Source: Candidatus Peregrinibacteria bacterium
GTDB taxonomy: Bacteria > Patescibacteriota > Gracilibacteria > UBA1369 > GCA-2718715
DNA: 47,061 nt
Assembly (NCBI GenBank): GCA_014240275.1
Contig: JAAZXH010000005.1
Location: 1-47,061, forward strand
Reading direction: 5' to 3'
The translations under genes and the position numbers were made by a program. The stretch's first letter is position 1, and each line of letters opens with the position of its first letter. The notes under the pieces were generated by a model. That model searched no databases, was not told where the DNA came from, and saw nothing but the letters and a program-made list of their open reading frames with translations. This document shows positions 1 to 47,061 of the stretch, piece after piece.

Positions 1-1
1 A

Positions 2-181
2 AAAAAAGCAGCAGCTCCTAAAAAGGCAGCAGCTCCTAAAAAGGCAGCAGCTCCTAAAAAGGCAGCAGCTCCTAAAAAGGCAGCAGCTCCTAAAAAGGCA
101 GCAGCTCCTAAAAAGGCAGTAGCTCCTACAAAGGCAGCAGCTCCTAAAAAGGCAGCAGCTCCTACAAAGGCAGTAGCTCCT
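2..181 (+). repeat. Ten tandem 18-bp units encoding KKAAAP
   Basis: Ten consecutive 18-bp units of the form aaaaaggcagcagctcct run without spacers. Units 7, 8 and 10 carry point changes (gca to gta, aaa to aca). The period is a multiple of three and stays in the coding frame, so this is a protein-level repeat that can expand or contract by slippage. Confidence 0.9.
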
Positions 182-199
182 AAAAAAGACGCTAAATAA
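2..199 (+). CDS. C-terminal tail of a gene upstream of rplO, probably ribosomal protein uS5 (5' end outside window)
   Basis: The frame is open from the window edge and stops at TAA 197-199, 18 bases before rplO. All that is visible is a tail of about ten KKAAAP-type hexapeptides (some KKAVAP or TKAAAP) ending in KDAK, so it is strongly basic and Ala/Pro-rich, like histone-H1-type tails. In spc operons the gene before rplO is rpmD (L30), or rpsE (S5) where L30 is missing. CPR bacteria are known to lack L30, so S5 with a C-terminal extension is the likeliest identity. That is inference from position, because no S5 core lies in the window. Confidence 0.6.
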   Translation, partial: KKAAAPKKAAAPKKAAAPKKAAAPKKAAAPKKAAAPKKAVAPTKAAAPKKAAAPTKAVAPKKDAK

Positions 200-217
200 A
201 CAATAAACTAGAAGAAT

Positions 218-658
218 ATGTCTAAATTATTTACACTCAAATCAGAAAACAATAAAAAATCCAAACGTATTGGTAGAGGTAACGGTTCTGGAGCTGGTAC
301 ATATGCCGGAAAAGGTATGAATGGCCAAAACTGTAGAACTGGAGGCGGAGTACGCCGTGGTTTTGAAGGTGGACAAACTCCATTTTTCAAAAGATTGCCA
401 AAACTGAAAGGTTTTAACGCAGTGAACCCTACAATTTACCAAGTTGTAAACGTTGGTTCCTTAGAAGAGTTATTTGAAAACAATACCACTATTGATTACG
501 TAGCATTAGCTGAAAAAAACCTTATCAAAGGACAAAAACCAGTTAAACTCCTAAATCGTGGAGAAGTAAACAAAAAATTCACAATCACAATTGATGCAGC
601 CTCTAAATCAGCTATTTCTGCAATTGAAAAAGCCGGAGGCAGTGTTACAATTATCTAA
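218..658 (+). CDS. rplO: Large-subunit ribosomal protein uL15
   Basis: The protein is 146 residues, the normal length. The Gly/Arg-rich N-terminal part (about residues 19-50, with RIGRGNGSGAG and GGGVRRGFEGGQ) is the L15 signature that threads into 23S rRNA, and a globular C-terminal half follows. L15 is a late-assembly 50S protein. The gene sits 18 bases after the preceding stop and 20 bases before secY, as in spc operons. The ATG has only a weak purine stretch (agaag) upstream and no real Shine-Dalgarno. Confidence 0.96.
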   Translation: MSKLFTLKSENNKKSKRIGRGNGSGAGTYAGKGMNGQNCRTGGGVRRGFEGGQTPFFKRLPKLKGFNAVNPTIYQVVNVGSLEELFENNTTIDYVALAEKNLIKGQKPVKLLNRGEVNKKFTITIDAASKSAISAIEKAGGSVTII

Positions 659-678
659 GCAACTAACGAAATTTCAAA

Positions 679-1968
679 ATGGAAACTCTGAAAAAGATTT
701 TACGAACTAAAAGTTTGTTAAATAAAATTTTATTTACCCTAGGAATCCTACTAGTCTACAGACTATTAGCTCAAATATCTATTCCTATAGATAACCTAGC
801 GGCCCTTAAAAGCATTTTTGAGCAAAACCCACTGCTAAATCTATTTAGTACTTTAACAGGTGGTAGTGCGGAAAACTTTAGTATAGTATTAATGGGTCTA
901 TCCCCTTACATCAATGCTTCTATTATAGTACAACTTCTGACTGTAATTATTCCAAAATTCGAAGAATTATCTAAAGAAGGTGATCAAGGAAGGCAAAAAC
1001 TCAATACGATTACAAGATGGCTAACTTTTCCTTTAGCTTTCCTGCAATCGTATGGAATGATCCTACTACTAAACTCTCAAACTCAAGTACCAATTATTAA
1101 CAACATCCAAGACCCTACTGTTATCCTACCAATTATGCTAACAGTTACAGCAGGATCGGTCCTACTAGTTTGGCTTGGTGAATTAATCACAGAGTACGGT
1201 ATCGGAAACGGTGTCTCACTTTTGATTTTTGCTTCTATTATCGCAGCTGTACCAGCTTCTATAGCTCAAAGCTTACTAATAGCTACTCAAGACTCTAGCC
1301 AAATTGCTAAAGTAACAGGAGTAGTACTATTGACTATTGCAATGATTGGAGCCACCGTGATTATCACAGATGCATACCGTAAAATAAAAATCAACTATGC
1401 TTCAAAATCAGCTAAAGGTTCACAATCGGAACTGCCTATCAAAGTCAATCAAGCCGGAATGATACCGATTATCTTTGCTGTATCAGTCGTAACCTTTCCA
1501 AGTATTATTGCTCAACTGGTAAGCAATTCAGCTAACCAAACTTTGCAAGCATACGCAAGTTTTATTAACTACCACTTTCAATTCTCCAGTCCTTTATACC
1601 TAATCACACTGTTCTTACTGATCCTTGGATTTACTTACTTTTACGTTTCTATTACCTTTGATACTAGCAAAGTAGCAGACAACCTTCAAAAAAGAGGTGC
1701 TTTCATCCCAGGTGTGCGACCAGGTAAAGATACAGCTGATCACCTATATAAAGTTTCAAACCGACTAAACTTATTCGGTGGACTATTTATCGCAGGTATT
1801 GCTGTGCTTCCAATGCTTCTTCAAGCCCTTAGTGGAAAATCTGGAGCATCGGTACCAATTCTAATTTCAGGTGCAGGAATACTAATTATAGTAGGTGTAG
1901 TATTGGAACTTAAAAAACAAGTTAATGCTCAACTAATCAATCTTGATTACACTAAACTTATCAAATAA
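679..1968 (+). CDS. secY: Preprotein translocase subunit SecY
   Basis: The 429-residue, strongly hydrophobic protein has the ten-helix SecY pattern. The first segment (about 17-34) precedes the plug region, the stretch near residue 165 carries GELITEYGIGNGVSLLIF, and the cytoplasmic loop near 345 contains RGAFIPGVRPG. It forms the channel through which signal-peptide proteins of this cell leave the cytoplasm. Here these include the S-layer-type protein, the collagenase-like protein and the lipoprotein. It lies between rplO and adk (2-base gap to adk), the usual order. Confidence 0.97.
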   Translation: METLKKILRTKSLLNKILFTLGILLVYRLLAQISIPIDNLAALKSIFEQNPLLNLFSTLTGGSAENFSIVLMGLSPYINASIIVQLLTVIIPKFEELSKEGDQGRQKLNTITRWLTFPLAFLQSYGMILLLNSQTQVPIINNIQDPTVILPIMLTVTAGSVLLVWLGELITEYGIGNGVSLLIFASIIAAVPASIAQSLLIATQDSSQIAKVTGVVLLTIAMIGATVIITDAYRKIKINYASKSAKGSQSELPIKVNQAGMIPIIFAVSVVTFPSIIAQLVSNSANQTLQAYASFINYHFQFSSPLYLITLFLLILGFTYFYVSITFDTSKVADNLQKRGAFIPGVRPGKDTADHLYKVSNRLNLFGGLFIAGIAVLPMLLQALSGKSGASVPILISGAGILIIVGVVLELKKQVNAQLINLDYTKLIK

Positions 1969-1970
1969 TT

Positions 1971-2540
1971 ATGTTAAAGAATATAATACTTCTTGGAATT
2001 CAAGGTTCAGGAAAAGGAACTCAAGCCCGTAAATTAGCTACAGAATATGGTTACCAAATCTTCGAAACTGGTGGAGAACTTAGAAGTATAGCAAAAACAA
2101 AAACTCCCCTTGGGAAGAAAATTGCAACAATTATCAACTCCGGAAACTTAGTAGATTCTGAAACTATTATGGAGTTAGTTGAAAATTTTGTACATGAACA
2201 AGAAGGGCGACCAATCTTATTCGATGGAATCCCTAGAAATAAAGATCAATACGACGCCTTTATTCAACTCGAAGCTAAATTGAAACTTCAAACTCATATT
2301 ATAAATTTTGATCTTTCAGACCAAAAAGCTAAAGAAAGAATAACCTCTAGAGCGAAAACTGAAAATCGAGCAGACGATACTCAAGAAGCAATTGAAAAAA
2401 GAATCTCTATTTTTCACTCTCAAACCAAACCACTACTAAATGAATTTGCTAAATCACATGAGGTCGTTCATATAAATGCCGACCAAAGTATCGACGACAT
2501 TTATAAAGAGCTAAAGTCTAAAATCAATCTAAATGTCTAA
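1971..2540 (+). CDS. adk: Adenylate kinase, short-LID type
   Basis: The P-loop GIQGSGKGT lies at residues 9-17. The AMP-site region GGELRS is near 35 and the FDGIPRN motif near 84. At 189 residues it is shorter than the common 210-220-residue bacterial enzyme: the LID between SRAKTENRADD and the final helices has no Cys4 zinc insert, so this is a short form. It equilibrates ATP+AMP with 2 ADP. It starts 2 bases after secY and overlaps map by 8 bases, indicating one transcript with coupled translation. Confidence 0.95.
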   Translation: MLKNIILLGIQGSGKGTQARKLATEYGYQIFETGGELRSIAKTKTPLGKKIATIINSGNLVDSETIMELVENFVHEQEGRPILFDGIPRNKDQYDAFIQLEAKLKLQTHIINFDLSDQKAKERITSRAKTENRADDTQEAIEKRISIFHSQTKPLLNEFAKSHEVVHINADQSIDDIYKELKSKINLNV

Positions 2541-3297
2541 GCTTATCAAATCACCACAAGAAATATCAAAACTCAAAAAGTCTGCCAAAATTTTGGCAGA
2601 CGTCCTTTATAAAGTGCAGAAATTTGCCAAACCAGGTATGACCCTCAAAGAGTTAGACCAATTTACAGAAGAATTAATTATATCGCACAATTGCAAACCT
2701 GCCTTTAAAGGGCATGAAGGCTTTCCAGCAACCATATGTACAGCCATCGATGATGAAGTAGTCCACGGGATTCCAAAGAATCAAAAACTAGAAGAAGGAC
2801 AGATCCTTACAGTCGACTGTGGAGTCAATTACCAAGGATATTTATCAGACTCAGCTGTTACCTTTGGAATTGGTAAAATCAGTACTGAAAAAAAACACTT
2901 TATAGACACCGTACAACAAATCCTATACAAGGCAATCGAATTCATAAAGCCTGGTGTTAAAACTGGAGACTTAGGACATTACATCCAAAGTCTAGTAGAA
3001 AAAGAAGGATTCCATGTCTTTAAAGAACTCATCGGACATGGTATAGGAACTTCTCTTTGGGAGCCTCCACACATTCCAAATTTTGGGAGACCAAACACCG
3101 GAACCATGCTTAAAGCAGGTATGGTAATATGCGTAGAACCTATCGTTGGTCAACATACTGATCAATTTTTTACCGAATCAGACGGTTGGACAATAAAATC
3201 TGTCGATGGGAGCCTAGGTTGCCAACAAGAACACATGTTACTCATCACAGACCACGGCTGTGAAGTTCTCACCCAAAGATCAGACGAAAAAATCTAA
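2533..3297 (+). CDS. map: Methionine aminopeptidase type I
   Basis: The 254-residue pita-bread enzyme has all five metal ligands: D95 (VDCGV), D106 (YLSDSAVTF), H169 (IGHGIG), E202 (VEPIVG) and E233 (QQEHMLL). The substrate-side His is H79 (VVHGIP). It removes the initiator Met from nascent chains after deformylation. The ATG overlaps the last 8 bases of adk. The secY-adk-map-infA order is the classic spc/alpha junction. Confidence 0.97.
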   Translation: MSKLIKSPQEISKLKKSAKILADVLYKVQKFAKPGMTLKELDQFTEELIISHNCKPAFKGHEGFPATICTAIDDEVVHGIPKNQKLEEGQILTVDCGVNYQGYLSDSAVTFGIGKISTEKKHFIDTVQQILYKAIEFIKPGVKTGDLGHYIQSLVEKEGFHVFKELIGHGIGTSLWEPPHIPNFGRPNTGTMLKAGMVICVEPIVGQHTDQFFTESDGWTIKSVDGSLGCQQEHMLLITDHGCEVLTQRSDEKI

Positions 3298-3300
3298 AAA

Positions 3301-3322
3301 TCACTTGCTTTTTAGCAAATGA
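3301..3322 (+). terminator. Possible attenuating hairpin between map and infA
   Basis: Arms tcacttgct (3301-3309) and agcaaatga (3314-3322) pair over 9 bp with one mismatch around a TTTT loop. What follows is T-poor (ttagttaat), so a full terminator is unlikely. It may reduce read-through or protect an RNA end. Confidence 0.3.
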
Positions 3323-3351
3323 TTAGTTAATATCTTTGAGCAAAATATAAA
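3323..3351 (+). promoter_or_regulatory. Possible internal promoter for infA
   Basis: TTAGTT (3323-3328) and TATAAA (3346-3351) are separated by 17 bases and lie just upstream of the infA ATG at 3367. The -35 is poor; the -10 is good. The site is in a 69-base gap, the largest within the ribosomal cluster. Confidence 0.3.
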
Positions 3352-3366
3352 TTCACCTTGACTTAA

Positions 3367-3603
3367 ATGGCAAAAGAAGAAAAAGTATCAATCGAAGGCA
3401 GAGTTATCGAAGCTCTACCAGGAGCACAATTTAAGGTTGTGCCAGAAGGATTCACTGAAGAACAAGCCATTAAAGCCAAATTATCTGGAAAAATGCGAAT
3501 GAATCACATCCGTATCCTCCCAGGTGATTACGTTACTGTAGAAATTTCTACATATGACACTACTCAAGGTATAATCAGCTACCGGCACTCAAAAAAACCT
3601 TAA
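3367..3603 (+). CDS. infA: Translation initiation factor IF-1
   Basis: The protein is 78 residues, a single OB-fold. The start [22 protein letters not shown], the [16 protein letters not shown] strand-loop and the YRHSKKP ending fit the IF-1 family, with a few extra residues (TEEQAIKA) in the central loop. It binds the 30S A-site during initiation. It is followed 10 bases later by rpmJ. Confidence 0.95.
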
Positions 3604-3613
3604 ACTCAAATTT

Positions 3614-3727
3614 ATGAAAGTAAGATCATCAGTTAAAAAGATTTGCCCAAAATGCCAAGTGATCAGAAGGCATAAAAAGGTTCGTGTGATATGCGAAAAC
3701 CCAAAATGCAAACAAAGACAAGGATAA
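3614..3727 (+). CDS. rpmJ: Large-subunit ribosomal protein bL36, four-cysteine zinc ribbon
   Basis: This 37-residue gene begins [14 protein letters not shown] and ends CKQRQG with TAA at 3725-3727. Cys11, Cys14, Cys27 and Cys32 provide four zinc ligands. In most bacterial L36 the last ligand is His (PKHKQRQG), and here it is Cys. It lies 10 bases after infA and 12 before rpsM, the normal place. Confidence 0.94.
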
Positions 3728-3739
3728 TAACAATTTACT

Positions 3740-4105
3740 ATGGCTAGAATAGCAGGTATCAATTTACCAAAAAACAAACGTATTGAAATCGGATTAACTT
3801 ACATTAAAGGTGTAGGCATATCAACAGCAAGAAAAGTAACAAGCAAGTTGGGTTTCGACACCAACATGAAGGTTTCTGAACTCAATGAAGGTCAAATCAA
3901 TCAACTTCGTGAAGAAATTGCAAACCATAAAGTAGAAGGTGATCTAAGACGCGAACAACAAGAAAACATCAGCCGTCTAAAACGTATTCAATGCTACCGA
4001 GGGTACAGACATGCTAAGGGTCTTCCAGTAAGGGGTCAACAAACACGCACAAATGCACGCACAAGAAAAGGTAGAAAAAGACAAATAGCAAACAAGAAAA
4101 AATAA
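3740..4105 (+). CDS. rpsM: Small-subunit ribosomal protein uS13
   Basis: The 121-residue protein begins [22 protein letters not shown] with the H2TH core. The C-terminal tail is very basic ([18 protein letters not shown]), and this part reaches the tRNA sites of the 30S head. It starts the rpsM-rpsK-rpsD-rpoA-rplQ block. No Shine-Dalgarno precedes the ATG. Confidence 0.97.
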
Positions 4106-4117
4106 TTAAATTAAATT

Positions 4118-4507
4118 ATGTCCAAGTATTCGAATAAATCATCGAAAAAAGTCAAGAAAAATGTACCTCTAGGTAATGTATATATTCAATCGACTTTTAA
4201 CAATGCAGTAGTAACAATCACTGATCCACAAGGTCAAGTAATTTCTTGGAGTAGTGCTGGATCTAATGGTTTCAAAGGATCAAGAAAATCAACACCTTAT
4301 GCTGCACAAGTATCTGCAGAAAATGCAGCTGAAAAAGCTAAAATTCACGGTTTAGAAAAAGTAAACGTGTATGTGAAAGGAGTAGGACCAGGACGCGAAC
4401 AAGCTGTAAGAGGTTTGCAAGCTGCTGGTGTCCACGTTCTTTCTCTTACTGACATTACCCCAGTAGCCCACAACGGAACACGAGCCAAAAAAGTTCGTAA
4501 GCCGTAA
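4118..4507 (+). CDS. rpsK: Small-subunit ribosomal protein uS11
   Basis: The protein is 129 residues. Diagnostic segments are [44 protein letters not shown] and the end [18 protein letters not shown]. It belongs to the 30S platform and binds 16S rRNA near the E site. The ATG follows an A/T-only leader 12 bases after rpsM. Confidence 0.97.
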
Positions 4508-4532
4508 TCATTTATATTAATTTTTTATTTCT

Positions 4533-5144
4533 ATGGTTAAGACAAAAGTAGTTAAAAAGTCTCGACGTTACGGAGCCGTTTTATTTTCAAACGGGCAAAG
4601 TAAACTCAAGGCTTACAAAAAAAGAAAATATCCACCAGGGATGCATGGTCGTTCTAGTTTCCGCTCACTCTCTGAGTACGGAAAACAATTAGTCGAAAAA
4701 CAAAAGTGTAAAGTTTTGTATAATATCTCAGAAAAACAAATCCGCAAATACTACGCTCAAGGTGAAAAGGCTTCTGGAATTACTGGTGAAGAAATGTTGA
4801 AAAACATCGAAAGAAGACTAGATAATGTAGTCTACAGAGCAGGTTTTGGAATCAGCCGCGCACAAACTCGTCAAATGGTAACACACGGAAACTTCAAATT
4901 AAACGGTAGACGTGTTGATATCCCATCGATTCAAGTCAAAGTTGGGGATGTAATCGAATTAAGAGAAAAATGCCAACAAAGCCCACTATACGCTGAAATT
5001 AAAACAGCTAAAAAAAATCAATCAGCTAAATGGTTAGAAGTTAACAACGGTAAAATCAGCCTAACAATTGTTGAATTACCAGATTCTGATGATGTAGAAA
5101 AAATCATCGATCACCAACTTATAGTAGAATTCTACTCTAAATAA
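4533..5144 (+). CDS. rpsD: Small-subunit ribosomal protein uS4
   Basis: The 203-residue protein contains the S4 domain (about residues 93-150: RRLDNVVYRAGFGISRAQTR, VTHGNFKLNGRRVD). The N-terminal region is basic, with YPPGMHG. S4 is a primary 16S binder and in many bacteria represses its own operon; no pseudoknot target could be recognised here by eye. The leader (tttttatttct) is T-rich and has no Shine-Dalgarno. Confidence 0.96.
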   Translation: MVKTKVVKKSRRYGAVLFSNGQSKLKAYKKRKYPPGMHGRSSFRSLSEYGKQLVEKQKCKVLYNISEKQIRKYYAQGEKASGITGEEMLKNIERRLDNVVYRAGFGISRAQTRQMVTHGNFKLNGRRVDIPSIQVKVGDVIELREKCQQSPLYAEIKTAKKNQSAKWLEVNNGKISLTIVELPDSDDVEKIIDHQLIVEFYSK

Positions 5145-5163
5145 AATTAACTATATTTATTAT

Positions 5164-6156
5164 ATGCACCCAAATCAAGAACTTTACGGCCTTCCAAAAT
5201 TACTAGTTGACGACAATACTGGAACAGGTCAAAATACAAATGCAAGTTCGCAAATTACTTTAAGTCCTCTACCTCCAGGTTATGCTATTACACTTGGTAA
5301 TGCACTCAGAAGAACTCTTTTATCAACTCTTCCAGGTTATGCGGTAGTAGGGGTTAAAATCAAGGGCATGAATTACGAGTACTCTACTATCGAAGGTGCA
5401 CATGACAGCGTACTTGAAATGCTTTTAAACCTAAAACAACTACGTATTCAATCTAGTGCATCAGATAGCCTAGAACTAAAACTTAAAGTTAATAAAGCTG
5501 GGGACGTTCTTGCTAAGCTAATTGAATGCCCATCTAATGTTGAAATCATCAACCAAGACTTATACATCACTCATCTAGAAAAAGGTTCAGAATTAGAAAT
5601 GACTATCCTATGTGAAAAAAATGTCGGTTACCAAACTGCCAAAGAAAAACAAGAATCATCAGATCTGACAGACTGGATCTGGATCGACGCATTCTTCTCT
5701 CCAGTACGTAAAGTTAAATTCTCATCTGACAACACTCGTGTAGGTCAAATGACAAATCTAGACAAATTAATGCTAGATGTAGAAACTGACGGATCTATCA
5801 CTCCCCTAGATGCAGTTCGTTTTGCATCTAACATGCTTCAATCTTACTTCAAACTCTTCAACGAAGACAAAATACTAATTGAACCAGACTTTATGTCAGA
5901 CATTGATTCAGTAGAAGCTAAAGAAAAAGCAGAAATCGAAGCTAAACCAGTTAAAGAAACATACACTCCAATCGAAGTACTTGGACTATCACCTAGAACC
6001 CTCAATGCATGTATCAATGGTGACATTGGTTCAGTAGAACAACTAGTAAAATGTTCAGAAGCTAAACTATCAAATCTTAGAGGTTTTGGTAAAAAAGCTC
6101 TAACAGAAGTAAGAGAAGCCCTAGGTACTCGAGGATTAGACCTTGCAGAAGACTAA
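5164..6156 (+). CDS. rpoA: DNA-directed RNA polymerase alpha subunit
   Basis: The 330-residue protein has the N-terminal dimerisation domain (GYAITLGNALRRTLLSTLPGYAV near residue 40, EGAHDSVLEMLLNLK near 75). An acidic linker follows near 240-255, then the C-terminal helix-hairpin domain (LSPRTLNACINGDIGSVEQL, FGKKALTEVREAL). It assembles RNA polymerase and contacts UP elements and activators. Position and length are standard. Confidence 0.97.
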   Translation: MHPNQELYGLPKLLVDDNTGTGQNTNASSQITLSPLPPGYAITLGNALRRTLLSTLPGYAVVGVKIKGMNYEYSTIEGAHDSVLEMLLNLKQLRIQSSASDSLELKLKVNKAGDVLAKLIECPSNVEIINQDLYITHLEKGSELEMTILCEKNVGYQTAKEKQESSDLTDWIWIDAFFSPVRKVKFSSDNTRVGQMTNLDKLMLDVETDGSITPLDAVRFASNMLQSYFKLFNEDKILIEPDFMSDIDSVEAKEKAEIEAKPVKETYTPIEVLGLSPRTLNACINGDIGSVEQLVKCSEAKLSNLRGFGKKALTEVREALGTRGLDLAED

Positions 6157-6193
6157 AAAATATGCTAATTATTGATAAGATTAAAATAAAATC

Positions 6194-6547
6194 ATGAGAC
6201 ACAGAGTTAAAAAAACAGGATTACGAAAGAGCAAAGGCCACGTTAAAGCTGACCTTCGCAATCTAGTAACAAACCTATTCAAACACGGAAAGATGCAAAC
6301 CACTAAAAAAAGAGCAAAACTTGTTAGTGCGATAGCAGAAAAAGTTATTTCGAATATCAAACATAAGTCTGACCGCGAAGCGATTAGATTTCTCCAACAA
6401 TATATCACTGAAGAAGCGGTATCGAAAAAACTTCTAGAAATGGTAAAGAACCAATACCAAGAAAAAACTTCAGGATACACCTCCATCTATAATCTAGGTA
6501 TCAGAGTTGGCGATGGAGCTGCTAAAGCTATCATTCAATTAAATTAA
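6194..6547 (+). CDS. rplQ: Large-subunit ribosomal protein bL17
   Basis: The 117-residue protein begins MRHRVKKTGLRKSKGH, with RNLVTNLFKHGKMQTTKKRAK in the first half and the GYTSIYNLGIRVGDGAAKAII ending, all bL17 hallmarks. It sits near the peptide exit tunnel. It lies 37 bases after rpoA and 4 bases before rplM. Confidence 0.96.
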   Translation: MRHRVKKTGLRKSKGHVKADLRNLVTNLFKHGKMQTTKKRAKLVSAIAEKVISNIKHKSDREAIRFLQQYITEEAVSKKLLEMVKNQYQEKTSGYTSIYNLGIRVGDGAAKAIIQLN

Positions 6548-6551
6548 TTCC

Positions 6552-6986
6552 ATGAAAACGACATTCGTAAATACACACAAGTTAGAACGCAAATGGTACA
6601 TATTTGACGCTAAAGATCAAGTTTTAGGTCGATTTTCTACCATGATAGCCAACAAACTCCGTGGTAAAGATAAACCATGCTTCTCACCAAATCACGACAA
6701 TGGTGACTACGTTATTATAATCAATGCTGATAAAGTTAAAGTTACAGGAAGTAAAGAAAGCCAAAAAACTTACTACAGTCACTCAAAGTACGCAGGTGGT
6801 TTAAAATCTATTACCTTGGATAAATTAAGAGACAAAAATCCAGAAAAAATTATTTTCGAATCTGTCAAAGGTATGATCCCAAGAAACAGACTTAGAAAAG
6901 ATATTCTACTTAAACTTAAAATCTACAGTGGAGAAAATCATCCCCACGAAGCTCAACAAGCCATTAACCTAAATGACCATGAATAA
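6552..6986 (+). CDS. rplM: Large-subunit ribosomal protein uL13
   Basis: The 144-residue protein begins KLERKWYIFDAKDQVLGRFST and contains the MIPRNRLRKDILLKLKIYSGENHPHEAQ ending, both typical. It is an early 50S assembly protein. Its last 14 bases overlap rpsI, so the rplM-rpsI pair is translationally coupled. Here the pair is joined to the rplQ end of the alpha operon, as in several Gram-positive lineages. Confidence 0.97.
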   Translation: MKTTFVNTHKLERKWYIFDAKDQVLGRFSTMIANKLRGKDKPCFSPNHDNGDYVIIINADKVKVTGSKESQKTYYSHSKYAGGLKSITLDKLRDKNPEKIIFESVKGMIPRNRLRKDILLKLKIYSGENHPHEAQQAINLNDHE

Positions 6987-7398
6987 AACTCAACTTACTC
7001 CATTCACAGGTACTTATTTCTACGGTTGTGGTAAACGTAAATGTGCCATTGCCAAAGTTAGACTATACGAAAAAGGTAAAGGTGAAATTAAAGTCAACGG
7101 CGTAGATATCAAAGAATGGCTAGACTACAACGTACAACTTCAAAAAATCCTTACACCTCTCAAAGAACTCGGTCTTGAAAAAGCATTCAATATTTCGATC
7201 GTAGTAACTGGAGGAGGACAAAGTGCTCAATCTGAAGCAATCCGCCTAGGTATTGCCAAAGCGCTCATCGAAAAAGATGCCACTCTACGTGCAACCCTCA
7301 AACCGCTTGGTCTACTCTCAAGAGATCCAAGAGTAAAAGAAAGAAAAAAGTTTGGTTTGGTTGGAGCTCGACGAGCAAAACAATTCTCAAAACGTTAA
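6973..7398 (+). CDS. rpsI: Small-subunit ribosomal protein uS9
   Basis: The 141-residue protein has YGCGKRKCAIAKVRL near residue 16, GGGQSAQSEAIRLGIAKAL near 83, and the conserved end KFGLVGARRAKQFSKR. The SKR tail touches P-site tRNA. Two in-frame ATGs are possible (6973 and 6979, MTMNK), both inside rplM. A strong terminator follows 20 bases after the stop, so this is the end of the operon. Confidence 0.97.
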   Translation: MTMNKTQLTPFTGTYFYGCGKRKCAIAKVRLYEKGKGEIKVNGVDIKEWLDYNVQLQKILTPLKELGLEKAFNISIVVTGGGQSAQSEAIRLGIAKALIEKDATLRATLKPLGLLSRDPRVKERKKFGLVGARRAKQFSKR

Positions 7399-7418
7399 AT
7401 ACAATTATTCAAATTATC

Positions 7419-7444
7419 AAAAAGCGCCAAAAGCGCTTTTTTTT
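7419..7444 (+). terminator. Rho-independent terminator of the ribosomal operon
   Basis: Arms aaaaagcgc (7419-7427) and gcgcttttt (7433-7441) surround a 5-base loop (caaaa) and run into eight T residues. It closes the operon ending with rpsI. Confidence 0.92.
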
Positions 7445-7458
7445 AAAACCATATTTCA

Positions 7459-7496
7459 ATATTTCTAAGAATCAGTAAACTGATTTTTAGAAATAT
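7459..7496. repeat. Near-perfect 17-bp inverted repeat upstream of the ATP-grasp gene
   Basis: The left arm atatttctaagaatcag (7459-7475) and right arm ctgatttttagaaatat (7480-7496) pair at 17 positions, one of them G-U in RNA, with a TAAA loop. No T-run follows on the + strand, and a terminator already exists at 7419-7444. It could be an operator for a dimeric regulator, an RNA 5' stabiliser or a reverse-strand structure. Confidence 0.7.
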
Positions 7497-7528
7497 AACT
7501 TTAATATTTTCACAGAATATTCTAAGAT

Positions 7529-8773
7529 ATGATTTTAAGAAACCCCATGGAAAATTTAAAACAAATACTTTCAAAAGATGAAGACGCCTTATCACCAGTA
7601 ATACTCCCCTTTCGGGACATCCAAATAAATTTTCAAAATAAAATCATTGCAGCATTCTGGATGAATCAAATCGTTGACCAAAATAGCTACAAACAAGACT
7701 TTGACCAAAGATATGGAGCTGGAAACGAAGATGCGTTTACCTTAACTCATCTATGGCTTTCTAATCCAGAAAACATAGTAGTAATCGGGGAAAAGGCAGA
7801 CATAAGCAGCCAAATTTTTTTTCAAGCTAACGACTTCCAGCTCGGATCTATTGTAAGGTCAAGCTACAAAGAGCTACCAAAAGTTTGCCAACAATTCAAT
7901 TTACCACTTTTTAACATTGATGGACACAATAGCTACTCTAATTTAGCTTATGAAAAAGAAATGCAAAGCTTTATAAACAACAAAGAAAACCTTAAAAAAA
8001 TCTCTAGCTACTCCGCGCCATATATCCTGCATAACCTAGAAGAGCAATATTTAGGACCCTTTCCGATTATCATTAAAGAATGTAACCAAGAAAGTTTTGG
8101 CGATGGAGTACACAAAGCAGATAATAAAACTGAATATAATGAAATTATCAAACAAGTTAAAAACAAAGCAGAAACATATCAACTAAAACAATACATTATC
8201 TTACAACCTCTACTAAAAGGAAAAGAATGTGGACTGAACTTTATTCAAACTCCAAGCTCTGGACCAATAGTAACAGCTGTAACATTTAACATTGCAGACC
8301 AAGAAGGAAGATATATTCGAAGTATCAACTTACCAAACAGCCACCCAATCTATCAAGAAACACTACCTGTGATTCAAGATATGAGTGATAAAATTCGATC
8401 AATAAACCCAAACACCTTTGGCTACATGATGAATGATTTTTTTATAACAAACCATGGCCCTCAAACAATTGACCCAGGTATGAGAACAACTGGCAATACA
8501 GCTACAGCTATGGCAAGAATATGGGCTGAAGAGCAAACTTCAAAAGAACTATATTCAACGATAAATTTTGTAATTAGCAAACAAGGTGCATGTAATTTTG
8601 CCAGTATATTTAATAGTTCAAAAGATCTATTTTCCTTAGAATCAATCCAAAAAAATGGATTCATGCTTGCGCCATGGGGCTGGAACAACATTCAAGGTAA
8701 TGGAAATCTAATTATTCTAAGTGAAGAAAACTTACCAGAACTTGATATCAATCAAATAACTGGTAGAATTTAA
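7529..8773 (+). CDS. ATP-grasp-fold protein, putative carboxylate-amine ligase
   Basis: The 414-residue protein is read as ATP-grasp. An ATP-binding Lys lies in PFPIIIKECNQESFGDG, a hinge segment in YIILQPLLKGKECGLNF, and the metal-site end in NDFFITNHGPQTIDPGMRTTGN. In that last motif the usual Glu-x-Asn appears as Asp and Asn. ATP-grasp ligases join a carboxylate to an amine, thiol or imine through an acyl-phosphate; the substrate cannot be told. It stands alone after the operon terminator, with the long inverted repeat at 7459-7496 upstream. ATG 7529 or 7547 (MENLKQ) could be the start. No partner gene is adjacent. Confidence 0.6.
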   Translation: MILRNPMENLKQILSKDEDALSPVILPFRDIQINFQNKIIAAFWMNQIVDQNSYKQDFDQRYGAGNEDAFTLTHLWLSNPENIVVIGEKADISSQIFFQANDFQLGSIVRSSYKELPKVCQQFNLPLFNIDGHNSYSNLAYEKEMQSFINNKENLKKISSYSAPYILHNLEEQYLGPFPIIIKECNQESFGDGVHKADNKTEYNEIIKQVKNKAETYQLKQYIILQPLLKGKECGLNFIQTPSSGPIVTAVTFNIADQEGRYIRSINLPNSHPIYQETLPVIQDMSDKIRSINPNTFGYMMNDFFITNHGPQTIDPGMRTTGNTATAMARIWAEEQTSKELYSTINFVISKQGACNFASIFNSSKDLFSLESIQKNGFMLAPWGWNNIQGNGNLIILSEENLPELDINQITGRI

Positions 8774-8792
8774 GCATAATCACCCTCAAATT

Positions 8793-9446
8793 ATGCGATT
8801 TGATATTCTATCACTCTTTCCAGAAAGTATTGCACCCTACTTTCAAAGTTCAATTTTAAGTTTAGCTGCTCAAAAAAACTTGGTAGAATTTCACGTGCAC
8901 AATTTTCGAGACTACGCAAAAAACAAACATAACAAAGTTGATGATACTCCATACGGAGGAGGACCTGGCATGGTACTTTCGCCACAACCTATATACGACT
9001 GCATACAATCAATTAAACAGCAAAATCCTAGGGCCAGAGTGATCTTTATGTCTCCCAGAGGACAAACACTCACTCAGAACAAATTACACTCCTTAAAAGC
9101 CGAATCTGGGCTAATTATTATAGCCGGACGCTACGAAGGATTAGATCAAAGAGCAATAGACCTATGCGTCGACGAAGAAATTTCATTAGGTAACTTCATC
9201 CTCTGCGGAGGAGAACTTCCAGCCCTTTGTCTAGTCGAAGGAATCACCCGTCTAATTCCAAGAGTACTAGGCAATAGCGCATCCCCTATTTTCGAATCCT
9301 TCTCACCAGAATTTGACGGAAAGAAAAAATATCCAGTCTACACCAAACCCGAAGAATTCCAAGGATTAAAAGTCCCAGAGGTACTACTAAGCGGTCACCA
9401 CAAAAATATTGAAAAATGGCAAAAAAAGAACTTATCACTTGACTAA
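8793..9446 (+). CDS. trmD: tRNA (guanine-37-N1) methyltransferase
   Basis: The 217-residue SPOUT enzyme begins MRFDILSLFPE. It contains DDTPYGGGPGMVL near 50, FMSPRGQTLTQ near 87, the knot segment IIIAGRYEGLDQRAID near 110, and ISLGNFILCGGELPA. It makes m1G37 in tRNAs reading CNN codons and prevents +1 frameshifting. It is commonly found with rpsP, rimM and rplS but here follows the ATP-grasp gene by 19 bases. Its stop overlaps the -35 box of the next gene's promoter. Confidence 0.96.
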   Translation: MRFDILSLFPESIAPYFQSSILSLAAQKNLVEFHVHNFRDYAKNKHNKVDDTPYGGGPGMVLSPQPIYDCIQSIKQQNPRARVIFMSPRGQTLTQNKLHSLKAESGLIIIAGRYEGLDQRAIDLCVDEEISLGNFILCGGELPALCLVEGITRLIPRVLGNSASPIFESFSPEFDGKKKYPVYTKPEEFQGLKVPEVLLSGHHKNIEKWQKKNLSLD

Positions 9447-9466
9447 TCTAAATTAATATGTAAAAT
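9439..9466 (+). promoter_or_regulatory. Sigma-70-type promoter of the lipoprotein gene
   Basis: TTGACT (9439-9444), a 16-base spacer and TAAAAT (9461-9466) lie 22 bases before the ATG at 9489. The -35 box overlaps the trmD stop codon. Confidence 0.65.
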
Positions 9467-9488
9467 TAAAGCGTTTAAACCTTATAAA

Positions 9489-10097
9489 ATGCCTAAATTT
9501 ATAAATTTAGTTTTGACTGCAGCATTAGCAGCAACTCAAGGATGTATAGATGATCAATATATTACTAGAAATCAGGATCAAACAACTTTAAACGGAAGTG
9601 TTACCGCAGGTAGTATGGCAGCCAGTATAAACGACAGCGGCAATGAAGCTGGTGTAATTGAAGCTGGTACTGAAATAGATCCAGAAGAGATACGATCGTT
9701 ATTAGCACAAGAAATTCAACATATTATTGAAACATTCCAAGATTTCCTTAGACAAGAGGATGGTAGTCCGTTATGTATAGGTAGAAATCTTATAATTGAA
9801 GTAAATGAAAATACGTATTTATTTAGAACACAACCAATCAGAGTTTCTGATAATGCAGTGAATACACCAAAGATTAGCGCGTTTATATTTCATAAGACAA
9901 ATTCAATTACAGATTATGGATATTTTCACGTAGGAGTAGATGGAATAGGTCTAAGTTCTGTAAAGTTCGTATTTGAACCAACAGCAGAAGAATATATACC
10001 AGAGCCAATCGACGATATCGCTCATGTAAATATAGAATCAGGATATAACCCTGATAGGGATCCTCATGGAGTTTGTTTCACATTACTTGTGAACTAA
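9489..10097 (+). CDS. Small predicted lipoprotein of unknown function
   Basis: The protein is 202 residues. The N-terminus is a short signal peptide with a lipobox-like ATQGC, so the lipidated Cys would be Cys19. The mature part is acidic, Ser/Thr/Gly-rich at first and then mixed, with Cys residues near 96 and 196 that could form a disulphide. No family was recognised. It has its own promoter (9439-9466) and is followed by a separate promoter for the helicase, so it is likely monocistronic and surface-anchored. Confidence 0.7.
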   Translation: MPKFINLVLTAALAATQGCIDDQYITRNQDQTTLNGSVTAGSMAASINDSGNEAGVIEAGTEIDPEEIRSLLAQEIQHIIETFQDFLRQEDGSPLCIGRNLIIEVNENTYLFRTQPIRVSDNAVNTPKISAFIFHKTNSITDYGYFHVGVDGIGLSSVKFVFEPTAEEYIPEPIDDIAHVNIESGYNPDRDPHGVCFTLLVN

Positions 10098-10102
10098 ACG
10101 TC

Positions 10103-10131
10103 TTGACAAAACCAAAAAATAGAACTAGAAT
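10103..10131 (+). promoter_or_regulatory. Strong sigma-70-type promoter of the DEAD-box helicase
   Basis: A perfect TTGACA (10103-10108) is followed by a 17-base spacer and TAGAAT (10126-10131). The predicted start near 10138 leaves a leader of about 55 bases before ATG 10194, longer than most here. The leader includes a small stem (acct...aggt, about 10161-10173). Cold-shock helicase genes often have regulated leaders, but no cold box was identified. Confidence 0.75.
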
Positions 10132-10193
10132 GCAAAAGCTTATTTAGGGTGAACATTATTTACCTCACGTAGGTCATAATTAACATCATATAC

Positions 10194-11669
10194 ATGAACA
10201 GCCAAAACATCAAATTTACAGCATTTGATTTAGAACCAGAAATACTTGAAGCTATAAATCAAAAAGGCTTTGAGCAACCGACCGAAATTCAACTTAAAAC
10301 TCTTACTCAAGCCTTAAACAGCTCAGAACACATAGTAGGAAAAGCCCAAACCGGAACTGGTAAAACAGCCGCCTTCGGACTACCGATTCTAAATGCGCTT
10401 GATCCAAAAATCAAGACTACCAAATCCTTAATCCTCTGCCCTACCAGAGAACTTGCTGTGCAAGTAACAGAAGAATTAAACTCTCTAAAAGGAGCTAAAA
10501 AATTATTTGCTACCGCAGTTTACGGGGGTCAATCATATGAGCAACAATTACGTCGCCTAAAACACGGAGACCAAATTATAGTTGGAACACCAGGTAGAGT
10601 CGTAGACCACATTAAGCGTGGAACTCTCAAACTTCACGAACTTGACTTTTTTGTCTTAGATGAAGCCGACGAAATGCTAAATATGGGATTCATGGAGGAA
10701 CTAGATTTCATTCTAGACCAAGTTCCAGAAACTTCACAAAAATTCTTTTTCTCAGCGACTATGCCAAAAAGAATAGAAAAACTCGTACAAAAGTATATTC
10801 CAAGTTACAAATTAATAGAAGTAGCAAGTACCTCAAAAGTAACAAGCTTATCTAAACAACAATTTTTGGAAGTTAACGAAGGTCAAAAATTTGACGCACT
10901 TTGCATGCTTATCGACCGAGCAGAAAAATTTTACGGAATTGTATTTTGTAGAACAAAAGTCGAAGTAGACGGTTTGACACTGAAACTTAATAAACGCGGA
11001 TACCAGAGTGATTGTATTCACGGTGATATAGCACAACGTGGACGTGAAAAAGTTCTTGCTAAATTTAAAAAACAAGAAATCAATATTTTAGTTGCAACTG
11101 ACGTAGCGGCACGTGGGATCGACGTAGAAGACTTAAATTATGTTATCAACTATCACCTACCAGAAGATGCAGAAAGTTACGTACATAGAGTAGGAAGAAC
11201 AGGTAGAGCCGGCAAATCTGGTTTCGCAATCACACTCGTTAGCGGAGCAGAATACCGACGACTAGAAATGATCAAAAGAGTCAACAAATTAGAAATGGAA
11301 GAAATCAAACCTCCCAAAAAATCTGACATGCAAGATTTCTACATTGAAAAAATCTGTAAAGAATTAGAACATTCAAACTCTAAAGGTAAATTTTACGAAA
11401 AACTATATGACAGAGTATTAGAAGAATTTGAACCAGGAGAACTAATCTTAAAACTTCTATCTAGAAGTTTCAAAGACTTTAACATCTTCGAATTTGAACC
11501 TATCAACAAAAATGCCTCAAGCGGTCGAAGAGGGCTAGGAGGATTTAGAGGTAAACGCCACGGCGGTGACAGAAGAAGCGGAGGTGGAAGCCGATTCAAA
11601 GGCAAACGCAATGACAGAGACCGCAACTCTAATGGTAAATTTAACAAAAATAAAAAACGCCGCAAATAA
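10194..11669 (+). CDS. deaD: DEAD-box ATP-dependent RNA helicase (DeaD/CsdA type)
   Basis: The 491-residue protein contains the Q-motif region (FEQPTEIQ), motif I AQTGTGKT at 51-58, PTRELAVQ, GTPGR, DEAD at 156-159, SAT, then ATDVAARGIDVEDL and HRVGRTGRAGKSG. A helical segment (about 380-440) resembles the DeaD C-terminal extension. The tail (about 443-491) is a basic Gly/Arg/Asn-rich RNA-binding tail ending KKRRK. It unwinds structured RNA in ribosome assembly or mRNA turnover. The DUF167 gene begins directly after its stop codon. Confidence 0.93.
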   Translation: MNSQNIKFTAFDLEPEILEAINQKGFEQPTEIQLKTLTQALNSSEHIVGKAQTGTGKTAAFGLPILNALDPKIKTTKSLILCPTRELAVQVTEELNSLKGAKKLFATAVYGGQSYEQQLRRLKHGDQIIVGTPGRVVDHIKRGTLKLHELDFFVLDEADEMLNMGFMEELDFILDQVPETSQKFFFSATMPKRIEKLVQKYIPSYKLIEVASTSKVTSLSKQQFLEVNEGQKFDALCMLIDRAEKFYGIVFCRTKVEVDGLTLKLNKRGYQSDCIHGDIAQRGREKVLAKFKKQEINILVATDVAARGIDVEDLNYVINYHLPEDAESYVHRVGRTGRAGKSGFAITLVSGAEYRRLEMIKRVNKLEMEEIKPPKKSDMQDFYIEKICKELEHSNSKGKFYEKLYDRVLEEFEPGELILKLLSRSFKDFNIFEFEPINKNASSGRRGLGGFRGKRHGGDRRSGGGSRFKGKRNDRDRNSNGKFNKNKKRRK

Positions 11670-11894
11670 ATGTACATCAATGTCAAAGTAATCCCCAACT
11701 CTTCTATACAAAAGTTAATAAAAATAAAAGAACTTTACTATAGAGCTAAGGTAAAATCCCAACCAGTTCGTAACAAAGCCAATCAAGAATTGATTGGCCT
11801 TTTAAGTCAATATTTTAAAGTCCCAAAAAAACACATAAAAATTCTCTCCGGATTAACTTCTCAGGAAAAACTCATCAAAATAGAAAAAGACTAG
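11670..11894 (+). CDS. DUF167/YggU-family small protein
   Basis: This 74-residue protein fits the DUF167 family: INVKVIPNSS at the start, then YYRAKVKSQPVRNKANQELIGLL and FKVPKKHIKILSGLTSQEKLIKI. The fold is known but the function is not settled. Its ATG touches the helicase stop codon with no gap, and its TAG stop lies within the terminator hairpin, so it is the last gene of the helicase transcript. Confidence 0.88.
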   Translation: MYINVKVIPNSSIQKLIKIKELYYRAKVKSQPVRNKANQELIGLLSQYFKVPKKHIKILSGLTSQEKLIKIEKD

Positions 11895-11913
11895 CCCAAT
11901 GGCTAGCCTTTTA
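11891..11913 (+). terminator. Terminator after the helicase-DUF167 transcript
   Basis: Arms ctagcc (11891-11896) and ggctag (11901-11906) flank a caat loop and are followed by ccttttat. The hairpin overlaps the TAG stop codon at 11892-11894. Confidence 0.75.
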
Positions 11914-11934
11914 TAAAAGTAATTAATTAGCAAA

Positions 11935-14148
11935 TTACATTGCAGACATTACGTTGTAAATAGCTTGCGCTACTTCTCCACGTGTTAACATATCAGCACC
12001 TGCAAATTCATCACCTAATTCTGGATACATATTATATTTTTTTGCAGCACCCATATATTTGTAGTACCATGCTTCTTTAGAAACATCAGAATAAGAATCA
12101 TCATATTCAGCATCAAGGTCAAAAGTTTCAGCAATGATCTTAGTCAACTCAGCCCGATTTACTGAATCAGCAGGACGGAAAGAACGATCTGGATCACCAT
12201 TGATAATTCCTTCATTGGCACATCCAATTACATATTTTACGTACCATTCCCCTTCTAATACATCTTTGAATTTACCGTCATTTTTCAAATCATCAATTTC
12301 ACCATACTTTGCAAGGTATAAAAATTTAGCAGCTTCTGCACGATTTACCTTTTTATCAGATTGGAAAGTTCCATCCTTATAACCACCAATAACTCCTTCT
12401 TCATAAAGATAAATTGCTGCTCTTCCAACTGCAGAAGACATACCAATATCTGTAAATGGACTATCTGGAGTAATCACTTCGTCCTCATACTCAACTCCTT
12501 CAGATTCTGAAACAGTAACGACTTCATCTTCATATTCAACTGCAGCTGTTTCTAATTCCGCAGCTGTAGTTTCATCACCAGCAGCTTTTAATTCTTTCGC
12601 TTCATCACGTAGCTCCTTAGCACGAAGTTTTTTCAAACGGAATAAAATAGTATAAGCATCTTTTTTGGCCTTCATAGCCATTTTTTCATATTTAGCTGAA
12701 GCCTCCATATTTGCAGGATCCAATTCTGTATATAACTCTGATAGCTTCATTAATAAATCTGCTTTTTTAAGTAACATTTCAGAATATTTTTTGGCTCTCA
12801 TCATTGATTTTTTGTAGTACTTATTACTAACCTTAGCTCGTTTTTTCAAAACAACCTTAGCTTTTTTCTTAGAAGCATCGCTCATTTTAGGATACTTTTT
12901 CTTAAGCATCTTGTATGCAACTTTTGCATTACGATACTCAAGTTTTTCTGAATAAGTAAACGCTGGTTTTTTCATAAGCATTCTCATTTCTTTATTCAAT
13001 TCCTTGATCATCGCTGCAGTTTCTTTAATCGCAGAAGCAACCTCAGCATTACCATCAACTAGATCTTCATCTAAATCAAGATCAAGTTCCATATCTGCAT
13101 CTGCGTTCATATCAGCATCAGCAGCTGGGTCCATTGCTGGGTCAGCATCAGCGGCTGGGTCCATTGCTGGATCTGTATCAGGGGCTGGGTCCATTGCTGG
13201 ATCTGTATCAGCGGCTGGGTCCATTGCTGGATCTGTATCAGCGGCTGGGTCCATTGCTGGATCTGTATCAGCGGCTGGGTCCATTGCTGGATCTGTATCA
13301 GTGGCTGGGTCCATTGCTGGATCTGTATCAGTGGCTGGGTCCATTGCTGGATCTGTATCAGCTGGGCTCACCTGAGGGGCAGCTTGACCATACATTGGTA
13401 AACTGTCAGATGCAGAAACCTCGATCATAGCAGATTCACGAGAAGTTCTTTCGTATCGTGCAAATTCTCCACCTACTTGGGAAGCGTGAGCAACTCTTAC
13501 GTAATATTTACCAGCATATTCTAGCGGGTAATATATTTCATGAAAATTTGATCTACGAGTTGGTTTTTCAACATAGTAAGGTTCTCCTAATAAATCAGAA
13601 AAATCCATATCACTACTTACAAAAATTGCATAACCACTATATGCATCACCTTTTTTAAGCATTCTTAATTTAATACGATCTCCATCTAAACTCAAAGTTG
13701 GTTTACGTAATGCATAATTTACATTTTTGCGTGCTTCTGGTGAAGACTTAGAACTCACACGGATAGTATCGCCATCCATACGAGCTAATTTCATTTTTAG
13801 GTAATAATTACCATTTTTGATATCCATAAATTTATAAGAATGCATATCACCTGAAACATAAATAGGCTCAATTGGGTAACCACCATTTCTATAAGCAGTA
13901 TCACCTGGAGCAAATCGACCATCTTTTATAAAGATAGCATAGCCAGTAAAATCACCCATATCGTAATAGGGTTTAAAATCTACAGTTAGATCATCTTTAT
14001 CGAGATCTAACTCCATAGCACATAAAGAATACGACTGGCGGCATTCTGAATGACTATTAGCAAAGGCTGGTATAATACTTTGGCCTAGTAACGCTAGGAT
14101 AGTAAGCATAGAAACCGAAACCTTTGCTATATATCTTTTGTAAGACAT
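11935..14148 (-). CDS. SLH-domain surface (S-layer-type) protein with Asp-Pro repeat
   Basis: The protein is 737 residues. A signal peptide spans about 1-31 (hydrophobic, ending IIPAFANS). Two related beta-type modules follow, each with a SGYAIFVS/TGYAIFIK segment and YYV/YYL-K/R strands. Next come eight decapeptides DTDPAMDPAA (about 262-341), an acidic run, and a Lys/Ala/Met-rich helical region (about 360-540). Three SLH domains lie at about 560-737: FTDIG...GVIGGYKDGTF, FKDV...GIINGDPDRSF, YSDV...YPELGDEF. SLH domains bind cell-wall polysaccharide, so this is likely a wall-anchored surface or S-layer protein. The gene is monocistronic with an extended -10 promoter. Confidence 0.9.
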   Translation of the reverse strand: MSYKRYIAKVSVSMLTILALLGQSIIPAFANSHSECRQSYSLCAMELDLDKDDLTVDFKPYYDMGDFTGYAIFIKDGRFAPGDTAYRNGGYPIEPIYVSGDMHSYKFMDIKNGNYYLKMKLARMDGDTIRVSSKSSPEARKNVNYALRKPTLSLDGDRIKLRMLKKGDAYSGYAIFVSSDMDFSDLLGEPYYVEKPTRRSNFHEIYYPLEYAGKYYVRVAHASQVGGEFARYERTSRESAMIEVSASDSLPMYGQAAPQVSPADTDPAMDPATDTDPAMDPATDTDPAMDPAADTDPAMDPAADTDPAMDPAADTDPAMDPAPDTDPAMDPAADADPAMDPAADADMNADADMELDLDLDEDLVDGNAEVASAIKETAAMIKELNKEMRMLMKKPAFTYSEKLEYRNAKVAYKMLKKKYPKMSDASKKKAKVVLKKRAKVSNKYYKKSMMRAKKYSEMLLKKADLLMKLSELYTELDPANMEASAKYEKMAMKAKKDAYTILFRLKKLRAKELRDEAKELKAAGDETTAAELETAAVEYEDEVVTVSESEGVEYEDEVITPDSPFTDIGMSSAVGRAAIYLYEEGVIGGYKDGTFQSDKKVNRAEAAKFLYLAKYGEIDDLKNDGKFKDVLEGEWYVKYVIGCANEGIINGDPDRSFRPADSVNRAELTKIIAETFDLDAEYDDSYSDVSKEAWYYKYMGAAKKYNMYPELGDEFAGADMLTRGEVAQAIYNVMSAM
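13124..13362 (-). repeat. Tandem 30-bp repeat encoding DTDPAMDPAA
   Basis: Eight 30-bp units code for DTDPAMDPA(A/T/P) with few substitutions; the two units nearest the acidic run read DADPAMDPAA. All units remain in frame. The very low divergence suggests recent expansion. The Asp-Pro content predicts an extended, acidic, possibly calcium-binding spacer between the beta modules and the helical part. Confidence 0.9.
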
Positions 14149-14172
14149 AAAGCTTGGTTAAAAAACATATTA

Positions 14173-14181
14173 ATTATAACA
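14173..14181 (-). promoter_or_regulatory. Extended -10 promoter of the S-layer-type gene
   Basis: On the minus strand the sequence reads TGT-TATAAT, an extended -10 element, 25 bases upstream of the start codon at 14148. No good -35 sits at 16-18 bases, which is normal for extended -10 promoters. Confidence 0.6.
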
Positions 14182-14235
14182 AAATTCAAACAATTTACAT
14201 TTGACAAACCTTCTGTTTTCAAACATCCTTAAGGT

Positions 14236-15000
14236 ATGAAACAAGAAATCAAAACTACTAAAGCCAAAAAACACCTAGGACAAAACTTTTTAATTAATCC
14301 AACAATAATTGAAAACATCATTCAGGGTAGCAAGCTCAATTCAACAGACCAAGTTGTAGAAATCGGACCTGGTACAGGAAACCTAACACGAGCTATCCAT
14401 AAAGTTACAAAAAATTACCTTGGAATAGAAGCTGATAAAAGTCTAACAAATACACTCAGAGACTTTAAGGTATTGTATGAAGACATTCTGAAATTTGACT
14501 ACTCAAAATTTCCAAACAAATACAAAGTAATTGCCAATATACCCTACTATATCACCTCACCAATCATTAACTATTTTCTCAAAAAAAATCCTGGGAAAAA
14601 ACCAAACTCACTTACCCTTATGGTTCAAAAAGAAGTAGCCGATAAGATCTTAGACACCAAAAAACTCTCAATTTTAGCAATACAAGTACAAGCCTTTGGC
14701 AAAGTCAGCCGGATCTGTAACGTACCAAAAACAGACTTTGATCCTATTCCCAAAGTGGACTCTAGCCTAATATACATAGAGGTATATGACAAACCTGTCA
14801 TAGAGTCGGACCCAACAAAATTTTTTAAGTGTATGAATATATTATTTGCACAAAAAAGAAAAACTATTAAAAACAACTTAAAACCATTCCAAAAAACTAT
14901 TAATCTTGAAGACAAACGTCTAATACCTTTTCTAAGTCGCAGAGCAGAAAGTCTATCTCTTTCCGAACTCGACCAATTATGTTACACTCTAAATATTTAA
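14236..15000 (+). CDS. rsmA: 16S rRNA (adenine1518-N6/adenine1519-N6)-dimethyltransferase
   Basis: The 254-residue protein begins with KKHLGQNFLINP. It has the SAM site EIGPGTGNL at 42-50 and the catalytic NIPYYITSP near 101-108, all diagnostic of KsgA/RsmA. It dimethylates two adenines in 16S helix 45 late in 30S maturation. The next gene begins just after, or slightly inside, its 3' end. Confidence 0.95.
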   Translation: MKQEIKTTKAKKHLGQNFLINPTIIENIIQGSKLNSTDQVVEIGPGTGNLTRAIHKVTKNYLGIEADKSLTNTLRDFKVLYEDILKFDYSKFPNKYKVIANIPYYITSPIINYFLKKNPGKKPNSLTLMVQKEVADKILDTKKLSILAIQVQAFGKVSRICNVPKTDFDPIPKVDSSLIYIEVYDKPVIESDPTKFFKCMNILFAQKRKTIKNNLKPFQKTINLEDKRLIPFLSRRAESLSLSELDQLCYTLNI

Positions 15001-15008
15001 ACCCACAT

Positions 15009-17000
15009 ATGCAATATATATGCTTAGACATCGAATGTACCGGACTCGACCTTAGATCAGAACAAATTATCGAAATCGCAGCCGCAAAATTTGATAACGA
15101 TAAAATTATAGACACCTGGCAATCCTTCATTGCTCATGACAAAGAAATACCAGAAAACATTCAAATCTTAACAGGTATTACTCCCGACATGACAGCAAAC
15201 GCACCAACATTAGAAAGTGTCAAAGAAGGCTTAATCAAATTTGTAGCAGATGCTCCTATAATCGGACACAACATTAACTTTGACCTTAACTTCCTGAAAG
15301 CTAACAATGTTATCTTCGAAAACCTCCGGGTAGACACCTTACCATATAGCGAAATGACTCTAAAAAGCGGGAGTTACTCATTAGAAATGCTTTCCAAAAA
15401 ATTCAATCAAACCTACTTCCCATCACACAGAGCTCTAGACGACGTACTCGCAAACATAGAGCTATTTTGGACTATCCAAAAAACAATCCAACAACTTCCA
15501 AGCTACAACCAAGCAATACTAGAAACAGTTTTGAATCCAGCAAACCCACTCGAAAACATCATATTAAAGAGCTTAACAGATTCAGTAAATACAAACCTTA
15601 CAACACCAAACTATCAACTCGCACAACCGATAATTATCCCGGCAGGGCAAACTCATAACCAAGCTGAGGTCAAACAACTAGCAAAATCTTACCAAAACAC
15701 CTTATTCGTTATGGACCATAATCAGTTTGGAGACCTTGATCCAAGTTATGAAGCTTATCCAATTTCTGGGCAAAACTCATACATCAGTGCTGAAAACTTT
15801 TTAAACAACCATCAAAAAGGAACAAACTGGATCCTCAAGGCCAAAATTGCCTGCAAATTAGATCCAGATAAAGCCACATTTCTTCGTAACCTAAACCTAC
15901 GTAACCAAGAGTACAATGAAACCCACTTATACTGTAGCGATGGATACTCCTACGAACTCAAAAACAACTACCAAATTAGCTATTACGATTTTTTCAAAAT
16001 GCTAAAACTTGGGGTACTTCCAAACGTTAACGAAGTTGTGATTTTAGAACAACCATATTTTATTGAAGAATATATTAAGTCACAAGAAACCAAGCTTTAC
16101 ACCCACAAAATTTCAGATGAAGTTATTCAAAATCAATTCCAAGAATTTATTGAAAAAAACTTCGAAAAAGGAGGCTATTTCCGGAGCGATCACCTACTCG
16201 AAGACCCATTTTTAAAACACGACCAAAGATTAGCTAACATGATCAAAGCCTGCCTTAAACAGCAAAACCTAAACCCAAATTTAGCCGAAAACAAACTAAT
16301 TTCTATTTCAATTAGTCAAAACCAAGCCCCTATGATCAAATTATTAGATCATAACCTCTACTTAAAATCTGAAGACCTCTACCCTCATATCCCTCATAAA
16401 CTATCAATTTTCAAACCTGCAATTAGCTCAGACATTATACTAAATCATCCAAAAAACATACACAACCAAAGTACAGAACAAATCAGTTTTATCTTAAAAC
16501 AAATCAAAAATATTGAAAACTCAAACGGAATACTAATAATTTCTTCAAACTTACAACAAATCAAAGAAATCTACTGCGAACTACATCAAAGCCTAGACAC
16601 AGACAACTACACGCTGCTTGCACAAAATCAAAGTGGATCTAAATCTAAAATTTTAGAAACCATGACCAACAATCAAAAACCTTACATTTTGATTTGCACC
16701 CATCACTTTTTACTAAAATTCCAACCAAAATTAAACAACCTACAAATTGCAATCATAACTAAACTTCCTATCGGCTTACCAACTCACTACTACTACAACT
16801 ACCTAAAAAACCAAGACCAGAATCAATTTATGAACTTAACTCTACCTCACACCGCCTATACTATAGGTAATATATGCCAACAACTACACTACCAAAACCA
16901 GATCAACCATATCGATTTATTAGATGATAGAATCTTATCAACAAGCTGGGGTAAAACTATAGCCAAACACTTACCAACTTACGTACAATTGCAATCTTAA
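15009..17000 (+). CDS. DnaQ-type 3'-5' exonuclease fused to a degenerate DinG-like helicase region
   Basis: The first 160 residues are a DEDDh exonuclease: DIECTG near the start, HNINFDLNFL near 98 and HRALDD near 138. The remaining 500 residues have no recognisable Walker A (GxGKT) or DEAH motif. Yet the final 150 residues track the DinG/XPD second helicase lobe in order: ILIISSNLQQIKEIY, LLAQNQSGSKSKILE, then ICTHHFLLKF where GTGSFWEGVD is expected. After these come IITKLPIGLPT, ICQQLHYQNQ in place of the QGxGRxIR arginine-finger motif, and LDDRILSTSWGK. In Firmicutes DinG combines the same two parts. This looks like a nuclease with an ATPase-dead DinG scaffold. ATG 15009 fits the domain edge; ATG 14979 would overlap rsmA. 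Confidence 0.75.
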   Translation: MQYICLDIECTGLDLRSEQIIEIAAAKFDNDKIIDTWQSFIAHDKEIPENIQILTGITPDMTANAPTLESVKEGLIKFVADAPIIGHNINFDLNFLKANNVIFENLRVDTLPYSEMTLKSGSYSLEMLSKKFNQTYFPSHRALDDVLANIELFWTIQKTIQQLPSYNQAILETVLNPANPLENIILKSLTDSVNTNLTTPNYQLAQPIIIPAGQTHNQAEVKQLAKSYQNTLFVMDHNQFGDLDPSYEAYPISGQNSYISAENFLNNHQKGTNWILKAKIACKLDPDKATFLRNLNLRNQEYNETHLYCSDGYSYELKNNYQISYYDFFKMLKLGVLPNVNEVVILEQPYFIEEYIKSQETKLYTHKISDEVIQNQFQEFIEKNFEKGGYFRSDHLLEDPFLKHDQRLANMIKACLKQQNLNPNLAENKLISISISQNQAPMIKLLDHNLYLKSEDLYPHIPHKLSIFKPAISSDIILNHPKNIHNQSTEQISFILKQIKNIENSNGILIISSNLQQIKEIYCELHQSLDTDNYTLLAQNQSGSKSKILETMTNNQKPYILICTHHFLLKFQPKLNNLQIAIITKLPIGLPTHYYYNYLKNQDQNQFMNLTLPHTAYTIGNICQQLHYQNQINHIDLLDDRILSTSWGKTIAKHLPTYVQLQS

Positions 17001-18370
17001 TGAGTTTCTAAAATCTTTACGTGGAGTTTAACTAAAGCTTCGCGCACGATCTCAGATACTACTGGGTGGGCAAATACCATTCGGCGTAAATCAGAGACTT
17101 TCATTTTTTGCATAATTGGGATAGTCATCATATGCATAACCTCTGTAGCTAAGTCACCAATTACGTGAACACCTAAAATAGTACCGTAACAATCTGAAAT
17201 AAGTTTTATAAAACCTTGAGTTTCCGATTTAATTTGAGCTTTAGCATTAACCAAGTAAGGTACTTTAGCAACTAAATAATCGATATTTTTCGCCTTACAC
17301 TCTTCTTCAGAAAGACCACAAGTTCCAATTTCAGGATAAGTAAAAACCGGGTCCGGAAAAGTTGTGTAGTCAACCTTATAATAATCCGCATATTCTTTTA
17401 AAACATGATGAGCTACAAATAAACCTTCTCGCTCTGCACCATAGGCACTACCGCTCAAACCAATAGCATCCCCTATGGCAAAAATATGCGGTTTTGAGGT
17501 TTGCAAGTCAGAATTAACCTTTACTCTGCCACGGTCTAGCTCTAAAGCTAAACTCGCAAAATAATCTGTATATGGCACAACTCCAATCGCACTTAACACA
17601 TATTCAAATTCAGCTTCTTCACCATTTGAAAATTTCGCTTTTAACAAATCTGATTCCGTATCTAAACTCTGTATAGTAGTAGAAGTTAAAACCTTAATAC
17701 CACGCCTTTGATACAATTTAGTCAGCTCATTGCCTAAGTCTGCATCTGAATAACTCAAAACATGTTCCGCCATATCTATTAATGTCACTTTGGTGCCAAA
17801 TGTTTCAAAATAAGTTGCGAATTCTACTCCAACCGGGCCACCACCTACAATCAGCATAGAAGCAGGAATTGCATTTAATTCAAAGATATTATCAGAAATT
17901 AAAAACCTTGGGTCTTCATCTATGTAACCTGGAAATTTACGAGCGGATCCACCAGATGCCAAAACAAAGTTATCTGCTGTATATTGGTTTCCTGCAACAT
18001 CTATAGTATTATCATCTATAAATTCAGCCTTTCCAGAAATAATTTCAACTCCATCATTTCTTAAAAGATAGTCTGCTCCTTTGCGTAATTTTGACATAAT
18101 TTCTGATCTTTTTTCGACCATCCTATCAAAATCGTACTCTAATTTGTTCTCAAAAATTTTAATGCCGTAATCATCCAAATGCCTGGCATGCCTATACATT
18201 TCGGCAGAATACAACATAGTTTTTGCAGGAATACAGCCGCGATTAAGGCAAGTACCACCCAAATCGCGAGCCTCAACTACTGCAACTTTTTTATTATTAC
18301 GAGCCAATATACGAGCACATTCCATACCACCAGGTCCAGCGCCAATTACTATTGCATCAAAATTACTCAT
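16997..18370 (-). CDS. lpdA: Dihydrolipoamide dehydrogenase (E3)
   Basis: The 457-residue flavoprotein has the FAD motif IVIGAGPGGMECA (8-19), the redox-active disulphide GGTCLNRGCIPAK (Cys41/Cys46) and the NAD motif IVGGGPVGVEFATYF near 175. The second FAD motif is FAIGDAIG near 296, and the catalytic His-Glu pair is H435/E440 (HPVVSE). It reoxidises dihydrolipoyl groups of 2-oxoacid dehydrogenases or the glycine cleavage H protein. It is convergent with the exonuclease gene (4-base overlap). The lipoate ligase genes lie close upstream on the same strand, which supports a role on lipoyl proteins rather than in mercury or glutathione reduction. Confidence 0.9.
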   Translation of the reverse strand: MSNFDAIVIGAGPGGMECARILARNNKKVAVVEARDLGGTCLNRGCIPAKTMLYSAEMYRHARHLDDYGIKIFENKLEYDFDRMVEKRSEIMSKLRKGADYLLRNDGVEIISGKAEFIDDNTIDVAGNQYTADNFVLASGGSARKFPGYIDEDPRFLISDNIFELNAIPASMLIVGGGPVGVEFATYFETFGTKVTLIDMAEHVLSYSDADLGNELTKLYQRRGIKVLTSTTIQSLDTESDLLKAKFSNGEEAEFEYVLSAIGVVPYTDYFASLALELDRGRVKVNSDLQTSKPHIFAIGDAIGLSGSAYGAEREGLFVAHHVLKEYADYYKVDYTTFPDPVFTYPEIGTCGLSEEECKAKNIDYLVAKVPYLVNAKAQIKSETQGFIKLISDCYGTILGVHVIGDLATEVMHMMTIPIMQKMKVSDLRRMVFAHPVVSEIVREALVKLHVKILETH

Positions 18371-18434
18371 AAAAAATCTTTAAATCAAATACATTTTAAC
18401 AAAAGTACTCTAATAATTCTACTATCATTACAAA

Positions 18435-18950
18435 CTAGTTTCTACGACCATAAACATAGCTCCTAATACAAAATACCTTATTATACTTTTCTCGTATTTT
18501 TTTCTCTAAAGATGGTAAGTATACTTGTACAAAAGCTCTCCCACCAATTTTAGCTTCAACATGAGCTAAATGATCAGTTAACGAATTAAACTCATCATGA
18601 TCATTATCATCAAAACCAATTATTTCTAAAATATGCGAATCAGAAACCTCAACCATTTCTTGCAATGATTTTGAAGCACATACTTTATTAGGAACTGAAT
18701 TTGATTCAGGCCTCTTAAGCTTTGAACTTTCAAGATTTTCAAGAACAATAAATTCAGGAATTGCAGTAACAAAAATCTCTTTTACTTTATGCGAAGGTAA
18801 ACCAAGTACTTCATTTACTTCTAAATTTACGTTATCAGAAACTGACTCAATTAAAGGTTTATTAGGTACAGAATTCTCGGGGTGGTTACAAGGAGTCATA
18901 GACTCAAAATCTCTCATAAAACGCAAAAAACTTGCTCTTTCCGAAACCAT
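18435..18950 (-). CDS. Hypothetical protein with two similar segments
   Basis: From ATG 18950 the protein has 171 residues. An upstream GTG at 19031 would overlap lplA by 26 bases and seems less likely. No family was recognised. Two stretches resemble one another (PENSVPNK... and PESNSVPNK..., each followed by a hydrophobic beta-like segment with EVLGLP or EIIGFD), suggesting an internal duplication. The C-terminus (LEKKIREKYNKVFCIRSYVYGRRN) is basic. It lies between lpdA and lplA on the same strand, so it may be co-transcribed. No signal peptide or membrane segment. Confidence 0.55.
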   Translation of the reverse strand: MVSERASFLRFMRDFESMTPCNHPENSVPNKPLIESVSDNVNLEVNEVLGLPSHKVKEIFVTAIPEFIVLENLESSKLKRPESNSVPNKVCASKSLQEMVEVSDSHILEIIGFDDNDHDEFNSLTDHLAHVEAKIGGRAFVQVYLPSLEKKIREKYNKVFCIRSYVYGRRN

Positions 18951-19005
18951 AGTTTGTGGGGTTAAAAACCAATTGTAGCAAACGAGATTTTGGATGCAAG
19001 ATATT

Positions 19006-19758
19006 TTAATATTTAAAGTTCCAACTATCACTAAAATACTTATCTACAAACTTTTCAGACGCAGCTTCTTTTAAAGCCTCAGTTAAATCTAAAACCTCTG
19101 GCTTATAAGCTTTAAACTCCTCTTGTAAAAAAGCAATATAATGCTCTTGCAAAGCTTGAAAACTTAAAGATACATCTAATATATGATTTATTCCAGTTAC
19201 AACCGACTTCACACTTTTAACAAACTTGTCTCTCAATTTTTCATCCGAAACATTTAAATATGAAAACATTTTATCTACATCTACATCCATCAAAATGGTT
19301 CCATGTTGCAATAACACACCATGCCTTCTAGTTTGGGCATTACCAGAGATCTTTTTACCATCCACCAATATATCATTTAGTGGCTTGAAAGTAGCCTTAA
19401 TACCTAACTGCTTTAATCCCTTAATAATAATTTGAATAATTTGTTCATAAGACTCTCGAACACCCAAAGATTTCAAAAAAGGATGTCCTATGGGGATACA
19501 AACACTATAAGTTAACTCACTATCACTATAAACTGCACCACCTCCAGTTTGACGCCGAATAACGTCAATCTTATCTGCATAGCATTTTGCCAAATCTAAT
19601 TCTTGCTCAGCAGATTGAAAGTAGCCCAAATAAACACAGTTCTTAGGACCTGAAAACCTCCAAATAATCTCATTATCAGCAGCTGACTGCAACATCAAAT
19701 ACTCATCAACAGCCATATTTACAGCTCCTTTATTTTTTGTGTCTCTATAAATTTTCAT
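19006..19758 (-). CDS. lplA: Lipoate-protein ligase A, catalytic domain
   Basis: The 250-residue protein has the lipoate ligase motifs: RRQTGGGAVYSDSELTYSV near 70 and the lysine-bearing NDILVDGKKISGNAQTR near 127, then LLQHGTILMDVDVD. It activates lipoate with ATP and transfers it to a lysine on E2 or H proteins. The C-terminal accessory domain needed for activation is absent from this chain and is encoded by the gene just upstream (14-base overlap), as in archaeal LplA/LplB pairs. It suggests lipoate is scavenged from other cells. Confidence 0.9.
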   Translation of the reverse strand: MKIYRDTKNKGAVNMAVDEYLMLQSAADNEIIWRFSGPKNCVYLGYFQSAEQELDLAKCYADKIDVIRRQTGGGAVYSDSELTYSVCIPIGHPFLKSLGVRESYEQIIQIIIKGLKQLGIKATFKPLNDILVDGKKISGNAQTRRHGVLLQHGTILMDVDVDKMFSYLNVSDEKLRDKFVKSVKSVVTGINHILDVSLSFQALQEHYIAFLQEEFKAYKPEVLDLTEALKEAASEKFVDKYFSDSWNFKY

Positions 19759-20029
19759 AAATCTGCTTTAATACATATATTAAATCTTTAGAAGCAAAAC
19801 CATAAAGTTCAATCTGATTATCTAATAGATAATTATCTATAAGCTCTGGATTAATTTCAGCTAGAGTTTTACCAAGCAAAAAAGCTTCTAGACCTTCTTT
19901 AGCCTCTTCTGGATGCATAAAAAAATCACCAAAGATCTTACATTCCAAAATTTTATCCAGCTCAAACACAGCATGAATACGCAGTAACTTCCCTCCTGGT
20001 ACCTTATAATCAAAGGTCTTTACATTCAT
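19745..20029 (-). CDS. lplB: Separate lipoate ligase C-terminal domain (LplB-like)
   Basis: This 94-residue protein matches the lipoate ligase C-terminal domain pattern: GGKLLRIHAVFELDKI, then CKIFGDFFMHPEE and a helix pair. In single-chain LplA this domain follows the catalytic domain and is needed for lipoyl-AMP formation. Thermoplasma encodes it separately as LplB. The ATG overlaps the uvrB TGA stop (ATGA, 20026-20029) and its 3' end overlaps lplA by 14 bases, so the three genes form one translationally coupled unit. Confidence 0.82.
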   Translation of the reverse strand: MNVKTFDYKVPGGKLLRIHAVFELDKILECKIFGDFFMHPEEAKEGLEAFLLGKTLAEINPELIDNYLLDNQIELYGFASKDLIYVLKQIYENL

Positions 20030-21999
20030 AATTTATACTTAGTCTTAATAGCCTCGATTTCATCCCGTAATAAAGCTGCCTTTTCAAAGTCTAAGTTCAT
20101 AGAAGCCAACTCCATTTGCTCACTCAATTCAGCCACCAGTTGCATACGTCTTTCTTCTGGTATCTCTTTGCCTTCATAATGCGGTATTTGTTTATCCAGC
20201 TCAGATTTACGATGCTGGGCAATATCTTTAATAGCTTTTTTAATCGTCTCAGGAGTAATCCCATGTTTTTCATTATGAGCGTTTTGAATTTCTCGCCTTC
20301 TTTTAGTTTCTTCAATCGCATATTCCATAGAATCTGTAATTTGATCACCATACATAACCACAAACCCATTCACATTCCGTGCCGCCCTACCAACAATTTG
20401 CACCAAGGCAGATTTCGAACGCAAAAATCCATTTTTATCTGCATCCAAAATACACACAAAAGAAACTTCTTGCAGATCCAAACCTTCTCTTAATAAGTTA
20501 ATCCCAACTATTACGTCTATAGTGCCCTCACGCAGTTCACGCAAAATGTCGATCCGCTCTATCGTATCAATATCTGAGTGTAAATATTTAACTTTAACAC
20601 CATTATTCCTTAAATATTCAGTTAAAGCTTCAGCCGATTTTTTGGTCAAAGTAGTTATCAGGGCTCTTTCTTGTCGCTTCACAACTTTTTCAATTTCTAA
20701 TCTTGCATTTTCAATCTGACCAGAAGTTGGCCGAACCTCGATAACAGGATCTAACAAACCAGTCGGGCGAATAATTTGCTCTACTATTTCTTCTTTAGGA
20801 GTAATACCAAACTCATATTTACCAGGTGTGGCCGAAACAAACACAGCTTGCTTCATATGCCCCTCAAACTCCTGGAAATTTAATGGTCTATTATCATGAG
20901 CCGACGGGAGGCGAAAACCAAAGTCTATCAAAGTATTTTTACGGGACCTATTACCCTCATACATCCCTCCAAATTGGGGAACTGTAATATGTGATTCATC
21001 AATCACCATCAAAAAATCATCTGGAAAGTAATCTAACAAAGTCGATGGTTGCTCACCTTCTTCGCGCTGATTTAAATAACGGGTATAATTTTCTATTCCA
21101 TTACAATAACCGGTTTCTAAAAGCATTTCTAAATCATATTCGGTACGCGACTTAATACGATGGGCCTCCAAGGGTTTACCCATTTCTATCAATTGTTTAT
21201 GACGGATTTCTAAATCAGAACGAATAGCATCTACCGCTTTGCGTATTTTCTCGGAGGTAGTAACATCATGCTTAGCTGGAAAGACCTTTAATGTGTCATG
21301 TTCCTTCAAATGTTCTCCAGTAAATGGATCAACTTCTACAATTTTTTCAATTTCATCTCCAAAAAAATCAATCATAAAAATATTATCCGAAGATGGAGGA
21401 AAAATTTCAACTACATCACCTAAAACTCGAAACATTCCATTTTTAAAATCTAGATCAGCCCGTACATACTGCATGTCGGTTAAATGTCTTAACATTTTAT
21501 CTCTCGAACGAAATTCAGAAACCTTTAACTCCATACAAATATTTTGATAATCCTCTACAGAACCTAATCCATAAATACAACTTACAGTGGCAACTATTAT
21601 TACATCTCGGCGAGTTAGTAAGTCTACCGTGGCAGAATGGCGAAATTTATTAATTTCTTCGTTAATCGAAGCATCTTTTTCAATAAAAGTATCTGAAGCT
21701 GGCATATATGCCTCTGGCTGATAATAATCGTAATATGATACAAAATAATTCACAGCATTATTAGGGAAAAACTCCCTAAACTCAGCAGCCAATTGGGCAG
21801 CAAGAGTTTTATTATGAGCTAAAATCAAGGTTGGCCTTTGCAAATCTTGAATAACGTTGGCAATAGTAAAGGTCTTACCAGTACCGGTTGCACCAAGCAA
21901 GGTAGAATGCTGTTTATTTTTTTTGATTAAACCAAGCAACTTTTCAATAGCTTTTGGTTGATCCCCCTGTGGTGTAAATTCTGTAATTAATTCAAACAT
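20026..21999 (-). CDS. uvrB: Excinuclease ABC subunit B
   Basis: The 657-residue protein has Walker A GATGTGKT at 36-43 and the beta-hairpin region YYDYYQPEAYMP near 90. Also present are DESHITVPQ, GINLLREGLDLQEV and IVGRAARN in the second lobe, and a C-terminal UVR domain (about 615-655) that binds UvrC. It verifies damage in nucleotide-excision repair. The stop is TGA, one of only three in the window, and is embedded in the ATGA overlap with lplB. A possible TTGAAA/TTAAAA pair upstream (22034-22007, minus strand) would give an almost leaderless mRNA. Confidence 0.97.
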   Translation of the reverse strand: MFELITEFTPQGDQPKAIEKLLGLIKKNKQHSTLLGATGTGKTFTIANVIQDLQRPTLILAHNKTLAAQLAAEFREFFPNNAVNYFVSYYDYYQPEAYMPASDTFIEKDASINEEINKFRHSATVDLLTRRDVIIVATVSCIYGLGSVEDYQNICMELKVSEFRSRDKMLRHLTDMQYVRADLDFKNGMFRVLGDVVEIFPPSSDNIFMIDFFGDEIEKIVEVDPFTGEHLKEHDTLKVFPAKHDVTTSEKIRKAVDAIRSDLEIRHKQLIEMGKPLEAHRIKSRTEYDLEMLLETGYCNGIENYTRYLNQREEGEQPSTLLDYFPDDFLMVIDESHITVPQFGGMYEGNRSRKNTLIDFGFRLPSAHDNRPLNFQEFEGHMKQAVFVSATPGKYEFGITPKEEIVEQIIRPTGLLDPVIEVRPTSGQIENARLEIEKVVKRQERALITTLTKKSAEALTEYLRNNGVKVKYLHSDIDTIERIDILRELREGTIDVIVGINLLREGLDLQEVSFVCILDADKNGFLRSKSALVQIVGRAARNVNGFVVMYGDQITDSMEYAIEETKRRREIQNAHNEKHGITPETIKKAIKDIAQHRKSELDKQIPHYEGKEIPEERRMQLVAELSEQMELASMNLDFEKAALLRDEIEAIKTKYKL

Positions 22000-22049
22000 A
22001 AATCGATTTTAACTAAAAATTTCCAAAATTTCAATCTAATGTTTTGCGT

Positions 22050-22077
22050 TTGCTTTTTTTACAAAGACTATTATAAT
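22050..22077 (+). promoter_or_regulatory. Promoter of the 536-residue orphan gene
   Basis: TTGCTT (22050-22055), a 16-base spacer and a perfect TATAAT (22072-22077) sit 22 bases before ATG 22100, in the divergent gap with uvrB. Confidence 0.65.
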
Positions 22078-22099
22078 TAAAACCTTTTTAAATTTCTAC

Positions 22100-23710
22100 A
22101 TGCCAAAACCAATTAAAAATCCAAAGAGCACTTCACCAATCGACATAGCACTCATACGTTGCCCACATAACGGAATTGGAAATCCAAACGAAGTTCAAAC
22201 CTTACTTACAAACATACAACATACTATACTGCCGCTTATTTGGTTTCCACCTGAATTCCTACAATACCTACAATTTGTTAGCCTAAACCCAAACATCATA
22301 CAAAGCTCACACTTACAAAACCCACAACAACGAATTATAACGCAAGCTATTTCCGGAACTCAAACCACCTTACACTTTCCAAGGATTGGACAAAACACTA
22401 AACTTGCCAACAAAAGCAAAACCACACAGCAAAAACTCGACGCCACATTTTTTACAGATCTAGACCTTAGTAACCCAACCCTTCAAGCTAAATTCAAAAA
22501 ATTTATTTCATCAATACACAGCTTAAATCAATGGATAGAAAATTCAGTTCAAAGAGAAATCAAACAAATCTTAAGACAGCTAGCTCAAGATACTTCCAAC
22601 AAAAGCGTTGCAGTATTTTATTCCTTCCCAATGACAATTGGCAGACTTAAAAAACCAAGTATCCAAAAAAAACACGACCTTCGAGGGGGGCAGACAGAAC
22701 CTGGGTCCGTACTCTTTAAAACTTTAGTTGATAATCAAGAACTCAAAACTCCAGACGTAGAACAAGCGATCTTAGAATACTTTACAAACGCATTTGTTCC
22801 AACCTCTGACCAATACGACACAGGCCTCCATACTAAATGCAGCACAGTGGACTTCAACTCTTTTTGTGAGGCTATTGCATTGAGTAACATCATTACCACG
22901 TACCAAAACAAACCAGCCGACTATTTAACTCATAACAACTTATTATTTTGTATTGCGGCTGACATCATGGCACAAAACAACTTTCAAAAAACAACCGAAG
23001 ACGCTGAAGAATCAAATGTAAATGGCCTATTCGAAATTCACCTAAAACTCATTGAATCGTACGAATTTATTCAAAAAGTTTTACAAAAACCAAAAGAGTA
23101 TCACCAATACATACAAGGAGTAATAGAAGAAAACCCAGAAGATTACGATGAAAACTACCAAGGAAGCTTATACGATATAATAGTTGAAGATACAAATATT
23201 ATATTTAATCAATTTAAATTATTACACGATGTCTTCGGTAGTGCCGTTTTAGAAGGTAGAAAAGTTACAGACGATCAAGACATAAAGCTAAAAGACGTAA
23301 CCTCAAAACTCGGAAATGCAAACTACAGTGGCTTTTTACCATTTATGTACAACCCATATTTAAGTAAGGCCTACAAATTGCTAGATGCCAACGAAATAAA
23401 AGACCCACAATTATTTTCAAATACAATTAGTCGATATTTCTTTGCAGAGCTGATTTCCGACGTAATCCAAGGCAACTTTAACCGCAGGTTACCCAGAGGA
23501 TCATACGACCCAGCAGTTGCTGCATTATGCAGCACCATAACCGACCGACAGCTAGAAAACTTCCTCCACAACCTCCAATTACTCAACGAAGATCAAGACG
23601 CCCAGTTTTTAATATTAAGAGACCTTCCACGCGAAATTCAATTTTCCGAAAATTTATCTGACGAGCACAAACAAACACTTCTTCAAGCCTTTGAAAAAAT
23701 CAAAAAATAG
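22100..23710 (+). CDS. Hypothetical protein, 536 residues, no recognised family
   Basis: The protein shows no signal peptide, no clear membrane segment and no motif I can assign. It is Gln/Asn/Lys-rich with many predicted helices, an acidic stretch near 340-365 (EENPEDYDENYQGS), and conserved-looking hydrophobic helices in the last third. It has its own promoter and is bounded downstream by the tRNA-Arg promoter. It opens the accessory segment that also holds the fusion protein and the collagenase-like gene. The function is unknown. Confidence 0.65.
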   Translation: MPKPIKNPKSTSPIDIALIRCPHNGIGNPNEVQTLLTNIQHTILPLIWFPPEFLQYLQFVSLNPNIIQSSHLQNPQQRIITQAISGTQTTLHFPRIGQNTKLANKSKTTQQKLDATFFTDLDLSNPTLQAKFKKFISSIHSLNQWIENSVQREIKQILRQLAQDTSNKSVAVFYSFPMTIGRLKKPSIQKKHDLRGGQTEPGSVLFKTLVDNQELKTPDVEQAILEYFTNAFVPTSDQYDTGLHTKCSTVDFNSFCEAIALSNIITTYQNKPADYLTHNNLLFCIAADIMAQNNFQKTTEDAEESNVNGLFEIHLKLIESYEFIQKVLQKPKEYHQYIQGVIEENPEDYDENYQGSLYDIIVEDTNIIFNQFKLLHDVFGSAVLEGRKVTDDQDIKLKDVTSKLGNANYSGFLPFMYNPYLSKAYKLLDANEIKDPQLFSNTISRYFFAELISDVIQGNFNRRLPRGSYDPAVAALCSTITDRQLENFLHNLQLLNEDQDAQFLILRDLPREIQFSENLSDEHKQTLLQAFEKIKK

Positions 23711-23711
23711 A

Positions 23712-23739
23712 TTGCTATTTCAAGTAAAAGTGCTAGAAT
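23712..23739 (+). promoter_or_regulatory. Promoter of tRNA-Arg(GCG)
   Basis: TTGCTA (23712-23717), a 16-base spacer and TAGAAT (23734-23739) preceded by TGC (extended -10). The predicted start is only a few bases before the tRNA 5' end. Confidence 0.7.
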
Positions 23740-23750
23740 ATTGGCACGTT

Positions 23751-23827
23751 GCACTCGTAGCTTAGCTGGATAGAGCGCAAGCTTGCGGAGCTTGAGGTCA
23801 CAGGTTCGAATCCTGTCGAGTGCGCCA
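23751..23827 (+). tRNA. tRNA-Arg, anticodon GCG, CCA encoded
   Basis: The 77-base cloverleaf is complete. The acceptor stem is gcactcg/cgagtgc, the D arm gctt...gagc, the anticodon stem caagc/gcttg with loop ttgcgga (GCG at 34-36), and the T arm acagg-ttcgaat-cctgt, followed by discriminator G and CCA. GCG reads CGC and CGU. Most bacteria instead use tRNA-Arg(ACG) edited to inosine by TadA. Confidence 0.95.
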
Positions 23828-23837
23828 TTTTTAAAAT

Positions 23838-23866
23838 TTGACAAAGATCACAAAGGAGAGTATATT
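23838..23866 (+). promoter_or_regulatory. Promoter of the LOG-MTase-PBP fusion gene
   Basis: A perfect TTGACA (23838-23843), a 17-base spacer and TATATT (23861-23866) lie 11 bases after the tRNA 3' end. The predicted start near 23873 leaves about 18 bases before ATG 23891. No terminator separates it from the tRNA, so read-through is also possible. Confidence 0.65.
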
Positions 23867-23890
23867 ACATGGGTATACTTAATTTTATCT

Positions 23891-26164
23891 ATGCAAAATA
23901 GAAAAGGTTATGTTTACAAAGTAACAGTTTTTGGATCAAGAAATACCCTTGACCAACATACCATAGTTGATTCAAAAGCCATTTGTAGATATCTTGCACA
24001 AAATAAAGTAACACTAGTAAATGGCGCAAGCCAAGCCGGAGTTATGGGATTCACAAGCAAGGAAATGAAAAAACAGAATGGTCAAACATACGGAATTGGG
24101 CTCTACAAAGTAGACCCGCATGCCAACAAATATCTAGATGATTGGGAAGCTTACAACTTTCATTATGAAAGGCAAAAGCGCCTAATTGAACTTGGAGACG
24201 CCTACATAGTTTTTACAGGTGGCTTAGCTACACTTTATGAAGCAATTGATGTTCATCTTATGCAATTTTTAGGTGAAATTGATAACCCACTTATTTTTGT
24301 GGGTAAATTTGCAAATAAATACAAGCAGTTATTGCAATTTTTAGAGTCTAATAATCAACTGCATAAACTACCATCGAATATTCATTTTGCAGAAAGTTCA
24401 GAGCAGGCTATCGAAATTTTAGATAAACATTTAAAAAACCTACAAAAATCTAATCAATCTAATAAAACATACTACCCAAGCTTAAGTGCAGAAGAAATTT
24501 ACAAGCACATCAAACAAAATCAAAACCCATATCATATTTTATTTAATGGTGTTGAAATGCAAGTTAATCCAAATGTTTACCCATCCAATCGCTTTCGTAG
24601 TTCCAAAATGCTAGCACAAATTGTCGCTGATCGCTCCAAAGGCAAAAAAGTCGCAGACATTGCCTGCGGAAATGGGGCCATGGGTCTTATTGCAGCTCAC
24701 AATCAAGCCAAACATGTTATACAAGTTGATATCAATCCAGCTGCAGTTGAAAACGCTAAAGAAAATATTAAAGCACATAATTTAGAAGACAAAATGGAAG
24801 CTTACGAAGGAGATATCTTTGAACCCCTCTCTTATCGCTTCCATAATTACTTTGATGTAATTTATTTCAACCCACCATTTCATAGAGACACCAAATTTAA
24901 AAACGACAAATTAATGTACGCTTTTTATACCCAAGGTAGAGAAGGGGGAGTCCTAGAAAAATTCCTAAAACGTGCCAAATACTACTTAGCACCCAAAGGT
25001 GAAATCATTTTGGGATTTTCCAACAAAGACCCAGAAAATCTGAAATACCTAGAGGAATGTCTAACAAAATACAATTATAATTTTGAACTTAAATGGCATG
25101 AAAATCAAAACACATATGCTGATAACCGAGTTTATAAAATCACCTTGAAAGAGGAAATAATCAAAAAGAAGAAAAAACAAAAACAACCAAAAATCAAACT
25201 AGGAATTGCTACATCTAATACAGGACAAGCTGCAAACGATGGCGAATTAATTACCAATGGTATCAAACTAGCCCTTAAAGAACTAAAACAAGAAGAAATC
25301 AAAATAGAAATCGGAATTATCGATGATCAAAGCCAACCAACCCATGCAATCAAAGGAACGTTAGACCTAATTCAAAAATTTAAGCCAGATGCTTTAATAG
25401 GTCCAACCTGGAGCTATGTTATAGATTCCGTAATACCCCTTTTAGAAGATGCTAAAATCCCATATTTTACACCGGCCACCTCAACAGAACTTGTAAACTT
25501 TGAACCTGATTTCATGATTAGCGGCAGCTCAAAATCTCTTTATAAAAAATATTGTATAAGTCATTGGATCAAACAAAATTTTATTAAAAAAAGCTGCTAC
25601 ATTGGTAAAAAAATGAAGTGGCAAAGCATACATGCCAATGTGTTAAATGACATTAAAGATACCTTACAAATTTCGCATGCCAATCTTCAATACCAAAACT
25701 GCTCTGATTTTGAAAAAATTATCAAAAAAATAAAACAGGAAAAATACGAATGTATCATTATTGATAATTACAAATCTGACTTTTATACCTTTTTAAAACT
25801 AATTCAAAACGCAAAAATCAACATCCCAATTATATGCAACATTAGTATCGATAAACACTTGAAAAAAGAAATCCAAATCCTCGAGCTGAAAAACCCAATC
25901 TACCAAATTGAATCATCAATTCCGAAAGCATTTCAAGAAAAATACTATCACGAGTACCCTAAAAGCGAATGTTCACGCTACGCTTTTAATGCATACGCCG
26001 GAACCCACTTATTAGTTCAATCAATTTTAAATAAAGGGAAATCCAGTATTAAAGAATTTCTTATTCAGAATATTAACCCTTGTATTTTTCAAGAGACCTT
26101 TGAGTTTGACCAACACGGAGACTTAAGCTCATCAAATTGGGAAATTAAAAAAATCAATATCTAA
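23891..26164 (+). CDS. Three-domain fusion: LOG-like nucleotide hydrolase + class I methyltransferase + type I periplasmic-binding fold
   Basis: From ATG 23891 the protein has 757 residues; earlier in-frame starts lie inside the tRNA. Residues 8-185 are a LOG-like Rossmann domain: VFGSR (13-17), GASQAGVMG (45-53), ERQKR (93-97) and TGGLATLYE (109-117), where LOG enzymes have RK and PGGxGTxxE. Residues about 200-430 are a SAM methyltransferase with ADIACGNGAMGL and catalytic-type NPPF in VIYFNPPFHRD. After a Lys-rich linker, residues about 440-757 resemble branched-chain amino-acid binding proteins (IKLGIATSNTGQAANDGELITNGIKLAL, DALIGPTWS, FTPATSTEL). There is no signal peptide, so the binding fold would sit in the cytoplasm as a sensor. 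The substrates are unknown. Confidence 0.8.
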   Translation: MQNRKGYVYKVTVFGSRNTLDQHTIVDSKAICRYLAQNKVTLVNGASQAGVMGFTSKEMKKQNGQTYGIGLYKVDPHANKYLDDWEAYNFHYERQKRLIELGDAYIVFTGGLATLYEAIDVHLMQFLGEIDNPLIFVGKFANKYKQLLQFLESNNQLHKLPSNIHFAESSEQAIEILDKHLKNLQKSNQSNKTYYPSLSAEEIYKHIKQNQNPYHILFNGVEMQVNPNVYPSNRFRSSKMLAQIVADRSKGKKVADIACGNGAMGLIAAHNQAKHVIQVDINPAAVENAKENIKAHNLEDKMEAYEGDIFEPLSYRFHNYFDVIYFNPPFHRDTKFKNDKLMYAFYTQGREGGVLEKFLKRAKYYLAPKGEIILGFSNKDPENLKYLEECLTKYNYNFELKWHENQNTYADNRVYKITLKEEIIKKKKKQKQPKIKLGIATSNTGQAANDGELITNGIKLALKELKQEEIKIEIGIIDDQSQPTHAIKGTLDLIQKFKPDALIGPTWSYVIDSVIPLLEDAKIPYFTPATSTELVNFEPDFMISGSSKSLYKKYCISHWIKQNFIKKSCYIGKKMKWQSIHANVLNDIKDTLQISHANLQYQNCSDFEKIIKKIKQEKYECIIIDNYKSDFYTFLKLIQNAKINIPIICNISIDKHLKKEIQILELKNPIYQIESSIPKAFQEKYYHEYPKSECSRYAFNAYAGTHLLVQSILNKGKSSIKEFLIQNINPCIFQETFEFDQHGDLSSSNWEIKKINI

Positions 26165-26169
26165 ATCTT

Positions 26170-26191
26170 AGGCTGCCACAAGCAGCCTTTT
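26170..26191 (+). terminator. Terminator after the fusion gene
   Basis: Arms ggctgc (26171-26176) and gcagcc (26182-26187), flanked by an A/T pair, surround cacaa and run into TTTT. It begins 5 bases after the stop codon. Confidence 0.8.
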
Positions 26192-26197
26192 CCTCAT

Positions 26198-26226
26198 TTG
26201 CATTCCAACAACAATGGCGCTATTTT
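26198..26226 (+). promoter_or_regulatory. Probable promoter of the collagenase-like gene
   Basis: TTGCAT (26198-26203) and TATTTT (26221-26226) with a 17-base spacer, 24 bases before ATG 26250. Moderately good match. Confidence 0.5.
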
Positions 26227-26249
26227 AATGGCATATTAATTACATCAAT

Positions 26250-27689
26250 ATGCCTTCAAGCTTAAGAACTCAAAAATTCATCCTAAAAGGTATCGTTTTA
26301 ATCTTAGCCTTATCTCTTTTTAAAATAAGCCAAGCAAGATTTGCCACCCACAATCCATCACTTTTAAATGAATATAAACTATTAAGAACACCGAGCTGCC
26401 AACATTTAGCTGGAATTAAATTTAAATGCAAAAATCAAAATCAAACTTTTATTCTAAAAAACAGCTGTACCAATAAACGCGAATGGATCAAAAAAGCCAC
26501 CTACTTTTGTAAGAAACAAACACAACAAACGATTAAAACCACAAACAGACTTACTCCTATTAGGAGTTTCCACTCTCACCCAAACCACCTACACCATAAT
26601 GAACATGAGCATCAACACAACCAACCAGGACCTGCTCCACAAAATATACCAAATTATGGGAGTTTTCAAAATTCAGTAGGACATGGACACCAACATGAGA
26701 TTCAAAAAGTCAGTGGGCCTGAATTCAGAGATAGTTTCGCAGGACCAAATGACAACCCGCAACATCTCTGCAATAGCCGTGACATGATCAACTTGAACCA
26801 AAACCAACTAGCCACATACCTGAGGAATAAAACCCAAGAATGCCTAAGATACCTATTTAACTACGATGACAATGTAGCTAATATTTTCAATCAAACAAAT
26901 TTCGATCACATTAATCAAAGCATCACGAACCAACTGCAAGATGAACTTCAAATTTCGCAAATTCAAGGGCTAGTTCGCTTTATTAGAGCAGCCCTGTATC
27001 AAGAGTACTATCAGAACAACTTAAGCTTTACAGCAGATTCTAAAAACTTAGCCTTTCAAAACTTTCGTAATTTAATGAATCGCTTAAATCTTAACCTAAA
27101 CGATGAGAACCAAAACAATCTCATCAACGATATTATACCCGCTATTCCAACATCAAAAACTTACCTTGTACTGGATCAGTATAAAAACATTCTCAACAAT
27201 TATATTCAAAATCCAAACCAGTGGGAATCTTACTCAAGGAATCTAGTCATTTACTCTATATTTTATTCCATAGACAGAAGCATTGGAGTATACGACCAAT
27301 ACCAAAGACAGTATTATCACGATCAAAATTTCATCAACCATATAGACAACGAATTAATTACAATACTAGAAACTTATGCCAATAATCAGGCCCTCTATAA
27401 TTTTGAAAACCGAAGCTATCTTACAGAAAACGCCATCTGGATCTTAGGCCACCTTTCTACCTTCAGTCAACTTGGTCAACATAGCCGCATCATTGCAAAC
27501 CTTACAAATTTATTAAATGTTTTCCCTGAATTATCAGCTGGATATTTACGCTTAGTCACAACCTTTGACCACTATAATAACTGTCAAACTTCTGACCCAA
27601 ACCGCAACCTTTGTAAAGAAGACATTATCCCAGTAATTGAAAATCAAATCTTCCCAAATCGATTTAGTTTTGACGACAATACCATGTAA
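26250..27689 (+). CDS. N-terminal part of an M9-collagenase-like secreted protease, ending at an in-frame TAA
   Basis: The 479-residue reading frame starts with a signal peptide (about 1-29, ending KISQA). A short Cys-containing segment (Cys50, 60, 73, 87) and a His/Asn/Pro-rich linker (about 108-150) follow. From about 174 it resembles the M9 N-terminal helical activator domain (CNSRDMINLNQNQLATYLRN, ECLRYLFNYDD). It stops at TAA 27687-27689 just after FSFDDNTM. The same frame continues with the collagenase catalytic domain and no other stop until 29117. Alone this piece would be a secreted, non-catalytic domain. No typical start codon lies between the TAA and the catalytic motif. Confidence 0.7.
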   Translation: MPSSLRTQKFILKGIVLILALSLFKISQARFATHNPSLLNEYKLLRTPSCQHLAGIKFKCKNQNQTFILKNSCTNKREWIKKATYFCKKQTQQTIKTTNRLTPIRSFHSHPNHLHHNEHEHQHNQPGPAPQNIPNYGSFQNSVGHGHQHEIQKVSGPEFRDSFAGPNDNPQHLCNSRDMINLNQNQLATYLRNKTQECLRYLFNYDDNVANIFNQTNFDHINQSITNQLQDELQISQIQGLVRFIRAALYQEYYQNNLSFTADSKNLAFQNFRNLMNRLNLNLNDENQNNLINDIIPAIPTSKTYLVLDQYKNILNNYIQNPNQWESYSRNLVIYSIFYSIDRSIGVYDQYQRQYYHDQNFINHIDNELITILETYANNQALYNFENRSYLTENAIWILGHLSTFSQLGQHSRIIANLTNLLNVFPELSAGYLRLVTTFDHYNNCQTSDPNRNLCKEDIIPVIENQIFPNRFSFDDNTM

Positions 27690-29117
27690 ATCAAAACCTC
27701 TCTTAATTTAGATGAAGTATCAAACCTCTACCAAGCTTCTAAAGAAGTCCAAGCCCAATTCAATCGTATTACAGAAACCATCCTACCAATTGCTAATGAT
27801 CCAAATGGAAATTTAAAAATCGTAATCTATGGTTCACGAGCGGACTACGAAATTTTCCACCCTTTTTTAACCAACTTAAGCTCCCAAAACGGTGGTATCT
27901 ACATAGAACAAACTGGAACTTTTTACACGTATCAACGTACCCCAGAAGAAAGTATTTACAGCCTAGAAGAGCTCTTTCGCCACGAATATTCCCATTACCT
28001 AGTTGGAAGGTTTTTAATAGAAGGTTTCTGGGGAAGAAATCCAATTTACAACAACCACCGCCTTACCTGGTTCGACGAAGGAATTGCAGAATTCTTAACC
28101 TGGAGTGACCAAAACGGCGTCAATACTCGCCAAGTGCTCGTCGAACTAATCCAACAAGATGGTAATAACCGCCTGACTGTATCAGATCTCTTTTCAGCTA
28201 CCTACTCCGACTTTAAATTCTACAGCTATTCCGGGCTATTTTTCAACCATTTATATGAACATGACCTTACAACCCTAAAATCAATTATAGAACAGCTAAA
28301 AAACTCAGACATCCAAGCCTTTGACAACATAATTGCAACCCTCAAATTCGATGAAGAATTAAATCAAAGCTTTCAAAATTACTTAGACCAGCAAATTAAC
28401 CAACTTGGCCAACTTAACAACCCAAACAGCCTAACTGTAGATTATGATAACCTAGATATCGATAACGTAGATGCTATCCAAACCCACTTTAGACAAACTC
28501 GACTTGGATATCGAGCCAACTGCGGAGTTTCATCTTACCGACAATTTAGCCGATTTTCATGCCGTGGAGTACTTTCTAGCCCAGCAGATGACTCACAACA
28601 ACCCAACTACATTCAAACCTGGAGCCTTTTTAACAATCACCTTAATACAATAATACAAGAGGCCCAAAACCAAAACATCAACAACTTCAATAGCATGCTA
28701 TGCCGTATTGGTAAAATCCATTTCCAAAACAACCACTATGCCACAGCCGATTATCATTGTGATGGACCTTTACCACTCACCGAACAACAAGAAATTGATC
28801 ATCTAACTCAAATCCGCAATGATTTTGAATTAACCCGAGCCGCCAACGTCAATTGCGAAGAAACAGAAGACACAAACAATCTCATAGAGTGTCAAACTTC
28901 AGTATCGAGTCGACTTATGCCGAACTCAACACCAAATTCTGAACTAGAAACACAACTTCAAAATTTAAAAGAAAATATAGAAAACCAAGTGTACGCAGCC
29001 AACCCCAACCTATACAATAATTTCCACTGCACAATCAACGAACCTACACGAATCTATTATAACAACCAAGAACATAAGTATATGCATACTCCTATGATCT
29101 GTTTGTTGCGTTATTAA
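27690..29117 (+). pseudogene. Catalytic part of the M9-collagenase-like protease, separated from its signal peptide by one stop codon
   Basis: The frame continues directly from the upstream gene. It contains NGGIYIEQTGTFYTYQRTPE, the zinc motif HEYSH (27981-27995) in LFRHEYSHYLVGRF, and the downstream glutamate region LTWFDEGIAEFL (28062-28097). This order and spacing match M9 (ColA/ColH-type) collagenases closely. The first ATG/GTG/TTG in frame is GTG 28134, beyond the active site. An active enzyme therefore needs read-through of the TAA, repair of a sequence error, or the gene is a recent nonsense pseudogene. The C-terminal 250 residues have Cys residues likely to pair outside the cell. Whole frame: 955 codons from 26250. 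Confidence 0.75.
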
Positions 29118-29118
29118 G

Positions 29119-29991
29119 TCATTTTCTTAAAATAACTTTCTCCGATTCTTTGGCTACGACAATAATTTCATCTGAATTCACTACCAAACCAACAAAATCA
29201 TTAGTAATACCATGCGGAATTCCTATATAAGAGGCTTTTCTCTCCAAAAAGTTAGGAGCAAAAGTCATTTCAGATAAAGAAGGGTCACAACAAATCATAG
29301 TTTTATGATTCACTGCTGCAACACAACGATTTACAACTTTATTAAATTTCATCACACGATCTGAAAATGAAACTCCCAATAAACCAGATTTTGCCAAATG
29401 ATCATGCAAAGCTCCAACTGTTAATCTCACACCTGCTAAATAAATACGCAAAAAACATTGAAAATTATCACTATTATAAGTAGGAACATTCATATTTTGA
29501 AGACCTATCCGAGTCATACCAGTATGCGTACAAATCAACTGTAAATCATCATTCTTGTAATAAGCGTTTAAACCTCCTAATAATCGAAAATTATCAGTAA
29601 AATATTCTAATAAACAATCATTGAAATCTCGCCAAATATCTGGAGAAGCAACTACCAATGATGAAAAAGGAGAAATATTCTCTAATTTCTGATATTCAAC
29701 AAATTGCTTAAAAAAAGACTCCACACCATAATCTAACAAATTAACAATATCATAATTTGAGCGACTTCTTAAATACTGTATAAAAGCCTTGTCTTCATTC
29801 CCCATTAAAAATGATGCATCCTTAAAATCATCGGTATGTAATAAACTAATTACCTCCTTGCCTTGTGGACCTAAATAATAATCTCCCATAAATAAAAAAT
29901 CTGCACTAGAGTCCACAGAGTTCAAACGATCAATTGCTAAATTAGCTTTAGCAATATCTCCTTGAATAGGTGGAACAATCTTAATAGACAT
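29119..29991 (-). CDS. Metallophosphoesterase-like protein with eroded motifs
   Basis: The 290-residue protein follows the order of PPP-type phosphatases but with changed metal ligands. GDIAKA stands for GDIHG, FLFMGDYYLGPQGKEVISLL for FLGDYVDRGP, FLMGNEDK for LxGNHE, CTHTGM for HAG, and VNHKTMICCDPSL resembles the GHT...DxG end. Loss of the His in GDxHG and GNHE argues against normal dinuclear catalysis. It may be a pseudo-phosphatase or use another chemistry. It ends in TGA one base from the collagenase-frame stop (convergent). Assignment rests on motif order only. Confidence 0.5.
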   Translation of the reverse strand: MSIKIVPPIQGDIAKANLAIDRLNSVDSSADFLFMGDYYLGPQGKEVISLLHTDDFKDASFLMGNEDKAFIQYLRSRSNYDIVNLLDYGVESFFKQFVEYQKLENISPFSSLVVASPDIWRDFNDCLLEYFTDNFRLLGGLNAYYKNDDLQLICTHTGMTRIGLQNMNVPTYNSDNFQCFLRIYLAGVRLTVGALHDHLAKSGLLGVSFSDRVMKFNKVVNRCVAAVNHKTMICCDPSLSEMTFAPNFLERKASYIGIPHGITNDFVGLVVNSDEIIVVAKESEKVILRK

Positions 29992-30065
29992 AAAAATTAG
30001 TTAACTCATAAGATATGATATTACAAAAAAAATTTATAATTGTAAATTTATTTCTCATCCTAACC

Positions 30066-30094
30066 TTGCCTTTTAAATAAAAAACAAGTAAATT
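30066..30094 (+). promoter_or_regulatory. Promoter of tRNA-Arg(UCG)
   Basis: TTGCCT (30066-30071) and TAAATT (30089-30094) with a 17-base spacer, ending 8 bases before the tRNA 5' end. Confidence 0.55.
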
Positions 30095-30102
30095 ACTAGA
30101 GT

Positions 30103-30179
30103 GCACCTATAGCTTAACTGGATAGAGCATCGGTCTTCGGAACCGAGGGTTGGGGGTTCGAATCCCTCTGGGTGCGCCA
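30103..30179 (+). tRNA. tRNA-Arg, anticodon TCG, CCA encoded
   Basis: Full 77-base cloverleaf: acceptor gcaccta/tgggtgc, D arm gctt...gagc, anticodon stem tcggt/accga with loop cttcgga (TCG), T arm ggggg-ttcgaat-ccctc, discriminator G and CCA. It reads CGA and, by wobble, CGG. Its 3' end is one base from the dedA stop on the other strand. Confidence 0.94.
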
Positions 30180-30180
30180 T

Positions 30181-30813
30181 TTAACGACGCTCTTTTTTAC
30201 GATAATACCGCAGGCCATAAAATCCACAAAGCACGGTTATAAGGATAATAAAGGTCAAACTAGACTCAATAGTATGCAGGCCTGTTTGCCATTTTTCAAG
30301 ATTCTCAACACCCAAGTAACCAATCCAAATCAAAAGAGCATTCCTAATATAATTACCAATTAAAGTAGCGACAATATAATTCCATATTGGAACATGAAAA
30401 AATCCACCGGCAAAAGAAACTAAGGCACTAGGCATTATTGGCAAGGCTCGAAGGAATAGCATCAATCCAAACCCTTTATATCCTTTTCCAAAATCTTTAC
30501 CAAATTTTTCAATAGAATCATGATTCCATCCTAAGAAACGCCCAAAGTGACCCGAAACAAAATCCTGAAACCTATACACAACCATATAAATTATCACACC
30601 TGCAATTGTTTTCGATAAACTTCCAATAAAGTTCAAAACTAGCAACATTCCAAACGATATTTTTTTTACATAGGCAATAGAACCCAAGGTTCCAAAAACC
30701 ACCGGTGATGGAATAGGGGCTATCAACTCCTCTAGAAAAGGAGCAACAATTGTATAAACATAAATATTAAATTGGGATAATGTTTCCAAGATCCACGATA
30801 AAATTGCTTCCAT
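30181..30813 (-). CDS. DedA/VTT-family membrane protein
   Basis: The 210-residue integral membrane protein has about five hydrophobic stretches. The re-entrant-type motif EELIAPIPSPVVFG is near 28-41 and FLRALPIMPSALVSFAGG near 120-137, both DedA family signatures. DedA proteins are linked to lipid-carrier (undecaprenyl phosphate or phospholipid) flipping. It ends in a basic tail (YYRKKERR). It follows rpe with no intergenic base, so it is the last gene of the smpB-to-dedA operon. Confidence 0.88.
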   Translation of the reverse strand: MEAILSWILETLSQFNIYVYTIVAPFLEELIAPIPSPVVFGTLGSIAYVKKISFGMLLVLNFIGSLSKTIAGVIIYMVVYRFQDFVSGHFGRFLGWNHDSIEKFGKDFGKGYKGFGLMLFLRALPIMPSALVSFAGGFFHVPIWNYIVATLIGNYIRNALLIWIGYLGVENLEKWQTGLHTIESSLTFIILITVLCGFYGLRYYRKKERR

Positions 30814-31464
30814 TTAAAATCTTAAACTATCAACCGCTACAGCATAATTATTGCTGTTAAATAAATAACTTGCACTCACCAAATAATCGCATTCTGTCTT
30901 TGCAATCAATGGTAAAGACTTATCATTAACGCCTCCATCTAAGCCAACTAACAATTTAGGATTTTGCTCCTTAATATAAGCTACCTTTGACAACACACCT
31001 TCTATAAATTTTTGCCCAGCAAAACCAGGATTAACCGACATTACCAACACACCATCCACAAGAGGTAAAAACTTTTCTAAAGCTGTTACTGGAGTAGCCG
31101 GATTAATTGCAATCCGAGGAGAATATCCATAAGCCCTTAACATTTCTAGATCATCATCAATTTCCGCTGAGGCTTCAGCGTGCAAAGTCACAGAGTGTTT
31201 GAATTTACTCCTTCGAAACCTACAATCTTCATCAACTAAATGACGGACAAATGTTTCCGGATTCCGAATCATCAAATGAAAATCCAAAGGCAAATCAGTC
31301 TCAATTTTATTAATTACCGGTAAACCAAAAGAAATATTTGGAACAAAATTACCATCCATCACATCTAAATGAATTCCATCAACAGAAGCATCCGTAATCT
31401 TATCAACCTCAAGTTGTAAAGAGCCAAAATCTGCACTCAAAATTGAACCTAAAATATCAACCAT
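30814..31464 (-). CDS. rpe: Ribulose-phosphate 3-epimerase
   Basis: The 216-residue TIM barrel has GSILSADF at the start, metal ligands in HLDVMDGNFVPN (His32, Asp34), DFHLMIRNPE near 60, MSVNPGFAGQKF near 140 and GLDGGVNDKS near 172. It interconverts ribulose-5-P and xylulose-5-P. It lies in an operon with prs, giving a path from pentose phosphates to PRPP. The gap to the upstream RpiB-like gene is 2 bases. Confidence 0.95.
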   Translation of the reverse strand: MVDILGSILSADFGSLQLEVDKITDASVDGIHLDVMDGNFVPNISFGLPVINKIETDLPLDFHLMIRNPETFVRHLVDEDCRFRRSKFKHSVTLHAEASAEIDDDLEMLRAYGYSPRIAINPATPVTALEKFLPLVDGVLVMSVNPGFAGQKFIEGVLSKVAYIKEQNPKLLVGLDGGVNDKSLPLIAKTECDYLVSASYLFNSNNYAVAVDSLRF

Positions 31465-31466
31465 AA

Positions 31467-31832
31467 TTACAAATTAAATTTACCTTTAACCAAATCTTTC
31501 GCTTGCTCAAAATTCATTAAAAAAGTATTAATACAAACCACATTAAAATCTGGCAATTGATCCTTCAAACTGTCTACTGCCTTTAAAGGCTTATAATCAT
31601 TAACCAACTTACACAAATCTACATTTTCTGAATCAACAATAATACCAAACGCCTTTGGGTGCTCATATAGCTTTTCATAAATTTCACGTACTAAATCCTG
31701 ATGACTAACCTCATGATCCATAGTAAAAAGGCCCATATCAATAACCTTATAATCCTCTGGAAAAAGAGCAATCACATCCTTCTTAAATTCAATTGAAGGC
31801 ATATCATAAATCACATAAATTAACTTATTCAT
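31467..31832 (-). CDS. RpiB-like protein lacking the isomerase active site
   Basis: The 121-residue protein lines up with ribose-5-phosphate isomerase B over most of its length. YVIYDMPSIEFKKDV takes the place of IGSDHAGFELK, YKVIDMGLFT that of YEVIDFGT, and AFGIIVDSEN that of the GILICGTG loop. A final helix, MNFEQAKDLVKGKF, follows. The Asp-His pair and the catalytic Cys/anion loop (CGTGIG) are missing, and it is about 20-25 residues short. Sitting between prs (8-base overlap) and rpe (2-base gap), it may be a regulatory or scaffold relative, or bind a different sugar phosphate. The similarity is by eye. Confidence 0.5.
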   Translation of the reverse strand: MNKLIYVIYDMPSIEFKKDVIALFPEDYKVIDMGLFTMDHEVSHQDLVREIYEKLYEHPKAFGIIVDSENVDLCKLVNDYKPLKAVDSLKDQLPDFNVVCINTFLMNFEQAKDLVKGKFNL

Positions 31833-32757
31833 ATAAAACTTGAGTTACAGATTCATTGTTCGCAATTTGCCGAAAGACCATTGCTATTTTACTAGAAATA
31901 TCTAAAACCGAAACCTTCTTATCGTTATTATCTAAATCCAAGGTATTAGCAAAAACAATTTCTGCAAAGCCATGGTTTACCAATTTTTCCATTGCATTAT
32001 TCGATAAAACAGGGTGCACAGCAGCTAGAGTAATCTTATTAGCTCCTCTTTCTTGCAAAGCGTCAAAAGCTTTCATTACACTACCACCAGTATCTACCAT
32101 ATCATCAAACATGATACAATTTTTACCAGAAACATCCCCTACTACCTCTTGAATAGTAGCTTCATTTTGTGAGGGCCTAACCTTATGCATAATTACCATT
32201 GGCAAACCTAACCTATCAGCTAAAGTTTTAACCAATTTAGCACCACCCACATCGACAGCCACCATGACTGTATCTGTTAAATCTTGACTCGTAAAATGAG
32301 ATTCAAACAAAGAAACTAAATCAATATTATCCATTGGTTTATTAAAAAAACCTTGAATTTGCGGGGAGTGAAGTTCACAAGCAATTACATGATCAGATCC
32401 AGCTGCGTCAAATAAGTTAGCTAGCAATTTTGCAGAAATCGGCTCACGCGGTAAACTCACTCGATCTTGCCGAGCATAAGGAAAATAAGGTAAAAAAATG
32501 TGAATTTGCTTTGCAAAAGAACGCTTCAAACAATCAATCAAAATAAATAAAGACATCAGCTCATCCGACACTTGGGAGCCCATACTATGAACAATAAATA
32601 CATCTTTACCTCTCACACTTTCGTTCAAACGTAAATAAAACTCATTAGATGGAAATTGCTTAAAATCAATTTCCATTAAATCAACCTTTAATTGTTTAGC
32701 AATATTGTTAGCTAAAACAGAACCTTTTAAACTAACTATAGCAATTTTTTCTTTCAT
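31825..32757 (-). CDS. prs: Ribose-phosphate pyrophosphokinase
   Basis: The 310-residue protein has FPYARQDR near 113 (ATP/Mg site), CELHSPQIQGFF near 145 and the PRPP loop MFDDMVDTGGS near 214-224. It makes PRPP from ribose-5-P and ATP for nucleotide salvage. The catalytic-flap KVRP is present (HKVRPSQNEATI). It is about 30 bases downstream of the phosphomannomutase gene and overlaps the RpiB-like gene by 8 bases. Confidence 0.95.
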   Translation of the reverse strand: MKEKIAIVSLKGSVLANNIAKQLKVDLMEIDFKQFPSNEFYLRLNESVRGKDVFIVHSMGSQVSDELMSLFILIDCLKRSFAKQIHIFLPYFPYARQDRVSLPREPISAKLLANLFDAAGSDHVIACELHSPQIQGFFNKPMDNIDLVSLFESHFTSQDLTDTVMVAVDVGGAKLVKTLADRLGLPMVIMHKVRPSQNEATIQEVVGDVSGKNCIMFDDMVDTGGSVMKAFDALQERGANKITLAAVHPVLSNNAMEKLVNHGFAEIVFANTLDLDNNDKKVSVLDISSKIAMVFRQIANNESVTQVLYE

Positions 32758-32786
32758 AAATCAATTTTCTTATACTTAGCTTACCT

Positions 32787-34196
32787 TTATCCAAGTGTTT
32801 TTAAAACTTTCTCAAGTGGCGCCAACTCCAAATTATCCTCTTGTTGCAACAATCCAATAAACTTTCCAATAATTTCCTTTAATCGCTCTAAACTAGAAGC
32901 CTCAAAACGCAAGGTTAACTGTGCGGCTGTATTAGAGGCGCGCAAGGCCGCCCAACTAACCTCATCAAATTCCGCAAAAACACCGTCAATAGTCAATACT
33001 GGCACACCATTATTTTGCAATTTTTGAAGTACATTATCCACAATCTGAAATTTGATTTCATCTTTGGTTTCCAAACGAATTTCTGGAGTGTTATAAACCT
33101 TTGGAAGTCCGTCAAAATAGGAACTCAAAGGCTTAGTGTCTTTAGATAAAATTTCCAAAAAACGCAAAGCAGCTAAAAAAGCATCGTCAAAACCAAAGTA
33201 ATTTTCATTAAAAAACATATGGCCAGAAATCTCACCACCAAATATAGCGTTATGCGTATGCATCGCATTTTCAATATGTGAATGCCCTGTTTTGGTACGC
33301 ATTGGTACACCACCGTGTTGCTTTATATCATTTTCAACTACCTTAGAACATTTCGCATCAAAAATAATCGGTCGACCCGGATTTCGACTTAAAGCATCCC
33401 GAGCAAACAACATTACTATTAGATCCAAAGTGTAGTGTTTACCATTTTCATCTACAAATCCAACTCTATCTCCATCACCATCAAAACCTATCCCAAGGTC
33501 TGCACCAATTTCAACTACCTTAGCTGACAAATCTTTCAAGTTCTCTGCTTTCTCTGGGTTCGCTGGATGATTTGGAAAATTTCCATCTACATCTAAATAC
33601 AAAAACTCTACCTCTAAATTAGCTAAATCAAATAAACGTTCTGCAAACTCCCCTGCCACACCATTACCAGTATCGACTACTACTTTAAGTTTGCGTTTAA
33701 TATCAACCATGCCATGTAAATGTTTTATATAGTCTGAAGCAATATCAATTTTTTGATAAGTACCCTCACCATCGACAAACTGCATAGCATCAATTCGTTT
33801 TCTTAAATCCTGCAACGCATCACCGTAAATGGAATGTGCATTAGAGGCTACAAATTTGAACCCATTATCATTTTTAGGATTATGAGAGGCCGTAATATTA
33901 CAAGCACAGTTATATTGTTCTAAACACGAGGCAAAATAAATTAAAGGCGAAGTCGCCAACCCAGTATCAAAAATATTTAAACCCGATTCTAAAGCACCTT
34001 TCACAAAGGCATCGTGTAAACCTTGACTAGTCAAACGACCATCTCTACCCAATACCATTTGATCCATACCCTGTTCCAAAAGCATAGCAGCCGCTCCTCT
34101 ACCTAATAAATAAGCTGTTTCATTAGTAATATTTACATCTTCACCCATTGCTCGGCCCCGAATGTCGTAAGCTCGAAATATATTTCTATCTATCAT
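32787..34196 (-). CDS. Phosphomannomutase/phosphoglucomutase
   Basis: The 469-residue alpha-D-phosphohexomutase has FRAYDIRGR at 8-15, the phosphoserine loop TASHNP (Ser104), metal loop FDGDGDR near 239 and the sugar loop GGEISGHMFF near 320. It converts hexose 6-phosphates to 1-phosphates for sugar-nucleotide or polysaccharide synthesis. Which sugar is used cannot be told. It starts one base after the smpB stop region and precedes prs. Confidence 0.92.
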   Translation of the reverse strand: MIDRNIFRAYDIRGRAMGEDVNITNETAYLLGRGAAAMLLEQGMDQMVLGRDGRLTSQGLHDAFVKGALESGLNIFDTGLATSPLIYFASCLEQYNCACNITASHNPKNDNGFKFVASNAHSIYGDALQDLRKRIDAMQFVDGEGTYQKIDIASDYIKHLHGMVDIKRKLKVVVDTGNGVAGEFAERLFDLANLEVEFLYLDVDGNFPNHPANPEKAENLKDLSAKVVEIGADLGIGFDGDGDRVGFVDENGKHYTLDLIVMLFARDALSRNPGRPIIFDAKCSKVVENDIKQHGGVPMRTKTGHSHIENAMHTHNAIFGGEISGHMFFNENYFGFDDAFLAALRFLEILSKDTKPLSSYFDGLPKVYNTPEIRLETKDEIKFQIVDNVLQKLQNNGVPVLTIDGVFAEFDEVSWAALRASNTAAQLTLRFEASSLERLKEIIGKFIGLLQQEDNLELAPLEKVLKTLG

Positions 34197-34197
34197 A

Positions 34198-34650
34198 CTA
34201 TTGATTAAAATTTTTAATAAATTTATCTACTCTCTTTTTTTCACTTCTTTCCTTTAACACTTGCTTCTTATCATGTTTTTTACGCCCTTTAGCAACTGCT
34301 ATTGTTATTTTAACTAATCCCTTTTTTAAATACAAATTCAAAGGAACTACAGCTATACCTGTATCATTCTCATACCGTAAAAGTTTTTTAATCTCTTTTT
34401 TATTTAAAAGCAAAGCCCTCTCTTTATCAGGATCATAGTCTTTCGCAGCATTAAACTTATACTGACTAATGCTTAAGCCTCGAATATAAGGCCTACTTTC
34501 AGGAAAAATCACATACGAACCCTTCATAGAACCACTCCCAGCCCGCAAAGCTTTTACTTCTGAGCCAGATAAGACAATTCCAGCCTCAAACTCTTCCATA
34601 ATTTCATAATCGAATCTCGCTTTTTTATTTGATACTAATACCTTCTTCAT
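34198..34650 (-). CDS. smpB: SsrA-binding protein
   Basis: The 150-residue protein has the SmpB core: NKKARFDYEI, EAGIVLSGSEVKALRAGSGSMKGSYV, PLNLYLKKGLVKITIAVAKGRKKHDKK, then a basic tail. It carries tmRNA to stalled ribosomes. tmRNA itself was not seen in the window. It is the first gene of the minus-strand operon, with a TAG stop one base before the mutase ATG. Confidence 0.95.
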   Translation of the reverse strand: MKKVLVSNKKARFDYEIMEEFEAGIVLSGSEVKALRAGSGSMKGSYVIFPESRPYIRGLSISQYKFNAAKDYDPDKERALLLNKKEIKKLLRYENDTGIAVVPLNLYLKKGLVKITIAVAKGRKKHDKKQVLKERSEKKRVDKFIKNFNQ

Positions 34651-34745
34651 AAATATAAGCTTAGGACTTTAAAAATAACATAAGCAGGACTCAAAGACAA
34701 TACATAGCTCGTTTTCACCCCGAATCAAAATACAATTTGCATTTT

Positions 34746-34773
34746 TTGTCAAAAAGTGATATTATAATATAAT
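34746..34773 (+). promoter_or_regulatory. Promoter of the small membrane protein and baeRF-like gene
   Basis: TTGTCA (34746-34751), a 16-base spacer and TATAAT (34768-34773); a second TATAAT overlaps at 34763. It lies about 20 bases before ATG 34792. Confidence 0.65.
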
Positions 34774-34791
34774 CACCTAATCACACAAGAC

Positions 34792-34905
34792 ATGCAAAAA
34801 AAATTTAAAAAACTACTAGAAAAGTATTCTTTAGTTATAGTCGCAAGCACTATCTTACTAATTAGCTTCTCTGTTAGTGCCGCTTTAGAAACTACAATCA
34901 AATAA
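34792..34905 (+). CDS. 37-residue single-pass membrane peptide
   Basis: ATG 34792 to TAA 34903-34905 encodes a peptide with a basic start (MQKKFKKLLEKY), one hydrophobic segment (SLVIVASTILLISFSVSAA) and a polar end (LETTIK). It resembles a signal-anchor or a signal peptide with little mature part. It has a good promoter directly upstream and is 16 bases from the next gene, so expression is plausible. No family was recognised. It could also be the remains of a longer secreted protein. Confidence 0.5.
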   Translation: MQKKFKKLLEKYSLVIVASTILLISFSVSAALETTIK

Positions 34906-34921
34906 ATTTAACTTTAAAACG

Positions 34922-35386
34922 ATGCAAATCAAACAATGGGAATTTCCAAAACACTTACCAGAATTCGAAAAAACTACTTGTCTATTGCAAGTTACTCACT
35001 ATAACGCACGAGTTTTCTTAGCTCATTTCGATGCGCTTAGCCAACTTGAAGACATCCACACCGAAAAGGCTGAAAAAGTTCATTATTCAGACCACGAAGG
35101 AATGAGTAAAAAAAGCACAGGCGGCTACACTATGCCAGGTATGGAAAACAACCACCTCAAACAACACATGGAAAAAGTATTCATCAATTATCTAATTGAA
35201 AGAATCAAATTCATGCACAGTCAAAAAATGTTTCAAGAACTAGTAATCTACACACCAGCTGATATGAAAAAACAAATCGAACACAAGCTTCCAAAAAACC
35301 TACAAAACAAAGTTCGCTTTGTAAAAGGAACTTTTAACTACGACACTCCTTACCAGTTACTTGATAGACTTTACGTTTTAAAATAA
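34922..35386 (+). CDS. baeRF / host-attachment-protein-like small protein
   Basis: The 154-residue protein has the layout of the bacterial eRF1-like (baeRF, 'host attachment') family. The first strand resembles TCLLQVTHYNARVFLAHFD. A loop with GGYTMPGMENNHLKQHMEKVF follows, where family members carry a His-containing helix. Next comes FQELVIYTPADMKKQIEHKLP, which parallels LVLVAPPxxLGxLR, and finally a VRFVKGTFNYDT strand. The family name comes from Agrobacterium; the real function is thought to concern ribosomes or RNA. It probably shares a transcript with the peptide at 34792. Its 3' end overlaps the convergent trmH-type gene by 16 bases. Confidence 0.55.
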   Translation: MQIKQWEFPKHLPEFEKTTCLLQVTHYNARVFLAHFDALSQLEDIHTEKAEKVHYSDHEGMSKKSTGGYTMPGMENNHLKQHMEKVFINYLIERIKFMHSQKMFQELVIYTPADMKKQIEHKLPKNLQNKVRFVKGTFNYDTPYQLLDRLYVLK

Positions 35387-35847
35387 GTCAGGGTATAGGC
35401 TGCTATCGCAAAGGCCACAGACACGTTCAACGACTCCTTGATACCATTCATAGGCAAATGGACAACTCTGTGGCTTTTTGTTAACAAATTTTTCGCCACA
35501 CCTTCTACCTCATTACCCACAATTAACAAGAGCTTATCTGAATCTACCTTAGACTCAGCAAGATATTGATACAAGTCTTTAGAGTCCTGATTAATTTCGA
35601 GTGCCAAAATTGTATAATCTGCATATTTATTTAAAACATCGACACTTTCAACTATCTGTTCGTAAGCAACCGAGCTTTCAGAACCCAAAGAGACCTTAGT
35701 CAATTTTTTGTTTTCCAAGCCATACTTATCTAAAGGGCTCGTCGTAATCCCTGCTAAATACAATTTTTTAATTCCAAGTGCATCCGCAGTTCGAAAGATT
35801 GTCCCTACGTTAAAAGCTGAACGAATATTATCTAATAAAACTATCAT
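35371..35847 (-). CDS. TrmH/SpoU-family RNA 2'-O-methyltransferase
   Basis: The 158-residue SPOUT domain without an N-terminal extension carries all three motifs: DNIRSAFNVGTIFRTAD (6-22), LLLIVGNEVEGV (about 106-117) and LPMNGIKESLNVSVAFAIAAY (about 131-151). It methylates a ribose in tRNA or rRNA; the exact site cannot be assigned. It overlaps the upstream YgjP-type gene by 4 bases (ATGA), so the two are coupled. Confidence 0.9.
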   Translation of the reverse strand: MIVLLDNIRSAFNVGTIFRTADALGIKKLYLAGITTSPLDKYGLENKKLTKVSLGSESSVAYEQIVESVDVLNKYADYTILALEINQDSKDLYQYLAESKVDSDKLLLIVGNEVEGVAKNLLTKSHRVVHLPMNGIKESLNVSVAFAIAAYTLTYFKT

Positions 35848-36527
35848 ATATAAGTTGTTATAAAACCTTGCATTTTACGCACCTGGGCTTGGCGATACTT
35901 ATAATCTGGCATCTGACTCTCTACCAAATTCCAAAAATTTTTAGAGTGATCCATGTAACGCAAATGGCAAACCTCGTGCCAAACTACATAATCTATTAAA
36001 CTTTGAGGCAGTAAAATTAAACGCCAGCTCAAATTAATATTTTTCATAGAGCTACAACTCCCAAAACGCGTCTTAGTATCCTTGATGCGAAACTCATTAT
36101 ACTCCAAACAACTTAATTGAGTATAATAATCTAAACGTAGCTTAAAAAATTTTTTAGCTTGTTCCTTGTAAAATTCAACCACGCAAGATTTTTCTAGCTG
36201 TTTAAGAAACAAAATATCTTGCTCAAAGTGAAATTTTTTGTGCAAATCAGAATCCAAATACAACTCCACAGAAGGGCTACCCAAAAACTGCAAACGCGCT
36301 TTATGACTCAACTTTAGAGCTTCATCAGACTGCACATTTTTTAGCAACCACAACTTGTTTTGCTCTACAAAACTCATAGTTTGATCATCCGTTATTCCAG
36401 GCGGAATATTTAATTGAAACAAATTCCCCCCCAACAAACGCATAGAAAGACGCCGTAAATTCGGCGTCCTTTTTTCTTTAAATTCAACAATCTGGTTATC
36501 CAATACAACCTGAAAAGTGGATTTCAT
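35844..36527 (-). CDS. YgjP/DUF45-type zinc metallopeptidase
   Basis: The 227-residue protein has the family order: RRLSMRLLGGN-type N-terminal strands, then the conserved KDTKTRFGSCSSMKNINLSWRLILLP (about 140-165) and HEVCH (184-188) followed by His194 (YMDHSKNFW). Members are predicted metalloproteases often found near restriction or housekeeping genes. It lies between the aldolase (3-base gap) and trmH-type gene (4-base overlap). The stop is TGA within ATGA. Confidence 0.85.
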   Translation of the reverse strand: MKSTFQVVLDNQIVEFKEKRTPNLRRLSMRLLGGNLFQLNIPPGITDDQTMSFVEQNKLWLLKNVQSDEALKLSHKARLQFLGSPSVELYLDSDLHKKFHFEQDILFLKQLEKSCVVEFYKEQAKKFFKLRLDYYTQLSCLEYNEFRIKDTKTRFGSCSSMKNINLSWRLILLPQSLIDYVVWHEVCHLRYMDHSKNFWNLVESQMPDYKYRQAQVRKMQGFITTYI

Positions 36528-36530
36528 AAA

Positions 36531-37595
36531 TTAATAAGAATAATTTTTTTGAAACAAATCTGCCAAAGCATCTGGATTATTCTCATGACTAGCTTCATAT
36601 TTACCTAAAGTAGCTAAAGAGTTTAAATGAGCTCTATCTAACAATACTTTAGAAGCAATCTCTACATTTTTAACTTTACCCAAATAGGCCTTTAAACAAC
36701 TAGCTTGCAAAGCTCTACCATATGAAAAACTCAAAGCCCATGGTTTTTTAGCAACCAAACGATTCATAGCATCTAAGGCTTGTGTTGCTTGAGCTTCAGA
36801 CATGCCACCACTTAAAAACACGACACCTGGCACAGCCACTGGCAAAGATTCTTGTAAACACTCTACTGTGAATCTTGCAATAGCTTGGGCATCAAATTCC
36901 GTACCTGCATCGACTCCAGAACGCACCATATTAGGTTTTAACAAAGTTCCTGGCAAATAGACCCCATGGTCAGACAAGGCTTTATAAGTAATAGTAATTA
37001 CACGACTAGTCACCTTTTTTGCTTGTTCAATGGTATGATCTCCATCCATTAAAACCTCAGGCTCTACAATTGGGACAACCCCATGGTCCTGACAAATTTT
37101 AGCGTAGCGAGCTAATGCTTGCGCATTTTGCTCAATTGCAAACTCACTTGGTAAAGCTTTAGGAATATCAATCTTCAAAACACCTCTCCATTTTGCAAAA
37201 GTAGCACCCATCTTAGCATATTCAGCCATTCTTACATCCAAATTATCTAAGCCTTGAGTAACAGTTTCACCTAAATCATTAATTGCTTTTACACCGATAT
37301 CAACCTTAATCCAAACTTGAATATCGCGATCTAAAAGAGGCTGAACTAAACGCTTACCGTCCACTTCATCTCGAAATGTTTCATCAAAAGTAATCACTCC
37401 TGAAATAAAGTTTTCCAAACTGGGACAATTAAACAAAAGCCCTCGGTATGCTATTCTATTGTCGTGATTATTCTCAACTGCAATTTGGTCAAAACGCTTC
37501 CCAATCGTTCCTAAACTCTCATCAGCAGCTAAAATCCCTTTTCCTGGGGTAACTAACTTCTGAGCATTAGTTTTTAATTTTTCAAAATTTGGCAT
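36531..37595 (-). CDS. Fructose-bisphosphate aldolase class I
   Basis: From ATG 37595 (MPNFEKL) the protein has 354 residues; ATG 37601 adds two. KLVTPGKGILAADES near 16-30, EPEVLMDGDHTIEQA near 180 and the Schiff-base lysine in LPGTLLKPNMV near 220 identify the eukaryote-like class I aldolase, which needs no metal. It cleaves fructose-1,6-bisphosphate in glycolysis. The C-terminus ends in Tyr (KNYSY), as in animal aldolases where the last Tyr aids catalysis. It heads the aldolase-YgjP-trmH group. Confidence 0.94.
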   Translation of the reverse strand: MPNFEKLKTNAQKLVTPGKGILAADESLGTIGKRFDQIAVENNHDNRIAYRGLLFNCPSLENFISGVITFDETFRDEVDGKRLVQPLLDRDIQVWIKVDIGVKAINDLGETVTQGLDNLDVRMAEYAKMGATFAKWRGVLKIDIPKALPSEFAIEQNAQALARYAKICQDHGVVPIVEPEVLMDGDHTIEQAKKVTSRVITITYKALSDHGVYLPGTLLKPNMVRSGVDAGTEFDAQAIARFTVECLQESLPVAVPGVVFLSGGMSEAQATQALDAMNRLVAKKPWALSFSYGRALQASCLKAYLGKVKNVEIASKVLLDRAHLNSLATLGKYEASHENNPDALADLFQKNYSY

Positions 37596-37703
37596 AAACA
37601 TAGATTACAAACAACTCCATTCTATCAAAATTTAGCTTCCGTGCAAAACTGTTTACTTTCAAACTATTTAAAATTATATTAAAAACAAAACTAAAATTAA
37701 TTC

Positions 37704-38576
37704 ATGGCTTTTCATAGAACAAGAAACAATAGAACTGAATTTTCTCCAATTGGATTTTACACCAGAATAAATGAAGAAAACCTTCCAAACCGAGCCATCA
37801 GCCCTCAACTATATCGCTCAACCGATACCAACCAAGACGTTCAACAAATCAAAGAAATCTACCAAGGCAGACTCATTGACACGTGTCGAACTAACCCTCT
37901 ATCAGATGAAAGCATAGCATATGACATATCTCACAACCTAGACAATCTGCAAAACTTAAAACTTATCAATCTAAATGGACGCAATCGAATGGGAATTCTA
38001 ATGCCAAATCGCGAACACGTTCTAGACTATCTAGACAACCTTCATTACGACTTTATTGACTCCATTAACACAATAGAATATCCAAAACTACTGATAACTC
38101 CCTGCAGATATAGTCTTTCTGAATACCTTAATGAAGTCCAAAACGTAACCACCAATTTTCACACTTTATCACCTAAGCACCTTAATAAAAGCATTCAGTT
38201 TCATATAGATAGGCAAAAAATGTATTTTGAACAATTTCGCCACGAAGTTCCTCAATATTTAATTTCTTACGTCGAACAAAATAGCGAAACATACTCAATT
38301 TACAACCAACAACAAACACCTTACAAGATGATGCAACAGCAAAATAAATTTGACCCTTGGTATATTTCTGAGTACATCTGTTTTCAACATCTATCAGAAA
38401 TAGAAAATGTAGCAAACGACTACTCTGGATCAACTCTACTCAATGGGAATACTAAAAAGTCTCATTTAACTTTTCACGGATATAGAGACTTAGACCACAG
38501 TATTCATATTCAACAAATCAAACAAAATCAACCGCAATCTAAACTCAACTATCGCAATAAAGTTAACCTAAATTAA
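37704..38576 (+). CDS. Hypothetical protein, 290 residues
   Basis: No family was recognised. The protein is polar, Gln/Asn/His-rich, without signal peptide or membrane segments, and has a His/Gln-rich C-terminal part (IHIQQIKQNQPQSK). Its codon and residue style resembles the orphan at 22100. It stands alone on the + strand between minus-strand operons and overlaps the msrB stop by 4 bases (convergent). Confidence 0.6.
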   Translation: MAFHRTRNNRTEFSPIGFYTRINEENLPNRAISPQLYRSTDTNQDVQQIKEIYQGRLIDTCRTNPLSDESIAYDISHNLDNLQNLKLINLNGRNRMGILMPNREHVLDYLDNLHYDFIDSINTIEYPKLLITPCRYSLSEYLNEVQNVTTNFHTLSPKHLNKSIQFHIDRQKMYFEQFRHEVPQYLISYVEQNSETYSIYNQQQTPYKMMQQQNKFDPWYISEYICFQHLSEIENVANDYSGSTLLNGNTKKSHLTFHGYRDLDHSIHIQQIKQNQPQSKLNYRNKVNLN

Positions 38577-38947
38577 TCTTTTGATTCAAAGTCTAAACTA
38601 CAAGAATTAATACAAAAACGTTGACCTGTTAAAGTTTGCGGGACATCATCAAACAAATGCCCTAAATGCGCTCCACATTTTTTACAAATTACTTCAGTTC
38701 TCTGCATTCCATGTGAATCATCATTTCGTAAAATGATTTTATCAGAAACAGACTTAAAAAAAGCTGGCCATCCACAACCTGAATCAAATTTTGCATGAGA
38801 CTCAAACAGTTTTTCACGACATACCACACATTTATAAACACCATCTTCAAAAAAATCATCGTAAACTCCAGAAAAAGGCGGCTCAGTCGCCGCCTCTTGA
38901 GTTACCTTATATTGCAATTCTGACAAATGAGATAAATCCTTTTTCAT
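38573..38947 (-). CDS. msrB: Peptide-methionine (R)-S-oxide reductase
   Basis: The 124-residue protein has zinc Cys pairs C40/C43 (CVVC) and C88/C91 (CKKC), the substrate pocket SGCGWPAF near 57-63 and catalytic Cys112 (RFCINS). There is a second Cys at 116, a possible resolving residue. It repairs oxidised methionine. It begins with no gap after the 2OG oxygenase stop, so the two are co-transcribed. Confidence 0.95.
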   Translation of the reverse strand: MKKDLSHLSELQYKVTQEAATEPPFSGVYDDFFEDGVYKCVVCREKLFESHAKFDSGCGWPAFFKSVSDKIILRNDDSHGMQRTEVICKKCGAHLGHLFDDVPQTLTGQRFCINSCSLDFESKD

Positions 38948-39907
38948 CTATTTTTTCATTATCTGAGCCAAACGTTCGGTCAAAAACTCTCCAACCGTTG
39001 TATCTTCATAACGCTTTGGATTATCCGCATCGACACAATTAGGCAAACATTCTAAATTAACATCACTCTTAGCATGCATAAAAAATGGCATGGAATAACG
39101 CGGCTTATGCATTTCTTCTTTCGGAGGCATAATCACTCTATGCAAAGTAGACTTCAATTTATGATTAGTTAAACGATCTAACATATCACCTACATTACAA
39201 ACTAAAGCATCAGGTACAACTGTAATATCTATCCATTTACCATCAGCTCGCAAAACTTGCAAACCACCAGCTGAAGCTCCCATTAACAAAGTAATAAAGT
39301 TAATATCTCCATGCTCGGCTGCCCGCATTGCATCCTCATCTACTTTATCAGGATCAACTGGATAGTAATGAATCGGTCGTAAAATACTATTACCACCAAT
39401 CACCTTATCTTGAAAATAATTTTCATCTAAATCTAAATAAATTGCAATACCTCGCAACATCTTAGCTGCAGAATTCTCTAAAATCTTAAAAGCTTCTAAA
39501 GATAGCTCTTTTAACTCTGGTACATTTTCTGGCCAAACATTTCGTAAATAATTGTAACCACCCGCATCTATTACTTCATCCGACTGACCAACATGATAAA
39601 ACTCCTTTTCATCCGGTACATCATGACCAACAGCTTGCTCAGATTGCGGTGGAGTATAACCTCTTTGATATTGATTATCAGGTAGTGCTAATTTTAATTT
39701 TTCTTGCATATCTGAAGCATAAAAATCCTTCCATAAAGTATATAACTTATCTTGCATTTCGTCCGATAAACCGTGATTTACAACGGCTACAAATCCAAAG
39801 TTCTCGTAGGCTTCTCCAAGCATTTTTGCAAATTGCTTCTTGGAAGCATCATCACCATCCATCATAGACAAATCTACCAATGGAATATTATCGTATAATT
39901 TTACCAT
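38948..39907 (-). CDS. 2-oxoglutarate/Fe(II)-dependent oxygenase, isopenicillin-N-synthase-like family
   Basis: From ATG 39907 the protein has 319 residues; an upstream TTG (39934) is less likely. The N-terminal IPLVDLS...FGFVAVVNHGL is the family's DIOX_N pattern. The iron triad is His199, Asp201 (EHGDINF) and His256 (TLHRV), and Arg270/Ser272 (RYS) would bind 2-oxoglutarate. Substrates of this family range from amino acids and peptides to hormones, so the substrate is not predictable. It sits between an aspartoacylase-like gene and msrB, all on one strand. Such oxygenases are unusual in a very small genome. Confidence 0.88.
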   Translation of the reverse strand: MVKLYDNIPLVDLSMMDGDDASKKQFAKMLGEAYENFGFVAVVNHGLSDEMQDKLYTLWKDFYASDMQEKLKLALPDNQYQRGYTPPQSEQAVGHDVPDEKEFYHVGQSDEVIDAGGYNYLRNVWPENVPELKELSLEAFKILENSAAKMLRGIAIYLDLDENYFQDKVIGGNSILRPIHYYPVDPDKVDEDAMRAAEHGDINFITLLMGASAGGLQVLRADGKWIDITVVPDALVCNVGDMLDRLTNHKLKSTLHRVIMPPKEEMHKPRYSMPFFMHAKSDVNLECLPNCVDADNPKRYEDTTVGEFLTERLAQIMKK

Positions 39908-39949
39908 TTTATACAGGGGGTTAAAACAAAACAATTTTAACTCAAGTAG

Positions 39950-40795
39950 TTATTTTTGCAAAGCTAAAAAACCTAATTCACCACCAATACGAACAGACTC
40001 AACCGCCTTTGGTAAAACTAAAAAACAATCATAAGGTGCTCTAATCTGCAAATCATCATACTCAAGCAATAAATCATATTTTGCAAACTCATCAAAATTA
40101 CTTATTGGAAACTTCCAACGTAATTCATCCGATGACTTATAAATAACATGTTGCAACTCAAAACAATCCACAAAAGGAACAAAAGTCACTTTTGCATCCA
40201 GCATATCTGTTACATGCAAAAGCTTTAATATCATGTCATAAGCTCTACGTTTGCTACCTTGAGTATTAATTTGCCCAGCCTCATAAGTTAAACCAATAGC
40301 ACCAACTCTATTAGCATAACCTGCTGCATCACCACTCACCGAACTAAACTTATTCCAACCAGAAACAACATAAGTTGGCGATAAAGCACGTGCTAATTCT
40401 ACACAAGATCCTTGCGCTATTATAAAATCTTCCGAAACAACTGCCGTAGCATGAATATCTAAAACTACATCCATTTTATGAAAAAACGGCATTAAATCAA
40501 ACGCTCTACCTGCCTCTAGAGTATCATCTAAAATAGCTTTTTCCGAAAACGTACGATTCAAATCCACATCTATAAATCTACGCTTAGCAACAATAGCATC
40601 TAAATTACCATAAGCGAAAGTCACTGAACCATTTTTTAATGACAAAATTTCTTCATTAAACTCCTGCAATAAACGCCTAATTGCAAACACACCACATAAC
40701 TCATCTCCATGCACACCACCTAAAACCAAAATATTTTTTCCTTCATGCTCACTAGAGCATTTGACTACTCCCGAGCACACCCGCTCTATTTTCAT
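39950..40795 (-). CDS. Succinylglutamate desuccinylase/aspartoacylase-family zinc hydrolase
   Basis: From ATG 40795 the protein has 281 residues; a TTG two codons earlier is unlikely. Zinc ligands are in GGVHGDE (His29, Glu32) and the later DIHA, with DLNRTF as the substrate-binding motif and LTYEAGQ near the catalytic Glu. The family removes acyl groups from amino acids such as N-acetylaspartate or N-succinylglutamate. It lies 9 bases after the FMN reductase gene and 42 before the oxygenase. Confidence 0.87.
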   Translation of the reverse strand: MKIERVCSGVVKCSSEHEGKNILVLGGVHGDELCGVFAIRRLLQEFNEEILSLKNGSVTFAYGNLDAIVAKRRFIDVDLNRTFSEKAILDDTLEAGRAFDLMPFFHKMDVVLDIHATAVVSEDFIIAQGSCVELARALSPTYVVSGWNKFSSVSGDAAGYANRVGAIGLTYEAGQINTQGSKRRAYDMILKLLHVTDMLDAKVTFVPFVDCFELQHVIYKSSDELRWKFPISNFDEFAKYDLLLEYDDLQIRAPYDCFLVLPKAVESVRIGGELGFLALQK

Positions 40796-40804
40796 AAACA
40801 AAAT

Positions 40805-41398
40805 TTACATACCATATGGATATTTTTCCAAATCTATCAAACCAGAATTCCGTAGTGGTTGCAATAGTTTTGCAGTCTCCAGCAAAATCCCTAAACCATA
40901 ATCTAAACGTTCGCGCACATAAACATCGTCGGAATCATCATGAAACATATGTTCACAATCGCGTACAATTAAATGTTCAGGTAAATAAAAAATTTGAGAA
41001 TTTTTATAAGAAGACATTCTCAACTCAGCAATTGGGTAAGATCCACCACGCGAAGAAGACACACCAACTAAATAAGCAGGCTTAAAAGCCACACAACCGC
41101 CTGTTAAATACAAAAGTAAATTCTTTAAACCAGCAGGTGCCATACCAGCCCACTCCGGAACACAAACTATCAAAGCATCACAAGCTTCTAATTCCGAAAC
41201 CAAGGGTGAAACAAATTTCTGAAGTACTTCAGAAGAATCATCCCAAGCCGACTCATCCCATAAAGGCATAGGATTATTTGCTAAGGAATATAAAAAGGTT
41301 TCTACCTTAAATTCAGCCTTTAACTTATCTTCAATAAAATGAGCGATTCTATGTGTCTCAGCTTCTCGATGGCTACCAGACAAAATTGCAATTTTCAT
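40805..41398 (-). CDS. NADPH-dependent FMN reductase-family protein
   Basis: The 197-residue flavodoxin-like protein has the FMN phosphate loop ILSGSHREAETHR (5-17), VPEWAGMAPAGLKNLL near 90-105 (where classic members read PEYNGSxPGxLKN) and SSSRGG near 118-123. It probably reduces flavin or quinones. It is the first of four closely spaced genes ending with msrB, and may feed electrons or protect against oxidative stress. Confidence 0.85.
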   Translation of the reverse strand: MKIAILSGSHREAETHRIAHFIEDKLKAEFKVETFLYSLANNPMPLWDESAWDDSSEVLQKFVSPLVSELEACDALIVCVPEWAGMAPAGLKNLLLYLTGGCVAFKPAYLVGVSSSRGGSYPIAELRMSSYKNSQIFYLPEHLIVRDCEHMFHDDSDDVYVRERLDYGLGILLETAKLLQPLRNSGLIDLEKYPYGM

Positions 41399-41439
41399 AA
41401 ATTTACATTAAATCATAATTATTATATATGAATTCAATA

Positions 41440-43107
41440 TTATTTTATATATGCTTTCCGCATCTGCCATAATGCATTACTAATTACAGCTCTGTTTTTT
41501 TCCTGGGTAGCAACCATCAATAATTTAGTAATCTTTAAATCATTAGGTTCTGAAAACAAAAGTATCATCATCTCTTGTATAAAATTAGTTTTTAAGGTTA
41601 TGTAATTGTCAGTTCCAATTCCTAACTTTACACCCTTTTTTTCCCACCAAGAAAACGGATGATCTTTATGATCAGCTAAACTACCAGTTAATTTTAAATT
41701 GCTCGATGGAAGTGCCACCAAACCAACTTTTTTATTAATCATACGGTTCAAAACATCATGCTGATAATGCTCCATTTCTCTTGCATGATGAAATTTTATC
41801 TTCATTAATTTTTGCTTTTGCAAATCATCTAAAAGTTCTCCTTTTTTTAATTTATCTAAAACCTGAGGTGGCACACCATGCATATCTTCAATTTCTAACA
41901 AATTAATACCTTGTTCTAAAGGTCTACCATGCATATTTTCGCTAATCACTTCTTGCAAAATTCTATGGTAATAATAATTTGGATTAACTCCCAAACTCAA
42001 ACCATGTTCCAGAGTATCAATATGCCAAATATTCATAGCATTATCTACAGCTTGAATACCCTTTCTTAACACTTTCCAAGTTTCACCATGATGACTTTTA
42101 ACTTGAAAACCTAAATACTGTAATTTACGAAAACCTGTTCTCATTTGCTCAAAATGCGACTTACGATATAAAGATTTTTCATCTCCAACCGTATCAACCT
42201 CACATAACACATTTTTTAAATGTGGGTGGCGTTTTAAAAAATCTACTAAATACAAAACTTGAGCTTCAAAGGCTATCTTCTTAGAATCAAACAAATCAGC
42301 ATCAAAAAAATCTAACTCCTTACGAAACGATGGCGACAACGTAAAACGAAATTTTGGATTCTCTTTTTGATAATCAATATAACCATCATACAAACCCAAA
42401 ACCACATCATCTGGGGTTAAATTCTCCAAACCCGGAACTTGCTCTCCCTTAATCTTAGTAGAACGTGATAAAGTAAACTTTAAAGTCAAACTCGCGACAT
42501 TATACTTATCATACATATCCTTAGCCATAAAATAAGCAGCCTCACGATGAGCTTGGTAAGAATTCAAAACAATTTTAGGCAAAAACAAAATCCTTAAATA
42601 TTTCGCAAAATCACCTTCATCATCTAATTCAATTAATTTTTGAACTGACTCTACAGAATCAATCAACACATCTTTACCATACACTTCACGTATTTTAGCT
42701 AATACCGCATCACCATTTACTCCCTCTAGCAAGACTTTTAATCTTGGCCAAACAAATTCTGGAGCTAAAGAACCAGACAAATGAATATGCTTCTCAGCAA
42801 AAGATATAGGAAAATTTTTAAAAAACTCAAACAAAACTCTTCCGATAGAATGGTTAAATAAGGTCTCAATTGAGACCTTATTAATCAAAAAAGCCTGTAA
42901 CAAATCTCTGAATTCTAAAATTTGAATTTGATCATCAGGACTTAAACCGTCTTCTTCCAATAATAAATCAATAGTATCAGACAAACTTAAACCGTTAGTT
43001 TGAGATACGATAGACAAAAATTCTTTAAACAATGTAAAAGTAGATATTATTTTTTTACACAATAACAGAAAGCTGGCAATAGTCAATATATAAAGCGCGT
43101 TTGACAT
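41440..43107 (-). CDS. Adenosine deaminase-superfamily protein with long N-terminal extension
   Basis: The 555-residue protein is much longer than standard adenosine deaminase (about 340). The amidohydrolase core begins with HIHLSGS (His107, His109). It continues with SHHGETW near 340 (zinc His and catalytic Glu), LPSSNLKLTGS and GIGTDN near 500 (metal Asp). The first 100 residues form an extension starting with a hydrophobic segment (about 3-17) that might anchor it to the membrane. It has an insert around residues 120-160. The substrate could be adenosine, AMP or a related purine; salvage fits an organism with reduced biosynthesis. Confidence 0.78.
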   Translation of the reverse strand: MSNALYILTIASFLLLCKKIISTFTLFKEFLSIVSQTNGLSLSDTIDLLLEEDGLSPDDQIQILEFRDLLQAFLINKVSIETLFNHSIGRVLFEFFKNFPISFAEKHIHLSGSLAPEFVWPRLKVLLEGVNGDAVLAKIREVYGKDVLIDSVESVQKLIELDDEGDFAKYLRILFLPKIVLNSYQAHREAAYFMAKDMYDKYNVASLTLKFTLSRSTKIKGEQVPGLENLTPDDVVLGLYDGYIDYQKENPKFRFTLSPSFRKELDFFDADLFDSKKIAFEAQVLYLVDFLKRHPHLKNVLCEVDTVGDEKSLYRKSHFEQMRTGFRKLQYLGFQVKSHHGETWKVLRKGIQAVDNAMNIWHIDTLEHGLSLGVNPNYYYHRILQEVISENMHGRPLEQGINLLEIEDMHGVPPQVLDKLKKGELLDDLQKQKLMKIKFHHAREMEHYQHDVLNRMINKKVGLVALPSSNLKLTGSLADHKDHPFSWWEKKGVKLGIGTDNYITLKTNFIQEMMILLFSEPNDLKITKLLMVATQEKNRAVISNALWQMRKAYIK

Positions 43108-43155
43108 CGTCTAACAAAAAAACTACAATCAAATCATCATATATAAATTACCGTC

Positions 43156-43695
43156 ATGAGACGTAGAATTTTAATCGTTGGTGGTCCATCCAGCGGGAAA
43201 ACAACTATAATTGACCAATTAGCCGCAAAAGGCTATCACGTTTTTCGAGAATATTCCCGAGAATTAATCCAAAAAAGCCTAGAAGAAGGATCAGACGTAC
43301 TACCATGGAAAGACGTAGAAGCCTTTAATCGAGAAATCTATAGTGGACGTAAACAACAATGGTTTGATGCACAAGAAGGTATCAATTTTTACGACCGAGG
43401 ACTACACGACGGAAAAGCCTACCTGCTTGTTAACAACATACCAATCCCTCGAAAGCTAGACAAAAAACACAAACAATTCACATATTCCAACCCAGTATTT
43501 TTCCTACCATTCTGGGAAGAAATTTATGAAACTGACGATCAAAGAAAAGAAACACCAGAGCAAGCCGAAAAATTAGGTAGCTGCATACGTCAAGTTTACG
43601 CAGATCTAGGCTACGAAATTATCGATGTACCAAAAATGGCAATTTCAGAAAGACTTACCTTTATACTAAAACACCTAAGCAGTTATCCAAACTAA
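43156..43695 (+). CDS. P-loop ATPase/kinase of the AAA_28 (NadR-kinase-like) type
   Basis: The 179-residue protein has a Walker A GGPSSGKTT (9-17) directly at the N-terminus, a REYSREL segment near 32 and FYDRGLHDG near 73 (Walker B-like with DRG). The ending resembles the AAA_28 group, which includes nucleoside or NMN kinases and uncharacterised ATPases. The substrate is unknown. It is divergent from the deaminase-like gene and convergent with 43692-44204 (4-base overlap). Confidence 0.75.
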   Translation: MRRRILIVGGPSSGKTTIIDQLAAKGYHVFREYSRELIQKSLEEGSDVLPWKDVEAFNREIYSGRKQQWFDAQEGINFYDRGLHDGKAYLLVNNIPIPRKLDKKHKQFTYSNPVFFLPFWEEIYETDDQRKETPEQAEKLGSCIRQVYADLGYEIIDVPKMAISERLTFILKHLSSYPN

Positions 43696-44204
43696 AAAAG
43701 TTTATCACACAAACCTGATTCACAAAAACTCAAGTACCAAAAATTATGTTTTGCAGTCTCAGCTACAAAGTCCTGACTAGCAAAGCCACAAGTTTGTTCA
43801 AACTCTTCGCGAGTTTTAACTTCCGTGTTTAAAACTTTTAATAATTCTACCCTAGAATCTTCTAAACCCAATAAGGTTATCTTCCAAAATTCAAAACCTT
43901 TACATTGAAATTCCTGAGAACTAACCATATCGTAGTAAACAATACTAGAATCTAACTTTTTATTTAAAAGCTGAAAGAATTCATTAATTTCATGTTTTAA
44001 CAAAGGTAATTGTCGTCTCGACTCATCAACCCCCAAGGCAATCTTATTTTGACTTTCTGCCAAACGCAACTCTAAAGAATCAATAGTATTTTGCTGAGTA
44101 ACAAAACCAAAATAAGCCAAAATAATTGAAAAAACAACCGAGACTAATAAAATAGCATATGATCTTTGCTTCGAATTTTGTAAATCTCTAAAAAAACTTA
44201 ACAT
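43692..44204 (-). CDS. Membrane-anchored hypothetical protein
   Basis: The 170-residue protein has one N-terminal transmembrane segment (about 17-34, YAILLVSVVFSIILAYFG), then a coiled-coil-like region (about 38-85, QNTIDSLELRLAESQNKI), and a C-terminal part with four Cys residues (CKGFEF, TCGF, FCESGLC) suited to disulphides outside the membrane. No family was recognised. It overlaps the OsmC gene by 7 bases. Confidence 0.65.
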   Translation of the reverse strand: MLSFFRDLQNSKQRSYAILLVSVVFSIILAYFGFVTQQNTIDSLELRLAESQNKIALGVDESRRQLPLLKHEINEFFQLLNKKLDSSIVYYDMVSSQEFQCKGFEFWKITLLGLEDSRVELLKVLNTEVKTREEFEQTCGFASQDFVAETAKHNFWYLSFCESGLCDKLF

Positions 44205-44632
44205 AGTAACTCATAATTTAATTCAATTTTAGTCTTAACAGAATTCCAAATCAGACAATTGGCTTTTACTTCCTGTATCAAATTTACAAACCGCTCAGGA
44301 TCTGAAGGAGCAAATAACTTCAAATCTAATTGCATAACTTCCATATCAACCTTACCATCATCGCTCCTATCCACAATTAAGGATCCCTGCATCTGTAAGC
44401 TATCAAAACTCAAACCAGACCTAGGAATCAAATATTGTAAAGTAGCTACAAAACAGTTCATAATTGCAGCAGCAAAAAAATCTTCTGGAGCATAACCAAT
44501 GTTAGTACCTCCAAATTCACGTGGAATATCAACCGGTAAAAAATTTAAATTTTTACCTAGCAATTCAGCTTTCCAAGGCTTAGTACTTTGAGCACTTACA
44601 GTCTGTTTAAAAGTAATTGGATAATTGATCAT
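44198..44632 (-). CDS. OsmC/Ohr-family protein
   Basis: The 144-residue protein has the OsmC pattern. GYAPEDFFAAAIMNCFVATL holds the first Cys (Cys60) and VKANCLIWNSVKTKI the second (Cys126), the pair that reduces organic peroxides in OsmC/Ohr. The subtype (OsmC, Ohr or YhfA-like) is uncertain. With msrB and the flavin reductase it fits an oxidative-stress set. Confidence 0.88.
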   Translation of the reverse strand: MINYPITFKQTVSAQSTKPWKAELLGKNLNFLPVDIPREFGGTNIGYAPEDFFAAAIMNCFVATLQYLIPRSGLSFDSLQMQGSLIVDRSDDGKVDMEVMQLDLKLFAPSDPERFVNLIQEVKANCLIWNSVKTKIELNYELLC

Positions 44633-44695
44633 TCAATCAAACATTAAAACATCTACTAATTATAACACATTACTAAAAAAATGTAAAAGGTATAT

Positions 44696-44724
44696 TTGAC
44701 ATTCAAACCCTTATCATGTAAATT
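44696..44724 (+). promoter_or_regulatory. Consensus promoter with no protein gene downstream
   Basis: A perfect TTGACA (44696-44701), a 17-base spacer and TAAATT (44719-44724) on the + strand. The only things downstream on that strand are the two hairpins and T-run at 44731-44811. Confidence 0.75.
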
Positions 44725-44730
44725 GATCTA

Positions 44731-44811
44731 GTGGACATCTGTGGGGTTAATTTGATGTCCTCGAATTATTGCTCTCTGATATAAGTTAATTTATATCGAG
44801 GCAATTTTTTT
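44731..44811 (+). ncRNA. Candidate small non-coding RNA, about 81 nt
   Basis: Transcription from 44696-44724 would begin near 44731. The RNA would have hairpin 1, GGACATC (44733-44739) with GATGTCC (44754-44760) around a 14-base loop containing tgtggggtt. A short linker and a strong terminator hairpin ending in a T-run follow. No start codon with a useful reading frame is present. The last 21 bases are antisense to the 3' end of the M20 peptidase gene. I do not recognise it as a known RNA class. Confidence 0.6.
44768..44811 (+). terminator. Rho-independent terminator of the candidate small RNA
   Basis: Stem segments attgc/gcaat, ctc/gag and gatataa/ttatatc give 15 base pairs with two bulged T residues and a six-base loop (gttaat), followed by a T-run (44805-44811). 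It overlaps the stop codon of the M20 peptidase gene on the other strand. On that strand it lacks a T-run, so it is directional. Confidence 0.8.
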
Positions 44812-46164
44812 ATAATACTCACACAACACGTCCATACCACGCAAAAAATTCTTGATACTAATATGCTCATTTGGACCATGAATATTATCAGTTTCTAAAC
44901 CAAAACCTAAAAATATAGTTTCAATTTGCAAAGCCTCCTTAAACAAAGCTCCAATTGGTATACTACCACCGCAAGGTACAAGATAAGCTTTATTAACAAA
45001 AATGTCCTCTAAAACTTCTAAAGCAGAATTTAAATATGGACTATCTTCATCAGTTGCATAAGGCAGATACTCACCATGCTCAGTCAAAACTAACTCAACT
45101 CCATGAGGTACTTTAGACTTAATAAAAATCTTAAAATCACGCATTATTTTTGCAGGATCTTGATTAGCCACTAAGCGAAATGAAAATTTAGCATTGGCGC
45201 TACTAGGTACAATCGTCTTGGCACCTTCTTCAATAAAACCAGACACCATTCCATTGATATCAAAACTCGGACGTATAGTAGCTCCTTCAAAAGCAGTATA
45301 TCCTGACTCTTGAGGGTTTTTCACTATTTCAAAATTAGCCATAACTTCCTTGGAGAAACACAACTTATCTACTATTTCTAAATCCTTACGAAATTCTGCA
45401 GAATACTCCTTAACGTCATCATAAAAACCAGGAATTTGAATCCTGCCATCAAAAGACTTTACCTCAGCTATTAAATTAGCCATCAAATTTGCAGGATTCA
45501 CAACCATACCTCCAAATACCCCAGAATGCATATCTTGCTTGGCAACTTTTAAAGCTACTTCACACAAAATAGAACCCCTCACACTGCTGGTAACGCCTGG
45601 AATATCTTCCGTAGCCAAAGTGGTATCAGAAACAACAACCACATCTGACTTTAACTTATCTAAGTTCTGCAGAATAAATGGTTCCAAATTTTCAGAACCA
45701 GACTCCTCTTCTCCTTCCAAAATCAATTTAAAATTTACTCCCTTAAAGCCTTCCTCATGCAACAATCGTAAAGCATAGAGCTGAATCAAAACCTGCCCCT
45801 TATCATCAGAGGTACCACGACCAAACAACTTACCTCCTTTAATTAAGACTTCAAAAGGATCAGATTTCCACCCAGGCTCACTAGCCGGCATAACATCATA
45901 ATGACCATAAATTAAAATCGTTGGTAAGTCAGGGTCAACAATTTTTTCTGCATATACAATTGGCATCATTGGAGTTTCACAAACCTTAACTTCAAATTCG
46001 ATCTTCTTTAAAAAATCTTGCAACCACAAAGCCATACGCTCACAATCTTTTTTATATTTAACATCAGTACTTAAACTTGGAATTGCAATAATTTCTTTTA
46101 AATCATTAATTGCAGCAGCTGCAATTTCCACAGTTACTCTCTGGCTTTCGTAAGGATAAGACAT
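44791..46164 (-). CDS. M20-family metallopeptidase (dipeptidase-like)
   Basis: The 457-residue protein has metal ligands in YGHYDVMP (His88), GRGTSDDKG (Asp at 120/121), EGEEESGS (Glu near 152) and a late IHGPNEHI His. The dimerisation domain starts at KQDMHSGVFGG near 215. It matches the CNDP/DapE-like branch that cleaves dipeptides in the cytoplasm, which is useful for a cell living on imported peptides. Its start overlaps the trmB 3' end by 59 bases. Confidence 0.92.
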   Translation of the reverse strand: MSYPYESQRVTVEIAAAAINDLKEIIAIPSLSTDVKYKKDCERMALWLQDFLKKIEFEVKVCETPMMPIVYAEKIVDPDLPTILIYGHYDVMPASEPGWKSDPFEVLIKGGKLFGRGTSDDKGQVLIQLYALRLLHEEGFKGVNFKLILEGEEESGSENLEPFILQNLDKLKSDVVVVSDTTLATEDIPGVTSSVRGSILCEVALKVAKQDMHSGVFGGMVVNPANLMANLIAEVKSFDGRIQIPGFYDDVKEYSAEFRKDLEIVDKLCFSKEVMANFEIVKNPQESGYTAFEGATIRPSFDINGMVSGFIEEGAKTIVPSSANAKFSFRLVANQDPAKIMRDFKIFIKSKVPHGVELVLTEHGEYLPYATDEDSPYLNSALEVLEDIFVNKAYLVPCGGSIPIGALFKEALQIETIFLGFGLETDNIHGPNEHISIKNFLRGMDVLCEYYKKIASI

Positions 46165-46777
46165 ATTTAATAGTTAAATTGTTTTTTAAATGTTTCTGCT
46201 CAAAAGGAGTTTGAATAACCAAATCTAGAGGCAAATCATCCACAGAGTATAAATCATCTGCAACAGCCAAAATATCAAAATCTGGATTAGCTGTTAAAGA
46301 TTCTATACTAAACTCATACAATAAATCACTATCTGTTTTCATATGTAACAAACCCTTAGTCTTTAATATTTTAGAATAAATCTCAAGAAACCCTGGAGCA
46401 GTCAACCTACGATTAGATTTAGAAGGCTTTAAAAATGGATCTGCAAAAGTGATCCAAATTTCAGAAACTGAATTCTCCGGAAAAAAATCAGCTAAATCTT
46501 CGATTCGAATATTTAAAAATGCTACATTATCCAAACGCTCTTCACGCGCTCTCTCAACTGCATAACCGATTCGATCAGCTTTAACATCAACTCCAATAAA
46601 AAACCTATTGGGATAACGCTTAGCCAACTCTCGAACATAAGCGGCCTTACCACAAGCCAACTCTAAAACAATTTCACAATTTATTTGATGAAAAAATTCA
46701 AGAAAGCTGGCCGGGGTATTAAAAACTAAATCCGAATCTCTGGCGACTTCTCCCATAAGTAATTTCTTGCGAGCCAT
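46106..46777 (-). CDS. trmB: tRNA (guanine-46-N7) methyltransferase
   Basis: The 223-residue protein has the SAM site LELACGKAAYVRELAKRYP near 38-56, FIGVDVKADRI, and the TrmB signature FADPFLKPSKSNRRL near 130-145. NLTIKYVLSLR is the usual C-terminal end; about 14 extra residues rich in Cys (NCGNCSCCN) come from the overlap with the M20 gene. It makes m7G46 in the tRNA variable loop. Confidence 0.92.
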   Translation of the reverse strand: MARKKLLMGEVARDSDLVFNTPASFLEFFHQINCEIVLELACGKAAYVRELAKRYPNRFFIGVDVKADRIGYAVERAREERLDNVAFLNIRIEDLADFFPENSVSEIWITFADPFLKPSKSNRRLTAPGFLEIYSKILKTKGLLHMKTDSDLLYEFSIESLTANPDFDILAVADDLYSVDDLPLDLVIQTPFEQKHLKNNLTIKYVLSLRKPESNCGNCSCCN

Positions 46778-46785
46778 ATAAAAAT

Positions 46786-47061
46786 TTACATATAATCCTG
46801 ATAATCATCAAAGTTTCGGTGATGACGCTGCTTAACCTTAGCATTATGCTTTATTCCACACCAAAAAACTTCGGTTTGATTTGCGATTTCCAAAGCATAG
46901 GCCAACAAGCCATTCGCATATCCACAATACACACAGTGTAGTTTTTGGCGCCAATTCAATTTCTTCAAGCGATGTCTATCTAAAACCACATACTGAGAAC
47001 GAACCACATATTTTAAACCATATACCCAAAAACAAACTCTATGATAAATTTCAATCACAAT
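46786..47061 (-). CDS. Cys-motif protein of unknown function, 5' end outside window
   Basis: The frame is open to the window edge and ends at TAA 46786. The visible 90 residues include a Tyr/Val-rich stretch (RSQYVVLDRHRLKKLN), then CVYCGYANGLLAYALEIANQTEVFWCGIKHNAK. The CxxC plus a later Cys and His could bind a metal. I have a general memory of conserved hypothetical proteins with a YCxYANG...EIAxRTE.YWCPIKH pattern, but no function is known to me. The GTG at 47058 may be internal. Confidence 0.65.
   Translation of the reverse strand: MVIEIYHRVCFWVYGLKYVVRSQYVVLDRHRLKKLNWRQKLHCVYCGYANGLLAYALEIANQTEVFWCGIKHNAKVKQRHHRNFDDYQDYM

Follow-up and report, generated by a model that had tools for sequence, protein, structure and literature searches.

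The window analysed here, a stretch of DNA of 47,061 nucleotides, contains one gene whose product combines a LOG-type domain, an NPPF methyltransferase and a transporter-type binding domain, and the question is what a cytoplasmic protein of this composition might do. The gene is complete and reads as one frame over 757 codons on the plus strand (23891..26164; start codon ATG at 23891, stop codon at 26162-26164), as indicated by the open reading frame and by the Pfam match of all three domains. The initial annotation, made from the sequence alone, had the frame, coordinates and length right. Its three domain assignments (LOG, NPPF methyltransferase and type I periplasmic-binding) were each recovered above the curated Pfam gathering cut-offs, its domain limits (1-190, 195-435 and 440-757) were close to those found here (about 8-188, 192-424 and 433-757), and all of the motifs that it listed (GSR, RQK, TGGLATLYE, the SAM motif and NPPF) were located in the chain.

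The gene and its flanking signals

A sigma-70-like promoter (TTGACA-17-TATATT; 23838..23866, plus strand; 11 of 12 consensus positions matched) was predicted between the tRNA-Arg gene (23751-23827) and the ATG at 23891; the call is a consensus match only, in a region that is overall no richer in such sites than shuffled sequences. The predicted promoter sets the transcription start just ahead of ATG 23891, and thus this codon was taken as the better start. A longer frame from the TTG at 23783 was rejected because this codon lies inside the tRNA-Arg gene, and the out-of-frame ATG at 23869 (MGILNFIYAK followed by a stop, with AAAGGAG ahead) was rejected because it falls within, or ahead of, the predicted promoter and transcription start. 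After the stop codon, a terminator-like hairpin was read by eye (GGCTGC-CACAA-GCAGCC-TTTT; 26171..26191, plus strand); its tail, four T, falls short of what the terminator scan requires. With the promoter-like site upstream and the hairpin downstream, the gene looks like a free-standing transcription unit. Neither a signal peptide nor a membrane segment was found in the 757-aa protein (no 19-residue window exceeded a Kyte-Doolittle mean of 1.23), which agrees with the cytoplasmic chain proposed at the outset. The host genome is 0.85 Mb in size and 79% complete, and TGA-recoded members are present in its class, which would agree with an ultra-small CPR bacterium of the class Gracilibacteria; the codon usage of all three parts of the gene is typical of the host (54th to 70th percentile of the genome). 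The downstream gene (26250-27689) encodes a Peptidase_M9_N (collagenase N-terminal) domain. For a 536-aa open reading frame upstream of the tRNA gene (22100-23710), Pfam gave no match and the other three genomes of the family gave no homologue.

Three domains in one chain

The LOG/SLOG Rossmann domain (residues 9-188; 23915..24454, plus strand) was matched in the whole protein by Pfam Lysine_decarbox (PF03641; E 1.4e-9, residues 52-172) and LDcluster4/SLOG cluster4 (PF18306; E 1.8e-9, residues 9-118), both above the gathering cut-off. Its solved sequence relatives are the LOG enzymes 5zbj, 5its and 5wq3 (Cg1261), the profile of the fused family described below matches solved LOG structures at 2.4e-16, and the AlphaFold2 blocks are mostly above 75 except at residues 71-90. 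GSR is at residues 15-17, RQK at 94-96, and TGGLATLYE, a degenerate PGGxGTxxE, at 109-117; by alignment to Cg1261, the active-site segment from R94-Q95 to TGGLATLYE occupies 24170..24241 (plus strand). Essential residues of Cg1261 are Arg155, Lys156, Thr175 and Glu178, with Asp177 almost as important: Arg155 and Glu178 are catalytic, the Thr binds phosphate, and Lys156 and Asp177 contact adenine and are needed for AMP hydrolysis (PMC5379747). All four fused proteins known to us from the searches below keep the counterparts of Arg155, Thr175 and Glu178 (Arg94, Thr114 and Glu117) unchanged. In the alignment, Lys156 corresponds to Gln95 in the window protein and to Gln or Ile in the fused relatives, Asp177 corresponds to Tyr116 and His, respectively, and PGGxGTxxE is not intact in the relatives either (AGGLGTLHE and PGAVGTFHE). 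Judged from these residues, phosphoribose binding and the catalytic pair appear to be kept and base recognition to be changed. Because base-recognition residues are lost, cytokinin or AMP chemistry is doubtful, and the cleavage of nucleoside 5'-monophosphates that the initial annotation ascribed to LOG enzymes is not transferable to this domain, in which Lys and Asp are replaced (Gln95/Ile and Tyr116/His) and the PGGxGT core is altered (PMC5379747). The scores did not reach the NCBIfam cut-offs of TIGR00730 (49.6 vs 96.35 bits) and CtkRMPhLog (32 vs 300 bits). The domain thus resembles the LOG / cytokinin riboside 5'-monophosphate phosphoribohydrolases (TIGR00730, PF03641) in its Rossmann fold, G(A/G)..G(V/L)MG loop, catalytic Arg/Glu and phosphate Thr, but differs in its fusion to a methyltransferase, the replacement of the base-contact Lys and Asp/Glu, and the degenerate PGGxGT. 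A kept catalytic pair with changed base recognition would make N-glycosidic chemistry on an unusual nucleotide more likely than cytokinin/AMP hydrolysis; alternatively, the domain could bind without catalysis. Stand-alone LOG-like proteins with the active-site variant RQ...YE, as in the window protein, are encoded by gut phage and IMG/VR contigs (L056 and L168-L172).

The class I NPPF methyltransferase (residues 192-424; 24464..25162, plus strand) was recognised by Pfam (residues 217-398, with MTS at 223-376, E 1.8e-20, above the gathering cut-off) and by the match to TrmM (PDB 7wm6, 6.4e-12), and its AlphaFold2 blocks are mostly 83-98. SAM motif I is DIACGNG (256-262), and NPPF (327-330) is part of the NPPFH motif (residues 327-331; 24869..24883, plus strand), which reads [NH]PPFH in all four fused proteins; D256, G260, G262 and D280 of the SAM motifs and PPF are invariant in them. 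The segments YYPSLSAEEIY and VYPSNRFRSS, which belong to the fused family, also lie inside this domain. The closest enzymes by sequence or structure are TrmM, which makes m6A37, METTL5, N6AMT1/HemK2 and Asc-Orf2 (9l4q), with adenine N6 or amide/carbamoyl nitrogens as targets. Nitrogen methylation is likely, given that the targets of the structural neighbours are adenine N6, glutamine amides or a carbamoyl nitrogen. Membership in a named equivalog (PrmC, TrmN, RsmC, RlmG or PRK14968) was not found, the best score being 90.1 bits against an NCBIfam cut-off of 162. The domain has the SAM motif, NPPF and fold of TrmM, METTL5, N6AMT1/HemK2, PrmC, Asc-Orf2 (a carbamoyl N-methyltransferase) and PRK14968-type proteins; unlike these, it is fused to a LOG domain, carries the family signatures VYP[PS]NRFRSS, [NH]PPFH and FSNKD, and falls under every NCBIfam cut-off tested.

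Several relatives of this domain were observed. In the host genome itself (C10), a 549-aa protein on the minus strand (L002/L086) seems to contain two tandem methyltransferase domains, the second of which is 26-27% related to that of the window protein and has NTPF in place of NPPF. A stand-alone relative (L047:433-3521) lies, as read by eye, between a solute-binding gene and ABC permease/ATPase genes. The closest stand-alone methyltransferases, with VYP[PS]DKFRTT and IPFH, are from two Chlamydiota (L090:5920-7886 and L091:4361-6271), where they adjoin similar uncharacterised Rossmann-like proteins of 391-396 aa, with a weak HcgC Pfam match in the L090 copy. A guess made by eye that the neighbour in Chlamydiae is AdoHcy-hydrolase-like was dropped, as Pfam did not confirm it.

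A Lys-rich linker (25163..25186, plus strand), which by sequence and alignment is where the other three fused proteins end, leads into the type I periplasmic-binding domain (Peripla_BP_6, residues 433-757; 25187..26161, plus strand). The Pfam match (E 3e-19; 70.3 bits vs the cut-off of 31.7) covers residues 434-710 and positions 1-291 of the 343 of the profile, and LivJ (4gnr) was matched at 8.7e-9 with phmmer. The 325-residue domain is of full length, is stop-free and begins at the mature end without a signal peptide; being internal to the chain, it has no export signal or lipobox. It therefore shares with the HAAT solute-binding proteins (LivJ 4gnr; Peripla_BP_6) the fold over about 325 residues, but it is cytoplasmic, without signal or lipobox, and C-terminal to an enzyme. 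Structure prediction of the whole chain with AlphaFold2, suggested as a check in the initial annotation, was confident for most of the LOG domain and the methyltransferase but poor for the binding domain in the main model, whose alignment consisted of fused and methyltransferase relatives. A two-sequence model of the binding domain was weak (mean pLDDT 58.9), with LivJ as the best PDB match. With the ligand site presumably placed as in LIVBP, the Ser and Thr/Ser positions align in sequence and others differ. The domain is closest to transporter binding proteins from the same order (~24% identity at best), and its branch in the tree is long. Elsewhere in the host genome (L083:5349-11357, L084:3528-7871 and L085:4609-5721) there are at least five further Peripla_BP_6 genes, together with two ABC transporters of the HAAT type, whose permeases are on other contigs, not beside the window gene; one of its Peripla_BP_6 binding proteins is encoded just upstream of a dnaK-like gene. 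Origin from these transporter binding proteins was rejected, as no such open reading frame was matched by blastp at E 1e-3. The viral scan with the binding domain gave no match. The third domain looks like a sensor added in the window lineage only.

Fused relatives and the origin of the fusion

With the window protein as a single query, no match was obtained in the genome contigs or the viral contigs, and no fused homologue was found in 4 genomes of the family, 89 of the order and an even sample of 380 of the phylum. With the LOG part as the query, all other LOG matches in 353 genomes of the class were short frames (101-264 codons). Fused kin surfaced only when an alignment of the methyltransferase relatives was used: 84,980 species genomes were scanned and two fused proteins of about 440 aa were obtained, from Ca. 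Kaiserbacteria CG10 (L089) and the Nanoarchaeales (DPANN) archaeon DT_72 (L088). A third (L177, 424 aa; genome G959 of the Kaiserbacteria order) was found in a sample of 297 genomes of that order and is the closest to the window protein (44% identity). The large scan was pattern-based and missed L177, so the counts of fusions are lower bounds. Neither 237 sampled genomes of the archaeal phylum nor 41 genomes of the family of L177 gave further fusions, and the viral scan with the fused alignment gave no match.

The three other fusions (424-445 aa; 39-44% identity to the window protein) have the same domain order, linker and motifs, but they end near residue ~420 of the window protein and all lack the binding domain. 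Common to the four proteins, over the linker and both domains, are YYP..IY, VYP[PS]NRFRSS, [NH]PPFH and FSNKD. The Kaiserbacteria (L089) and archaeal (L088) copies are ~70% identical (LOG, 74%; methyltransferase, 65%), and the window protein is 34-36% identical to its fused kin in the LOG domain and 43-52% in the methyltransferase. The four fused proteins form one group in the LOG tree (support, 92/96) and in the methyltransferase tree (95/90), where the sister is the pair of Chlamydiota stand-alone methyltransferases. As both domain trees group them, the fusion probably arose once and then moved laterally between phyla and domains of life (CPR/DPANN); the two domains would thus have been passed on as a pair, which a joint function would lead one to expect. 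Conserved neighbour genes that reveal a pathway were not found at the fused loci examined.

The LOG-methyltransferase pair is a recurrent unit for which neither Pfam nor NCBIfam has a named family, and no description of the fusion was found in the literature searched, whose coverage leaves out most subscription papers. The initial annotation regarded the whole architecture as undescribed and proposed a search for it elsewhere. The three-domain order was indeed absent from all other data searched, but its first two domains are fused in three more genomes, of CPR and DPANN. The unit to explain is therefore the LOG-methyltransferase pair plus a private sensor-like domain.

Proposed function and its alternatives

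The reading that we tentatively prefer, with slightly less than even confidence, is that of a cytoplasmic, ligand-controlled two-step enzyme acting on a small molecule derived from a nucleotide. The conserved core (residues 1-424) would couple the LOG-type domain with the NPPF-type methyltransferase. The LOG domain would bind a phosphoribose-carrying nucleotide and probably break its N-glycosidic bond, and the methyltransferase would probably methylate a nitrogen, amide or exocyclic, in this small molecule or in its product or precursor. Both centres would be active in one shared pathway, with a substrate other than ordinary AMP or cytokinin nucleotides. In the window organism only, a binding domain of the branched-chain-amino-acid type would have been joined to the C-terminus via the Lys-rich linker; by closing on a small ligand it would switch or tune the core, a control that is suggested by the architecture. 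This reading is supported by the three Pfam domains above cut-off in one open reading frame and by the fused core in four genomes from two domains of life, as well as by its preserved SAM, NPPF and LOG Arg/Thr/Glu residues and by the kinship of the methyltransferase with enzymes of adenine N6 or amide/carbamoyl nitrogen. Against the two-step enzyme are the replaced Lys/Asp and the degenerate PGGxGT core (TGGLAT, PGAVGT and AGGLGT) of the LOG domain. Against ligand control, the binding domain is very divergent and present in one genome, with no relative that shows selection in this arrangement.

Because base recognition is changed, a purely nucleotide-binding LOG domain is the main rival: the protein would be an RNA or protein methylase (TrmM-, METTL5- or PrmC-like) set by nucleotide and small-molecule levels. 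We consider this possible but rather unlikely. It would account for the altered base-contact residues and PGGxGT core, for best methyltransferase matches among tRNA/rRNA m6A and glutamine methyltransferases, and for a LOG domain that has diverged more from the fused kin than the methyltransferase has. However, the catalytic Arg94 and Glu117 and also Thr114 are invariant in the four proteins, the Kaiserbacteria-archaeal pair keeps the LOG domain better than the methyltransferase, the scores are far under the cut-offs for PrmC, TrmN, RsmC and RlmG, and an RNA-binding domain was not found in the chain. It is unlikely that the third domain is a passenger, in other words a transporter-type domain that became fused to the core by chance and has no regulatory role yet. 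The raw material was at hand in the genome, the related proteins end before it and its branch is long, but it is full length and stop-free with the signal removed at the mature end, its ligand-site Ser and Thr/Ser positions may be kept if the site lies as in LIVBP, and its host-like codon usage and distance from the transporter proteins of the genome argue against a fresh accident.

It is very improbable that the protein is a conflict (anti-phage) effector whose methyltransferase cooperates with a SLOG-type domain that senses or hydrolyses nucleotides. The link of SLOG proteins to conflict systems, raised in the initial annotation, is in keeping with the LDcluster4/SLOG match and the patchy spread over phyla and domains of life; support for a defence role was nevertheless not found. 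The sole strong PADLOC match, mad2, was rejected as generic to the methyltransferase superfamily, since it matches ordinary stand-alone methyltransferases equally well, and toxin, nuclease, transmembrane and STAND partners are absent from the chain and the adjacent genes read. That an assembly or sequencing artefact joined separate genes is scarcely credible: the three-domain protein is indeed known from a single, incomplete genome and has an A-rich junction at 25150-25200, but three independent genomes confirm the LOG-methyltransferase junction, and at the second junction the frame runs through with no stop, the codon usage before and after it is uniform and host-like, and direct repeats of note were not found.

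For the ligand control assumed in the two-step enzyme, precedents exist. AmiC has a periplasmic-binding fold and a cytoplasmic location. TrmB-Peripla_BP_5 fusions were found here in the class of the window genome. In both cases the fold can serve for sensing only, but their outputs are RNA- or DNA-binding, whereas the partner in the window protein is an enzyme, and the TrmB fusions carry Peripla_BP_5 whereas the window protein carries Peripla_BP_6. AmiC binds amides and controls AmiR (PMC3369931).

The broader claim, an undescribed bifunctional CPR/DPANN family that methylates and de-ribosylates a nucleotide-derived molecule outside the ordinary LOG range and that in one lineage came under allosteric control by an amino-acid-type binding domain, is rather unlikely as a whole. 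Much of the biosynthesis of nucleotides and amino acids is missing in CPR bacteria and DPANN archaea, which depend on other organisms. A dedicated double enzyme moving between them would point to a shared step of nucleotide-derived chemistry in episymbionts. The LOG-methyltransferase family has sequence signatures and is small, free of membrane segments and directly assayable. If the third domain gates the enzyme, a transporter-type binding fold would here act as the built-in switch of a metabolic enzyme, which is rarely seen.

The TrmB fusions (L059:1375-3306, minus strand; L060:721-2655; L062:736-2655; L063:1366-3270, minus strand) are proteins of ~640 aa that consist of a TrmB-type HTH and a full Peripla_BP_5 domain (AmiC/urea-binding-like), without a signal peptide; Pfam was run on L060 only. 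A further protein (L061:973-2655) carries another N-terminus on the same Peripla_BP_5 binding domain.
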